NCBI RefSeq assembly: GCF_963675165.1
Contig: NC_087393.1
Location: 4,407,502-4,471,501, forward strand
Length of the DNA stretch: 64,000 nucleotides
Source of the DNA: Halichondria panicea
Taxonomy: Eukaryota > Porifera > Demospongiae > Suberitida > Halichondriidae
Direction of reading: 5' to 3'
Under the pieces are notes generated by a model. The model saw nothing but the letters and a program-made list of their open reading frames with translations, made no database searches and was not told the DNA's origin. Below, one piece after another: positions 1-64,000 of this stretch (its first letter is position 1; the number at the start of each line of letters is the position of its first letter). Both the position numbers and the translations under genes were made by a program.

Positions 1-86
1 ATCCAAGGATCATAATAACAACATAGCTCCTACCGATATAAGCTAGGCCATGCATCAACGGTTAGCTAAACTGCAGATCTACTTAC

Positions 87-627
87 CGTCGCAATAGGAC
101 AGCTGCTGAGTCTGCTTTGGTCTGCAATTGGCCCTGTTGGAGCGAAGACTCCAACACGAGTGGTATCATCGCTCACCAGCCTTGCTTGCACAAAGAATCC
201 TCTGAAAGTGGTTGTTCCATTAGTAGTGTTAGTGATCCCCACTACAAAAAGAAAAAGCAAAAGTGGAAGCTTTTTTCAGGTACCTACACCATGAACAGCC
301 TGCAGCGCTGTACCATACTGCATGCAAACTTGCATTAAGTTCACTATTAATACAATTCACAAGTAGAACAGAACTTTCAGTGCATGAGATCCTCAACTTA
401 CAAGTGTAGGTCCTTCCAGGGTAGTACGTAAAAGAGCTGTCATTAGCATTATAGAAGGGCATGAGACTAATGGTGTAGGGGACATCACTGGTCTGTGGCT
501 GGGCTCCATGTGCAGTTGGGTTGGGGGAGAGGCTATCACAGGCACCAGCAGGTGCACCAAGCATGTTACCCTCCACAAGCAGTCCTATGGAGGACATCAC
601 CAAGGAGACACAGATAAGCAGCTTCAT
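87..627 (-). CDS. Reeler-domain secreted protein A (partial; exons 1-2)
   Basis: Exon 1 is 402-627 (ATG at 627) and exon 2 is 87-241. The remaining exons lie beyond the left edge. Residues 1-20 form a signal peptide (MKLLICVSLVMSSIGLLVEG). A Reeler start follows: GAPAGAC, then PYTISL and a YYPGRTYT block, and exon 2 has FRGFFVQAR and the conserved LSSCP. Donor GTAAGT and acceptor TTTTTGTAG give matching phases (226 + 155 nt). Reeler domains occur in reelin, F-spondin, FRRS1 and insect haemolymph defence proteins; function here is inferred as secreted or surface recognition. A 5'UTR intron is likely, with an acceptor just upstream of the ATG and a donor at about 798. Copies B and C are about 85-90% alike by eye. 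Confidence 0.85.
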
Positions 628-798
628 TCTCACAACAGGCTATTGAGATCAATCTGCAAAGGAAAGAGCAAAGATAGGAACATTTTTCACCAAAACACAT
701 TTTAAATTGAGAGAGCTAGATCTACACTTCCTACTGTAAATACAGTAACTTATACATGTGGCTATAATTATGCTTGGTCTATGCATGTAGATACTCAC

Positions 799-900
799 CT
801 AAAATGCAATACAACAGAAGCTCTTTACTCGCTAGCACTCAGTCTGGTTTGCACAGAAGTAATGAAGATTTGCAGGTGGCCCTTCCTTATAAGAGCATGC
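799..900 (-). promoter_or_regulatory. Core promoter and 5'UTR exon of Reeler gene A
   Basis: A GTGAGT donor ends an untranslated exon at 799. A TATA-like CTTATAAGG element (minus strand, about 888-896) lies some 95 bp upstream of that donor. The same block, with TATA, a CAGCTGCAGTTATGTCAC-type upstream motif and the UTR exon, recurs near 13,505-13,620 upstream of gene B and near 20,872-20,990 upstream of gene C. Conservation among paralogues supports a promoter. The start site itself is not visible. Confidence 0.5.
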
Positions 901-949
901 CCTTAGCTTAGCCAGCTGCAGTTATGTCACACCATGCATGCATGTCGTC

Positions 950-1042
950 AGAGGAGGTCCGACAGGCGCGGGCGCGCAGCTCAAGTATAATTAGCCTCTG
1001 ATTACTCTCAGCAAAAACCCGCGCCTGTCGTACCTCCTCTGC
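950..1042. repeat. Foldback element with GC-rich arms
   Basis: The arms GAGGAGGTCCGACAGGCGCG and CGCGCCTGTCGTACCTCCTC are inverted around a 45-bp centre. The GC content contrasts with the AT-rich surroundings. It is probably a short MITE or foldback. Confidence 0.6.
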
Positions 1043-1471
1043 ATGCATGTACAACAGTACATGTAGATCTAGTCTATAGATCTAATTATACAGGATACAG
1101 AGTCATACATGTACACAGCATGCACAAACTAGACTGAGTAGATCTAGCTACGTAGATCTAGATCTACAGCACATGATTGCATATTAGCAACTAAATGTGC
1201 AGTATTTACAAAACACACACTGATTGTACTAATTATGAAACCATGCAAAGGTGGTATATACAGTGATTGATAAACTGAATCGAGTCGAAATGAGGCTATT
1301 CCTTCTATATGAACCCTAATTACAGCGCCACAATAGGATTTTCCAGTGGCACACAAATAGAACAAGAAAAACACAAACACAGTATCAACTGAAGCTACCG
1401 TACCAGATGCACACGGCTACTCATCTACATGTTCACAGTTCATCTAATTACGTAGTGACACTCTACTCAAT

Positions 1472-1830
1472 TCACCATCCTTCAAACCATTGTATAGCCT
1501 CGGACTAACTCGACAGACTGATAGATCCCATGCACAATGGGTGCTTCTTGCCCTTGAAACGAACAAGTGCACTCCACTCTATCTGCAAATTAAAGTAAGT
1601 AATATCATGTATACATTATAATCAGCACAGCCAATTAACAAACATACTATACTGAGCCTCATTCCCAGGCCGATTTCTTTAATAGAACGAAGGTGACCTA
1701 TCATCAGTTATAATTTTTAGAGACAACTCGGCCTGGGAATGAGGCTACAAATATGCATGCTCACCATTTTGGTCTAGACACAATTCCTGGCTGTGATCTT
1801 GTTCTGCCTAATAGTCTTTGCCATTTTCAT
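1472..1830 (-). pseudogene. Frameshifted copy of the 54-residue Cys-rich gene
   Basis: This aligns with the intact two-exon gene at 14,401-14,721. Exon 1 (1765-1830) starts ATGAAAATGGC and keeps the GTGAGC donor, but it is 2 nt longer than the intact copy and stops before the splice site. Exon 2 (ending at 1582 after a TTTGCAG acceptor) has a 2-nt deletion in the CTCIC region. Both lesions destroy the reading frame. It sits upstream of Reeler gene A just as the intact copy sits upstream of B, so it arrived with the segmental duplication. Confidence 0.6.
1652..1747. repeat. TAGCCTCR foldback element
   Basis: Arms GAGCCTCATTCCCAGGCCGA and TCGGCCTGGGAATGAGGCTA flank about 50 bp. The same arm sequence recurs near 3,060, 13,741, 14,620, 15,810, 15,900, 48,545 and 48,660, so this is a dispersed foldback family. 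Confidence 0.7.
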
Positions 1831-2308
1831 GAGCAGCTTTATATATAGAGTTGCACTCCGTATATACTGTCGATCTATATAGGATTATAATTATAAACGT
1901 AGACTCTATAATTACGCCTTTTCGCATAAAACACCCTATAATTATTCGTGGGCACATGACTCACTTCATTGACCTAACATAATTATATGCAAACTTTGCA
2001 ACATAATTATTTGTTGTAATTTGATCTGAGCAGAGCACAAAATAATCAATGCACTTTTTATTCAATGACCCTTCAATGAGGTCCTTGAACAACATTATGA
2101 GTTTCAAATGTCACCATGCACAGGGACCTGGCATGGAGTTGGGTACTCTGTATACTAAGACAAGTTAATATATATAGCGCATTAACATAGCTATAGTGAC
2201 TGTTAGTACAATGCAACGATAATTATGTTATTGTCCACTACATCACAATTTATGGCAGTAAACCTCCGAGGCCAAGGATTGGTTTACATACGTATAAATA
2301 TAATTATA

Positions 2309-2471
2309 CTGGAGTTTGCAGAATCTTTGCAACACATGAATAAAAGTGTGAGCATGCACTAATGTGTTCCTTGTATGGAAAATGCTCACAAAACAGACCA
2401 CACTGTGTACACATAATTATTCCATAAGGAACGCATAACGCTCTATACGCAAAAATTCTGCAAACTCTAGT
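2309..2471. repeat. MITE with TGGAGTTTGCAGAAT arms (copy 1)
   Basis: Arms CTGGAGTTTGCAGAATCTTT and an ATTCTGCAAACTCTAG end are inverted. A second copy is at 17,141-17,316. Flanking sequence (down to the TACGTAATATTTATATC block) is also shared, so the pair reflects segmental duplication of the interval. Confidence 0.6.
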
Positions 2472-2631
2472 AGGTTTATAAAATGTGTGGTGATGTACAT
2501 TACGTAATATTTATATCGCACTAAGTGCTTTAATGTGTGCTCATTAGCTAGCTAAGTATGCTAAGTATGCTAAGTGTGTGTAATAACTTAGAGTGTTTTT
2601 ATAGTTGTGTGCTTATGTGTGTTTCTGGGGT

Positions 2632-2745
2632 GGTGATAAAACAGGGAATGAGAAATGAGGAAATGAGAAATAAGAAATGGAAATGAGGAAATAAGAAATA
2701 GAAAATGAGGAAATGAAGAAATAAGAAATAGAAAATGAAATAATT
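2632..2745. repeat. GAAATGAGG/GAAATAAG low-complexity tract
   Basis: Purine-rich imperfect repeats of GAAATGAG and GAAATAAG. A complementary tract lies at 3,812-3,888. Short hydrophobic reading frames across it are artefacts of the repeat. Confidence 0.7.
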
Positions 2746-2912
2746 TATGGTTATGATCATCACCATGGGCATTAATTTTCATACACAAATTATGACATTG
2801 TTATAATAATATAATAGATGCACAAAAGTAATGACTGATATATATCAGCCAAGAAGCTAGTAGGTGACTAAGTATTTCAAATATATATAGTAGCACCGAG
2901 AAGTTTCATGTA

Positions 2913-3126
2913 CAGGGGCGTAGCTACCATTGTTTCCTGGTTGCCCAGAAACCCCCCCAGGAGCTGCTGAAAATTGGGCAGGGCTCCCTATAATTGAAAT
3001 CATGCAGCCCTGCCCATCTTTTCACACGTGGCTGCAAATCAATAATCAGAGCAGCACCTAGCCTCGATCCCAGGCCGCTGATTTTTCTGAAGAAACCCCT
3101 GTCTCAAAAGTCTGGCTACGCCCCTG
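2913..3126. mobile_element. MITE, CAGGGGCG family, TSD ATGTA
   Basis: Ends CAGGGGCGTAGC and GGCTACGCCCCTG are inverted. The 5-bp direct repeat ATGTA is at 2908-2912 and 3127-3131. Length 214 bp, no coding capacity. Same TIR type and 5-bp target duplication as the elements at 18,972, 24,569, 49,810 and 55,108. Confidence 0.8.
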
Positions 3127-3131
3127 ATGTA

Positions 3132-5361
3132 TATAATTATAGGCACCTCCACACAGTACAGGTTGTCACACACATTGTAGGAATTAAATTTTACCATCGC
3201 TTCAGATGGCACAGTGGGCTTTCTTCATTAGCATCAGCCTTCACTATAGGCATTGCTTGTGAGAATGGTAATGGGAATTGCTTTCTTCACCCTGTAGTGA
3301 GATTGGATATGATACCAGTACAGTGTACTAATGTCATTACTTCCTGCAGCTTTACGACATGACTGGCAGATTAGAAATTGCTTGGTTTGACCATAGATTG
3401 AAGAGTTAACAGTTTTGGAAGTTTCTTTGCTGTTGCTTACATGTAGATGTTGACATTGAGTCCAGTCCATTGACTATCACTTGCCTACCGGATTGTGAAA
3501 TCGGTGAATGTATATTGCCAGTATATATAGCCACGCATATAGGTAAATTGTCTGGGACTGTGGGACTGTAGGACAGTACATGTAAGTACCGTTACGTAGG
3601 TACGTAGATCTGATGTCTGAACCATGCCAGTCGTACATGGCACACAAGTAGATAGAGGTAGAGTGTCACACCGTGTACCAGCTGACAGAGGAACATAAGT
3701 TAGTATGCCTGTATGGTGGCAGAGCACCGGGAGGTACCTGCATGTATAGCTCAGTATAGATGCTAGCTTCGTCTTCAGACTTGCTCTGCCTGCGCTTAAC
3801 AGCTTGTTTCTCATTTCTCGTTCTCATTCCTCATTTCCTATTTCTTATTTCCTCATTTCTCATTTCCTCATTTCTCATTCCTTGTTTTATCACCACCCGT
3901 GTTTCTGTTAGTCTACTAAGGAAAGTTCACACAACATGTGATAAAAATAATGGCAAAATTTACCGGAATTTATGTTTATGTCCACTTTTCCGTACCTCTC
4001 TTTGGCTTATAATTTGTCTTGGGTATATCTTGTAGTCAAGTGAGTACTGGAATGGGCACCCTTATTTGACTAAACAAAGTCTTATTTTGGTCTACACGTA
4101 TATTATTTGTATCAGATTGACGTATATACGTACATGTATATACTGTCATACGTTATATGTTACTACCGTCTTGTTTACCCATGGGTGATATACACTATAG
4201 GGTTGGAGAATGAATTCTTAAAGTACCTGCATGGACGACTGGGACACTGGGAAAAATCGTTTTCTAGCCGTAAGGAGCTTAAGTGCACTGGCTGCAACAA
4301 GATGCTGTAGTGATGCCACAAGGACTGCAAGTTCACAGTCAGGTATATACGTATTATATTGTAAACCTAAACTCCCCTCGTCCGTTTGCAGTAAAATCAT
4401 GCATTCATTGACATGGTAAAGCACCAGGTGGTTCACCCTCCCTGACGCAAGTGCCTTTCTGAGTGAGAGAATCGGCTAGAACCCTCTCAAAGTAATTATT
4501 GTGTTTAAAACGCGTATAGTATATAAATCAGCTACTAACACTAGAGTATGTCTTAGGTAAATAGCTAGTTCAGCTAACAAGTTAGTGCTGAGCTCAACTG
4601 GAGCTTCAAGTAAGCGTTAGTAGAGGGGGGTGCTTAAGCACTCAAAGTACCTCGATCCCCCCCTGCATGGCTGTTAGTATGCCTCGAGGCGTAGCCGGCG
4701 CACGAGCGATACGGTAAAGCTGACTGTGTGTGCGTGTGTTCCAGCTGTAACTTGCTCAACGGTTTCAATGCGACAAAACCTAACAGCTAGCCTTCTATAG
4801 CCTGTTCTCGATTTTGCTTTCTCGCTAGTTTGACTCACAGTGAAACTCTGGTCCTGCTTCTACATTGTAGAGTCCATGAAGATCAATAGACTTTGTTTCC
4901 ATAAATAAGCTCCTCTGCGTTTATTGTCAACAATTGCAAGCAGCAACAATACTACATTATTAAAAGCAAACTAATATTACAACACTCTCCTGATAGTTTT
5001 TGAGCAAAGCAGCACATGCAGCGCAGCTTGCATCATTGTAGTTTTGTGTTTCAATGAGTAACGCCCCCTCCCCACAGGGAATGATTGTGTTATCAGTGTT
5101 TGTGCTATGTACCTTGTAAGATGTCTCATAGGACTGTGTACTACGATAATGGACGATGACATGTCTATTTCACATACTTTGTTATATTGTATAGATCAAC
5201 CAAAGAGATTAGTGAGAATTAAGAGTTCATTAGGAAGAGTACGCAACTCCAATAGACTGTCAAAAGGCATTCCGTTTGATCCACGTCACTGTTGTAACCG
5301 CAACTAGCAGGAAAGGCAAAATTAGTAGCTATGTTATTCATTGCCTTTCCTTTAGCAGTTG
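3132..5361. other. Gene-free interval
   Basis: No exon with convincing splice context or protein similarity on either strand. It holds low-complexity tracts and scattered short reading frames. The interval lies between the upstream region of Reeler A and the 3' side of Reeler B. Confidence 0.5.
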
Positions 5362-5597
5362 TACCGTATAGCGCAAAATTTTCGAGGCCCTTATATGTTG
5401 TGGAATGACCTCTAAAAGCATTTCCATTTCGTTGCACAATGTTCGTGGAATGACTGCTTACCGGAAGCCATGCCTTTTAATCTTTGCACGTTATAGCAGA
5501 TAATTAAAAAACAATTTTCCTGGATTTAATTTTCGTGTAGGATTGCTAACCCACGAAATTCGAGAAACTTAAGCCCCTCGAAAATTTCGCGCTATAC
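5362..5597. mobile_element. MITE, GTATAGCG/TTTTCG family
   Basis: Starts TACCGTATAGCGCAAAATTT and ends CGAAAATTTCGCGCTATAC as inverted termini. An internal GCTTACCGGAAGCCATGCC motif is shared with copies at 9,841, 18,257 and 33,042. Non-coding. Confidence 0.7.
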
Positions 5598-5799
5598 TGA
5601 ATAACATTAGTGATAATTGTCACAATCATCACTATGTAATTCATTGCAAATCTGATTTCACAGTTTATACAACAGCATGTGGTTGTGACGTATATAGGTT
5701 GGAAGAAATGCCTACTACGGTTTAGGTGGAGTTGCGAACTCTTGGTGAGATTTATATTTTTTGTGAACATTCTGAATATTCTTCAATTTAATATACAGT

Positions 5800-5826
5800 G
5801 GAACCTCTTATAACGGACTTTCTAAA
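5800..5826 (+). repeat. pogo/Tigger-like terminal motif
   Basis: CAGTGGAACCTCTTATAACG resembles the terminal repeats of pogo/Tigger elements (CAGT followed by an ACCTCGTTATAACG-like core). No partner terminus is visible nearby, so it is a solo end or relic. A similar motif is at 12,013. Confidence 0.4.
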
Positions 5827-5938
5827 TTGTGTTTTAGCGGAAGCGTGCCTTGTACCAACTATCTACCGTACTTCTTCTAAAAGATGCCCCCTTCTACCAT
5901 TACCTATTTCTTGTTTTGCATGCATGCATATACAGCAG

Positions 5939-6060
5939 CAGTGGCGTAGGCAGAGGGGGGATGACGGGGCTAGAGCCTCCCCTTTTGTACTCCATCAACT
6001 CTAACTCAGTGTGATTCACGTGTAGTACTTGATAATGACTGACTCACACCCAATAAAAAG
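5939..6060. repeat. Truncated CAGTGGCG-family MITE
   Basis: Begins CAGTGGCGTAGGCAGAGG and continues with sequence shared with the complete copies at 24,569 and 49,810, including the TCCATCAACTCTAACTCAG region. The right terminus is missing. Confidence 0.5.
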
Positions 6061-7036
6061 GGACATTCCAGTAAAGTTATAGTCTTGTACCAGGTATTGC
6101 TAAAACGTTACGTGTAAGCGTAACTGCTAAAATGGGTATAAACCTTTAAATATAAGTGAGTTACGTTGCACAGACTGAGCACATTTGTTTGTGGTTTATT
6201 ATGCACAGTGTGTAGAAATAGGCCATCAGCTTGGGCTAGCCGGACCACGCCCATCTACAGCTTTGGTTTGTTGATACAGCCTCTTAAATCATAGATAGAC
6301 TAAAAGAGTAATCTGTAGTAAAACCTCGTTACGCCCTATAAACGAGGCTATTTTGCCGGGTAACTCGCTCAAAATAAGAAAGTTGTGTTTCCTCGAGACA
6401 TCATCTCTTTCAACAATTTATAACACGCCCAGTCTATGACCCACGTGTAGTACTAGCTAATGACTGACTGACCACATACAGTTGTTTCAGTGAAGTTAGA
6501 GGCGAACAGCTGCTATTTATAGTCTTGTATTGCTAATTAGTGTAAGCGTGCTGGTTATAACTGCTAAAATAGGTATAGACCTTTAAAAATGAGTGAGTTG
6601 CACAGACTGAGCATGTTTGCTTATGGTATATTGTGCACTGTGTGCATGTAGAAAACTGATAGGCCATGCATTAGCTTGGCTAGCCGGACCACCCCCAACT
6701 CCAGCTTTGGCTTGTTGACACAGCCTTGAGATTAAACCGTGGGTAAAGCGGATGTTACACGAGGGTACTTCCGTTACCAATCCGTCTTCCTCTTCTATCT
6801 ATGATTAAACCGTGGGTAAAACAGATGTTACACGAGGATACTTCCGTTTCCAATCCCTCTTCCTCTTCTGTCTCAGCAGATGCTTACAGTAAAATATATG
6901 TCATAATAATTACATAGGAATACAAGTACTCCAAATATGCACGTAATGTGTCTATGCAAGCACTTAAGGCTTCGTGAGGTTTATTCTAATAAACAGTATC
7001 CACAGTGGCTAAATGACTCTATAGCTGCATCACATC

Positions 7037-8230
7037 ATGCCTAGGTGGTATAATAGAAGAAGAACAAGCTTTAATTGCAGAATTTCATTAAAAGCAGAGG
7101 AAAGAGATCCAAGAAATTTACATTACTGTCAGACGTCAAGGGTACACGTACACAAGGAAGATGATGAATGTATGGATGGTCATGACGGAAGACGACGTTT
7201 CAAGCGATCCTTAGCCCATGAGTTCTACCGGTAGACCAAGACGTAATCACAGGCAGAACCATCTCCGGCAACTGGAAGCCTGGAACAGTATTCAGCAGCA
7301 TATTGTAACTCAGTATGTAGATAGCTTGGCCGTGCGATTTGGACAGCTGCATGTGTGTACTTTGTCCCAACCCAGCACAGAATCGCTGCTGTGACTGTTC
7401 ATTTGCTGCTTTCTATTGTGAAGACTGTTGCCGGATTACCCACTACAATCATTTCTTGCATATGCCTGAAATATGGAAATTAGGTCGATTTGTGCTCGCT
7501 CCTCTCAGTGTCAACATGTACACAAACATGTTGCACATTCATTGTACAGGTTATTCAAGCAGTCACGTAGACTTTCAGTCTTTTGTGCCAGCAAAGAATG
7601 TCCTGCCTGTCCAAAGGTAGGTGTGTTTTATGATTATCACTAATACTGTGTTGTTAGGCAGATGCTTTGGATCCAATGATTATGTCAATAGACGCAAACT
7701 TTCGTCTTTGTCGCCGTATCAATGCTGCTAAAGAAAGCAAAGACACAGCACCTTTGATTTCCCCTTCATTCTTCCTATCCCAGAAGGAAGTTAACTGCTA
7801 CATAACCTCACAAGACCGTCCTACCACTACAGAGGTACGTGCATTTATTTAACACTCCGGATTTTCATTATAATAATACCTACTTACATGTTTTTCATTA
7901 GAGTAGCTGCAGTGACTTCAAAGCTGGTGATGCGTTACACTCTCGATCACGCTATCACTCCCTTGATGAAACTGCATGCTGTGTTAGGATGCCATCTGTA
8001 GACATGACTTCCCCCTTCAAATGTTGAGCCTAAAACATCGGCTTGAGCAGTCACAGTACAGTATCATATATACCTTGCATTTCCACAGGCTAGCGTATAT
8101 GCTGATTTCTACTAGGGTCTATGAGGTGTCTTCTACCTGAACATGTTAACCTATTGTATGACATTGGTTGTAGCTCACTGCATGGAAGGTAATTGTTGAT
8201 TACAACTAGAGTAGACTACCAAATTTCGTC
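7037..8230 (+). pseudogene. Degenerate KDZ (Kyakuja-Dileera-Zisupton) transposase fragment
   Basis: Three exon-like blocks are visible. The first (about 7,339-7,619) has a Cys cluster, CVLCPNPAQNRCCDC then FYCEDCC and H, and ends in CASKECPACPK before a GTAGGT donor. The second (about 7,658-7,833) reads LDPMIMSIDANFRLCRRINA, like the 'ISMDANFRL.RR' signature after the Cys cluster of KDZ transposases. The third (from about 7,903) reads FKAGDALHSRSRYHSLDE, then after a stop and frame change LLYDIGC near 8,150. Stops, frameshifts and the missing C-terminal half mark it as broken. The family call rests on motif recall and needs a profile search. Confidence 0.55.
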
Positions 8231-8883
8231 AGACGTCAATAATCGTCAGCTAAATCTAACTAACTGTACACACCAATAGGTGGCTATGGGACTACTAACC
8301 AGCGAACATTTGGATGGGCCAAGTCGATTCCATGCAGTTGGAGCTGTGAGTCACTAGAACAAAAACTGTCCAATATTTTGGCGAGTGTGATTTATTTCCG
8401 TTTTTGCCAGAACTACACAGCTAGCTTTCTGGGGTAGGTGGGGCTCATTGCTAAGGCGGGAGTACAGGGGGTGGGTGGGCTCATTGCTGACTCAGCATTT
8501 TACTTTCATCAGACACAAACGACTGTAACGACTCTAGCTCAGCTTTGCAAGTTTCACTGATTTTGAAATTGCTCCACCGTGTACTGTACTCTATTTAGAT
8601 TGAGCCTAGTATGCGTCAGTTAGCTCTAGCTGTGTAGTTCTGGCAAAAACGGAAATAGATTACACCTCGCCGAAAATGTGCCCCTAAAAAATCGGATTTT
8701 TCCCTTGATAAAAATTATGAAACATAGCTAGACATAACTAATAATTCACCTTCAGCATTTTTTTGTCATGAGAACATCGTTATGCATAACATTAAAAAAA
8801 TAGACATTAATGCCAATATATAACAGAAGTGAAGTGTACCCCAAATAGAAGTAACTTAAAGGTGTGGGTGTGGGTGTGGTTGT

Positions 8884-9043
8884 ATACCGTATAGCGGGTA
8901 ATTTTTGTGGGCAAGCTGACTACCGGAACGTAGGAATGCTGTGCTTGGCAACTATAGACTAAACCAAATTTTTACTCACGAAAACCACCGTTTCTCAAGT
9001 TGAACGAATTTTTGACCCCACGAAAATGACCCGCTATACAGTA
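8884..9043. mobile_element. MITE, GTATAGCG/TTTTCG family
   Basis: TACCGTATAGCGGGTAATTT at the left end and CACGAAAATGACCCGCTATA at the right end are inverted. About 160 bp, non-coding. Confidence 0.7.
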
Positions 9044-9670
9044 ATGGGGCTATAATTATGTGTGTGGGTGTGTTAATTTCGCATGCGCAGTATGTGTACC
9101 TGCATGCATATGTGCAAGTGTTTCTTTAGACACTATTATCTATTATGCTATAAACTTATTCCTCACATAAATTATCAGGGCCTATACTAATAGTAGTTTC
9201 CACCATGCACCTTAAAATTGTTTTCGGTAGTTGTTTTGAGTTGCAGTTCCTTATCTGTACATGTATTGTACCATGATCGCTCTATCAAAGCAATTTATAC
9301 TGTCAGTCAATCTGAATTTATATTATTATAGCAATAGTCATGCAGTCTAGCTGGTTGCTAGAAGACCAATTTTTTATGCGTCTGAATTTGTTACCGGGAT
9401 CTGAAGGTAGGTATATAATATTAGCCTCGATCCAAAATCTTATTCACAGCCCTGTAATATTCTTATACTCTCTCGCTCTCCATTATAAATCTGTTCAACA
9501 CATTCTTCCACCAATCACTAACGGATCTTCTATATAGTCTCCAGATATGTCAGTTGGCATTATATTAACGTAACTTTCTGTCTTTGTAGGACATGCACAT
9601 CTTCTGTTAACATTATCATGACCTGCAGGGGATGCATGCATTACTTCTTGATTTATGTATGTACCACGGA

Positions 9671-9815
9671 TATATAGTGGGTATATATTTCGCGGATGTT
9701 TAATCACCGAAACATTACTTCAGTACCCCTCGAAATCTGATACACGCTAGTGAAGGATTAATTGGGAAGTTCATACAAAAATGTTGCACCAACGAAAAGT
9801 ACCCGCTATACGGTA
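9671..9815. mobile_element. MITE, GTATAGCG/TTTTCG family
   Basis: TATAGTGGGTATATATTTCG and CGAAAAGTACCCGCTATACG form imperfect inverted termini. Confidence 0.6.
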
Positions 9816-9840
9816 CTCTAAGCATGCAGGGTTAAGGTTA

Positions 9841-10006
9841 TACCATATAGTGCAACATTTTCGCTGTTTCGTGGGGCCGGTAGCAATCATACGAAAATTG
9901 TTCTTTCATTAGATAATATGCAAGATTAATTAAAGGCGTGGCTTCCGGTAAGCATGCAGTCAACCCACGAAATTTAAGTGCTGCTTCGAAAATGTCGCGC
10001 TGTACA
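9841..10006. mobile_element. MITE, GTATAGCG/TTTTCG family, in Reeler B 3' flank
   Basis: TACCATATAGTGCAACATTT at the left and CGAAAATGTCGCGCTGTACA at the right. It contains GGCGTGGCTTCCGGTAAGCA. The region beside the copy at 18,257 (3' flank of gene C) aligns with this flank, so the element predates the B/C duplication. Confidence 0.6.
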
Positions 10007-10275
10007 GCCTATACACTACAGTAGAATCTACAGAAATTATATAGCTATAATTATTACCGTATAGCCTATTACACCAATAAAAGTTCTGCATAATCTGTAA
10101 AAAATTTGTTGGGAAAATGTGCATTATCACAATATGACGTATATTACATGATTGCATGCATGTATACACAGACAATGCGGTAATGATCAACTAATTTGAA
10201 TGTTTAACTATAGTATCGTAATAATGATCACTTGAATATTCAACTACTCAGTTGCAGTATACGTACTACTCCAGT

Positions 10276-13119
10276 TCAGAACGGCTTGAGTGCAGCAATG
10301 AGTGCGATTCCAATGGCCCAGATGGTCAATGAAGCAGTGAGGCCAGCTGCATGTGTGTGTGTAGGGGAGGGCATATGTAAGTGGGAACAATCATCACATT
10401 ACACCTGCGAAAACCTGAACTATTTCCATTATAGCTATAGGCACACCATGCATGCATGTCTGCATATAGTCAAGAGTAGATAAGAGTTACTGTATAGCGG
10501 GTAATTCTCGTGAGGTAAAAGTTTTAAAGTCGAATACGGTGATTTTTTGCAACAAAATGTTCGTTTGACTTCATTCCATGCGTTCCGGTATACTACGCCT
10601 ACGTTTTCGTGGAGGTCAGTTTGCGCCACGAAATTAACGAATATTTTACCCCACGAAAATTACTTGCTATACGAAAATTACCTGCTATACGGTACTCTAT
10701 TCTATCTACTCCTGCCATATAGTACAAGTAAGAAGTATCTCACCAGAACTAATTCCAGGTTCAACAGTAGCAGGTTCAGCAGTAGTAGCAGGTTCAGCAG
10801 TAGTAGCAGGTTCAGCAGTAGTAGCAGGTTCAGCAGTAGTAGCAGGTTCAGTAGTAGTAGCAGCAGTAGTAGTAACTATTGTACTTGGAGCCTGCTGAAC
10901 TACTCCCGTTCGCTGATTGGCCCAGTAGTTCATCCGTGTTTCGACTACAGCAAATCTGCAGTGTGTAAACAATGTGACAAAATGATAACAGATAGTAGTA
11001 GGTATAATTGATTGCCTCACACGAGATCAACTTTCATGAGATCAACTCCCACGAGATCAACTCTTACCAGAGCAACTTTGCATGAGGTCAACTGTCAATA
11101 GATCAACTCTCACAGAATCAAGGATCAACTCAACTCCTGAAATCAACTCAAATCAACTCTAATTTTTTTATCCAGAAATACTTTTTAAACGTGTTGGCCT
11201 CACTTTTTTAGCTAATTACTATTGTGCATGTGCGCCCATGCCAAAGGTTGGCAGGTATTGAGTAATAAGCCCCAGCCTATAGATTTAGCACAATGCACGC
11301 TCATTCGCAATGGCTCAATCATCAAGAAGTCAGGAAACATTTACTTTCAATCACATCAGCCCAGAACCAATAACGGTATTTTAATAATGAAAAGTCATCG
11401 TTAGTACAAAAGCAACCCCTCAACACAAAGGCTGCCTCTGTATAATGGCCTGAAATGTCCTCCGAAGGTGTTTGTTATAATAGGGTACGTTACAGGTGCT
11501 GTTTCAAATTCTTACCCATGCAGCCGTAACAGCCTGTATAGTACCGAACAGTATAATGGCAGCTGCAAAAATTCAACTAACAGGCATCCGATCTACTAAC
11601 AATTGACCTCATGCAAAGTTGCTCTGGTAAGAATTGATCTCGTGCGAGTTGATCTCATGAAAGTTGATCTCGTGTCCACACACCCTATAATTATACTGAA
11701 AACTAACACTCTTGACGGTATTTTAGACGTAGGGGTACTATAACCAGAGATTGAAGAGAAAGGGACATGAAACTAGATCACGTGAGCTTATGTGCTCAAT
11801 GTAAAACAGTTTAGGCACTCTTGCATTTAATATCAACTTTGTTCTATATGTAGCAGCAAGTCCAGATATACAGTCCCACAAAGTATTTTACATGATTTTA
11901 CATAGAACTTGCAGTAAAGACAATGTGCTACGTCCATTTTGGGCAACACGGATTGTATGTACACGTCATCAAGTTTCATATCCCTCTCTCTTCAATCTCT
12001 GCTATAACTATACAGTCGACTCTCGTTAATCCGGTCACCCTTGGGACAGTGCAGCTTGGTCGGAATAGCGAGGTGGCTGTATTCCGGGAAATAGCCGCGG
12101 CTTAAAACGACCTTACCTCGAATCTAATAATTTAAATTTTGCAGTTCTTGTTTCAAGGATAATGAAGGATAATGAGTCATTCTGCTCTCTATTTAAGTAT
12201 AATCCAATTTTATCTGCCAAACTGTACTGAGTTTATTCCAGTTTTAATTTTCGCGTTAAATACTCTACCCTCGAAAAACGCGAAATTTTGCACCCCTCGA
12301 AAATTCCCCGCTATATATACGGTATACATATTTAACATGAGCAAATAATTAAGCTACATGTACTTACCCAAATCTGATATTTCCAGTGTTACCTAGAGGA
12401 GCTGTCCAAGAGAAATACATGGCCTCTTTATCACTAGCTGAGTTGTGGGTAATTCCATCCTGAAATGATTATAGAGTAAATACATTTTGGTCTCAGATTC
12501 AAGGATCATCCTACCGATATAATCTAGGCCATGCATCAACGGTTAGCTAAACTGCTGATCTACTTACCGTCACAATAGGACAGCTGCTGAGTCTGCTTTG
12601 GTCTGCAATTGGCCCTGTTGGAGCGAAGACTCCAACACGAGTGGTATCATCGCTCACCAGCCTTGCTTGCACAAAGAATCCTCTGAAAGTGGTTGTTCCA
12701 TTAGTAGTGTTAGTGATCCCCACTACAAAAAGAAGAAGCAGAAGTGGAAGCTTTTTTCAGGTACCTACAACATGAACAGCCTGCAGGGCTGTACCATACT
12801 ATACTATATGCAACTTGCATTAAGTTCAATAATTCTCTAATACAATTCACAAGTATAGAAAGGAACTTTCAGTGCATGAGATCCTCAACTTACAGGTGTA
12901 GGTCCTTCCAGGGTAAAACGTAAAAGAGTTGTCACTAGCATTATAGAAGGGCATGAGACTAATAGCGTAGGGGACATCACTGATCTGTGGCTGGGCTCCA
13001 TGTTGAGTTGGGTTGGGGGAGAGGGTATCACAGGCCTGCGCGGGTGCACCACCAGAAAACCCCTCCACAAGCAGTCCTATGGAGGACATCACCAAGGAGA
13101 CACAGATAAGCAGCTTCAT
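10276..13119 (-). CDS. Reeler-domain surface protein B with Thr-rich stalk (251 aa)
   Basis: Five coding exons: 12,894-13,119; 12,568-12,722; 12,368-12,459; 10,744-10,955; 10,276-10,346. They total 756 nt with matching phases. Domains: signal peptide 1-20; Reeler domain about 25-190 (GAP...C start, FRGFFVQAR, LSSCP, then ITHNS and a MYFSWTAP strand, ending with YWANQRTG); a Thr/Ala/Glu/Pro stalk with TTAEPA repeats; and a C-terminal hydrophobic segment (SLTIWAIGIALIAALKPF, then stop) suited to a GPI signal or tail anchor. The stalk is encoded by an 18-bp repeat and is the main difference from gene C. The intron before exon 4 carries a long foldback element. Likely role: extracellular recognition or defence (inferred from the Reeler family). 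Confidence 0.85.
10488..10694. mobile_element. MITE, GTATAGCG/TTTTCG family, in the last intron of Reeler B
   Basis: TACTGTATAGCGGGTAATTC at the left. The right terminus is duplicated in tandem (CGAAAATTACTTGCTATAC then CGAAAATTACCTGCTATAC). Lies between exons 4 and 5. Confidence 0.65.
10759..10862. repeat. 18-bp coding minisatellite (TTAEPA stalk)
   Basis: About five copies of GCAGGTTCAGCAGTAGTA on the plus strand, which reads TTAEPA on the coding minus strand of Reeler B exon 4. The unit is a multiple of three, so copy-number change alters stalk length without breaking the frame. Absent from gene C. Confidence 0.85.
11019..11675. mobile_element. Long foldback element built from GATCAACT repeats
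   Basis: Left arm starts ACACGAGATCAACTTTCATG and consists of about 15-bp repeats of the GAGATCAACTCYCAC type. The right arm is its inverse and ends GTTGATCTCGTGT. Arms are about 75 bp and the centre about 500 bp has no recognisable gene. It lies inside the Reeler B intron between exons 3 and 4. Confidence 0.7.
12013..12115. repeat. pogo/Tigger-like MITE end
   Basis: CAGTCGACTCTCGTTAATCC resembles Tigger-type terminal repeats. It is followed by GGTCACCCTTGGGACAGTGC and further GC-rich sequence. No clear right terminus was found, so it may be a truncated MITE. Inside Reeler B intron 3. Confidence 0.45.
12245..12325. repeat. Partial MITE, GTATAGCG/TTTTCG family
   Basis: Only the right half is clear: CACCCCTCGAAAATTCCCCG followed by CTATATATACGGTA. 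Confidence 0.5.
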
Positions 13120-13145
13120 ATTCACAACAGGCTATTGAGATCAAT

Positions 13146-13620
13146 CTGCAAAGGAAAGAGCAAAGCTAGCTAATGAACATTTTTCACCTAAAACACATTT
13201 ATAAATTGAGAGAGCTAGCTACACATTCTACTACTGTACATACAGTAACTTATACTGTACGTGGCTATATGCTTGGTCTATGCATGTATATACATGCAAT
13301 ACCTAAAATGCAATACAACAGAAGCTCTTTACTCACTCAGTCTGGTCAGCACAGAAGTCATGCGGGTTTAAGGAAAAAGCAACGATACCAAAACACATTT
13401 TATAAATTGAGAGAGCTGCACATCCTATCAGGAGTACATGAAGATGCACTCCTGATCCTACATACAGTGACCATTATATATGTGGCTATTCTATGTATAC
13501 TCACCTAAAATGCAATGCAACAGAAGCTCTTTACTATACTCACTCAGTCTGGTCTGCACAAAAGTACTGAAGATTTGCAGGTTTAAGGCCCTTATAAGAG
13601 CATGCCCTTAGCCAGCTGCA
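13146..13620 (-). promoter_or_regulatory. Reeler B 5'UTR intron and promoter, with an internal ~200-bp tandem duplication
   Basis: The 5'UTR acceptor (TTTCCTTTGCAG on the minus strand) is at 13,146-13,148. The block from AACACATTT..AAATTGAGAGAGCT through the UTR exon with ACTCAGTCTGGT occurs twice, at about 13,190-13,370 and 13,390-13,590. Only the outer copy keeps the GTGAGT donor (before 13,505); the inner one reads GCAATACCTAAAA and has lost it. A TATA-like CTTATAAG lies at about 13,591-13,598. Genes A and C have a single block. Confidence 0.5.
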
Positions 13621-13740
13621 GTTATATGTCACATAATTAATTTTATACAGGATATAGAGTCATGCATAGCATGCACACAACTAAAGTACTAGTATAAGAG
13701 CTCATAATGAACTCTTGGTACTATATAGTCATGTACAGCA

Positions 13741-14024
13741 CTAGCCTCGATTCTATAACACCTGTGGCCTTACAGTGTAGAGTGTCTTTAAGTAGAGACT
13801 TGGCTTGATACAATAAAGGGCATAAGAACTCAGTCGGCATCTTTGCACAATACTTCTACTATGTAACGGACTGTAACGTCAGAATACAAATAGTATACGG
13901 TTCTATGATTTTACTGACAGTATCCACAAATACACGGATTACCCCCTTTTTGGGGTAATGTACGCGCATGCGCATACAAGGTATACCAAGCCGCCTTTTT
14001 CTTCACGGCTGGAATCGAGGCTAG
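13741..14024. repeat. TAGCCTCG-family foldback element (long copy)
   Basis: CTAGCCTCGATTCTATAACA at the left and CGGCTGGAATCGAGGCTAG at the right are inverted ends around a unique centre of about 240 bp. Confidence 0.5.
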
Positions 14025-14400
14025 CACAGCACATGATTGCATATTAACAACTCTTATTAAATAAAATGTGCAGTATTTATACAAAACACACACTGATTGT
14101 ACTAATATATGAAACCAAATCATCATACAAAAAAATTGATTGATAATCACACACTGAATCGAAAGGAGGCTATTCCTTCTACTATGAACCGTCTTTCTTT
14201 TAATTACAGCGCAACACAATAATTATGATTTTACAGTGGCACACAAATAGAACAAGCAAATTAACACAGTATTAATTATAACAACTGAAGCTACCGTACC
14301 GGATGTACTAACACACACTACTCATACATGTTCATAGTTTATAGTTCATTGACATTGACATTATTTAATTACGGAACGCCCCTCCAATACACTACACAAG

Positions 14401-14721
14401 TCACCACCCTTCAAACCATTGTAGACTAACTCGACAGTTAGATCCCACGCACAATGGGTGCTTCTTGCCCTTGAAACAAATGCAAGTGCACTTCACTTCA
14501 TCTGCAAATTAAAGAATCATATGCGTTCATATATAATCAGCACAGCCAGCTAACAAACATGCTATAGCCGATTTCTTTACTGAAAGAACGAAGGCGACCT
14601 ATCGTTATTTTAGAGACAACTCGGCCTGGGAATGAGGCTACAAATATGCATGCTCACCATTTTGGTCTAGACACATTTCCTCAGTGTGATCTTCTTTTGC
14701 CTTTGTCTCCGCCATTTTCAT
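14401..14721 (-). CDS. Predicted 54-residue Cys-rich protein (two exons), unrecognised
   Basis: Exon 1 is 14,658-14,721 (ATG at 14,721) and ends at a GTGAGC donor. Exon 2 is 14,401-14,501 after a TTTAATTTGCAG acceptor and ends in TGA. They total 165 nt with matching phase. The product has a charged N-terminal half (MKMAETKAKEDHTEEMCLD) and a basic Cys-rich C-terminal half (VKCTCICFKGKKHPLCVGSN, then CRVSLQWFEGW). There are six Cys; there is no signal peptide or membrane segment. I do not recognise the family. It lies about 0.8 kb upstream of the Reeler B promoter on the same strand. A frameshifted copy sits in the same place relative to Reeler A. Being short, it could still be a spurious frame; the clean splice signals and the paralogous decay argue for a real gene. 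Confidence 0.45.
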
Positions 14722-15809
14722 GAGCAACTCTGCAGAGTCTGCACTCCGTATTGGGTACAGCTGCATGTTGCCATCATTGCCACAGCAACCACAATATTTG
14801 TGCACGCCACAGAGAGAGCAAAATGTTTGTTTAGCAGTGTGATTGTATTGTCAATTGCATTATTTGAGCACAAAATAATCAATGCACTTTTTATTCAATG
14901 ACCCTTCAATGACCTTGAACAAGTATGTGTCTGAAATGTTGAGGCGGGTATTTGAGACTAGCTAATTGTCCACTACAATTTGTACATCACAATTTGTATG
15001 GTAGTAAACCTCCGAGGACGAGGGCGAAGTCCTGGGCCAAGGATCGGTTTACATATATGCATGCATATATATAGCAATAAATGTACTTGTTTTGCATGTT
15101 CCTATAGACATCTTTTTGCATGTGTATATAATTTTATAAAGACACTTTATGAAGCCTTCCTTTTATGATATGCATATAAAGACAACATATAAATTAATAA
15201 TTGACACAACTTGCCAATTTGCAACCTTTAATATGTGTAGTACTTGCATTGTGAAGATAAATAAAAATATGTTTCTAACACATGAACACACACATAAAGT
15301 ATACTGTCTTATTTAGTGGAGTAACGTGTCACTGCATGGTTTTCACTCGGGAAAGATGACTGTAACTTAGTATGCAATGGATCCCAGAGTTTTCAAGTTG
15401 ATCCAACTTCAATATACTTCACCAATTACTGGCTTCCTATCTGAACAAAATCTCCTGTTTTAACAAAAGACAGGTCAAGTTCGAGTTGGGTATATAGCTC
15501 TCCGTTTCACTGTGTAGATCTGGAGGGAGTAAATGTGACTAAAGTAACATGTTGGAATGTAAACCTGTACAAATTTGTACACTTCCGTGAACATTATGTA
15601 ATTTGGTTTTGAGTGTTGTACCAATTTGTATACTCCCCCAAGTTCTACAACTTGAGTATTTATATCATGTTGTCAAGGTAACAAGTGTGTAATAAAAGTC
15701 ATACAGTCCCTTCCGTGTTACATGGTCGCTCGATACATGATTTGGTAAGGGGTCGTTACAAAACACATAATTATAGCATGAAAATCCTTGTGCTGTATCT
15801 AATATACAC

Positions 15810-15868
15810 CTAGCCTCGTTCCCAGGCCGATCCGTCTCCAATTGAACGCTAGGTCGACTCCTAGGCTA
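15810..15868. repeat. TAGCCTCG-family foldback
   Basis: TAGCCTCGTTCCCAGGCCGA at the left, GACTCCTAGGCTA at the right. A second short member follows at 15,900-15,947 (TAGCCTCGATTCCAGGCC to GGAGGCTA). Confidence 0.55.
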
Positions 15869-16771
15869 ATATACACCAAGCAACTTTCAGGCAATTCGTT
15901 AGCCTCGATTCCAGGCCGCATGCACTGAGGTCTTGTGAAGGAGGCTAACAATTCCGGCGTAAGCAACAAATTGCCGCAAATTTGCAAGCAACCAGCAAGC
16001 AACTCGCCTCACTAAACAATACTTGTACTATGAGCTTGTATCCAAACTGGTAGTTAAAAGTGTGTTGTTTGCTATTAGCTCTATTCTACTGGTTACAACT
16101 GCATGGTTATACTGGTTACAACACTAAGGAAAAAGAGGGGTCATTTGAATCGGAAAATGGATACAAAAATTAATTCTTGGGCTGTATAATTATTGTGAAA
16201 GTAGGTATCTCTTCAGACAAATATATCAGTTCACTAGATCTGATCGGACCAGGTCCACGGTCCTGTCCATGCATGCATTGATCTGAATGGACCGCTAACC
16301 TCTGCCGCTCACAAATATACGTGTTCAGATAATTATATGACAGCATAGGTATAGTGTGGTTTAGTGTGACAAATAAATGATAAAGTATCTTTCAGGCAAT
16401 ATGTTGCCTGAAGTTGACCATGGATCAACTTCAGGCAACAAGTTGCATACAACAGATTATATAACATACACGAGGCAGCTTAAAATGCAACGAATTGCCT
16501 GAAAGTTTCCTGGTGTATGCATGCACGGTGGCCATACATATACAGCTATAATTATTATACTAATAACCCGCCTGCTTTATATATAACCAGCCTATTATAT
16601 TTATGGGTACTTGATCCTGATGGGGTTTCATACTTGTTAATAAATACCCCACTTGGCATCAGTGTTGTAAAGATGTAGTAAAACTTTTCAGCCATGGAGC
16701 GCATTTATCATTATATCTCCCAGCTGGCATACTGAAATGCTGATGTGGACAATAATTTGTATAATTATATA

Positions 16772-16972
16772 CAGGGTGTCATACAGGATTTTGAAATAAA
16801 GGGGGGAAATAAGGTATGCTTTTAAGAACATTTTGCTAAAAAAAAGGTCAACTGTTAGTATGTAACATTGCCGGCTATGGGGACAACACTCAGTCATACA
16901 ACTAGTAAGGGGTGGTGGATTGGAGCCAAAGGGGGGATATCCCCCTTTCCCCTCCCCCTGTATGACACCCTG
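16772..16972. mobile_element. MITE with CAGGGTGTCATACAGG termini, TSD TTATATA
   Basis: CAGGGTGTCATACAGG and CCTGTATGACACCCTG are perfect 16-bp inverted termini of a 201-bp element. TTATATA occurs directly on both sides (16,765-16,771 and 16,973-16,979); the 7-8 bp target duplication suggests a hAT-like element. The centre has G- and C-rich tracts and no gene. Confidence 0.75.
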
Positions 16973-17140
16973 TTATATAAAAGGGGTTATTTATATAAAC
17001 AGAGCACTCTCAAAGGTGTTCCACATTTATTAATAGCATATAAGCAAGTGTGGGTGAGTCATAGCTGTCACATCGTACATGCATCAGTTTCACAATTAGT
17101 ACGTACCTGCTGAAGCGTTGTCAGAGCAAATTGAGGAGTT

Positions 17141-17316
17141 CTGGAGTTTGTAGAATCTTTGCAATACACGAATAAAAGTGTGAGTACTAGATCTATGTAA
17201 TTATGGGAACTGCTCATAACAGATCGACCACACTGTGTACACATAATTATAAGGAACGCGTATAACGCTCTACGCTTTTACTGTACGTATGTTGCAAAAA
17301 TTCTGCAAACTCCAGT
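17141..17316. repeat. MITE with TGGAGTTTGCAGAAT arms (copy 2)
   Basis: CTGGAGTTTGTAGAATCTTT at the left and ATTCTGCAAACTCCAG at the right. Paralogue of 2,309-2,471 with matching flanks. Confidence 0.6.
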
Positions 17317-17969
17317 AGCATATATAATTTTGTTTATAAAATTTATGATGATATATATACATTACGTAATATTTATATCACACTAAGTGCTTTAATGTGT
17401 GCTCGAGCTTTATTGCATCAATCTGAGAATTAAAACACATTAGCTAGCTAAGTGGGTATGAAGGTTTTATTGCTGATCATGAAGCTGAAAACCCTGTTCA
17501 AGCTAGTTTTCAAAAAGCACCAGCTTCAAGCTACACTTTTGAGATGGCTGGATGACTTAATTTTGAATATACGATACTTTAATAGATCTATTTATCTATT
17601 CAACAAAGTGTGATAAAGTGAAAGCTTACTAATTGTTTATGTTTAGTGTTGGCCTGTGATGATGTGCTATGTTGCATCGCCATGCCTCTACCATATACAG
17701 CGGGCTATGTTCATATGGTGTTATTCGCATTGTAGAGCATCATTATATAGGTTCAATGTTACTATCCTAAGCTGTACGAGTATTTAATTGCGCAGTTCAT
17801 ACAAAAATTACCCACTACAGAATTGTGTAATTCCTCATCCTTTTGTCCTAGATCAGCCCCTGAGATCTGACCTGATAAATTTTGCTTTTTTTCACCCATT
17901 ATTCTGAAAATGAGCCCATAAAAATCGAAGTTTTCCCAAAAATGTGACATAATAATTAAGACATAGACA

Positions 17970-18158
17970 TACCGTATAGCGGGTAATTTTCGGGGGACAA
18001 AATATTCGTGGTTGAGCAGTATTTAGTCATTTCATGGATATTATTTTCGTGGTTGCTGCTTGCCTGCAGGTAAAGGTAGGCAAGGTCGCTTCATTCGTGG
18101 GTAAAATATTCGTGGTCATACCTTCAACCACGAAAACCACGAATATTTTGCCGTAAAA
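17970..18158. mobile_element. MITE, GTATAGCG/TTTTCG family
   Basis: Left end TACCGTATAGCGGGTAATTT. An internal ATATTCGTGG motif recurs, and the right part is degenerate. Confidence 0.55.
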
Positions 18159-18256
18159 CATGATTATAACTAATCCATAATTCACCTAGTTCAGCATTTT
18201 TTGCCATGAGAATCAAACATCGTTATGCATAACTTAACAAAAATGGACATTGTAGA

Positions 18257-18372
18257 TACTGTATAGCAGGAAATTTTCGAGGCACTTATATTTCGTGGAT
18301 TAGCCTCTAAAAGCATTTTTTGCACAATGTTCGCGGAATGACTGCTTACCGGAAGCCACGCCTTTAAATCTT
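18257..18372. repeat. Truncated MITE, GTATAGCG/TTTTCG family, in Reeler C 3' flank
   Basis: TACTGTATAGCAGGAAATTT at the left and the internal GCTTACCGGAAGCCACGCC. The right end is lost. The sequence that follows (AGTAGAATCTACA..., CACCAATAAAAGTTTTGCAT) aligns with the 3' flank of Reeler B. Confidence 0.55.
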
Positions 18373-18650
18373 TGCAGACAGTAGAATCTACATAATACCG
18401 TATACATGTATATAGCGTGTTATATAGTACAATTACACACACCAATAAAAGTTTTGCATAATCATAATAAATTTGTTGGGAAAATTTTGCATTATCACAG
18501 CATGGCGTACATTACATGATTGCATGCATGTATACACAGACAATGCGGTAATGATCAACTAATTTGAATGTTCAGCTTCAGTATCGTAATAATGATCACA
18601 ACTAATTTGAATATTCAACTACTCAGTTGCAGTATACGTACTACTCCAGT

Positions 18651-20710
18651 TCAGAACGGCTTGAGTGCAGCAATGAGTGCGATTCCAATGGCCCAGATGG
18701 TCACTGAAGCAGTGAGGCCAGCTGTGTGTGGGTGTGGGTGTGGGGGAGGGTATAATTATATATCCAATTATTGGGAACAATCACATTTCTAGGCATACAA
18801 GCCACGCATGAATGCACTGCCAGGCCACCTATAGTACAATGTGAAAGGATCTTACTTGCACTACTTCCTGGAGCCTGCTGAACCACTCCCGTTCGCTGAT
18901 TGGCCCAGTAAGTATTCCGTGTTTGAACTATAGCAAACCTGCAGTGTGAAAACAATTTAGAGCACACTTAACAGGGGCGTAGCCAGGATTTGAGATAGGG
19001 GGGTGCTTGATGAACGAATTACCAATGGGGGTGGGGGCACTCCCCCAGAAAATTTTTGTTGTTACATGCTCTGAGATTGATTCTAACGCAATCTGGCTAA
19101 AGAAATGAGGGTACTGCTGCTTTGAGGGTACTGGTGGTTAAGCCACATCTTCATTTGAAGATATCCTATAAAATGCATTGTTTTGAGTTGTGACAATTAA
19201 ATCATGCAGCTGCTAACCAGGTTCTGCTTGTGAATTAGTAGGACAGGGTGGCAAGCCACTTGCAGTTGCAGTGCTGCTCTGTGAAAACTGGGCTCAACGG
19301 AAAAATACTCATGATGATGATGGTGATAGCTGCTGAACATTAACAAACAGTCTGCAACTCTGTGGGGGACCTTGGTCTGCTCAGCACGTGGCTTTGCGCA
19401 TGTGCACTGACTGGAATGAATATTTGGAGGTGGAGCTAGATAGTTAGAGGTGGAGTTGATCGTGCAATTATAGAGCTCTAGTTACTCTCGATCTCATATC
19501 AGCTAGCTAGCTTAGCTAGTTAGTAAAATGAACTTGTGGAGCAGAGTCTGAGGCCAGAGGGGGGTGCTGGAGCACCCTCTGCCCCCCTCTGGCTACGCCA
19601 CTGCTTAATTTATTTAAAGCATGGTCACCTGACTATTTTTAGATAAGCTGATTGGCTGGAGATCATGTGCCAGCACTAATTATATATTTTTAGGTTAGGG
19701 GGGACTACCGTATTACTAGGATATTTTGCAGGTGAAAAACCTTTGCGAATGAGCCAAATCAGCAACAAATTTGACTCTTTGCCTATTGCGTTCTGGCAAG
19801 AATCGTGTGTATTTACAAGTAATAATTATTGTTGCGAATTGATCAACCATCGCAAAGTTCGCAAATGTTTGATGCTCGCAAAACATTCTAGTAATACGGT
19901 AGTATACATTTAACATTAGCAACGTTTTCTCAATAAGTTACTTACCCAAATCTGATACTTCCAGTGTAACCCATAGGAGCTGTCCAAGTGAAATACATGG
20001 CGTCTTTATCAACACGTGAGTTGTGGGTGATTCCATCCTGAAGAGTGCAAAATACATTTGGTCTCAGATCCAAGGATCATAATTATAGCTTATTAGAACA
20101 AAGCTCCTACCGATATAAGCTAGGCCATGCATCAGCGGTTAGCTAAACTGCTGATCCACTTACTGTCATAATAGGACAGCTGCTGAGTCTGCTTAGGTTT
20201 GCCACTGGCCCTGTTGGACCGAAGATTCCAACACGAGTAGTATCATCGCTCATCAGCCTTGCTTGCACAAAAAATCCTCTGAAAGCGGCTGCTCCACTAG
20301 TAGCATTAGTGATCCCCACTACAAAAAGAAAGCAAAAGTGGAAGCTTTTTCAGGTACCTACACCATGAACAGCCAGCAGGGCTGTACTATATACTGCATG
20401 CAAACTTGCATTAAGTTCACTATTAATACAATTCACAAGTAGAACGGAACTTTCAGTGCATATATGAGATCCTCAACTTACAGGTGTAGGTCATTCCAGG
20501 GTAGAACGTAAAAGTGTTGTCACTAGCATTATAGAAGGGCATGAGACTAATGGTGTAGGGGACATCACTGGTGGTCTGTGGCTGGGCTAGATGTGCAGTT
20601 GGGTCGGGGGAGAGGCTATCACAGGCAGCAGCAGGTGCACCAGTAGACAAACCCTCCACAAGCAGTCCTATGGAGGACATTACCAAGGAGACACAGATAA
20701 GCAACTTCAT
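18651..20710 (-). CDS. Reeler-domain surface protein C (209 aa)
   Basis: Exons: 20,482-20,710; 20,164-20,318; 19,946-20,037; 18,856-18,938; 18,651-18,721, total 630 nt with matching phases. Signal peptide 1-20, Reeler domain with GAPAAAC, LSSC and the YWANQRTGVVQQAPG end, a very short Ser-rich linker (GSSAS), then the same hydrophobic C-terminus as gene B (TIWAIGIALIAALKPF). It lacks the TTAEPA stalk. Intron 3 carries two unrelated MITEs (18,972 and 19,704). Function is inferred to match gene B, with the domain held close to the membrane. Confidence 0.85.
18972..19603. mobile_element. MITE, CAGGGGCG family, TSD CTTAA
   Basis: Ends CAGGGGCGTAGCCAGG and CTGGCTACGCCACTG. Direct repeat CTTAA at 18,967-18,971 and 19,604-19,608. 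At 632 bp it is the longest of this family in the window; no transposase frame is visible. It lies in a Reeler C intron. Confidence 0.8.
19704..19904. mobile_element. MITE with ACTACCGTATTACTAG termini
   Basis: ACTACCGTATTACTAG and CTAGTAATACGGTAGT are perfect 16-bp inverted ends about 200 bp apart. The inside contains TTTGCGAA-type words in both orientations. Second MITE in the same Reeler C intron. Confidence 0.75.
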
Positions 20711-20871
20711 ACTCACAACAGGATATTGAGATCAATCTGCAAAGGAAAAAGCAAAGATACATGTAGTTCACCAAAACACATTTATAAATTGAGAGAGCTA
20801 CACATGCTACATACAGTGACCATAATTAATTATATATGTGGCTATAACATGCTTGGTCTATGTATACTCAC

Positions 20872-20990
20872 CTAAAATATACAACAGAAGCTCTTTACTC
20901 ACTCAGTCTGGTCTGCACAGAAGTACTGAAGATTTGCAGGTTTAAGGCCCTTATATGAAAGAGCAGCCCTTAGCCAGCTGCAGTTATGTC
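20872..20990 (-). promoter_or_regulatory. Reeler C 5'UTR exon and promoter
   Basis: The UTR exon ends at an ACTCAC (GTGAGT) donor near 20,871. ACTCAGTCTGGTCTGCACAG and the CAGCTGCAGTTATGTCAC motif are shared with A and B. The TATA-like element reads CATATAAGG on the minus strand. Confidence 0.45.
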
Positions 20991-22886
20991 ACACATGTAC
21001 AGGATATAGAGTCATGCACAGAACATAATTAGTCATGCACAGCACATGCATAATTGCACATTTGCAACTAAATGTGCAGTATTTACAAAACACACACTGA
21101 TAGTACTAATTATGAAACCGAAGGTACGTATTCATACAAATTGATAAACTGAATCGAAAGGAGGCTATAACTATATGAATCGTTTTTCTTCTATTTACAG
21201 CACCAACTAAAAATGAATAAGATTTTCCAGTGGCGCACAAATAGAAGAAGAAAAAAACTAGTTTGGTGCTTATATTAGTGGGGCTTAGCAATAGAACGTA
21301 GAGTACTAGTAGAGCTGTTTCCACGAGGCTGGCTATCACATGATAGATCAGTCGTACATGTAGCCTCGGTTCAGTAAAGGCCGCGTTATAATAATTAACT
21401 AAGGAAGGCGCCAGCAGAAGTTACTTGACGCTCAATTGTAAAATCTGTTTTGTAGACTTGGTGCTTCTATTAGAGTGGTGCTGTAATTAGAAGAAAGACG
21501 GTATATAGGTCTATAGTGTATTTATACAGCTGTCGATTAAGTTCATACCTCAATGTTCTACTTGGACTGATGTGGCTCATTTCACTCAAACCAACTTGCA
21601 ATTGATTGCCCTCATGATCATGATGTACTCACTTTTATATTCTTTGACGTACAGTTCGATCCTGACTGCATTTGGCAGTAGACAATGACAATAGTCACTG
21701 ACATGCAGGCACATACATGTACATATACATATTGGAGCCAAGCGTGCTACATGCATGATGTACATGCTAGTACGGATTGAGTTTATCCATAATGAATCAT
21801 GCAGGTCCAAAAACAATGTTTATCCATATAAATGTACAAACAATGCATATTAAGTGCAATTCACTTTAATCGCTTGGCACGGAGTGGTTACCTCAATCAG
21901 TCTGTTGACACTCCACACAGGATGTTGGAGCATGCATTGAATAGAGGTGGCTAGTTAGTGATGATATTAATAAGTCATAAGGATATCCTGAGTCCTCCAT
22001 TGCAGAACATGGGGGACATGAATCACCTGACACACTACACCTATATCAGAGGCAGGAGGCTGGAACCACAAGACCTTATAGCTAATTAAGGTCACTAATT
22101 GGATTTCTCCAACTTCTCCAGAGCTTTTTCTATGATGCACTGACAAGCTCACAGGACAGATAAGTGAGTTTTCTCTTGTGACGTGTTCAGATCAGGTCTA
22201 TACTGTTGTACATGTATATAATTATATGGTCATACTCAGTATACTACTATAGTTATATATATCGAAACAATGGGAAAGATCGTCTTAACAAACTGCTTCA
22301 GTATTAATTTTTATGCTTTGACTTCGAACGACAATTTTCTTACCATTTATAGTCAAAACTCTTGAAAGATTATAGAAGGAGTTCTTTCATTTATCGGACC
22401 ATTTTCCTCCACCTTATACATGTTTTTTGTATTTGTCAAAAACGGCCTCAAAAATGACCATCTGAAAGAACTAAACTAGAAAATCAAAACATGCGTGTGT
22501 GGTATTCTTGGATTTGCAATAATTATACAGTTGTACCAATATAGATGTATAGTTGTACATGTACAAGATGTACAGATGTACAGATAGATGTACAATACAG
22601 ATAAGTACAGATATGTACAAGATGTACAGTTGTACCAATATACAGTTGTACCAAGATGTTAATTGCATTGCATTGCAATGCAATTAACATCTTGGTACAA
22701 CTGTATATAGAGTCGTTATAGATACCCAACTGCAAACAATAATTGTTCATCTACTACAGAAGCGCCAGCTAGATAGGCATAAGTTCCTAACTGATACCAA
22801 GGGCGTATCAACCACCGAAGGTGGGCCCTTGCTGATTACTATATATACTAGAAAATTCCATGTAACGCTAGTGTGATTACTCTTCT
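20991..22886. other. Gene-free interval upstream of Reeler C
   Basis: The first 300 bp (AACTAAATGTGCAGTATTTA block) align with 1,180-1,400 and 14,030-14,280, but translation is not conserved among the three copies. The 54-residue gene is not found here. From 21.5 to 22.6 kb I see only repeats rich in GTACA words and a perfect palindrome. Confidence 0.5.
22641..22705. repeat. Near-perfect palindrome, 30-bp arms
   Basis: Left arm 22,641-22,670 starts TACAGTTGTACCAAGATGTT; the right arm 22,676-22,705 is its exact inverse, with a 5-bp spacer. It is flanked by GTACAGATGTACAG repeats. Confidence 0.85.
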
Positions 22887-23790
22887 TTAATTTCTTGTCA
22901 AAAGCTTTGCAATTATAGCTTGAAGCAGAGTCATCTTATCCACAGATAGTGATTGCACTGATGCACTGATGGCACCTGTTGAATGTGTGTGCATGTGTGT
23001 GGGAGAGTTATATGACCATCATCAAATAAAGTATTTCCATACACTGACTAAGGCCAGGAAAAGTAGATTTACTTAGAATATTTCTGCCTTTTCTGTCTAT
23101 AGTTTGGCCACGCCCTCCCCAAACTTTTGCATTGGGGTCGGGTGAACTTGCAGTCAACAGTTCGTGCCGACACCCCTTGAGGTGTGATACGCATAGTGCA
23201 TGTGGGCTGCCACGTGGGGAGGATGGTCACGCCTATCTTAAGACTGAGCTCCAAGAACTATAGATACACTGTAGAGCATGCTATATAGGAGTCTACTAGA
23301 ATTGGGGCTATAGTGCCCTAGAGTTCCTGGACAGCTGAAAAAAGTCCTAAAGCCGGACCGGAGTTAATCAATCTAGACACATACAAACAATAAGTTTAAA
23401 AGTCTTATATTTGCAACAATTATGAGTCTATACGTATTACTGCTCATATTTATTCTCGGAGTCAGAACACAATCACTGTTCGACTACTTAAAAACAAGAT
23501 ATAACTTTGTGACTTCAGATAGATTCCCGGATGGCGACTGGGGTAGCTGTAATGAATAAATGCATGTGTCAGGGACCAACAACTTTTGTGGGAGAACGAA
23601 TTCAACTCCATGGTAGTAACCTGATCTAATGGCTTCCAATTAACACAATTACTAGAATTCTAAGTGATCACTGTTCGACTGCTTAAAAACAAGATACAAC
23701 TTTATATGACTTCAGATAGATTTCCATGGTAGTAACCTGATCCAATTAACACAATTATTAAGTAATCAGCATGTCTCACTACAGACTTAC

Positions 23791-25434
23791 TTGGCTTTTG
23801 CTTGATCAAAGCAGTCATCTGGTGTGCCCAGTAAATCTTCTTCACTTGAACAACTGAAAACCTATTTTCACCAGAGATAGACTCAATGAATTAAGTTTGC
23901 TAATATCACATGATTCCATTACTTACTCAAACGGAATGCTTCCCACTCCCGGTTTAGGCGCAGTCCACTCAAAAGTTACAGCTACCTTTTCCACAGCAGA
24001 TTTGTGTGTGATCCCATCCTATAATTATATACACAAACAATAAAAGCATGCATGCATGGTACATGCAGTCATGCAGTGATTTTCAAGTATAGGTGAACAA
24101 AGTTGATTGTTGAAGTGACAGGCACTGCAGTACAGCCACCTAGATCTAGACTCAGTTTGTGGTTTGGTTTAGTGCATGGTCTGAGTATTGAGTACTAAAT
24201 TCAACATTCAACTTTGAATGATACTCATGCACCTGCATCTCAGATCTCAGATTGGTGGGTACACATGAGTGCATATTCCAGTGGTCATTAGCTATTTCTA
24301 TGGAATATGCACTCTATTCCAGTGGTCAATTAGCTCACACATGTACAGCTGGATTGGAAGTTATAACCAATGGATTAGGTTACTCACGGAAATTCAATAT
24401 AGCTGTACTTAATAGCATGGTATTCATGCAAGATAATAAACTAACCCTTGAATAAAACAATTTGGGATCAATATGAAGTTGTATGGGGCTTTTCCAAGTA
24501 ACTTTTGTGGGTGGAAGCACTGTATTTTGTAACCAAGAGACTGAGGTATGCAATATACAGTGCAGAGTTAGTGGCGTAGGCAGAGGGGTGGGGGGCTGAG
24601 ACAAGGCTAGAGCCCCCCTCCCTTTTGTGCTCTATCGAGTTGATTTTAGCTTGAATCACAGTGATCTGTCAATCTATTCTGCAATACCGCACGCATAGTT
24701 ACTAGAATGATGTCATTCAATTGAAATGTGGGCAGGGCCATCTGATGCGCATGCTAACTGCTGAGGAAAAGTGATGACCTTTTTTTTAGATGAAATTCAA
24801 TCAAATTCAGTGCCTACGCTTAATCAGTTTGAGCATTCCCTTCTCAAAATACTGGCTATGCCACTGAGAGTGTGTTTTATATATATACACGTAGTAATTG
24901 ACAGCCATTAAACACAGCGGAGTAGGTATTTACTGTGTAAATAGTAAGACCGTGTACATTGTACTTACGGTAGGGACAGAGCAACTGCTGAGTCTGCTCA
25001 CTGAGTCTCCTGGTATCACGCTGAATTTCCCAGCCGCCGCTGTTTTACCATTGGCTGTCATCGCTCGAGCCTCCACAAAGAACCCTTTGAAAGGATGCTG
25101 GTCCACTCCAAGCAGAGTCACTGTGTGGCAAAAACATCAGTCAGTTGAAATGTATCTATGGTGGACTTATATGGCCTCGCTATTCTGGTTTCACTTGTAC
25201 TCTATACTTACATCGATAAGTTTTTCCAGGTTCGTAATGGTAGCCACCTTTGCCATCAGTGAAGGTTTCAATGTCAAGGACATAAGGACTTTGTATTGTT
25301 TGGAGACCTGCTTCATGCTTTATGGGGTTTGGAGCGAGAGTGTTGCATGTTCCTTCTGGAGCACCAGTAGAGTAACACTCCACCAAGAGTACCATGGAGC
25401 ACAACAGCAAGGAGGTACAGACCAGCAGCTTCAT
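23791..25434 (-). CDS. Reeler-domain secreted protein D (C-terminal exon unresolved)
   Basis: Exons: 25,212-25,434 (ATG at 25,434); 24,969-25,120; 23,927-24,018; 23,791-23,861. Phases match. Signal peptide (MKLLVCTSLLLCSMVLLVEC), GAPEGTC, FKGFFVEAR, LSSC, ITHKS, a TFEWTAP strand and an IYWAHQMTALI end show a full Reeler domain. It is clearly more diverged than A, B and C. Exon 4 ends in phase 1 at a GTAAGT donor. A last exon could be 22,887-22,982 (after a TTCAACAG acceptor), which stays open to TAA, but it is less hydrophobic than the tails of B, C and E. Intron 2 contains a MITE (24,569). Confidence 0.75.
24569..24866. mobile_element. MITE, CAGTGGCG family, TSD AGAGT
   Basis: Left end TAGTGGCGTAGGCAGAGG (first C changed to T), right end TGGCTATGCCACTG. 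Direct repeat AGAGT at 24,564-24,568 and 24,867-24,871. 298 bp, closely related to 49,810-50,096. Confidence 0.8.
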
Positions 25435-25639
25435 GGTCACAGATACTCAGCTATATTTTAAATGTAGCAGCTATCAGTATGGTTTTGGTTTCTCAGTATG
25501 CTGGTGTGAAAAACTTGCCTGTGTGCGCATGCGCAACAATTACACAGCTTTCCAATTAGTATCATGGATTAGCCGCCCTCCTAAACTGATGTCACAGCAA
25601 CTTGATTGCCAGTTTCCAGCTTGTTAATCCCCTTGTTTA

Positions 25640-25870
25640 CTAGCATTAACAAGGGCTTGCCAAGCTTGCCAAGCAGGCATATTCACACAGAATACTACTT
25701 GTTTGTGAACTATAGTTACCAGGGAATAGCCAAGTCAACACTCACAAAGTTGGTAATGCCTTGTAAACTAATGGAATAGTTACCAGAGAATAGCCAAGTC
25801 CATTCACAAACTTGGTAATGCCTTGTAAACTACTACATTCACAAACTTGGTAATGCCTTGTTAATTAACT
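25640..25870. repeat. Tandem ACTTGGTAATGCCTTGTAA repeat
   Basis: Units of the type CATTCACAAACTTGGTAATG followed by CCTTGTAAACTA recur three times, with GAATAGCCAAGTC spacers. It lies just upstream of Reeler D. Confidence 0.6.
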
Positions 25871-25988
25871 ATACCTCTTATAATTAGAAACAATACTTTG
25901 AATTGATAATTAGCAAGCATGACGTACATCGCACAAAAGATCAATGGGAGAATAAATAAGTGAAATGTTACATGGATTGATAAGAGGT

Positions 25989-28111
25989 CTAAAGTTCGAA
26001 TGTTTCTTCAGAATCAGATTGACCTAAAGAAAAGAAAAGCATAATCATAGTAATGCAATGGGTATACATGCATGCTTACATACACAGTCATGCTTACATA
26101 ATTATGAGAGCACCGGGGGGGGGGGGAGGTGAAGTTTCCAGCAGGATTATTAAGTTACATGCAGGGAATGGTGAAGAGACCAACCCATGTAAGTTGAGAT
26201 TGAGTTACCCATTGTGTATTAACTGTGTCCCTATAGATACAAGTCACGTCATCAAGCTGAAGTCTTTGGTAGAGGCAATCTGGCAGGCATCGATATACAT
26301 CTCACCTCTATCGACCATGATTGTTGCTAAATTGGATTAATGGCGGCAAGCTAACGAAACGTTACAGTGTGCAATTTACTGCGTATGCGCAACCGACCGA
26401 GGCGTGATTCTCGTTACAGCGTAACAGGTGTTCTAGCTAACTACTCATGAACAGATTGCCTGCCATAAACAATTTCTTTGCATGTACTTACTCATGATAG
26501 CCCATTTGGGTGGAACATGACTTGTGGAAGGTTCGCCAAGCTTTCTTGACTTTTTAGCCATTACTGCACCATCATCTTTTTTAATCTTTGTCTCATAACG
26601 GCTGTCCAATTCCATCATATACTCATTGAGCTCTATATAGAAAGGTGAAAGTACGGTTATTATTATTGCATGGGCATACTTTGTGATCGCCACTGAAGTT
26701 TATGCTCCACTATTACAGATTTGTCTTCCCCATCGTCAGACTCCTCAGTTATGTACAGCATATTCAATTGGCTCCAATATTTACTCTCTGTTGGTTTCAC
26801 ACACATTCCACGATTCTGAAATTTCTAAAAAAGAAAGGCACAAAGGTAATGATAGTCCTCTCACTACATCCACACATCCATCACAGTGGATCTTCAGTGA
26901 AACTATTAATTTTATGCACTCACCATGAGGCGTCTTGCCCTGTACCGGCTATTTCTGCTTTTGTTTTCAATAAGCTCCTCACTGTTTTCCTTCTGGTCAA
27001 CTGCCCACTGCCTTCTAATCTGTTCGTACTTTTTTTTGATCGGTATCTTTTCCTTTACATACAGATATGCTCAATTGATTTCTTAGACGATATTTCCTGA
27101 ATAAATAAAGAGACAGTTATATACTTATAAATATTAGGCATATACACACATGAATACACATGACGTGATAATAGTACATACATACAACTCTGCCTACAGA
27201 GACAGCACCAGTCAGAGTACACACACACACACATACACAACTCTGCCTACAAGACCCAGTGACAGGTCGCCGGTCAGAGTACACACACACACACATACAC
27301 AACTCTGCCTACAAGACCCAGTGACAGGTCGCCGGTCAGAGTACACACACACACACACAACTCTGCCTACAAGACCCAGTGACAGGTCGCCGGTCAGAGT
27401 ACACACACACACACACACAATTCTGCCTACAAGACCCAGTGACAGGTCGCCGGTCAGAGTACACACACACACACACAACTCTGCCTACAAGACCCAGTGA
27501 CAGGTCGCCGGTCAGAGCACACACACACACACACAACTCTGCCTACAAGACCCAGTGACAGGTCGCCGGTCAGAGCACACACACACACACACAACTCTGC
27601 CTACAAGACCCAGTGACAGGTCGCCGGTCAGAGCACACACACACACACACAACTCTGCCTACAAGACCCAGTGACAGGTCGCCGGTCAGAGCACACACAC
27701 ACACACACAACTCTGCCTACAAGACCCAGTGACAGGTCGCCGGTCAGAGCACACACACACACACAACTCTGCCTACAAGACCCAGTGACAGGTCGCCGGT
27801 CAGAGCACACACACACACACACAACTCTGCCTACAAGACCCAGTGACAGGTCGCCGGTCAGAGCACACACACACACACACAACTCTGCCTACAAGACCCA
27901 GTGACAGGTCGCCGGTCAGAGCACACACACACACACACACAACTCTGCCTACAAGACCCAGTGACAGGTCGCCGGTCAGAGCACACACACACATTATAAG
28001 CAGAACTATTTACAGTCATCTATCTCCACTTACAGATGATGGAGTTGGGAAATTGAGCACTCGCCTTGCAGACAATTGCTGAGGAGGAGTTGACTTCAAC
28101 CATGTTTTAAC
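25989..28111 (-). CDS. C14orf93-like gene (5' end unresolved)
   Basis: Clear exons: 28,034-28,111 (VKTWLKSTPPQQ...); an exon ending at 26,924 (YEQIRRQWAVDQKENSEEL...); 26,680-26,824 (KYWSQLNMLYITEESDDGED, then LQWRSQ); 26,492-26,632 (KLNEYMMELDSRYETK, then PPKWAIM); 25,989-26,023 (QSDSEETFEL and stop). The order of a basic region, KYW, an acidic ESDDGED, WRSxKLN, LDSR and PPxWAI with an acidic tail resembles C14orf93-like proteins that are multi-copy in sponges and cnidarians; this is recall, not a search. The frame entering the YEQI exon is not resolved: the exon with EISSKKSIEHI (about 27,063-27,098) does not join it in phase, and a run of eight A sits at the junction. An upstream exon near 28,190-28,252 is possible. 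Function unknown. Confidence 0.5.
27187..27995. repeat. Minisatellite of ~59-bp units with CA tracts
   Basis: About 13 nearly identical units, each GACCCAGTGACAGGTCGCCG, then GTCAGAG, a (CA)n run of 6-10 repeats and AACTCTGCCTACAA. It lies in an intron of the C14orf93-like gene. The unit homogeneity implies recent expansion; reading frames through it are artefacts. Confidence 0.9.
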
Positions 28112-28839
28112 CTGTTGGTTTTATAGTATAATTATGACCCGATTCAGACCGTATTTATTCAATATAAATAATTATGTTGAGAGTAACAAACCTTAGAAAC
28201 ACTATCGACATCCCCTCCACCTCCAGGGTTGATTCTTCTAAATGACGCCTAATATCACCCTCAGTCAACCCTAGTGAGTATCTTCCATTGATCGGCCTCC
28301 TCCAAGATATTGTAGTTTCTAGCAAGTGATGTTAGTAGATTTATTATAGTAGTTGTCAGTATAGATTCTTCTGGGGCATAGAGAATCAGTTTTAGTCCAC
28401 CGTTAATATTTAGCACACTGGGACTGAGCCACGTGCATTTGTGTAGTTGGGCGGAGACAACAGTGGTTAGGCTCCACCCAATCATTGACACTTGTAGTTG
28501 TGTGGGCGGGGCCTGCATTTGCAAGCTTGGCAACCTTGGGCAACTAAGTAATCCTGTCCAACGTTTGGCAACTGCACGTTTTCGTGTCGTACTCAAGAAT
28601 GGACAACCCTACGTACAGATCACTTGAAAACTATTGGTATACTAACCATACTACAATATTGCAAACGTTTGAAAACTACTGTGAACAGTGCTGTGTGTGC
28701 GGCTAATTCATGAGACTGCTCTCAAATAATTATGAGTTTCATTGTCATGTGCAAACACATTGAAATTTCCAAAGCACAGTCAATACTGCATGTACACACA
28801 ATAGCACTTGCACACATAGTTGATTGTAAAACTGTTCAA

Positions 28840-30029
28840 TTAAAAAGACACTTTCAGAGCTGTCAGGATAGCAGTGCTGAGAAGAGCCCACACTCCCAGA
28901 CCTATAGGTGTGTGTAAAAATGTGTATACAAGTAAATGAGTTTAGACCCAGAGAATCATTGGAATAAAAATAGTGTACATATACAGTCAAACAAGAAGAC
29001 GTACTTGTAACGGAGCCAGCTCCACCCGTACTAGCTCCAGGGCACGTCAGTGGGACTGTGGGGATGAACACACAATTAAATGTGGAGACAAATATGATAT
29101 TGCTAATTCAAAAAAACAACATGCGATCGCATATGAATTCCTGTACACACATTACACAATATAGCACTACATGTACAACCGTAATTATATAACAGCTGTC
29201 CGACTGCATGCACGAGTGGAGACTAGTATTCTACTTACTCTCTGAAATCAGATCAGTGGTTTCAGCGACCCAGTATGTAGCGAACCGCTGCACCGTCGTA
29301 AACCTGTAAGAATAGTGTGTTTCAAATATGTGGCGACATGCATACATCGTATTATACGCCATCACTTTTCAGAAATTTAGTACAATAAAAACAGAGCACA
29401 AAACTGTGCACAATTTTTACCAGAATCTGATTGGTCCCGTCATAATAGTAGTGGGAGCACGCCAGGTGAAGGTCACATACGCCAGATCAACCCTCAATGT
29501 TGTATTACCAGGTTGAACGTGTGTGACAGCGATCTCAGGTGGCTCGCAGCTGCTCAGACGACTGTTGGGTTGATCAGCGGAGGGATCGAGAAAAGCTCCG
29601 ACAGGGTTGCCATCCATGTCCCTAGCTTGAATGAGGAAGCCACGGAAGGTGGTGTTAGCACTGGTAGTTCTAGCTCGGAGGGTGACTACAGAGAGAGAGA
29701 GAGTGGGGGGTAGTCAAGAGGCAAACATTTAATTTCAAATACGATCAGCGTATTATAATGCTAAAATTCATGCCTTGCAAACAAATCTTAACAAAAAACT
29801 TAAAAAACATACTTGTGTAGTATGCTCCAGGTAGGTAGGCCATAGGCATGCCTCCGTACGAGTTCATGAAGGCAGAGATATCAATCTCATAGGGGCCCGG
29901 GTTCGATTGAGCCCCCGCTGGATGCCCGGGAGTGAGGTTCACACAAGTAGAGGTTGGGGCCCCTCCAGGGAGAGCATAACTACTTGCAGCACACGCCAGG
30001 ACAAGTACAAGTATAGAAATAGCTCCCAT
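28840..30029 (-). CDS. Reeler-domain surface protein E (219 aa)
   Basis: Exons: 29,813-30,029 (ATG at 30,029); 29,421-29,685; 29,239-29,303; 29,005-29,055; 28,840-28,901, total 660 nt with matching phases. Signal peptide 1-19 (MGAISILVLVLACAASSYA), Reeler domain with GGAPTSTC, FRGFLIQARDMDG, LSSCEPPEIAVTH, FTWRAP and FATYWVAETT, a Gly/Ser/Thr-rich linker (GASTGGAGSVT) and a hydrophobic C-terminus (GVWALLSTAILTALKVSF, stop). One exon here covers what A-D split into two, so an intron was gained in A-D or lost in E. It is the most diverged member. Predicted surface or secreted recognition protein. Confidence 0.85.
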
Positions 30030-30133
30030 TTTGCGAAAACACTTTAAGACTGATAGGTTTGTAGAAAGTATGAAGCAGCTGAATGATTGTTCAGAGCAAG
30101 CACTTTAATGATGATGAAGTGATTCTACATGGC

Positions 30134-30146
30134 TGTTTTTATATCC
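30134..30146 (-). promoter_or_regulatory. TATA box of Reeler gene E
   Basis: The minus strand reads GGGATATAAAAACAG about 110 bp upstream of the ATG. No intervening splice acceptor is evident, so the 5'UTR is probably short and unspliced, unlike genes A to C. Confidence 0.45.
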
Positions 30147-30252
30147 CTGGCCCAGGTCCCAAATACAGTCACAAAACATAGCCAGAAAACAAGCCACCAC
30201 ACATAAAACTTCATATACCTACTGACAACAGAAGGATGTCCAAAAATTAGAA

Positions 30253-30419
30253 TTTGTGGTTTTTCTCATGTAAACATTTGTCGAATAAGACTTATCGTCT
30301 AGTATTTTTCAAGGACAAATGGTCACACACTTGGAAGGACTGAGCCAAGTGTGTGACTACTTGCCCTTACAAGTACACGTCTTCTATGACAATTGTTTAC
30401 ATGAGAAAACCACAAATAC
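30253..30419. mobile_element. MITE with TTTGTGGTTTTCTCATGTAAAC termini
   Basis: TTTGTGGTTTTTCTCATGTA and TACATGAGAAAACCACAAA are inverted ends. A second inner inverted pair (CACACACTTGG / CCAAGTGTGTG) forms the centre. Confidence 0.65.
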
Positions 30420-30578
30420 ATGTATAGGATGTACGTGGTATCTTGAGTGGGAGATCAAAACATACATGTACAAATGTACCTAAAATTAGCATTTTGGAAT
30501 ACCAGTATCAATCAGGCGTGCAAGCACTTAATGTCCACTTCACTTAAGTATAAAGGAAATAGATTGATACTTAGCAGG

Positions 30579-30709
30579 CCGTATAGCGGGTAATTTTCGT
30601 TAGTGCAAATTTTCGTATAAATTACCCTTTTAAAATATTCGTACAGCTCAGGATAGTGACTATTGCAGAATTAATTTCATATGATACTCGAAAAAATAAC
30701 CCGCTATAT
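30579..30709. mobile_element. MITE, GTATAGCG/TTTTCG family
   Basis: CCGTATAGCGGGTAATTTTC at the left and ACTCGAAAAAATAACCCGCT at the right. It lies between CEP112 and Reeler E. Confidence 0.65.
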
Positions 30710-30938
30710 GTTAAGTTTAATAAAGAGATATACCATTCATTTTAATAGCCTGGCTAGTTCTATCATGAATTAGCAAATACATGTACGGTACACGTACCAC
30801 ACACAATGTTTCCAACTTTCATTGGGACTTCATTTAACAAACCAACCACAGTGTTAACGTCAACAAGTTAATCAAGTTTACAGGGTTTGAAATGAAAAAT
30901 GAGTGAAAAAGTTGTATTTATCACAAATTAATGAAGCT

Positions 30939-33900
30939 TTAAAATGGACTAAGTGTTTTTGTGGGTGATAGTTTGTGTGCAGAGTAGCGCTGGTTCAACT
31001 CATCTTGCAAGACCCCGGCTCTCTGTTGCAGAATACTGATCTGGGTTCTCAAGCTCTTGATGGTGTCTTCATATTCCTACAGGGGTAGAAATGAAATTAC
31101 AATAGTGCATCAATTGTAACCGCCGCAAGTAATACATGTAAAGCTCTCTAGCCACAAAATTGTCATTCTGAGAGCATACATACATGTACTAAGGGAATTA
31201 ATCAAGGATGTGAGCTTTCCCATACCACACACTATAGGAATCACTTGGCAGAGGATGCCACTACCTCCCTAACCTTGACCACACGGAGTCATGCATGGGG
31301 CCTCTAATGGCAAACAGTGTGTGACATTCTCTGGCACCTCTCACGCACAACACACCTGTTTCACAGCCAATGGTAACATGCCCCTCAGCTTCTCCTCATA
31401 GGAACGCTTCAACTGAGACAGCTGCAGTGTACAAAACGGGTCGTGAAATTCGATACATATTATGTAAGTGTAAAACACGAATAGAAGAAAAGCACTCTAG
31501 CATAGCAGAGATTATTCGAGCATGTACATGTACATGTAAGTAGAGTAGGAATGTATCCATCAATTATCAACTGAAAAGCATGCAGATTACAGGCTACACT
31601 TGACTTCTCTAGGTAAAGGAGGTGACAAACATTTGAGTTGTGCTCAGCCAGCTGGTGTTTGCTCCTCTCCTGGTGCTGTGACACAGTGAGGTGGGCTGCC
31701 TCAGCCTCCTCCGTCAAACTCTGGGAGGGTAGCCAACATAGAGTGCAGTTAAATTAACCGTTATTTTATTATAGTTAAGTTTCTACAAGCAACAAAAGGC
31801 AAAAGGAGGAGCTTTGCAACTGCTTGGACATACTACAGAGGAGTCTCAACAAACATGGCTGACGGCTGACAGACAACAGTCAGAAACACATCTAGTGAAC
31901 ATGGGGACCTACTATTATACACATGCAGCAATGACATTCATACATGCAATAATTATTGTGACTGTCACAGTTGGTGACAATGATATCAATGATCATACAG
32001 ACCACATGCACTGGTTGGTTCCAACTACTAGTGTCTACCACTCCCTGGCTAAACAGGGACTCACCTGTCGAATGGAGTCATGGTGTTGTTTCATGCCGTC
32101 CATTTCCTCACCGTTACGGTGCATCAACTCTCTCATGTGATCCTCATGTGAGCTCTGCTGTCTGCAGGGGAAAACAGAATCAAATGCATTTCTCTCCACA
32201 CATGAATAATGTTTGAGAAAATTGCTAAAAAAACAAAATACGTGTGTATATTTACATATTTGAGAGAAAGGAGAAAGAAAAAAAAACGCTCGAAAGGTGG
32301 AATTGAACCACTGTGACGTCAATCACCTACAGGTCTGAAGCCTGCACCCCACACCAGTGAGGGTCATTCAAGCAATGGAATAATACCCAACATTTGCTAT
32401 TTAAACTACACATGAGCTATACATTAACAAAAAAGATGCACCATCTCAGGTATGAGACAACTTTATTTGCAGTGCATACAATCAGGAGTACATCTCATGA
32501 TACCTGATAATATAATTCCATTTTAGGAAATTTGACTCACTTTTTCATGTTTTCCTCTAGAAACTGGACCTGCGCTTTCAGTGATGTCATAGTCTGAAGT
32601 AGTAAACACAACACAGCATTCAACACACAGACATTAAGTATACAGGCATACACTATAGTTTTATGACTACACCAGAGGAGGTATGACATCAACGAGCCCC
32701 ACACATTCCCCAGGTCAAAGTTCAATTGCGTGTTACCAGAACTCTTGGCGCCTACTGTTTTTTCGTGCACAGTTTGATCTAAGTTATATTAGCTTAATCA
32801 ACCATCGTTTCTGCTTCAGAATCTTCAGGAGGGATGCCTGGAGTTGCCATGAGTATCACTTTGTTTAATGTGGTATTGAACATTGACAGGATATATATAA
32901 TAAGGAATGTGGTGAATCAAACACTTCCTGCAACTCGCAGGTGTCGTACATGTACGTCTTCTGGACTACTACATGTACATTACACGACAGGGAGTGCAAT
33001 CATATGGTACTAATGCAAGTACAAGATCAACCTACTACAAATATTGTATAGCGCTAAATTTCGTGGGTTAGCAATCCTTATACGAAAATTGTAGAATTAT
33101 CTGCTATAACGTGCAAAGATTAGAGGCGTGGCTTCCGGTAAGCAGCCATTCCACAAAATTTAAGCGCCTCGAAAATTTCGCGCTATACGGTACATTACAG
33201 GACAGGCAGTGCAATCACCTATCTACACAAGTACAAGCACAAGATCACCTACTACAATGTATGTGTACGCCTGTATGTGTACGTGTACATTACAGGCAGT
33301 ACAACAAGTACAATACAAGCACCCCTTACACACCCACCTTAACTGTCTCTCAGTGAGTACTATACAAGCACCCCCTCCCCCCCACACACCTTGGTTGACT
33401 GGCTGTCTCTTAGTGAGTACTATACAAGCACCCCCCTCCCCCCACACACATTGGTTGACTGGCTGTCTCTTAGTGAGTACTATACAAGCACCCCCCTCCC
33501 CCCACACACATTGGTTGACTGGCTGTCTCTTAGTGAGTACTATACAAGCACCCCCCTCCCCCCACACACCTTGGTTGACTGGCTGTCTCTTAGTGAGTAC
33601 TATACAAGCACCCACCTCCCCCACACACACACCTTGGTTGACTGACTGTCTCTTAGTGAGTACTGGTGCTCTACCTGCCGATGCTGGTGGTCGTGCTACA
33701 AAGTAGATAAAGAACAGCTTGAGAACAGTGGTGCAAGGTACAATGTAGGCCCACAACAGACTACACTGGTGGAACAATGTACAAGATGGGTACTGTGGGA
33801 TAGCCTTACTTTTTCAGTCAGGGATTTTATCTCTCGTTTATGCTCCTCCCTGACTCTTGCAAGTTGTGTTTTGAGCTTGCCAATCTGGGGAAGCAAGAGT

Positions 33901-36544
33901 AAACATCGGACTACAGTGTACATGTATAGTGGCATGAATACATACACATTAATCAAAGGATATACACTTACTCAAGCAATTAACATACACTTAGTGTAAA
34001 GCCTTTAATGGTGCTTGACAATTAAACTTCAAGCACTGTATAATCATACCACAGGTCATACATGTACATGTACATGTAACCAACACAACGGTTCAATATG
34101 AAACCTAACAGATTAGGAAAAAAGTTGTGAAAACGGTTGGGGGTTCGAAAGCTAGCTTTATAGTGACAGCTAGTCTAGAGTGGCCAATTAAAAAAAGCAC
34201 CACTCTCACTCACAGCTGCCTCGTGTATCCTAACAGTTGCTGCCACCTCTTCTCTCTTTTGTCTCTCTAACTCCAGAATCTCCCCGCCGTGTCGTCTAGC
34301 CATTATCTCCACCTGTTCCCTCAGCCCTCGTACGTCACCCTCCAGGGAGGAGACCACCTGCAAAGGGGGAGGACAGTGAGAAATGAGTTTAGATTACACG
34401 TGTTTGTTGTTGTGGCCCCAAGTGTAACCATATCACCATATCAACTACACAGCCAGTTTCAATATACATATAGTGTATATGACAATGTGTACATACACAG
34501 TTAAGAATTCACACAAACATTCAGAGGAACCGAAGGCTTAGCATTGTACACAGTACATGCATGTACAATGCAAAGTTAAAAATCCACACAAAAAATTGGT
34601 GTTTTCAGAGGAAAGCTTAGCACTATACATGTATGATCACGAGTTCATACAGAACTACATGTAGTACGAGAGAAATACAACGGTTTCAGTACAACTCTTG
34701 ATCATACCTTTCTGTAGTGACCTTCTTTAGCTGCTGCCTGAGCCTCCAGTTGAGTCAACTCACTGCTCAGGCCAGCAACCATCTCTTCCTGCAAAGAGGG
34801 GCAATATTGTATACACTACATGTACCTAAAGGGGTCAATAAATTGTACCTAAAGGGGTCAATGTTGTGTAAACTACCCTTACAGGTACGCGTCCCTATTA
34901 TGGTAGAAAGTGTAGGTTGGACAACACATGTGCAGCACATGCATTGTCAAGTTAAGGACTTTGGTTACATGTATTATCACAAACACGCGCAATGTGCATT
35001 ACAGCTTAATTCGTACTGGGAACATAATACATGATTGTACATATAAGTATATATGGCATTGAGGGTAATTTTAAAAGGGCCTATGCGCATAAACAACGTT
35101 GTACTGACATTGTACTGACATAATAATGCTACATGTATATGGTTGTGTGTGCATACCTTATTCGTCACCAACTCCTCTCTCTGCCCTTCCATTGTCGCCT
35201 TGTGACTAGTCACCAACTCCTCCACTGTCTGTCTGTGTCTCAGTTCCATCTCTCCCCTCTCCCCCTCAGCCCTTGCTCTGTCTTCCTTCCTCTTCAATGA
35301 GAACTGCTCCCTCTCTGAGGCCCTCTCTACTCGACAGGTAGTGAGTTCTTTCTCGAGGGAGGAAAGCTCGCCTTTCATCTGGTCAAACATGCCACTGGTC
35401 TGCTGCTCAACCTAGTGAAGTGTGTGTGTGTGGGGGGGGGGGCGGAGGGTTGGGGAGATAAAAGTACTATACACAGTACAAGTGATGTACATGTAGACAT
35501 CATGAAGCATGAAACAGCACAGGTAGGGATAGGGCCGCACACAAAAAGAAAACAAATTGGATAAAGGCACATGTACCCCTCTCCCAGCATTACCATACAC
35601 ACTAGAGCACTGAAATGCTAACCCTCGGCTGTTGACATGAATAACATCTATAAAAACCAGAAGAGTAGAAGTAGTACATGTACACTGTACGTATACATGT
35701 ACATGCATGAGCATGGAAGCTGGCTAGGCATGAGCAATAAAAGTGAAAGTACACTAGAGGCATGCTGAGGACGGTGTTCTAGTGCATGAAGTATGTACTG
35801 TGGACTAGGATCACACGAAAGTCAGTCAGCAAAGAAACCTGGAGCCTTAGAAATATGGCTCCTGGTACGTTCCGGTAAAATAAAAAGAAGCAAACCACAA
35901 TCATAATTCTAGCTTTCTACCTTAATGACCCTTTTCCATTGTTCCTGGTACAGAATCCATTCAGCTGTACATACATACCTCGAATAAAGGCCATGTAGTT
36001 ATTAGCTAGCCATGCAGCCAACATGCAAGTTCAAGCTTCTTAGCTTTTGCTCGCCAACAAAGCTTCCATCAAAATCTGTCACTAATAACTTGTTGTGTGA
36101 AAGGTATGTACACGTAGCGCTATGGCATCCAGGTGAGTAGACTCAGAAATTACAAATCAAACGACTACTATAACCCGTGGCTGCCCACATGCCTCGGGTA
36201 TTGATGGAAACCTGTATACTAATTATGCCCTCCTCAATAGAATTCTGAACACACCATACACCTGGCCTCACCTCAGCCTTGAAATCATCGATTGCCTGCT
36301 CTGCCTGTTTTGATTGAGCTTCCATCTTAGCCCTCAGTGTCTCCAGTTGCTCATCACGACCTCTAAGCTCCTCCTCCAGGCAGGATAGTCTCTCTTTGGA
36401 CCGCATCTCTCTCTCACTGGCCTCTCTCTTGAGCTCTATCACTCTCTTATCATGTTCGAGATCTCTCTGTCTCACGGCTCGCTGGCACTCGGCTTCAAGC
36501 TCCTGTGTGTGTGTGTGTGTGTGTGTGTGTTGTGTGTGTGTGTG

Positions 36545-36605
<61 letters not shown>

Positions 36606-39600
36606 GGGGGGGGGGGTCAATGATTACCAAGAGCTTAATTGCAATGTACATACGTACATGTACACTTTCAAAGTAATGTAAATGCTTGAGATGTACGTAG
36701 CAAATAAACTTATAACTGTAATGACTTCTACCTGATGTCCTTCACATGCATGCATAGACTGTAGAATAGGGTACATAACTCACAGATAGTCCAAGAGCTT
36801 GCTCTTCTTTGGCCTTGCCCATCTCCCTCTCCATCTCACTGACCTGACCCTTCAACTCAGCAATGGACTCATACATCTACAGTAGGCACATGTACAATGA
36901 ATCAACAAAGGCTGAGTGTACCTGATATAATTATGCATACAAGTATAATGTATGTACATGAAGAAATAGTCAGTGACGCACTACAAAACACACATGTAGC
37001 GCACACAATTCACAGGATATAGACACAAATCTCAGTCAAAAGGTACCTCCATTCTTTCCTAAGGCTCCGACTATGTGTCAGTGTACTCCCTTCCCCTCAC
37101 CTTTGATTCCTGTATAGTGTACTCGTGTTGCATGGCCGCCACACTCTCCTCAGTGGATGTCCTCAGCTCCCTCAGCTGGCACTCTTTCTCCTCTCTCAGT
37201 GAGGCCATTTGTTGATCTCTCTCCTCACTCAGTGAGGCTATCTGTTGGTCTCTGTTCTCTCCCAGTGAGGCTATCTGCTGGTCTCTCTCCTCTCTCAGTG
37301 AGGCTATCTGTTGGTCTCTTTCCGACCTCACAGAGAGTAACTCAACCTCCACAGCCTCAACTCTGATAAATAACAGTTGGCAAACACATTGTAGTGGGAC
37401 CATTCCAACTACAGTACATGTAATGCATTAAATTCCCCTACACATAATCATTGCAGACCTAACCTTTTGTAATTACATGTACGTTTTTGAATAAATTATT
37501 CATGCTGAAGTCTATGGTACATGCATGTACGCATACTTACCTGTCCTGAGCTGTTTTCAACTCAGCTTGAAGTGAAGAGCACTTCTCATCTAACTTTTCC
37601 TGCAAACATGGAGCACACTTAAAAAAATATCTGTATGTACGTGTGCATGTATGTAAGGTAAGAAAAGGTACATTGTATATCAAAGAGCCATAACATTTTG
37701 AAATTGGACAATCCAAGTTATTGGCAGTCTGTTGGACATGTACCTTGTCATGATGCAGTTCAGAGTGAGCTTGTTTCAGATTATCTGACCCTCTGCTACG
37801 TTCCTTGAGCTTTGTCTTCAGTGCTGAGATCAGCTCAGCCTGAAATAGAAAGTGTGTACACGTACGTACCAGAGAAACTATAGTAATTATAAGCAGCAAA
37901 TACTACATGTGTACATGTGTGAAACCTGTGTCGTATAATAATTGTATCACACCCGATCAAAAAATGTTGCGAGGGAGTCAGAGAGAAGATTAGTGTGATC
38001 GTTCCAGACTAACCAGCCATGGTGAGAACACCACGTGCGTTCAGTTTGTCTAGTCACGTGACACGCGTCTCATCACTCTCCCTCCACATAAATACAATAC
38101 ACGAACAATAATTATAGCTAGCCACCTATGGAATCGAACTATGGAATCGAACTCACGGACATAATCAAGCCAGTTGCAGCCAATACCTACTACACACTGT
38201 ACCGTGTGGTACTACAGGTACCAAATCTGATGGTACACATGTACTTAATAGAGCAAATCCAAGGCAAGCACACTGTAAAAACTGCAGGCACTACTCATAC
38301 ACGTACTACATGTGATTGCTACATGTAGTTACTTAATTAACTCACATCAGCTCTTCTCTGTGTTGTATGGTCGTCTTTGATGGAGGCCATTCTATTGGTC
38401 ATCTCTGCCACTAATCTCTGGTGAGCCTTGCCGTAGTGTTGCTCCAGCTCTAGCTTGCTGGTCTCAAACTCTGACACAACTGCATGGAGCTGAAGGGAAG
38501 GTAGGAGGGTACAGTAGGTAGGGTAACACACTGACCAGGACAAAGGGGTATAACTATTGAATCTACAACTGTATGATCGTACACATACACGTGCATGTGG
38601 AGTGAGAGTGATACACAGACGTACATGTACACTACACATGCAAGCCAATACGGAGGAATTAATTACGGAGGCTCACAACTTAAGAATTGATACATTCGAT
38701 TAGAGGGGAGCAAGAGATAATAATTATAATAAACACAACCACCATACCAATGGTTACAGTGCAATCAATTTACACCAAGTATTAATTATAGGTTTGCGCA
38801 TGTGCAAGCGAAGTATACGATAGTGTGTTTGTGTGTGTCTGTCTAGGCTGCTCACTGATAAATGAAGTGCAAGTAAGAGCTTCTATTTTGCTTACTTCGA
38901 AGGCCATTGCAGTCTCCACAGACTCGTGTGTAGCGATTCCCATGCAGTATAAATGTTGCATGCAAACGTTCAAGTGCCTCTATCGAGGTGCTTTCTTTAC
39001 ATTAGTAGTACAAACTCACCTTTTCCTCAAATTGTGCTTCCAGCTTCTGCCTGTACTGACGAGAGTCTGCCAGCGACTGACTTCCCTCCTCCCTCAGAGC
39101 CTTGTTCTCTTTGAGAGACTGAGACAGCTTCAACTCCACCCGTCTCACCTGGGCAGCCATCTGGCTTCCCTTGAGACGACACTCAGTACGAAGGTTCTCT
39201 AGCTCATTGTTCTTACGGTCAAATATCTGCACATGCAGTTATGATGCACATTCAGTTATGTAACGGATGAGATAAATAATATCAGAGGGCCCCCATACAA
39301 AATACTTTCTACTCTGCAATAAAGGCAAGTAAAATTTGAGGTATGGCTGGGATTCGAACCTAAAACGTTTTGGGCGAACTTGTACATGCAAAATGTATTT
39401 GTGGTGACAAAATACTACAATGGTACAATAGTTAACCTGTTTCAACGATTCCTCGTGGCTTCTTTGTATTTTCAGTTTCTCTTCTTCAAATTGATTCTCT
39501 GCAGCCTTTACTTTCAGCTCAATCTGGAGTAAAACATGGATAAACTGACAGTAAATTTACTTTCTTCCCTTACCTCTCTGCTTTGAAGGATTTCTTTGGT

Positions 39601-42600
39601 GATATCATACTTTCTTGGGGAGACAGCAACTGGAAAAGAACCTGCAGGAATTACCATGTGCTACTGCAGTCTCGTGAGCCGTATTACAATCAGCCCGCGA
39701 GACTAGTGCTACTGAGACTTTACTCTAATAAAGCGAATAATTATGACAACATGTATTTTTCAGATCATTACGGTATCTTCACACAGCAGCCATTTTTGTT
39801 TGGCCGTTTGAAGCTTCTTTTTCAACACACAGGTGTCTAACAGCTTTATTTCAACTCTGAGTAGCTAGCTAGGAGATGGAGACCACACAGGACCCTGCAG
39901 CGCGTGTTTGGTTGCCTCCAGACCCAAAGACCCAGCCCAGAATCACGGATTTCTTCCATAGTAGCCCAGAGAAGGGGGGCACCTCAGAGCAGCTGCAAGA
40001 TGGGCTGCAAGATGAAGCTGGAACAACTACAAGCTCTGCGGGTAAGTAATATTTAGCTAGCTAGACTGAGCTAGCTACCAGCCAAAAACGTTGCATGCAA
40101 ATGACTGACATGACCTCTCAACATTGCAGATAAAACACAGCCAAACGCAACAAATCCTTCACCCAAAAAGAGCGTCAAAGAACCGAAAAAGACAAATACT
40201 TCAACACCTAAAAAAAGAGGTCGAGCAAAAAAGGCTACGAATATGGGGGATGGCGAAATCCCAATAGTGGAACAGGTTCCAGTTGGAGACATATTTTTGG
40301 GTGAGGAGATGATAGTCCAGACATCGCTCAACCCAGTAGAAAAGCCGTTTGTGGAAACTCCACCTAGCAAGAAACGTAGACGGTCATTCACTGTACAACA
40401 AAAACGAGAGGTGATCGAATATGCAAAAAAACACAGTCTCTACAAAGCATCAATCGAATACAAACTTAGCTGTGGTACGATTGGTCCATGGATGAAGAAA
40501 GATTTCTCTGAAATGGAAAGCATGAGTTTGCGAGCACATGGATCGGGGAGAAAGCTTTCGTACCCTCAACGATTTGAGCCTACAATAACCCAGTGGATTC
40601 TCGAGCAAAGAGATATTCGACCTAGCATCACCACTCAAGAAATAATCGATTACGCTTGTTCTCTCATCAAAGCAGAGTGTCCTAATTTCAGAGGCACCCG
40701 AGGCTGGTTTCAAAAATTCCTAGTTCGAAACAACATCTTGAATCCAGACAGTGAGCCACTTTCAAAGACACTTCCTCCTCCTTTAGAGGAAAAAATCACC
40801 AACTTTCTCGAGACTCTCAAGAAAACACGAGCTGAATACGATTATCCATCGGAGCTCATAGCGAACATGGATGAAGTGATTGTCAATATTGACATGGCTA
40901 GCAACAGAAAGACTGATAGAAGCAAGACAATGGTGTTCCCCACGTACACAGTTGGGGGAGAGACACAAAGCTACACACTCGGAGCTGAGAAACAGCACAT
41001 CACAGTGGTCCTGACTGCCTTAGCCAACGGGACACTCCTCCCACCAATGATCATCTTCAAGGGTGTCAAAACTCCCAAACACATTAGTATGCCGAGGTAT
41101 GTTAATACACGATACAATACACTATTAGCTAGCGTAATACACAAACTAGTAGTACATGTAAACACACAGCAAGACTTTATTGCGCATTATAATTATATGT
41201 ACTGTATGTGCTGTATTTCAAACTCACGTACACATGTATGTATATACAGAATACTTTAAAACTGTTAATTCTTTTTTTATACAGTGATTGGCTTGTGTGT
41301 GTCCAGGACAGTGGGTACCTTGACTCTAGTCTAATGGACCTTTGGACCAGGGAGATTTGGCTAAAGCACACCCAGTCTCAAAAAGCTCTCCTAGTGATGG
41401 ATTGCTGCCACCCACATGTGACAGAGGACTACACGACTACTCTATCTCAAAACAACACCACCGTGCACCAAGTCCCAGCCGGTTGTTCGACTAAGCTACA
41501 GCCTGTGTCTGTTACACTTGCCACTCCCTTTAAAGACCTATGCAAAACCTTGTGTGCAATCTACTATCAAGCAAAGCTAAGCTCTCTACAAAACCCAGGT
41601 GACAGGCTAAGATCTGCTTCTAAAGAGGATATCTGCCCTTGGCTAGTTTCTGCCTATACACATGTGACTAAGATGCAATCAGAAGTTGCCATGTCTTTCC
41701 TAACTACTGGCCTAACTCTAGCTATTGATGGCTCGGAAAATGGCTTGTATCGAATTGACAACAAGGTAGAGGCTAAACCTATTCAAGACCAACCTATTGA
41801 AGAGAAAGTCGAGCAAGAAGATGTTCAAGAAGATGTTCAAGAAGAAGCTGTAGTGACCGAGATAGTGACCGACCTAGCACAAGCACAAGGAGATCCAGTA
41901 GTGGCTCTTACAGAGCTCGATAATTCCCTAAGTTCACTCAAGACTCTCTATAGCTACATGCTACAAATGCAAAACAAGGCTCTCTCTGAAAGTGACATGC
42001 AGATACTAGAAGAACAGCTACAAACACAATAACCTGTTGTGTACATACATGTTCAGACACATGACCCTACGTATAATTATGTATTATAATTATAATTATA
42101 GCTTCATAATAATTATTATTATAACCCTAACATTCAGTTTTTTTCATGCCATACTTTGAGGTGCATTTTCGTGAGGTGCAACATCGAGGGCAGAGAAGAC
42201 ACGAAAATTAAAATTTGGGAAAAGATATTTCACATTGGTGGGTGTGGTTTCCTGGTATTGAACCGCGAATATTAGAACCCACGAAAATAATTTCTGCCGA
42301 GGGCTCACGCATGGAGCCAAACAGCGAAAATTTCCCACTATACAGAAACACATGCACATGTACATGTATGTATACGTACAGTACTTACTATTTAGCATCT
42401 TGATTTCTGACTTACTAGTGAAAGCTTTCTTGGGTGAATATGAACCTGAGCTTGAGACCATGAATGAGTGTTTCTTCTCCGACCCCTGTGCACAAAGAGT
42501 TATAATTATGTATATACTCTACAGGCCCACTAATGTGGTCCTGTAAACAGGCATTGGGTACTAGGCACACAGAGTACAGGCCCACTAGTGTGGTCCTATA

Positions 42601-44295
42601 CACAATCATTGTGACTAGGCACACAGAGTACAGGCCCACTAGTGTGGTCCTATACACAATTATTGTGACTAGGCACACAGAGTACAGGCCCACTGGTGTG
42701 GTCCTATAAACAGGCATTTTGTACTAGGCACACTGAGTGCAGGCCCACACTAGTGGGTGGTCCTACAAGCATTGTTACTAGGCACACAGAGTACAGGCCC
42801 ACTAGTGTGGTCCTATAAACAGGCATTGGGTACAGTACTAGACCACAGAGTACAGGCCCAGTATTATGATTCCTATAGCAGGCATGGCTACTGCACAGGT
42901 ATACAGACACACCATATCTATCATACAGACGGCCCACCTTAGGTGACTTTGTCCAATGCTCTGACCGTCCCAAGAGTAGTTCACTCACATCAGAGAGTTG
43001 ACTGTCATCACTGCCCAAGATCTCATCACTCAGACTCAGGGAAGGGCTGGAGGACAACAGCTCGTCGAGTTGTGTATACGCTTTGAGCGAAGGTGACCTT
43101 GACTCATAGCGTGATGCCTACAGAGGAAAAATGGAGATATCACAGCAGACAATAAATACCACAGTACGCTTACTTTCATCAAGGACTAACTTCATTATAC
43201 ATGCGTGTACGTATGATTTGATTGAACTAGAATGGACTAACTGAACTAAAGTTATGGCCGTCAAAGATGTTCGCTGGGTTCTGCTGGATCCTTTACATTG
43301 GACGCTTACGTGAGTGTCCAGGGTTGAGCTCCGCCCAACTAGGTAATACCAGTAATCATACCCTACCTACAATTAAATGGACGCAGAGGACTACGAAGAT
43401 TAACCAACCACACATTTGTGAGCACAAATCAAGGTCTAAAGTGTACATGATTGCACAAATTAAATCTGGAGTTTATAGCGTTTATCGTTTATGCAGGCAC
43501 TTGTAGAGTGTATGTGCACTTACTTGAGGATTAGGTCTCTGTAGTGATGTAGATGGTCCAGCATCAAGGCTCCACAGCCCCTCCTCACTGGTATGCACTC
43601 GGCCTTCCCCGGCCCCGTAACTGATACCACTATCAGGAAGATTGGTTTGAATCAGATACAACGGAGAGGTACATGTAGGAGTAGCTTTAGGGATTTGCTC
43701 AAATCTACGATGCTCTTGTGTCGTGTGATGATGTCGAGCCCCTTTATGTTCACTAGCACGTCTCTTAGCTTTATCTCGACTCGAATCAGATGTAGTTTTC
43801 TCCACTTCTCGTTGAGTGTTAGTCGATTGAAATGAACCAATCGGTTGCTGTTGCTGTGTTGATGCACCAGTCCTTGTGATGGGTTTAAATGTGCCCAGTC
43901 GAGGCAGCAACCCCTGAGGGGGGTCAATAGTGAATGGTGGCTCTAGTTTACTCGACTTCAGGACTTGGAGTAACAACTTGGCATACTCGTTGCGCTCAGC
44001 TCTGTGATAGATGGATGGATACAGAATGGATATTAATGATGTACATGCACGATACCAGGAGTACTCCTGGCGATACACACTTACTTTTCAATTTTTACTG
44101 CAAGTAGCTTCTTAATCCAAGAAGTTACTTTACTTCTCTCCTCTGTATGAGACGTAAATAAGATAATCAGTGCTTGTAGTTTTATACATTAGAATAATTA
44201 TGATCAAATTCACCTGATTTTTGTGGCAATTTCTTTGCATGAGGCTTCATTCTCGAGATGATTTGCTTGAACTCATCATCTAAGACCTCTCCCAT
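30939..44295 (-). CDS. CEP112: CEP112 orthologue, centrosomal coiled-coil protein (1042 aa, 23 exons)
   Basis: Exons: 44,214-44,295; 44,085-44,142; 43,524-44,001; 42,938-43,117; 42,389-42,485; 39,574-39,629; 39,437-39,523; 39,020-39,226; 38,346-38,489; 37,744-37,839; 37,541-37,599; 37,101-37,362; 36,784-36,876; 36,272-36,502; 35,157-35,411; 34,708-34,788; 34,214-34,357; 33,810-33,884; 32,541-32,593; 32,065-32,161; 31,631-31,720; 31,356-31,421; 30,939-31,076. They sum to 3129 nt with every phase matching. The N-terminus has the DUF4485-type signature (LDDEFKQIISRMKPHAKKLP, SWIKKLL, ERNEYAKLLLQVLK), a Ser-rich linker follows, then nearly continuous coiled coil to a C-terminus (LKRSYEEKLRGMLPLAVKQ, EYEDTIKSLRTQISVLQQRA) like human CEP112 (about 955 aa). 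Exon 12 encodes four ERDQQIASLREE-type repeats. One donor is the weak AAT|GTTTGT. Introns host a tRNA-Sec gene, a pogo-like gene and three minisatellites. Confidence 0.9.
32287..32373 (-). tRNA. tRNA-Sec (UCA), 87 nt, in a CEP112 intron
   Basis: On the minus strand the gene starts GCTTGAATGACCCTCACTGG and ends CAATTCCACCTTTCGAGCG. The 5' GCTTGAA pairs with 3' TTCGAGC (one G-U). The long anticodon arm TGCAGGCTTCAGACCTGTAG carries the UCA anticodon within CUUCAGA. The variable arm is long (GGTGATTGACGTCAC region) and the T arm is GTGGTTCAATTCCAC. Length 87 and all arms match eukaryotic selenocysteine tRNA, not tRNA-Ser. A run of T residues (Pol III terminator) follows at once. It lies in the intron between exons 32,541-32,593 and 32,065-32,161, on the same strand as the host gene. 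Selenocysteine insertion at UGA is therefore expected in this organism. Confidence 0.92.
33042..33192. mobile_element. MITE, GTATAGCG/TTTTCG family, in CEP112 intron
   Basis: ATTGTATAGCGCTAAATTTC at the left, CTCGAAAATTTCGCGCTATA at the right, with internal GGCGTGGCTTCCGGTAAGCA. About 150 bp. Confidence 0.7.
33340..33662. repeat. 60-bp minisatellite in CEP112 intron
   Basis: Five to six units, each TTGGTTGACTGGCTGTCTCT then TAGTGAGTACTATACAAGCA and a C-rich CCCCCTCCCCCCACACAC. The unit is 60 bp, so both strands stay open across the array; these frames are not genes. It lies between CEP112 exons 33,810-33,884 and 32,541-32,593. Confidence 0.9.
36503..36617. repeat. Long GT/CA microsatellite forming a CEP112 splice acceptor
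   Basis: About 100 bp of GT repeats end in a run of about 14 G. On the coding minus strand this is poly(C), then (CA)n, ending directly in the CAG acceptor of the exon at 36,272-36,502. The intron therefore lacks an ordinary pyrimidine tract. Confidence 0.85.
39876..42032 (+). CDS. pogo/Tigger-type transposase-derived protein (626 aa), nested in CEP112
   Basis: Exons 39,876-40,041; 40,130-41,096; 41,285-42,032 (1881 nt, phases match, GT-AG introns of 88 and 188 bp). Residues 20-27 QPRITDFF fit a PCNA-binding PIP box. A basic KKRGRAKK patch follows. Then a CENP-B-type HTH pair (about residues 135-265: KRRRSFTVQQKREVIEYAKK; GTRGWFQKFLVRNNIL) and a DDE_1 domain: D303 in NMDE, D417 in LVMDCCHPH. 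The third position in the LQPLD-type motif reads LQPVS, with Ser453. The acidic C-terminus has DVQEDVQEE. The frame is intact, no terminal inverted repeats flank it, and the third acid is lost, so it looks domesticated. It lies antisense in the CEP112 intron between 42,389 and 39,629. Active catalysis is unlikely; DNA or chromatin binding is inferred. Confidence 0.85.
42158..42345. mobile_element. MITE, GTATAGCG/TTTTCG family, just 3' of the pogo-like gene
   Basis: GAGGTGCATTTTCGTGAGGT at the left and GAAAATTTCCCACTATACAG at the right as degenerate inverted ends. Its family differs from pogo/Tigger, so it is not the transposase's own terminus. Confidence 0.5.
42530..42870. repeat. ~60-bp minisatellite in CEP112 intron
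   Basis: Five to six imperfect units around AGGCACACAGAGTACAGGCC then CACTAGTGTGGTCCTATA with a variable CAATCATTGTGACT or CAGGCATTGGGTACT part. It lies between exons 42,938-43,117 and 42,389-42,485. Confidence 0.85.
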
Positions 44296-44560
44296 TATTT
44301 ATTCTGCTTGCAATGAGCTTTGTAGGAGCAATCTTTCCTTGTCACAATAAATTACATGGTGAGAAAAGTTTGAAATTACCGCTCGTGCTTTTAATTAGAA
44401 TGTTATGGTAACGTTTGTTTATCGCGCATGCACAAAAATTACAAGAAAATGGCTGAATAAAACAAACACTTCTTATGCACATAATATATTAATATATCTG
44501 CACACACAAAATAATAATGAACACGTATAGATTTATGTATACAAAAATGATAAATCCCTT
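44296..44560. promoter_or_regulatory. Compact interval between TBC1D16 stop and CEP112 start
   Basis: Only 265 bp separate the TBC1D16 stop (44,561) from the CEP112 ATG (44,295), and both genes run on the minus strand. It must hold the TBC1D16 3' end and the CEP112 promoter. No TATA box is evident. Confidence 0.5.
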
Positions 44561-47500
44561 CTAACATACTGCTTCATAATCAGACACAAACCCAGTTCTA
44601 GAGCAGCTACCGATTCCTCTACAAACAGAGCAAGCCAATTTCGGGCTATCTTTACACGACCAAAACTCTTTGTTCATCACCGAATACAGGAGACAGCTAA
44701 CTTCAGGGCTTGAGCAGAACTGATGCAAATATCCTCTCGCTTGGCTGAGCACAATATCTCGAGGCATTGAGTAGCTTAGTGTGTTGAAAAATACCATAAG
44801 TTCGTTTATGTGCATGTTCTTGTCGATTGCTTTCTGTCCGTAGATCGCCAAAATCGCTACACAGATAAATAAATGGAAAGAGTTCGTCTTGTAGTTGGAC
44901 CAACACGTCTCCCAGATTATCAGTGCGTCTTCTTCATAGAACTCTCTCTTGAGACAGACAAGTAACCAACGGTGACAAAACATCAATGTGGTCCCGTCCT
45001 CAATATTTTCAAGGTAGATATAGAACGATGGAATGAGCATCTCAATCAAAAGTCGCAGCGGCTCCTGCATGAAACAAAACAACACTTTTATCAATCTACT
45101 GAAATTATAACTGGAAAATTTAGTGGGTGGGGGTGGGTGTTTTAATTTGGCGATTTGGCGATTTGGCGAATTTTACCAAAGATTGCCAAATTTAAAACCG
45201 TCAAATTAAAGTTTTCCGGTGGACACAACGTCATTGCAGCAGTAGGCAATTGCAAATCAAAAAACGCCAATTACATTTCAAATGGCTCATGAGTCAAATT
45301 TTAAAGTTAAGTGAGTAAGTAAGATATATATTTTATGTCTAGAAGGATAGCCTCCTACGCAGCCCTCTGAAACCCTTGCTAATGTGTACATGTACCTCCA
45401 TAATTATAGTTGCTATATTCATGCACAGCACAATACTGGTTAATCTGAGGCCTGCGTACTGGTATATAATTAAAAGCATATTTACTCACAATCTGATGAG
45501 TGACGGAGATGTGGTCTTTGCCCGGTTTGTAGAAGGCACTGCTCTGCACTAGTTTAGTAAAGCACCAGAATGCCTCAGCCTCTTCGTCCAGTGCAGCCAG
45601 CAGAGGAGCCAGGAGATCAGTCATGCCTGTGTGGGAATGAAGACCATTGGTAGCATATCCTGGGAAATGTCCGGGCACATAGTTACAAGTTACTTACAAG
45701 CACGTGCGTTTGATTGGAACCTTTAGCACAAAATCACACTCTCGCTCGGTAATTATGACTAAAACAGTCAAATGTGCTAATCATACATAGTGTACACACC
45801 TTGACAATACCGGATGTTTGGCTTAAAAAGTAGGTAGTTCAAAATGATATCCCTGCAGAGGCAAAGAAGAAATGATAAATGTAGACAGACAATCATGAAA
45901 GACAAAATGATTCATTCTGATTATCATAAGCAGACATTAGCTAGTGGATAACTACAAAACGTTTTGTATAGCCATGCCTATTGTATCTCTGCAACTGGTT
46001 CCCAAAATGGATGTTAACTCAAGTTTAGCTAATTACAGAGCCATCTATACGTACGTACATGAGTGTGTTGCAGTGAGCATTGTCCTCTCCCTTGTAGTAG
46101 GAGGTGGAGCGATCTGTTCTCACCACGTCCTTCTCTATCTGATGGTACACGTCTGGGCGGCCACCCCTCCCTGCTGAGTCAGCACCCCCAGACACATCCT
46201 TCAAGTAACCGCCAGACCTCTCGTTCTCTTTCCTACAATTACACGGTAAACATTGTACTTTCAACATGCCTAGTAATCTACACCAAGCAGGTATAATTAT
46301 AGTCAATCATCACACTGGCACTAATGGCCCTCGGGAATACATACAACACATAAGGGTAAAATCAGTACTGACCCTTTATGTTAAAAATATGCTAAAAGGC
46401 TACAAAAGTGGTGCCAATCCCTACTAAAAACCCTTATGAGATTACGGAGATATTGAAGAACTTATACGTACCTTCTTTTGTCAAGGGCCCAGTATTCGTC
46501 CCTCCTCTTGGCTCTGATGGCATCCCTCTCCCCCGCAGTCGAGTGAAACGTGTAGAGACCCAGAAGGAATGGCCACACCTCCTTCCTTAACGAGGGAGAA
46601 ACCCCTTGTAGGAACACAACCTGGGAATAATGCAAATAAAACGTTATCTTGCTGAAACTACATGTACACAGAGTAAAGTATATTTTAATTTTACTGTTCA
46701 TGTATAGCACACTAATAAAAAATTAAACTGAAACTGCTTCACAAATCAATAATAAGAGGACATACAATGGTGTCTGCCTCAGACATCATCTTAGCAAGGG
46801 CCAGTCACTTGACAACCAAACAAGAAGTTTGCACGATCTACATTTCCTCACCAATAGGGTGTTTTCAATTGTGAGTGAAAGAGAAATTATTATTGGTTCA
46901 CCTTCCTGACGTATCCACTGTCCACAATCTTCCCCTCCTGATCGAGCAGATCTCTCCACACCTCTTTTGTCAGAACACTCTTGATCGTACCCTCGTCTGG
47001 GTGGAGCTCTGAGAGACTCAGCTTGGGACGAAAGATGGTGAATGTGTGCTGATGGGTCTCCTTGTGACAATGGTGCTTGAAGAAACTCCACGAGCGAAAC
47101 AGGTGGATGAGGTCATTGAGTCCACCATTCTTGAAATGAAATACCTGGAAGATATAGTTGTAACTATCAGTTAAAACAGTGCAATAATAGAAACCACACT
47201 TTAAGCTTAATAATAAAGTTAACGTTACATTCCAAGAACAAGGAACACAAACATATTGTGTTTGCAAGCTTTATACTACACTTCCAGTGGGGAAAACAAC
47301 TGCACACATCTGCTCCACGTGCACACAGGCCATTGTGTTCTCAGGACTACATTGTAGTGCCCATACAATCACTATAATACAATTTATCGATCATCACGAT
47401 AATGGGTTGAGGGTTGTAAAACAACAGACAGTGTGTCACTAAGAGCATGCAAGAATACATACTGTACTTCTAAAACAATCACTCACTCTGAATTTCCGGT

Positions 47501-48227
47501 CCTTGCTTGTGATGACCATCTCCCCAGATATGAGCAGCCCATTATCACCAATACGATAAAAAACCCGAATGACCTCCATGAGTCCAAGATCGATGGACAC
47601 GGAGGAACACTCCTCACCCCCAAACCCACCACTATTACTATCCGACAAAGACAAACTTCGACTCCCTCGGGTGACATCAACGGAAACTAGCGATGCTTGG
47701 CGTTGGGCTAAAATACTAGAATTGGGGGCCCAGTTTAAAATGAGTGTGGTTCCGAAATCGGAGCCCCTGGTTGTAATAAATAGGAAGCCTGGAATGAGAT
47801 CTTGGCTATCGCGGCTTGCAGCTGCTGCCCTGGGCAGTCTGGTCTCCTTACTGTTATAGCTGTCACCAGATTCCCCTAGAGAGGAGGACAGAGAATAGTC
47901 ACGAGACGAACGCGAAAGGGATGAAGACGTCGAAACGCTTTTCTTTCGAGGGTGTTTCAGATAAACATTGTTTTTACGGAAAAGTATATCGTCAGCATCT
48001 AGCGTTCCGATTGGTTCAACTGGGGATAGGACGGGTGAGGGTGTGCGACTCCATTCTTTGGATAATGGCTTCTCGCTGTTGTGTGTGACTACTCGTAGCT
48101 CTTGTTCATCAACGTCATTATTGATGCTCTCGAATTGTGGTCTCCCTCTTCGAGTTAGTGTGTTGAACGCTTTATCAATAAATGACTTGACTGTTGTGGC
48201 CATGTTCATCTGGAGGTTAGTAACCAA
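44561..48227 (-). CDS. TBC1D16: TBC1D16 orthologue, Rab GTPase-activating protein (666 aa)
   Basis: Exons: 47,487-48,227; 46,902-47,144; 46,472-46,620; 46,059-46,232; 45,800-45,852; 45,490-45,626; 44,561-45,064 (2001 nt, phases match). The N-terminal part resembles TBC1D16 (DDILFRKNNVYLKHP; GTTLILNWAPNSSI). The FHFKNGGLNDLIHLFRSWSF block precedes the TBC domain, about residues 340-590: EVWPFLLGLY, the Arg finger IEKDVVRTDR, the Gln finger RYCQG, GMTDLLAPLL, FCHRWLLVCLKREF and HLFICVAILAIYG. Both catalytic fingers are present, so it should be an active Rab GAP (human TBC1D16 acts on Rab4A in endosome recycling). The C-terminus after the TBC domain carries Cys-rich CKDSPKLACSVCRGIGSC. A second in-frame ATG 24 nt downstream of 48,227 could also start translation. 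Confidence 0.9.
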
Positions 48228-48543
48228 TCTCAGTGAAGCTCTGCAGAGAGTATCAAAACCTAGTACCTCATACTAGATATAATTATCAGTAGACTACATA
48301 ATGTAGGTATATAAATTATAGGTATAGCTATGGTCTACCTGTTACAGATCAATATAATGCCATTTCTTTGTTCCTCTTCTTGCTGTAATAGTTAAGTTCT
48401 GCAAAAGAAACTCAAAATTATCTTTGTTTCTTTGCCTGCTTCCGGTGGGGGCGTGTTTTCAGAATTCTCAAACAACGACCCCGACACGTGGTACAACAAA
48501 AAGCGGTTGCATCGCGCGTCATCCACCCACACACACTCCTGAT

Positions 48544-48593
48544 TAGCCTCGAGGCCGATTAAAATTTTAATCAGCCTGGATTCGAGGCTAACT
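48544..48593. repeat. TAGCCTCG-family foldback pair
   Basis: TAGCCTCGAGGCCGATTAAA and the inverse ATTCGAGGCTA at 48,544-48,593. A second, about 50-bp hairpin (GGCCGATATTTTAATCGGCC with TCGAGGCTA) is at 48,661-48,712. Both lie between TBC1D16 and the NLR gene. Confidence 0.65.
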
Positions 48594-48911
48594 CCTGATA
48601 CAGAAGCCATGACCCAAAAATAGTTTATGATTATCAAGACATAATAATTATTTATACTACAGCCTTGCGCCTCAGTTCAAGGCCGATATTTTAATCGGCC
48701 TTGATCGAGGCTAATCAAGACACAAAAAGGATGTACGCACAATCATTAAATACGTATGAGGATCTATTCTACTGTTAGCTACCTCTGCAGATCAAAAAGA
48801 CAAACTATATAAATCATACATACATATATCATATCTACATAATTTTATATCTACATGCTCTAATAAAAATAGTCTACCACTTTCGTCAACAAAGCGTACG
48901 TGCATGACAAA

Positions 48912-51900
48912 CTACATATACTTGCTATCTAATTGTGTGACCAAGTCAGTGTGTAGTGGGTTGAGTCTGAGAGTGGAGACAAACTCGTGGTACTTGTGGG
49001 GGTGGTGTTTGACCACACCCAGCAGGGCAGTGTACAATCTGGTGGCCTTCTCTCTCTTGGTCTCATTTAACTCGTTGGTTTTCTCAAGAATAGACACAGT
49101 GATGAGCCCAGCTGACAGGAGGTGGAGGGCCAAACCCTTTGGATCCTCAGAGAGTGACTGGACTATCTTCTCACTGCAGCTCACCAGCACACTGTAGCCA
49201 GCGTTACCTGCAGGAGAGAGGAAATAGTTAGACATGATACGCCCACACAACCTAAGTCTACAATGTACATGTAATGTGAACAAATGACTCAGTACAGTAT
49301 ATACATGTATAATAAAAGTTAAAGGTAATTACTTAAAGAAAAAAGATTACAGGTTCAGCTCTGGAGTATCTGCATGAAGTGTACTATGAGACACTGACTT
49401 CAGAAATGTCGATGGAATAGCTACAAAAGCACATAATATTATCTTTGTGTGGATGAGTCACTTTTTCTTGCGAGAAAATAATCATGTGATACGTTGCTGC
49501 TCGCAATCGATAAAGTAGAGTCAGTCTGTATATATGCATAGAAATAATTATGATTGTAATCTAAGTTTTTAAAAGTACCTTGTTTTCATGTTCTTCTAAA
49601 ATAGGAGCTATTTTTTCGGTCTCATTTTACTGACTAAATGTTTTTATGGTTCCAGTCTCTGGGTAATAGAAAGATATCGAGGGTCAGTATAACGTTATAT
49701 TAACTAAAGATGTACTAATATTGGGGTCTCTCTCAACGTACCACTTGTTATATTTATAAGAGCTGCTTCATGCAGATTTAAAATTTCACGAAGATGCTAT
49801 CTAGTAGCTCAGTGGCGTAGGCAGAGGGGGGGTTGATGGGGCTAGAGCCCCCTGCTTCATCAACTCCAACTCAGCTTGAATCACCGTTATCTGTCAATCT
49901 ATTCTGCACTGTACTGCATGCATATCGTTACTATATAATGATGTCATTCAATAGAAATGTGGGCAGGGGCCTTCCATCTAAGAGGAAAAGTGATGACCTT
50001 TTTTTTTAGGTAAAATTCTAAGTTATTCAGCGCCTGCTCTGGCCTTGCTCAACCAATTTGAGCCCTGCCCTTCTCAAAATCCTGACTACGCCACTGTAGC
50101 TACCTGTTTTTTTGTACATCTATATATATAGCGGGTTATTTTTGTATGGTGGACATTTTTGGATATTTTGTATTGTAGAGCATCATACGAATTATTCTAC
50201 CGCAATATATAGTAGACCAATATTGTTCATACATTTGCACCAACGAAAATTACCCGCTCACTAAAACTAAGACTAAGACAGCATGCATAGTTAAATAGTA
50301 TATCATATAGCTACTCACCTTTGGCTGACAAGTACTGTGCCACCTTGATAGCAACGTCTCCTTTGTCCAGGGAGATTAGGATGAGTAGCAGAGCTCTGAA
50401 GGTGCCCTCTGCAACAACTCTGTCCAGCCAATATTTCAGAGCCAACTTTATTCCAGCTTGTGTTCGATTCATGGCTGTTCTAGCCTTCTCTTCAATGACA
50501 TCAGTTTGCTGTCCAGGTGAGAGCCTCAGCATTTCAACATAGTCATTAGTGTTGTCGAAATATGACGATAATTTGGGAAGGTCTATTTCTTCTATTCTTG
50601 TGTCAAGCTGCTCGTCAGTGATATTACTTTCTCTCTTTAGTGTTTCAACGGTTAGACCTGATAACACAATAATTAACATCACACTTGTGCCTTTGGGCTT
50701 CTAAATCCCATGACACCTCCAAAACAGTGTCTAACTATTATTATTAAAGCACCATGCATAGTGTCCAATGTATTAGAATCACGAAAAATTTCCCAGAAGT
50801 GTCTGGGATAATTGAATAATTGTTAACTGATAATAGTATACAGCTACCTTGTAATGTTTGTGGAGCACACAATTATCTTTGATGATGCAAAATAGCATTC
50901 TAGCTTTGTGTATAATACAGTATCAACTTACTGGTAGGTACTTCTCTTAGGGTGTTTATTGTGACGTCACTTTGCTGTCCAGATGAGAGGCCTGACTCCA
51001 GATAGCCGTCATGGGTGCTGTCAGATTGTGACAACATTTCAGAGAGGTGTGTTTCTTCTACTGTTGTGTCAAGCTGCTCGTTAGTGACTTCAATGTCTCT
51101 CTCAATAGGCAAACCTTGCGAAGGAAAGGATCGAGAGCGGGTTTGTTGCAGGACATAATACAACAATAATTTTAAATTCAATGTCAACGTATATACTACT
51201 AATAAAGGCATATACACATGCAATCGCAGATTATTGCTTACTTTGTAGCTGTTGTTTTTGGCTGATTAGTTTGTCAGAAGTTTCAGTAGCTGTGGAATCC
51301 TGACTAGCTGTAGGTGACATATCCTCTTGTAGTTCATTCAGATCTTCAGCAGTAGATTTGAAGTCCGTATCATCACTGGTAGAATCTTCTGAATCAGTAT
51401 TACTGTACTGTGAGTGTAAGGAGATAATTATATATATTTCACATGTACTCATGCCTTTTACGACTTTCAGCCTGATCAAAAAAGCAAAAAGTATATATTT
51501 GGCAGTATACAATAATTTTTGACGGCAATCATCATCGTTCTTATCAAAAATTTAAACATTACATACATAGTAGGTCTTGTATATAGACACTGTATTTACT
51601 TACTTCTGGTAGAGAGTCACTTGCATCATCTGGTATTGATTCAGAACTAGTGTAATCAAATTCTTCATCTTCAGACGTGTTTCTCTCCTATAAAATGATG
51701 CAATATAATATTCACAGTAACCATGCAATGTGCATGGCTATATGTATATATACATAATCCAAATAATACGTTACGAAACTTCGACACAATTTCGCGAAGC
51801 TTCGTTAAATGTTCGTGAAGTTAACATTTAGAAACTAAAGTTCAAAATCCGTTATTTGGGGTTTACGCCTCAGGTTAATGAGGATATTAAATTTGTAAAC

Positions 51901-54900
51901 CTTTCCAAGCTTGTGACGAAGCTTCTCAAACCAAGTGCTAAGTTTTTGCAATTAACCTACGATACATTTCAAGACTATAAATTAGGACTATAGAGTGTGA
52001 TCTAGTTACTACATGGCTGAGGGCTTCTATAAAGCATGGACACCAACAAACAGTGTCTCAGTCGTTTAGGTACTAGTGCACATGCGTAAACCTGTCTCGT
52101 GGCTTGACTATACAATACTACTTTTCTTGACAACGGGAAACTAAGTAAGTTGTAGGTATACTAAGTCCCATAGTATACCTCCTCTGAGGCACTGTTCCCA
52201 TGTACTTTTCACATGTAGATCTTATCAACTAGTGTGTGTATAATTATATATAACACTAAGAGCTGCAACTCCGGGTTATAATATATATACAGCAATACCA
52301 ACAGTCAGAACAGATTTCCTCAAAACTTGATGAATCTTTTTCGTACAATGAAATTGCTGGAGTCTTACCTGCAAAAACTCTTCAAGTCTTTTCAATCCCT
52401 CCGTACTCACGAGATTGTCATCTAGATCAATATCTTCAATACATGGAAACACAGAAGGCAAATAAGTAATAAGGGCAGTCACTGCGTCATCACCAATGCT
52501 GTTGTTTTGAAGGTCCAAACATTTTAAACACTTTCGTTGAATATCGTGAGATTTAAGGTATGAAAATAATGTAAATACATCATTTGAAGTAACCTGACAC
52601 TGATCACAATCCAGCTTCTCCAGTGATGGACAGCACTGAATACATTCAGCTAGTATGAAAATGTTCTTGCCATGAAGCAAATTTCGCCAAAGACCGATAC
52701 TTATTGTATTGCTGTTAAGAGATTCTGAATTTAAAACAGGATTGTTCAAACAGAGGTCAGTAATGGAAGTGTGAAGGGTTGATTCCAGGTGAAGTCTTGT
52801 TATTGGACAGTTTTCGCTAGAGAGCATTCTAAAGATGGCTGACAAACCACTGTGTCCAAGTGGATTGTTATCAACACACAACTTAATTTTACAGGAGAGT
52901 GGGTTTGAAACATCCTCAAAAGAAGCCAATACTTTATCAGAAAGTTCTTTCGCTGCTTCACTGTCGAGATTAGTCTCACTTAAGTTCAACTCCAACTCCT
53001 TCCTATTAGTAGCAAGTCTTACAAACGCCTTTCCTATTGCACCAGCTCCAGGTACACCGATATTGTTCTCAGAAAGATCAAGGTCCTCCAGATGAGGACA
53101 GTGAGAGGCAATTGATGGTAAGAGTTCAGTTAGTAGTCTTCCATTCTCCTCAACATTGTCAGGGAGGGTATTTGATAGTTGCATCCTCTCAAGATTACCA
53201 AAAATGTTGGCTTTAATAGCGATTGTCAAGCAAGCAACATGAGTGTCCCCGCTTGGTTTGTTGTTTTGAAATGACAGCTTTTTCAATTTGTTAAATTGAC
53301 CAAAATAAGTTGCCTTTATTTGACCTTGATTGACTGCATGTGTGTGGTCTAGATCAAGTCTTGTTACTGGACAGTTTTCGTTAGAGAGCATTCTAAAGAT
53401 GGCTAACAAGCCGCTGTGTCCAAGTGGGTTGTTATCAACATGCAAATCAATTTCACAGGAAAGTGGGTTTGAAACATCCTCTAAAGAAGCTAACACTTTG
53501 TCAGAAAATACTTTCGCTGCTTCACTGTCGAGATTAGTCTCACTTAAGTTCAGCTCCAACTCCTTCCTATTAGTAGCAAGTCTTACAAAGATCTCTCCTA
53601 TTGCACCAGCTCCAGGTACACCGATATTGTTCTCAGAGAGATCAATGTCATTCAGATGAGGACAGTGAGAGGCAATTGATGGTAAGAGTTCAGTGAGTAG
53701 TCTTCCATTCTCCTCAACATTGCCAGGGAGGGTGTTTGATAGTTGCAACCATTCGAGATTACCAAAAATGTTGGCTTTAATAGCCATTGTCAAGCAAGCT
53801 ACATGAGTGTTCCCGCTTGGTTTGTTGTTTTGAAAATACAGGTTTTTCACTTTGCTACATTGACCAGGTAATGTTAGCGTTCCAATTGAGATTGCCGTTA
53901 TTTGGCCCTGTTTGACTGCATGTGTGTCGTCTAGATCAAGTCTTGTTACTGGACAGTTTTCGTTAGAGAGCATTCTAAAGATGGCTAACAAGCCGCTGTG
54001 TCCAAGTGGGTTGTTATCAACACGCAAATTGATTTCACAGGAGAGTGGGTTTGAAACATCCTCTAAAGAAGCCAATACTTTATCAGAAAATTCTTTTGCT
54101 GCTTCGCTATTGAGATTAGTCTCACTTATTAATAATTTCAGCTCCAAATCCTTCCTATTAGTAGCAAGTCTTACAAAGATCTCTCCTATTGCACCAGCTC
54201 CAGGTACACCGATATTGTTCTCAGAGAGATCAATGTCATTCAGATGAGGACAGTGAGAGGCAATTGATGGTAAGAGTTCAGTGAGTAGTCTTCCATTCTC
54301 CTCAACATTGTCAGGGAGGGTATTTGATAGTTGCATCCTCTCAAGATTACCAAAAATGTTGGCTTTAATAGCCATTGTCAAGCAAGCTACATGAGTGTCC
54401 CCGCTTGGTTTGTTGTTTTGAAATGACAACCTTTTCAATTTGCTACATTGACCAGGAAATGTTAGAGTTTCAAAATGAGTTGCCGATAATAGGCCCTGGT
54501 TGACTGTATGTGTGTGGTCTAGGTCAAGTCTTGTTACTGGACAGTTTTGGTTAGAGAGCATTCTAAAGATGGCTAACAAACCGCTGTGTCCAAGTGGATT
54601 GTTATCAACACGTAAATCAAGTTCACAGGAGAGTGGGTTTGAAACATCCTCTAAAGAAGCCAATACTTTATCAGAAAATTCTTTTGCTGCTTCGCTATTG
54701 AGATTAGTCTCACTTAAGTTCAGCTCCAAATCCTTCCTATTAGTAGCAAGTCTTACAAAGATCTCTCCTATTGCACCAGCTCCAGGTACACCGATATTGT
54801 TCTCAGAGAGATCAATGTCATTCAGATGAGGACAGTGAAAGGCAATTGATGGTAAGAGTTCAGTGAGTAGTCTTCCATTCTCCTCAACATTGTCAGGGAG

Positions 54901-57900
54901 GGTGTTTGATAGTTGCAACCATTCGAGATTACCAAAAATGTTGGCTTTAATAGCCATTGTCAAGCAAGCTACATGAGTGTTCCCGCTTGGTTTGTTGTTT
55001 TGAAAATACAGGTTTTTCACTTTGCTACATTGACCAGGTAATGTTAGCGTTCCAATTGAGATTGCCATTATTTGGCCCTGTTTGACTGCATGTGTGTCGT
55101 CTAGATCCAGGGGCGGATCCAGGAAAAACAAAAGGGGGGGGCTAGCTAGAAAGTGGGGAAGCCCCGTACGAGGGTGGCGGAGCCGCCCAGGGCAGCCTCG
55201 CCAGAGGCGAATTTTTTTGCAAGATTTGACCTTTAAACTTTTATATTAATACGTTGACCTCTGCACTTACTTTTAATACTATGGTGATACTGTACTGATC
55301 AGATGTACGTACGTACAGCTAGCTAGCTAGCTAGGTACGTCCAGCTAGCTACCCTAGATCCTTTATACTCCTAGTAGCTGTTGTCTAGCATCTCTCAAGT
55401 GATTTCAAGTGAGTCTACAGATGCATAATTGGTGGCAAAATTGTTGTAGAGTCAGACTACAACACATGGTAGTTTTTTCAAAAGGGGGGGGCTTCAGCCC
55501 CTCAAAATCACCCCTGGATCCGCCCCTGAGATCAAGTCTTGTTACTGGACAGTTTTCGTTAGAGAGCATTCTAAAGATGGCTAACAAGCCGCTGTGTCCA
55601 AGTGGGTTGTTATCAACACGCAAATTGATTTCACAGGAGAGTGGGTTTGAAACATCCTCTAAAGAAGCCAATACTTTATCAGAAAATTCTTTTGCTGCTT
55701 CGCTATTGAGATTAGTCTCACTTATTAATAATTTCAGCTCCAAATCCTTCCTATTAGTAGCAAGTCTTACAAAGATCTCTCCTATTGCACCAGCTCCAGG
55801 TACACCGATATTGTTCTCAGAGAGATCAATGTCATTCAGATGAGGACAGTGAGAGGCAATTGATGGTAAGAGTTCAGTGAGTAGTCTTCCATTCTCCTCA
55901 ACATTGTCAGGGAGGGTATTTGATAGTTGCATCCTCTCAAGATTACCAAAAATGTTGGCTTTAATAGCCATTGTCAAGCAAGCTACATGAGTGTCCCCGC
56001 TTGGTTTGTTGTTTTGAAATGACAACCTTTTCAATTTGCTACATTGACCAGGAAATGTTAGAGTTTCAAAATCAGTTGCCGATAATAGGCCCTGGTTGAC
56101 TGTATGTGTGTGGTCTAGGTCAAGTCTTGTTACTGGACAGTTTTGGTTAGAGAGCATTCTAAAGATGGCTAACAAGCCGCTGTGTCCAAGTGGGTTATTA
56201 TCAACACGCAAATTGATTTCACAGGAGAGTGGGTTTGAAACATCCTCTAAAGAAGCCAATACTTTATCAGAAAGTTCTTTCGCTGCTTCACTGTTGAGAT
56301 TAGTCTCACTTAAGTTCAGCTTCAACTCCTTCCTATTAGTAGCAAGTCTCACAAAGGCCTCTCCTATTACACCAGCTCCTGGTACACCAATATTGTTCTC
56401 AGAAAGATTAAGGTCCTTCAGATTAGGGCAGTGTGTAGCTAATGCTGGAAGAAGTGTGGCTAACATTGTTGTATTGATAATATCTGTGTCGTTTGTCAGT
56501 GCACTAGATAGACACAAGTACTCAAGTTTTACTAGTGAACCTGCGCGTACAACACTCTCTAGTGACTGGACGCCATTTTGCCAGAGTGGATTCTTGGATA
56601 AAGAAAGGCTAGTTAATGTGTTATTGCTGGATGAAAATGGTAAAGCTTTGATAAAGTTTCCATCTAGAGATACTTTGTAAAGATACCGAAATGATGCTGA
56701 TGCTTTGTTAAAGAAGGTCTCGAGACATTCACCTGTGAGCTTGCAGTTATCGAGACTTAATTCTTTTACTTGCAACTTTCTATCAATGAGGATAGTAGCT
56801 AGTTTCTGAAGCTGTTCATCATTAAGACTCCCTGAAAAATCGAGCTTGACCTCTGAACAATGTGATATACAGTTAAAAATGTGCAAAAGAGCTACACTGT
56901 CGTGAGCAGTTTGGGGCCTTCTGATTGATCTATAACAATAACTAAACTTGGCATAAATTCTGTTGGCTACTTTACAATGCACAACCTTATCCTGGGATTC
57001 CAATGAGCAGTGGCAAAGTAAAATGTCTTGGTCTCTTATTGCAAATAAAACTTGATCAACCAATGTATCACCTAAAGAGACTACTTGGTCCCTATATTTC
57101 ACTTCTTTAGACTTAAGACCGAACACAAATCTCCAGACCATATTAAACCGATTGTTTCCAGCATAAGTGTTGCAAATCTTTGTTTTCTCTTCATGAGATA
57201 AAATGACGATATGAAGGGCAGCTAAAAACTCCTGAATAGTCAAGTGAGCGAAGTGAAACGACAAGCCATAACCTGTTGTCAATGAGTTTTGTTGGCTAGG
57301 GAAATGTGAATGTGCTGATTGCAATAAACCAAAAAAAAACGCCTTCTTATTAAACTTCCCATCTTTAGAAAACGATGAAACTTCACTGTCTGAGAAGACT
57401 ATTCGATCTTTAGCCAAAAATTCAAAAGCAAACCTGCAAACTAGCCAGAAATCATTTTGAAGTTCATCAGGAATGGAATCGAAATTGTCAAGCGAGTCTA
57501 CACAGTGTTGTGGACATTTCTTCCTAATGTCACGAAGCACGACAGACAGTGTTATCCTAGCATATAGTTTTGTGATTGTGCTTGGAAGTGTTTGCTGTAA
57601 GTTGTGGCGCCACAGGTCACAAACAATCGCACAATTAAGTGGCACAGAGCACAAACTCTGAATGAGTGGATTGCTTTTAAGCTGCTCCATAAGAGAAGAA
57701 GCCTTTTCTGGATCATCTTTGAAATCCTCAACTATGTACTGTTTAATATTTTCTTCATCAAAACCCACCACCTCGATGAAAGCGTCCACTGAAGAGAGTG
57801 TGTGAAAAGGTTCTGTTGCAGAATGTCGGGAGGTGAGGAGAACAGATGCTTTGGAACAACCATAACCAAGAAGAAGTTCATATAGAAACGAGCCAGTAGC

Positions 57901-58479
57901 TCGAGCACCCTCACTTAGTTCGTCCCAGCCATCAGCTATGATGAGGACACCTTCTCCCTCTTTACCCTTCATCCTTTTTGTTGGAGGTATGCAGGTCTCC
58001 TCATCGGGATGGAAAAGTTTAATCAGCTCAGGGAGGCTTGTGGCAGAGGACACTCGATTTTCTCTCAGTGGAAGCAGCAGAACACAATCAAATTGTTTCA
58101 GGATATTACCTTTTGCCCACTCCTCAGTAAGCATGGTACACAGTGTAGTTTTACCAATCCCAGCATTGCCTTTCACAACAATCTTCCTTACTGGTTTGTT
58201 GTCACTGCTAGTAGACTTGAACAGGTCAGTGTGGAGTATTGATTTGCGTTTCTCTTTGTCATCTTTGTCATCTTCAGGTTGCTTGCCATTGCCACTCGAA
58301 CGATTCCCCTTGTTTCCAAACCCTTTTATTTTATCAGTCTCGACTAATTGCAGTTTGAAAAGTCTTCTAAGTTGTCCGTCTCCTCTAACTGGTAGCCATT
58401 GTTTATTTTCTCCAAACTCTCTGTTTATGTATTTTTTCTTGAGACTAGTTACAAACCTGTTCATGCATGCATGTATCAT
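48912..58479 (-). CDS. NACHT-LRR receptor with C-terminal Death-like and CARD-like domains, split by a MITE
   Basis: The main exon runs from 58,479 (possible ATG) to 52,369, interrupted by the MITE at 55,108-55,528. NACHT: Walker A GNAGIGKTT near residue 104 and Walker B VLIIADGWDEL near 178-188; a short LKKKY...QWLP segment precedes it. Six LRR modules follow. A GTAAGA donor at 52,368 (phase 0) joins 51,604-51,687 and 51,242-51,407 (acidic Ser/Thr-rich), 50,932-51,114, 50,319-50,657 (Death-like: LRLSPGQQTDVIEEKA, ALKYWLDRVVAEGTFRALLL, GDVAIKVAQYL) and 48,912-49,207 (CARD-like: LALHLLSAGLITVSILEKTN, TKREKATRLYTALLGVV, stop). All phases fit; without the MITE the frame is about 2250 codons. With it, translation stops inside the element unless it is spliced out. 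Death-fold domains are normally N-terminal in NLRs. The true 5' end and any N-terminal exon are not seen. Confidence 0.75.
49810..50096. mobile_element. MITE, CAGTGGCG family, TSD TAGCT, in NLR intron
   Basis: CAGTGGCGTAGGCAGAGG at the left and CCTGACTACGCCACTG at the right. TAGCT is duplicated at 49,805-49,809 and 50,097-50,101. 287 bp; close relative of 24,569-24,866. Confidence 0.85.
50121..50261. mobile_element. MITE, GTATAGCG/TTTTCG family, in NLR intron
   Basis: TATATAGCGGGTTATTTTTG at the left, CAACGAAAATTACCCGCT at the right. It lies 20 bp beyond the preceding MITE, in the intron between 50,319-50,657 and 48,912-49,207. Confidence 0.6.
52795..56680 (-). repeat. Six tandem 585-bp LRR modules in the NLR exon
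   Basis: The block containing CTTGTTATTGGACAGTTTTC or CTTGTTACTGGACAGTTTTB starts near 52,793, 53,348, 53,938, 54,528, 55,542 and 56,121, about 585 bp apart apart from the MITE. Each encodes about 195 residues with FQNNKPSGDTHVACL, LPSIASHCPHLNDIDLSENN, IGVPGAGAIGEIFVRLATNR and DNNPLGHSGLLAIFRMLS. The stretches 53,930-54,500 and 55,533-56,105 are almost identical, including a 6-nt insertion near 54,128 and 55,730, so a multi-module segment was copied recently. Confidence 0.9.
55108..55528. mobile_element. MITE, CAGGGGCGG family, TSD AGATC, inside the NLR exon
   Basis: CAGGGGCGGATCCAGG and CCTGGATCCGCCCCTG are perfect 16-bp inverted ends. AGATC is duplicated at 55,103-55,107 and 55,529-55,533; the uninterrupted site (CTAGATCAAGTCTTG) is preserved in a sister module near 53,930. 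The element is 421 bp; with the target duplication it adds 426 nt, a multiple of three, but it brings an in-frame stop on the coding strand near 55,405. Confidence 0.9.
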
Positions 58480-59120
58480 GGATAATTCAGACTATAATTA
58501 CAGTGCTTTTCAAGCAAGTTACATAATTATCATTCAAAGTTGTTGTTGAAGTAAGTAACGTGCATGCATGTATGCATACAGTACTTTTAGTCTATAAACT
58601 TTCAGGCAAGACCATTAGAAAGATTTTTGCGATTTTAATCTTTGCGAAATAGCAGCAGCATGCATGTCATGTCAAATGTTCGCTGTATTCCAAATCAGCG
58701 AAACTGCAAACACTGATTAGTATACCCTCAAAGTATACCCGCTATTATGGTACTATACTGATACTCACGCAGCTTTGTGTTTGAGTAGTGAGTACTCAAT
58801 TTAACATTCATTGAACCTACTTGAAAAGCACTGTACAATTCAATACAATACTCTTATACACAGTGCAGTCTTATAATGAAAGCACCGCGGGTGCTGATGC
58901 CTCGGTGGAGGTGCCAAAGCTACATAACATAAAGCTGCTATAGCTAGCTTTTATACACACATTGATTATATAATTATCATGATGAACATTTTTAATTTTG
59001 CTGCATGCAGAATCCAGAATCACAGGGAAACTCAAAGAGTGGGTAATGATCGACGATGATTGTTAATAACATCAAGAGTTTACGATAGAGAGAGAGTATC
59101 GAACGTAGGCATACTGTACA

Positions 59121-59334
59121 GTATGCGGAGAGTAACGTGACTTCCTGTATCTGTCACAAGCTTGGAATTTGCACACTGACCAATCCAAGTGTGGGTGATG
59201 TCATCTATCAAGAAAGTAGATTACATCACCCACACTTGGATGGGTTGTAGATTACATCACCCACGCTTGGATTGGTCAGTGTGCAAATTCCAAGCTTGTG
59301 ACAGATACAGGAAGTCACGTTACTCTCCGCATAC
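59121..59334. repeat. Long inverted repeat, ~81-bp arms
   Basis: The left arm 59,121-59,201 starts GTATGCGGAGAGTAACGTGA; the right arm 59,254-59,334 is its inverse with one mismatch. The loop carries a further copy of TTACATCACCCACACTTGGA. It abuts the truncated end of the LINE that follows. Confidence 0.9.
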
Positions 59335-59337
59335 ATC

Positions 59338-60845
59338 TGATACCCTGCCTATGGATACATGGTCAACACCTCTAAAACTCATCTGATAGTAAAAGCCAGC
59401 CAACTCTCAGAAGCCCAAACAACTTTCGAAGACACACAGATCAACATCACCACAATTGGGAAACCACACTTAGGATCCCCTCTTGGAAGCCAGGAATTCA
59501 CAGAGTCATTTGTCAGAGATAAAGTGCAGACCTGGTTAGAGGAACTGAAAAAATTGTCGATCATTGCGAACACCCACCCTCAAGCCGCTTATGCCGCTTT
59601 CACCCACGGCATTGTAGGTAAATGGACGTACCTAGCGAGAACCACCCCAAACATTGGCCCACTGTTACAACCACTGGAAGACATCATAAGGACAAAATTA
59701 CTCCCAGCCCTGTGTGGAAGAGCAGCCCCCAATGACACAGAAAGGGACCTGCTGGAACTTCCAGCTAGGCTAGGTGGAATAGGGGTCATCAACCCAACAA
59801 CTCTGTCAGACTCGGCCTACTCTGCCTCCAAACAAATCTCTGCGCCCCTCTACAACCTCATACTAAACGGAAGCCTGGACTATACACACGAGGCTCTCAC
59901 AGAGCAGTTTACAGCAAGTTAGAGGTCAAAAAAAGAAAAAGGGAGCTAAACGTCACTTCTGCAGACCAGCTCAAGTCAAACCTACCACCTAACCTCCAAC
60001 GAGCTATGATCTTATCCCAGGAAAAGGGAGCCTCAAACTGGTAACAGTACTACCTGTGGAAGAATTTGGCCTAGCACTGCACAAAGGTGCCTTCAGAGAC
60101 GCACTAGCACTCAGATATGGGTGGCAACCCAATGGCACCCCAATCACATGCGCTTGTGGCACCAACTTCTCAGTGGAACACGCGTTATCATGTGCCAAAG
60201 GTGGCTATCCCTCCATAAGGCATAACGAGATCAGAGACTTCACGGCCAACCTCATGTCAGAAGTTTGCCACAATGTCGCCATAGAACCACATCTACAACC
60301 CATCATCGGCAAAATTCTGTCAGGTGCATCTGCCAACACACAAGATGGTGCCAGATTAGACGTGGCAGCAGATGGTTTTTGGGGAAGCAGGTTTGAGAGA
60401 GCATTTTTTGATGTTAAGAGAGCCTATGACCAACGAATCAGAGATGTAGAAAACTCGACCTTCACTCCCCTCATCCTGTCAAGTACTGGGGGCCTTGGAC
60501 GTGCCGCTACCTCCACCTACAAGAGATTGGCGTCTCTCCTGTCAACAAAATGGGATCAGCCCTACAGCACCACCATGGGATGGATCAGATGCAGGCTGTC
60601 CTTCTCTCTCCTCAGATCAGCCATCATGGGCATTAGGGGGGCCCGATCAAGCCAAGGGCACGCCACCAGACAGCCCCCTATCGACCTAGTGACAAGCGAG
60701 TCTCTGGTCCCACCACACCCATGAACTAACTACACATGACTTATTTGCCTGCATGGTTCCTCGTTATTATTATTATTCTTTTGTACATGTAATTCTTCTT
60801 AGCCCCGAGATGGGAGAGCTATGAAAAAAAAAAAAAAAAAAAAAA
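59338..60845 (+). pseudogene. 5'-truncated R2-type (REL-endonuclease) LINE with poly(A) tail
   Basis: The frame opens at YPAYGYMVNTSKTHLIVK (C-terminal reverse transcriptase region) and continues through ANTHPQAAYAAFTHGIVGKW and LPARLGGIGVINP. After a frameshift near 59,920 it reads LQRAMILSQEKGASNW, and after another near 60,040 EEFGLALHKGAFRDALALRY. A CxC-x8-H-x4-C zinc motif (CACGTNFSVEHALSC) precedes RHNEIRD, then RLDV and FERAFFDVK, like a PD-(D/E)XK restriction-like endonuclease. The stop is at about 60,724, followed by a 3'UTR and 22 A (60,824-60,845). Dead copy; same order as R2/NeSL-group elements. Confidence 0.75.
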
Positions 60846-61182
60846 TACACAGTCATAAACTCTTGATAACATCGACGCCAAAAGTTCAAGTCTAATGGCT
60901 GCAAGTCAGCAGAGCCTTGCGAGTACTTAACCACAACTCTACAATAGCTAGCGTTCTAGTGCAGAGCTAACTACTAAGTAGAGTAGCAATACTCGGTGAA
61001 CAAGTTTTGCTACGGACTCTTCTGAAAAGGCTGCAATGGCATTCCAAGTAAGCAAACTAGGCATAACTCGAGAACGAAGCTTTATTTTGCAAATCCACAA
61101 ATACCAAGCCAAGAAAACATGACTAGAAGCCTATAGAAACTCTTACTTGCACTTCATATTGATCCTTGAGCAGCTGAAACAG

Positions 61183-62979
<1,797 letters not shown>

Positions 62980-63310
62980 ATAGCAATCATACTGAGTGGT
63001 CCTGGTGGTGTTGGCAAATCTCATGTGAGCTTGTACAGCAGACACTTTGAGACTAATCAAACATAGGAAGAGATGATGTTCTAGTATTGCTAACTGTATG
63101 CATTCCATGTGAACGGTATAATTATGACACTATACATTCAGCTGCGGCAACCACTAAGTTATGACCAAGCTCGTGTTGTTATTATGGATGAAGTATAGGC
63201 GCAAACATGTTGATATACACAAAAGGCTACAGCAGATCAAATCAGTGCTACTTCATGCATGTTTGGCTGTGCATGGGTGACTTGTATCAATTGCCTCCAG
63301 TTGCTCAGCT
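62980..63310 (+). pseudogene. Pif1-like helicase relic
   Basis: Blocks in order but in different frames: IAIILSGPGGVGKSHV (Walker A) at 62,980-63,027; PLSYDQARVVIMDEV (Walker B region) at about 63,154-63,198; HKRLQQIKSVLLHA at about 63,221-63,262; and GDLYQLPPVA at about 63,276-63,307. Stops and frameshifts separate them. These are helicase motifs of Pif1-type proteins, often spread by Helitrons. No Helitron ends were identified. Confidence 0.6.
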
Positions 63311-63425
63311 TATGCTATTCAGTATACATCAGTTGGTGATAGTTATGCACAGTCAAGTCATGCAGTTGTTGTACAAATCTGGTTCATTGTGGCAAGTTGA
63401 GTTTGAAATGCTATGGGTTTTATGA

Positions 63426-64000
63426 TAAAACCATGCTGCATGTGTTTATTAAAGTGCACGGTAATTATATAGTTAGTTCTTGACCAAAAACAAAAAGTAA
63501 AATAATTTGACAGTTGGGTTCTACTGTTCATTTGTTTAGTAACGAAATTACAAAAAGCACTAACCCTTATACGGATGCGTAAGTAAAGCTGTGTTTGTGA
63601 GAAAGTAAATAATTTAACAAAGTATTTGCTGTGATAGTGATTAAAACTGAAAGTATGAAGTGTAAAATAAGCTGTGTTTGTGATTTACAAACTATCTAGG
63701 CTAGCTACAAGATTAAGTGTGACTGGACTAACAAGTTAGTTTCTTTGTTATTATTCATTCATATTACTTGCGTCATACATGCAGAGGGGAAAGGGGCCTC
63801 CTGGCTCAAATGTCCCCCCCCTAAGACTTTCATTCAGGTGCTAGTTGTATGACTGTGAGTACAAAATTATGCAAAGGCAACCACAAAACCCACCAGAATT
63901 CACCTAAGACAATGCTTAACAAAAAACCCAGGAATTTCTTGAATCGGTAATTAACCGCACATGACGTGCATCAGCCATGGATGTAATTATATCTAACAAT
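63426..64000. other. Gene-free right edge
   Basis: AT-rich sequence; nothing recognised on either strand. Confidence 0.5.

Follow-up and report, generated by a model that had tools for sequence, protein, structure and literature searches.

PIDD1 carries, after its LRRs, a C-terminal Death domain that forms a caspase platform; this protein contains no NACHT domain and displays ZU5 autoproteolysis. In NLRP1, a C-terminal CARD located after the NACHT-LRR region can signal, using FIIND, as stated in excerpts of the source (PMC10050748). Group 6 of the NLR-C proteins of the round goby is a recent lineage-specific expansion, with 12 C-terminal CARDs reported, on few scaffolds, in the part of the text considered (PMC6988351). 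The NACHT-LRR proteins of Dysidea avara have undergone a large expansion, in which NLRD and NLRC are the classes bearing N-terminal Death and CARD domains, respectively, according to sections of the main text (PMC12909245). No sponge NLR with a C-terminal Death domain is described in the portions of text covered here (PMC12909245, PMC8195603, PMC10050748, PMC6988351, PMC6208332, PMC11508797, PMC8242945), figures, supplements and the Amphimedon NLR study aside. The initial annotation of the locus analyzed below took N-terminal adaptor domains as the norm for animal NLRs, a rule qualified by the C-terminal CARDs of NLRP1 and of the round goby group 6 NLRs in the parts of these sources considered (PMC10050748, PMC6988351). 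Here, we analyzed a 64-kb stretch of the 131-Mb genome of Halichondria panicea (contig C17, NC_087393.1, positions 4,407,502 to 4,471,501), hereafter referred to as the window, in which the exons of an NLR gene are read on the minus strand.

Results

Exon chain of the window gene

The window gene displays both features of bona fide NLRs, a NACHT domain (cut-off of 26.7 bits for PF05729) and LRRs located C-terminal to it, the two LRR_6 matches exceeding the cut-off of 23.4 bits (Table 1). The LRR exon ends at a phase-0 donor at position 52,368 (LEEFLQ/GTAAGA). Each of the five exons located downstream is preceded by AG and followed by GT, except for the terminal exon, which ends in TAG. Joined in agreeing phases, these exons extend the frame past the LRR exon by 355 open codons to the TAG stop at 48,912. 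The join proposed in the initial annotation, linking the donor to the five exons without a phase conflict, is thus borne out by GT/AG borders and a single open phase.

Table 1. Features of the NLR gene, in window positions, with the evidence for each
Feature	Position	Strand	Evidence
Start Met candidates of the NACHT-LRR exon	58,479 or 58,461 (MNRFVTS)	-	
NACHT-LRR exon, first part	55529..58479	-	PF05729, 79.4 bits; LRR_6, 34.9 bits
NACHT domain	about 57,715-58,185	-	PF05729, 79.4 bits
Inserted repeat element, 421 bases	55108..55528	-	16-base perfect inverted ends; GATCT target duplication
NACHT-LRR exon, second part	52369..55107	-	Tandem LRR units; LRR_6, 59.1 bits; phase-0 donor end
Acidic linker exon 1	51604..51687	-	28 aa; TAG at acceptor closes frame; present in 5/5 C11 paralogues
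Linker exon 2, acidic, Ser/Thr-rich	51242..51407	-	Splice borders; comparison with C11 paralogues
Half Death domain, degenerate, duplicating the first part of the Death exon	50932..51114	-	Local Death profile, 28.5 bits
Death-type domain exon, phase 1-1	50319..50657	-	Borders; family profiles
CARD-type terminal exon with stop	48912..49207	-	Borders; family profiles
Shared 417-base stretch	48895..49311	-	blastn, 90-93% DNA identity over full length to ten CARD loci on C3, C16 and C6

Since a TAG located right at its acceptor closes its frame, the first linker exon needs to be spliced from an upstream exon. Residues D, E, S and T account for 81 of the 144 residues of the linker (half Death domain included), and the half Death exon is 47% identical to the Death exon across 49 residues. 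The two linker exons, the half Death exon and the Death exon recur, with order and strand kept, in all five of the nearest paralogues, located on contig C11 (77-89% protein identity, the match of the second linker exon spanning 35 of 55 residues), indicating that the chain is more than a chance alignment of open frames. The introns of the C11 loci are still alignable, and conservation of exon order among them therefore partly reflects recent duplication. The dN/dS ratio was below 1 for the NACHT (0.31 and 0.34), Death (0.27-0.54, 10 comparisons) and CARD (0.07-0.27, 7 comparisons) exons tested.

The start motif Met-x-[KR]-F-[IV]-T-S is common to the window gene, the C11 copies L050 and L054, and the C13 copies L058, L059 and L060; the start differs in L056, L057, the C7 member and the C4 member. 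In L058, an in-frame stop lies four codons ahead of the first Met, with no AG between them. Scanning the ORFs of the 64-kb window with Death and CARD profiles revealed no further match to either beyond the exons of the chain. Upstream of NACHT, where NLRD and NLRC proteins carry their Death or CARD, the local profiles found no match in the window. The window copy may have a distant 5' exon encoding a domain of another type.

State of the window copy and its neighborhood

A repeat element, overlooked in the initial annotation, brings nine in-frame stops into the LRR exon, so that positions 58,479 to 52,369 do not form one open exon in this assembly. Forty-two matches to this genomic repeat were listed, the window's own included; the nearest other copy is 99% identical, and the insertion is therefore probably young. 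Because the element and its target duplication together amount to 426 bases, the frame resumes beyond it. There is an even chance that the window copy is a pseudogene that has inherited its layout from functional relatives: the stops of this probably young insert, the weakness of all the in-frame GT..AG pairs around it, and stops or frame breaks in some of the C11 relatives all point to this, against the preservation of the frame, the very existence of these splice pairs and dN/dS ratios below 1 in the exons tested. Since the inserted element may have left the window copy dead or non-functional, its layout is to be judged on the family, in which open NACHT-LRR frames are present in the C7 (C7:3,303,599, 1,934 codons) and C4 (C4:3,367,302, 966 codons) members. 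In a self-comparison, the tandem LRR units at 52369-57000 (-) were 88-97% alike in DNA, which suggests recent duplication or gene conversion within the receptor.

Several neighboring features were noted by eye. Two ORFs at 40114-42032 (+) resemble a Tigger/pogo-type transposase in their motifs. On the opposite strand, just upstream of the NLR, ORFs at 59341-60724 (+) look like the terminal part of a reverse-transcriptase protein from a retrotransposon; the first of them had no match in Pfam. The intron that separates the Death exon from the CARD exon contains, at about 49808-50101 (-), a further element bounded by inverted ends (CAGTGGCGTAG...CTACGCCACTG). Below the CARD exon, the neighbor at 46786-48272 (-) resembles a TBC1D15/17-type Rab GAP, nothing significant being found by Pfam for the ORF at 47439-48272; this neighbor apparently starts independently, in keeping with a terminal position of the CARD exon.

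Identity of the Death-type and CARD-type exons

Pfam scans matched neither the window Death exon to PF00531 nor the window CARD exon to PF00619. At E values up to 1, PF00531 matched 20 of the 33 members of the family alignment of the Death exon (profile A1; best E value, 2.5e-07), and PF00619 matched 6 of the 23 members of that of the CARD exon (profile A2; best E value, 2.5e-06). Some relatives of the Death exon (C3:7,872,997 and C3:6,655,597, among others) overlapped PF00531 matches above the curated cut-off, as did some relatives of the CARD exon (such as C12:5,963,384 and C12:6,134,797) for PF00619. Profile A1 scored 32.2 against an alignment of the Death domains of the genome (13 rows: the C4 Death, four of its relatives and eight PF00531 matches), the maximum of 100 column shuffles being 18.7, and 10.5, inside the shuffle range, against the CARDs of the genome. 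For profile A2, comparison with ten CARDs of the genome that are PF00619-positive gave a score of 38.6, and comparison with Death a score of 20.9, the latter just over the shuffle maximum, which was 17.9 in both cases. Each profile scored best against its own kind, above 100 shuffles. The profile of a further family, in which the Death-like sequence is split between exons, scored 35.4 against Death (shuffle maximum, 20.3) with three joined sequences only; no Death was detected in these exons by Pfam, whether single or joined, and profile comparison alone revealed it.

Searches of PDB sequences were weak and noisy. With A1, CRADD (E = 0.017) and FADD (from 0.092) ranked below a TPR protein (0.0029); with A2, ICEBERG (0.05) ranked below two unrelated chains, and 4irl, which we take to be a CARD, appeared at 0.24. 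Single-sequence AlphaFold models were poor, with pLDDT values of 61 for the Death exon (five helices) and 45 for the CARD exon, and fold comparison of the CARD model with VIA-align returned helical bundles of many kinds, none of the 50 structures listed being recognizable as a death fold; structure prediction and fold comparison were thus uninformative. Transitive profile tests scoring above shuffles support the labels Death-like and CARD-like given in the initial annotation, the window exons by themselves being missed by Pfam.

Position of death-type exons in the NACHT clade

The nearest relatives of the window NACHT exon were found at five C11 loci (85-87% identity) and one C7 locus (66%), followed by 34 NACHT pieces at 43-61%, 30 of which are on C13. 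The clade set comprised 48 rows at 43% identity or more, minus 7 second pieces of genes already counted. The NACHT domains of the window, C11, C7, C13 and C4 loci formed one clade (100/99), and the sampled NLRs with an N-terminal Death domain formed a separate branch (100/100), in a tree that, like the Death tree below, has few rows and that carries a long-branch warning.

The closest relatives of the Death exon again come from these five C11 loci, where they lie 5.0-6.8 kb downstream of the NACHT matches and are preceded by half Death and linker exons in all five; Death likewise follows NACHT at the C7 locus, at 5.6 kb. A death-type exon was present downstream (within 10 kb, on the same strand and with no other clade NACHT between) of 38 of the 41 clade NACHT pieces, downstream only for 24 and on both sides for 14, the remaining 3 having one on neither side and none having one upstream only. 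Twelve of the 38 downstream cases rest on the split Death-like family; in the remaining cases, the Death exon is of the window type or the C13 type, or is Pfam-positive. Among the 14 pieces flanked on both sides, the upstream exon (within 10 kb) was the nearer one in 4; we assign these upstream exons to the preceding gene of the tandem array, position alone being no proof. A first count of the same 41 pieces had placed Death downstream alone in 20, on both sides in 5, upstream alone in 1 and on neither side in 15; it was superseded because the split Death-like exon was found in most of the empty loci.

For the first count and that of NACHTs outside the clade, 107, 35 and 13 of the 150 rows of each of three Death match lists were entered, the first list being that of the window Death type; for the final count, 9 of the 150 rows of the first list, 34 of the 150 rows of the second, 2 rows of the third, 13 of the 38 split-Death rows and one other row were entered, and none from the list that yielded the relatives of the C4 Death. 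Match rows that on visual inspection looked far from clade members were left out, among them C13:4058302, situated some 5 kb upstream of a clade NACHT and near a row already counted as upstream. For the 71 NACHTs outside the clade, Death was located upstream in at least 24 and downstream in at least 3 (2 with both), these counts being lower bounds, and further Deaths were seen directly upstream of some of them. NLRs with an N-terminal Death domain thus coexist with the clade bearing Death at the tail in the same genome.

The initial annotation placed effector domains after the LRRs and took this receptor to be either inverted or fused to a neighboring adaptor gene. The position of the effector-type domains after the LRRs is supported; the implied singularity is not, since, with 38 of the 41 clade pieces, this is the usual layout of the whole NACHT clade in the genome.

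Origin of the CARD exon and exchange of 3' exons

The stretch of DNA shared with other CARD loci reaches 104 bases into the intron ahead of the CARD exon and, at the other end, 17 bases past its stop. Beyond the ten loci matched over its full length, nine gave shorter matches at 88-97%, so that all 19 loci (L010 to L028) matched. The encoded protein is 97-98% identical to those of the nearest C3 and C16 loci, and 19 near full-length rows for this terminal exon, the window's included, show 92% protein identity or more (C3, C6 and C16). Searching the flanks of the five C11 loci, over 1.5 kb each and up to 7.5 kb downstream in one of them, revealed no CARD, and C11 is absent from the 117 matches to the CARD exon that were listed. 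Because of its 88-97% DNA identity to 19 loci, with no counterpart in the searched C11 flanks, the CARD exon looks recently acquired. The sequence upstream of the CARD exons of L010 to L028 differs among the loci read, as if the exon itself had spread; Pfam revealed no family above cut-off in ORFs upstream of some CARD loci.

Other combinations of death-fold exons were found in the genome: Death is followed by CARD in another context at C3:8,220,175-8,220,990, and, in the C7 member, the place of the window's CARD is taken by another Death, which is split. In the Death tree, the C-terminal Deaths of the window, C11 and C7 grouped with N-terminal Deaths of other NLRs (100/99), and those of C13, C8 and C6 stood apart from them (99/97). 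Descent of all C-terminal Deaths of the clade from one inherited domain is unsupported by the trees. Joint arrival of the Death and CARD exons was rejected, because the Death exon is common to the C11 paralogues. The fusion of a neighboring adaptor gene, put forward in the initial annotation, accordingly survives for the last (CARD) exon only and not for the Death exon, which is shared with paralogues. Sequence comparison establishes the exon structure, the homology and order of the exons, and the discordance of the domain trees, and we read the 3' end of these genes as a putative exchangeable slot for death-fold exons.

One gene or separate parts

Reading through the donor of the Death exon leads to a stop two codons on (KGE-stop), and the Death exon could therefore be terminal and the CARD separate. 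Termination of the gene at the Death exon, with the CARD exon as a nearby unspliced fragment, is consistent with this immediate stop, with the derivation of the CARD exon, by similarity, from another gene family, and with the lack of a C11 counterpart, both among the 117 matches listed and in the flanking sequence searched at five loci. We consider this doubtful, since the donor AAAG/GTGAGT of the Death exon and the acceptor CTCCTGCAG of the CARD exon are near-consensus and both in phase 1, and since dN/dS for the CARD is 0.07-0.17 against L010, L011, L013 and L022.

The end of the LRR exon displays a homologous phase-0 donor (K/Q/E followed by GT) in all nine distinct clade loci read (L059 and L063, two handles for one locus, were counted once). 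Beyond this donor, read-through sequences diverge and reach stops at distances that vary among the nine loci. Neither AATAAA nor ATTAAA occurs in the 2,389 bases of sense introns from the LRR exon to the CARD exon (4.2 expected, P = 0.02; four in antisense), and two ATTAAA follow the CARD stop. The sole Met between the acceptor of the first linker exon and the half Death, located in the second linker exon, is absent from the two C11 loci read (KEDRSP). A split into two genes, with the NACHT-LRR gene terminating near 52.3 kb and a small Death-CARD adaptor gene below 51.7 kb, is thus improbable: a Met inside the half-Death exon, also present in both C11 copies read (SEM), and the Death-then-CARD order at the C3 locus would suit it, against the conserved donor, the inability of the first linker exon to start a frame, the Met missing from the two C11 loci read, the intervening sense introns free of poly(A) hexamers and the order kept in 38 of 41 pieces.

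We therefore favor, with a probability of roughly 0.8, a single gene (or its recent wreck) with the predicted order NACHT, LRRs, acidic linker, half Death, Death and CARD.

Discussion

We propose that, in a clade of about 40 NACHT pieces, the LRR exon (in the loci read) would be spliced to a 3' exon that belongs to the death-fold superfamily. The content of this 3' slot would vary by member, including two Death types, canonical Death and, in the window, also a CARD, and the window NLR would be devoid of an N-terminal effector domain. By analogy with canonical NLRs, sensing of a ligand by the LRRs would open the NACHT domain, which would then oligomerize with ATP. The clustered C-terminal Death and CARD tails would nucleate a death-fold filament, and this filament would recruit adaptors and caspases, as the N-terminal domains of canonical NLRs do. 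The linker, 144 residues rich in D, E, S and T, could act as a tether. We infer transcription through the whole chain, oligomerization and caspase recruitment.

We lean slightly toward the prediction that animal NLRs include an entire clade with tail signaling, through a 3' intron-bounded slot in which death-fold exons are swapped between genes, and that effectors of NLRX proteins have possibly been overlooked, because they lie in separate 3' exons below the reach of Pfam. If this is true, the rule that animal NLRs carry N-terminal death-fold domains does not apply to a whole clade of one genome, and some of the NLRX proteins of sponges, a large class without effectors, are possibly misclassified. 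The clade would then be a natural setting in which to ask if death-fold nucleation can be driven by NACHT oligomers from either end, and would exemplify the movement of effector exons from one receptor to another.

Among known systems, PIDD1 is similar in having a C-terminal Death domain after LRRs; it differs by the lack of NACHT and by ZU5 autoproteolysis. The likeness to NLRP1 lies in a NACHT-LRR region followed by a C-terminal CARD, with the effector at the tail, as presented in excerpts of the source (PMC10050748). In the window, a CARD of this kind is indicated by profile A2 (38.6 versus a shuffle maximum of 17.9), and its splicing into the transcript is predicted. NLRP1 differs in having FIIND between LRR and CARD and, in humans, an N-terminal PYD, whereas the window gene has Death before CARD. 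No FIIND was detected by Pfam, which is insensitive here, at E values up to 1 in the ORFs of the second linker, half Death and Death exons. In the abstract and the text sections considered of the D. avara study, C-terminal Death is not described; the large NACHT-LRR expansion is common to both systems, and the clade reported here would fall under NLRX, which have no N-terminal CARD or Death (PMC12909245). The round goby group 6 NLRs differ in that a Death slot is not mentioned in the part of the report considered, and they resemble the H. panicea clade in their recent lineage-specific expansion with C-terminal CARDs (PMC6988351).
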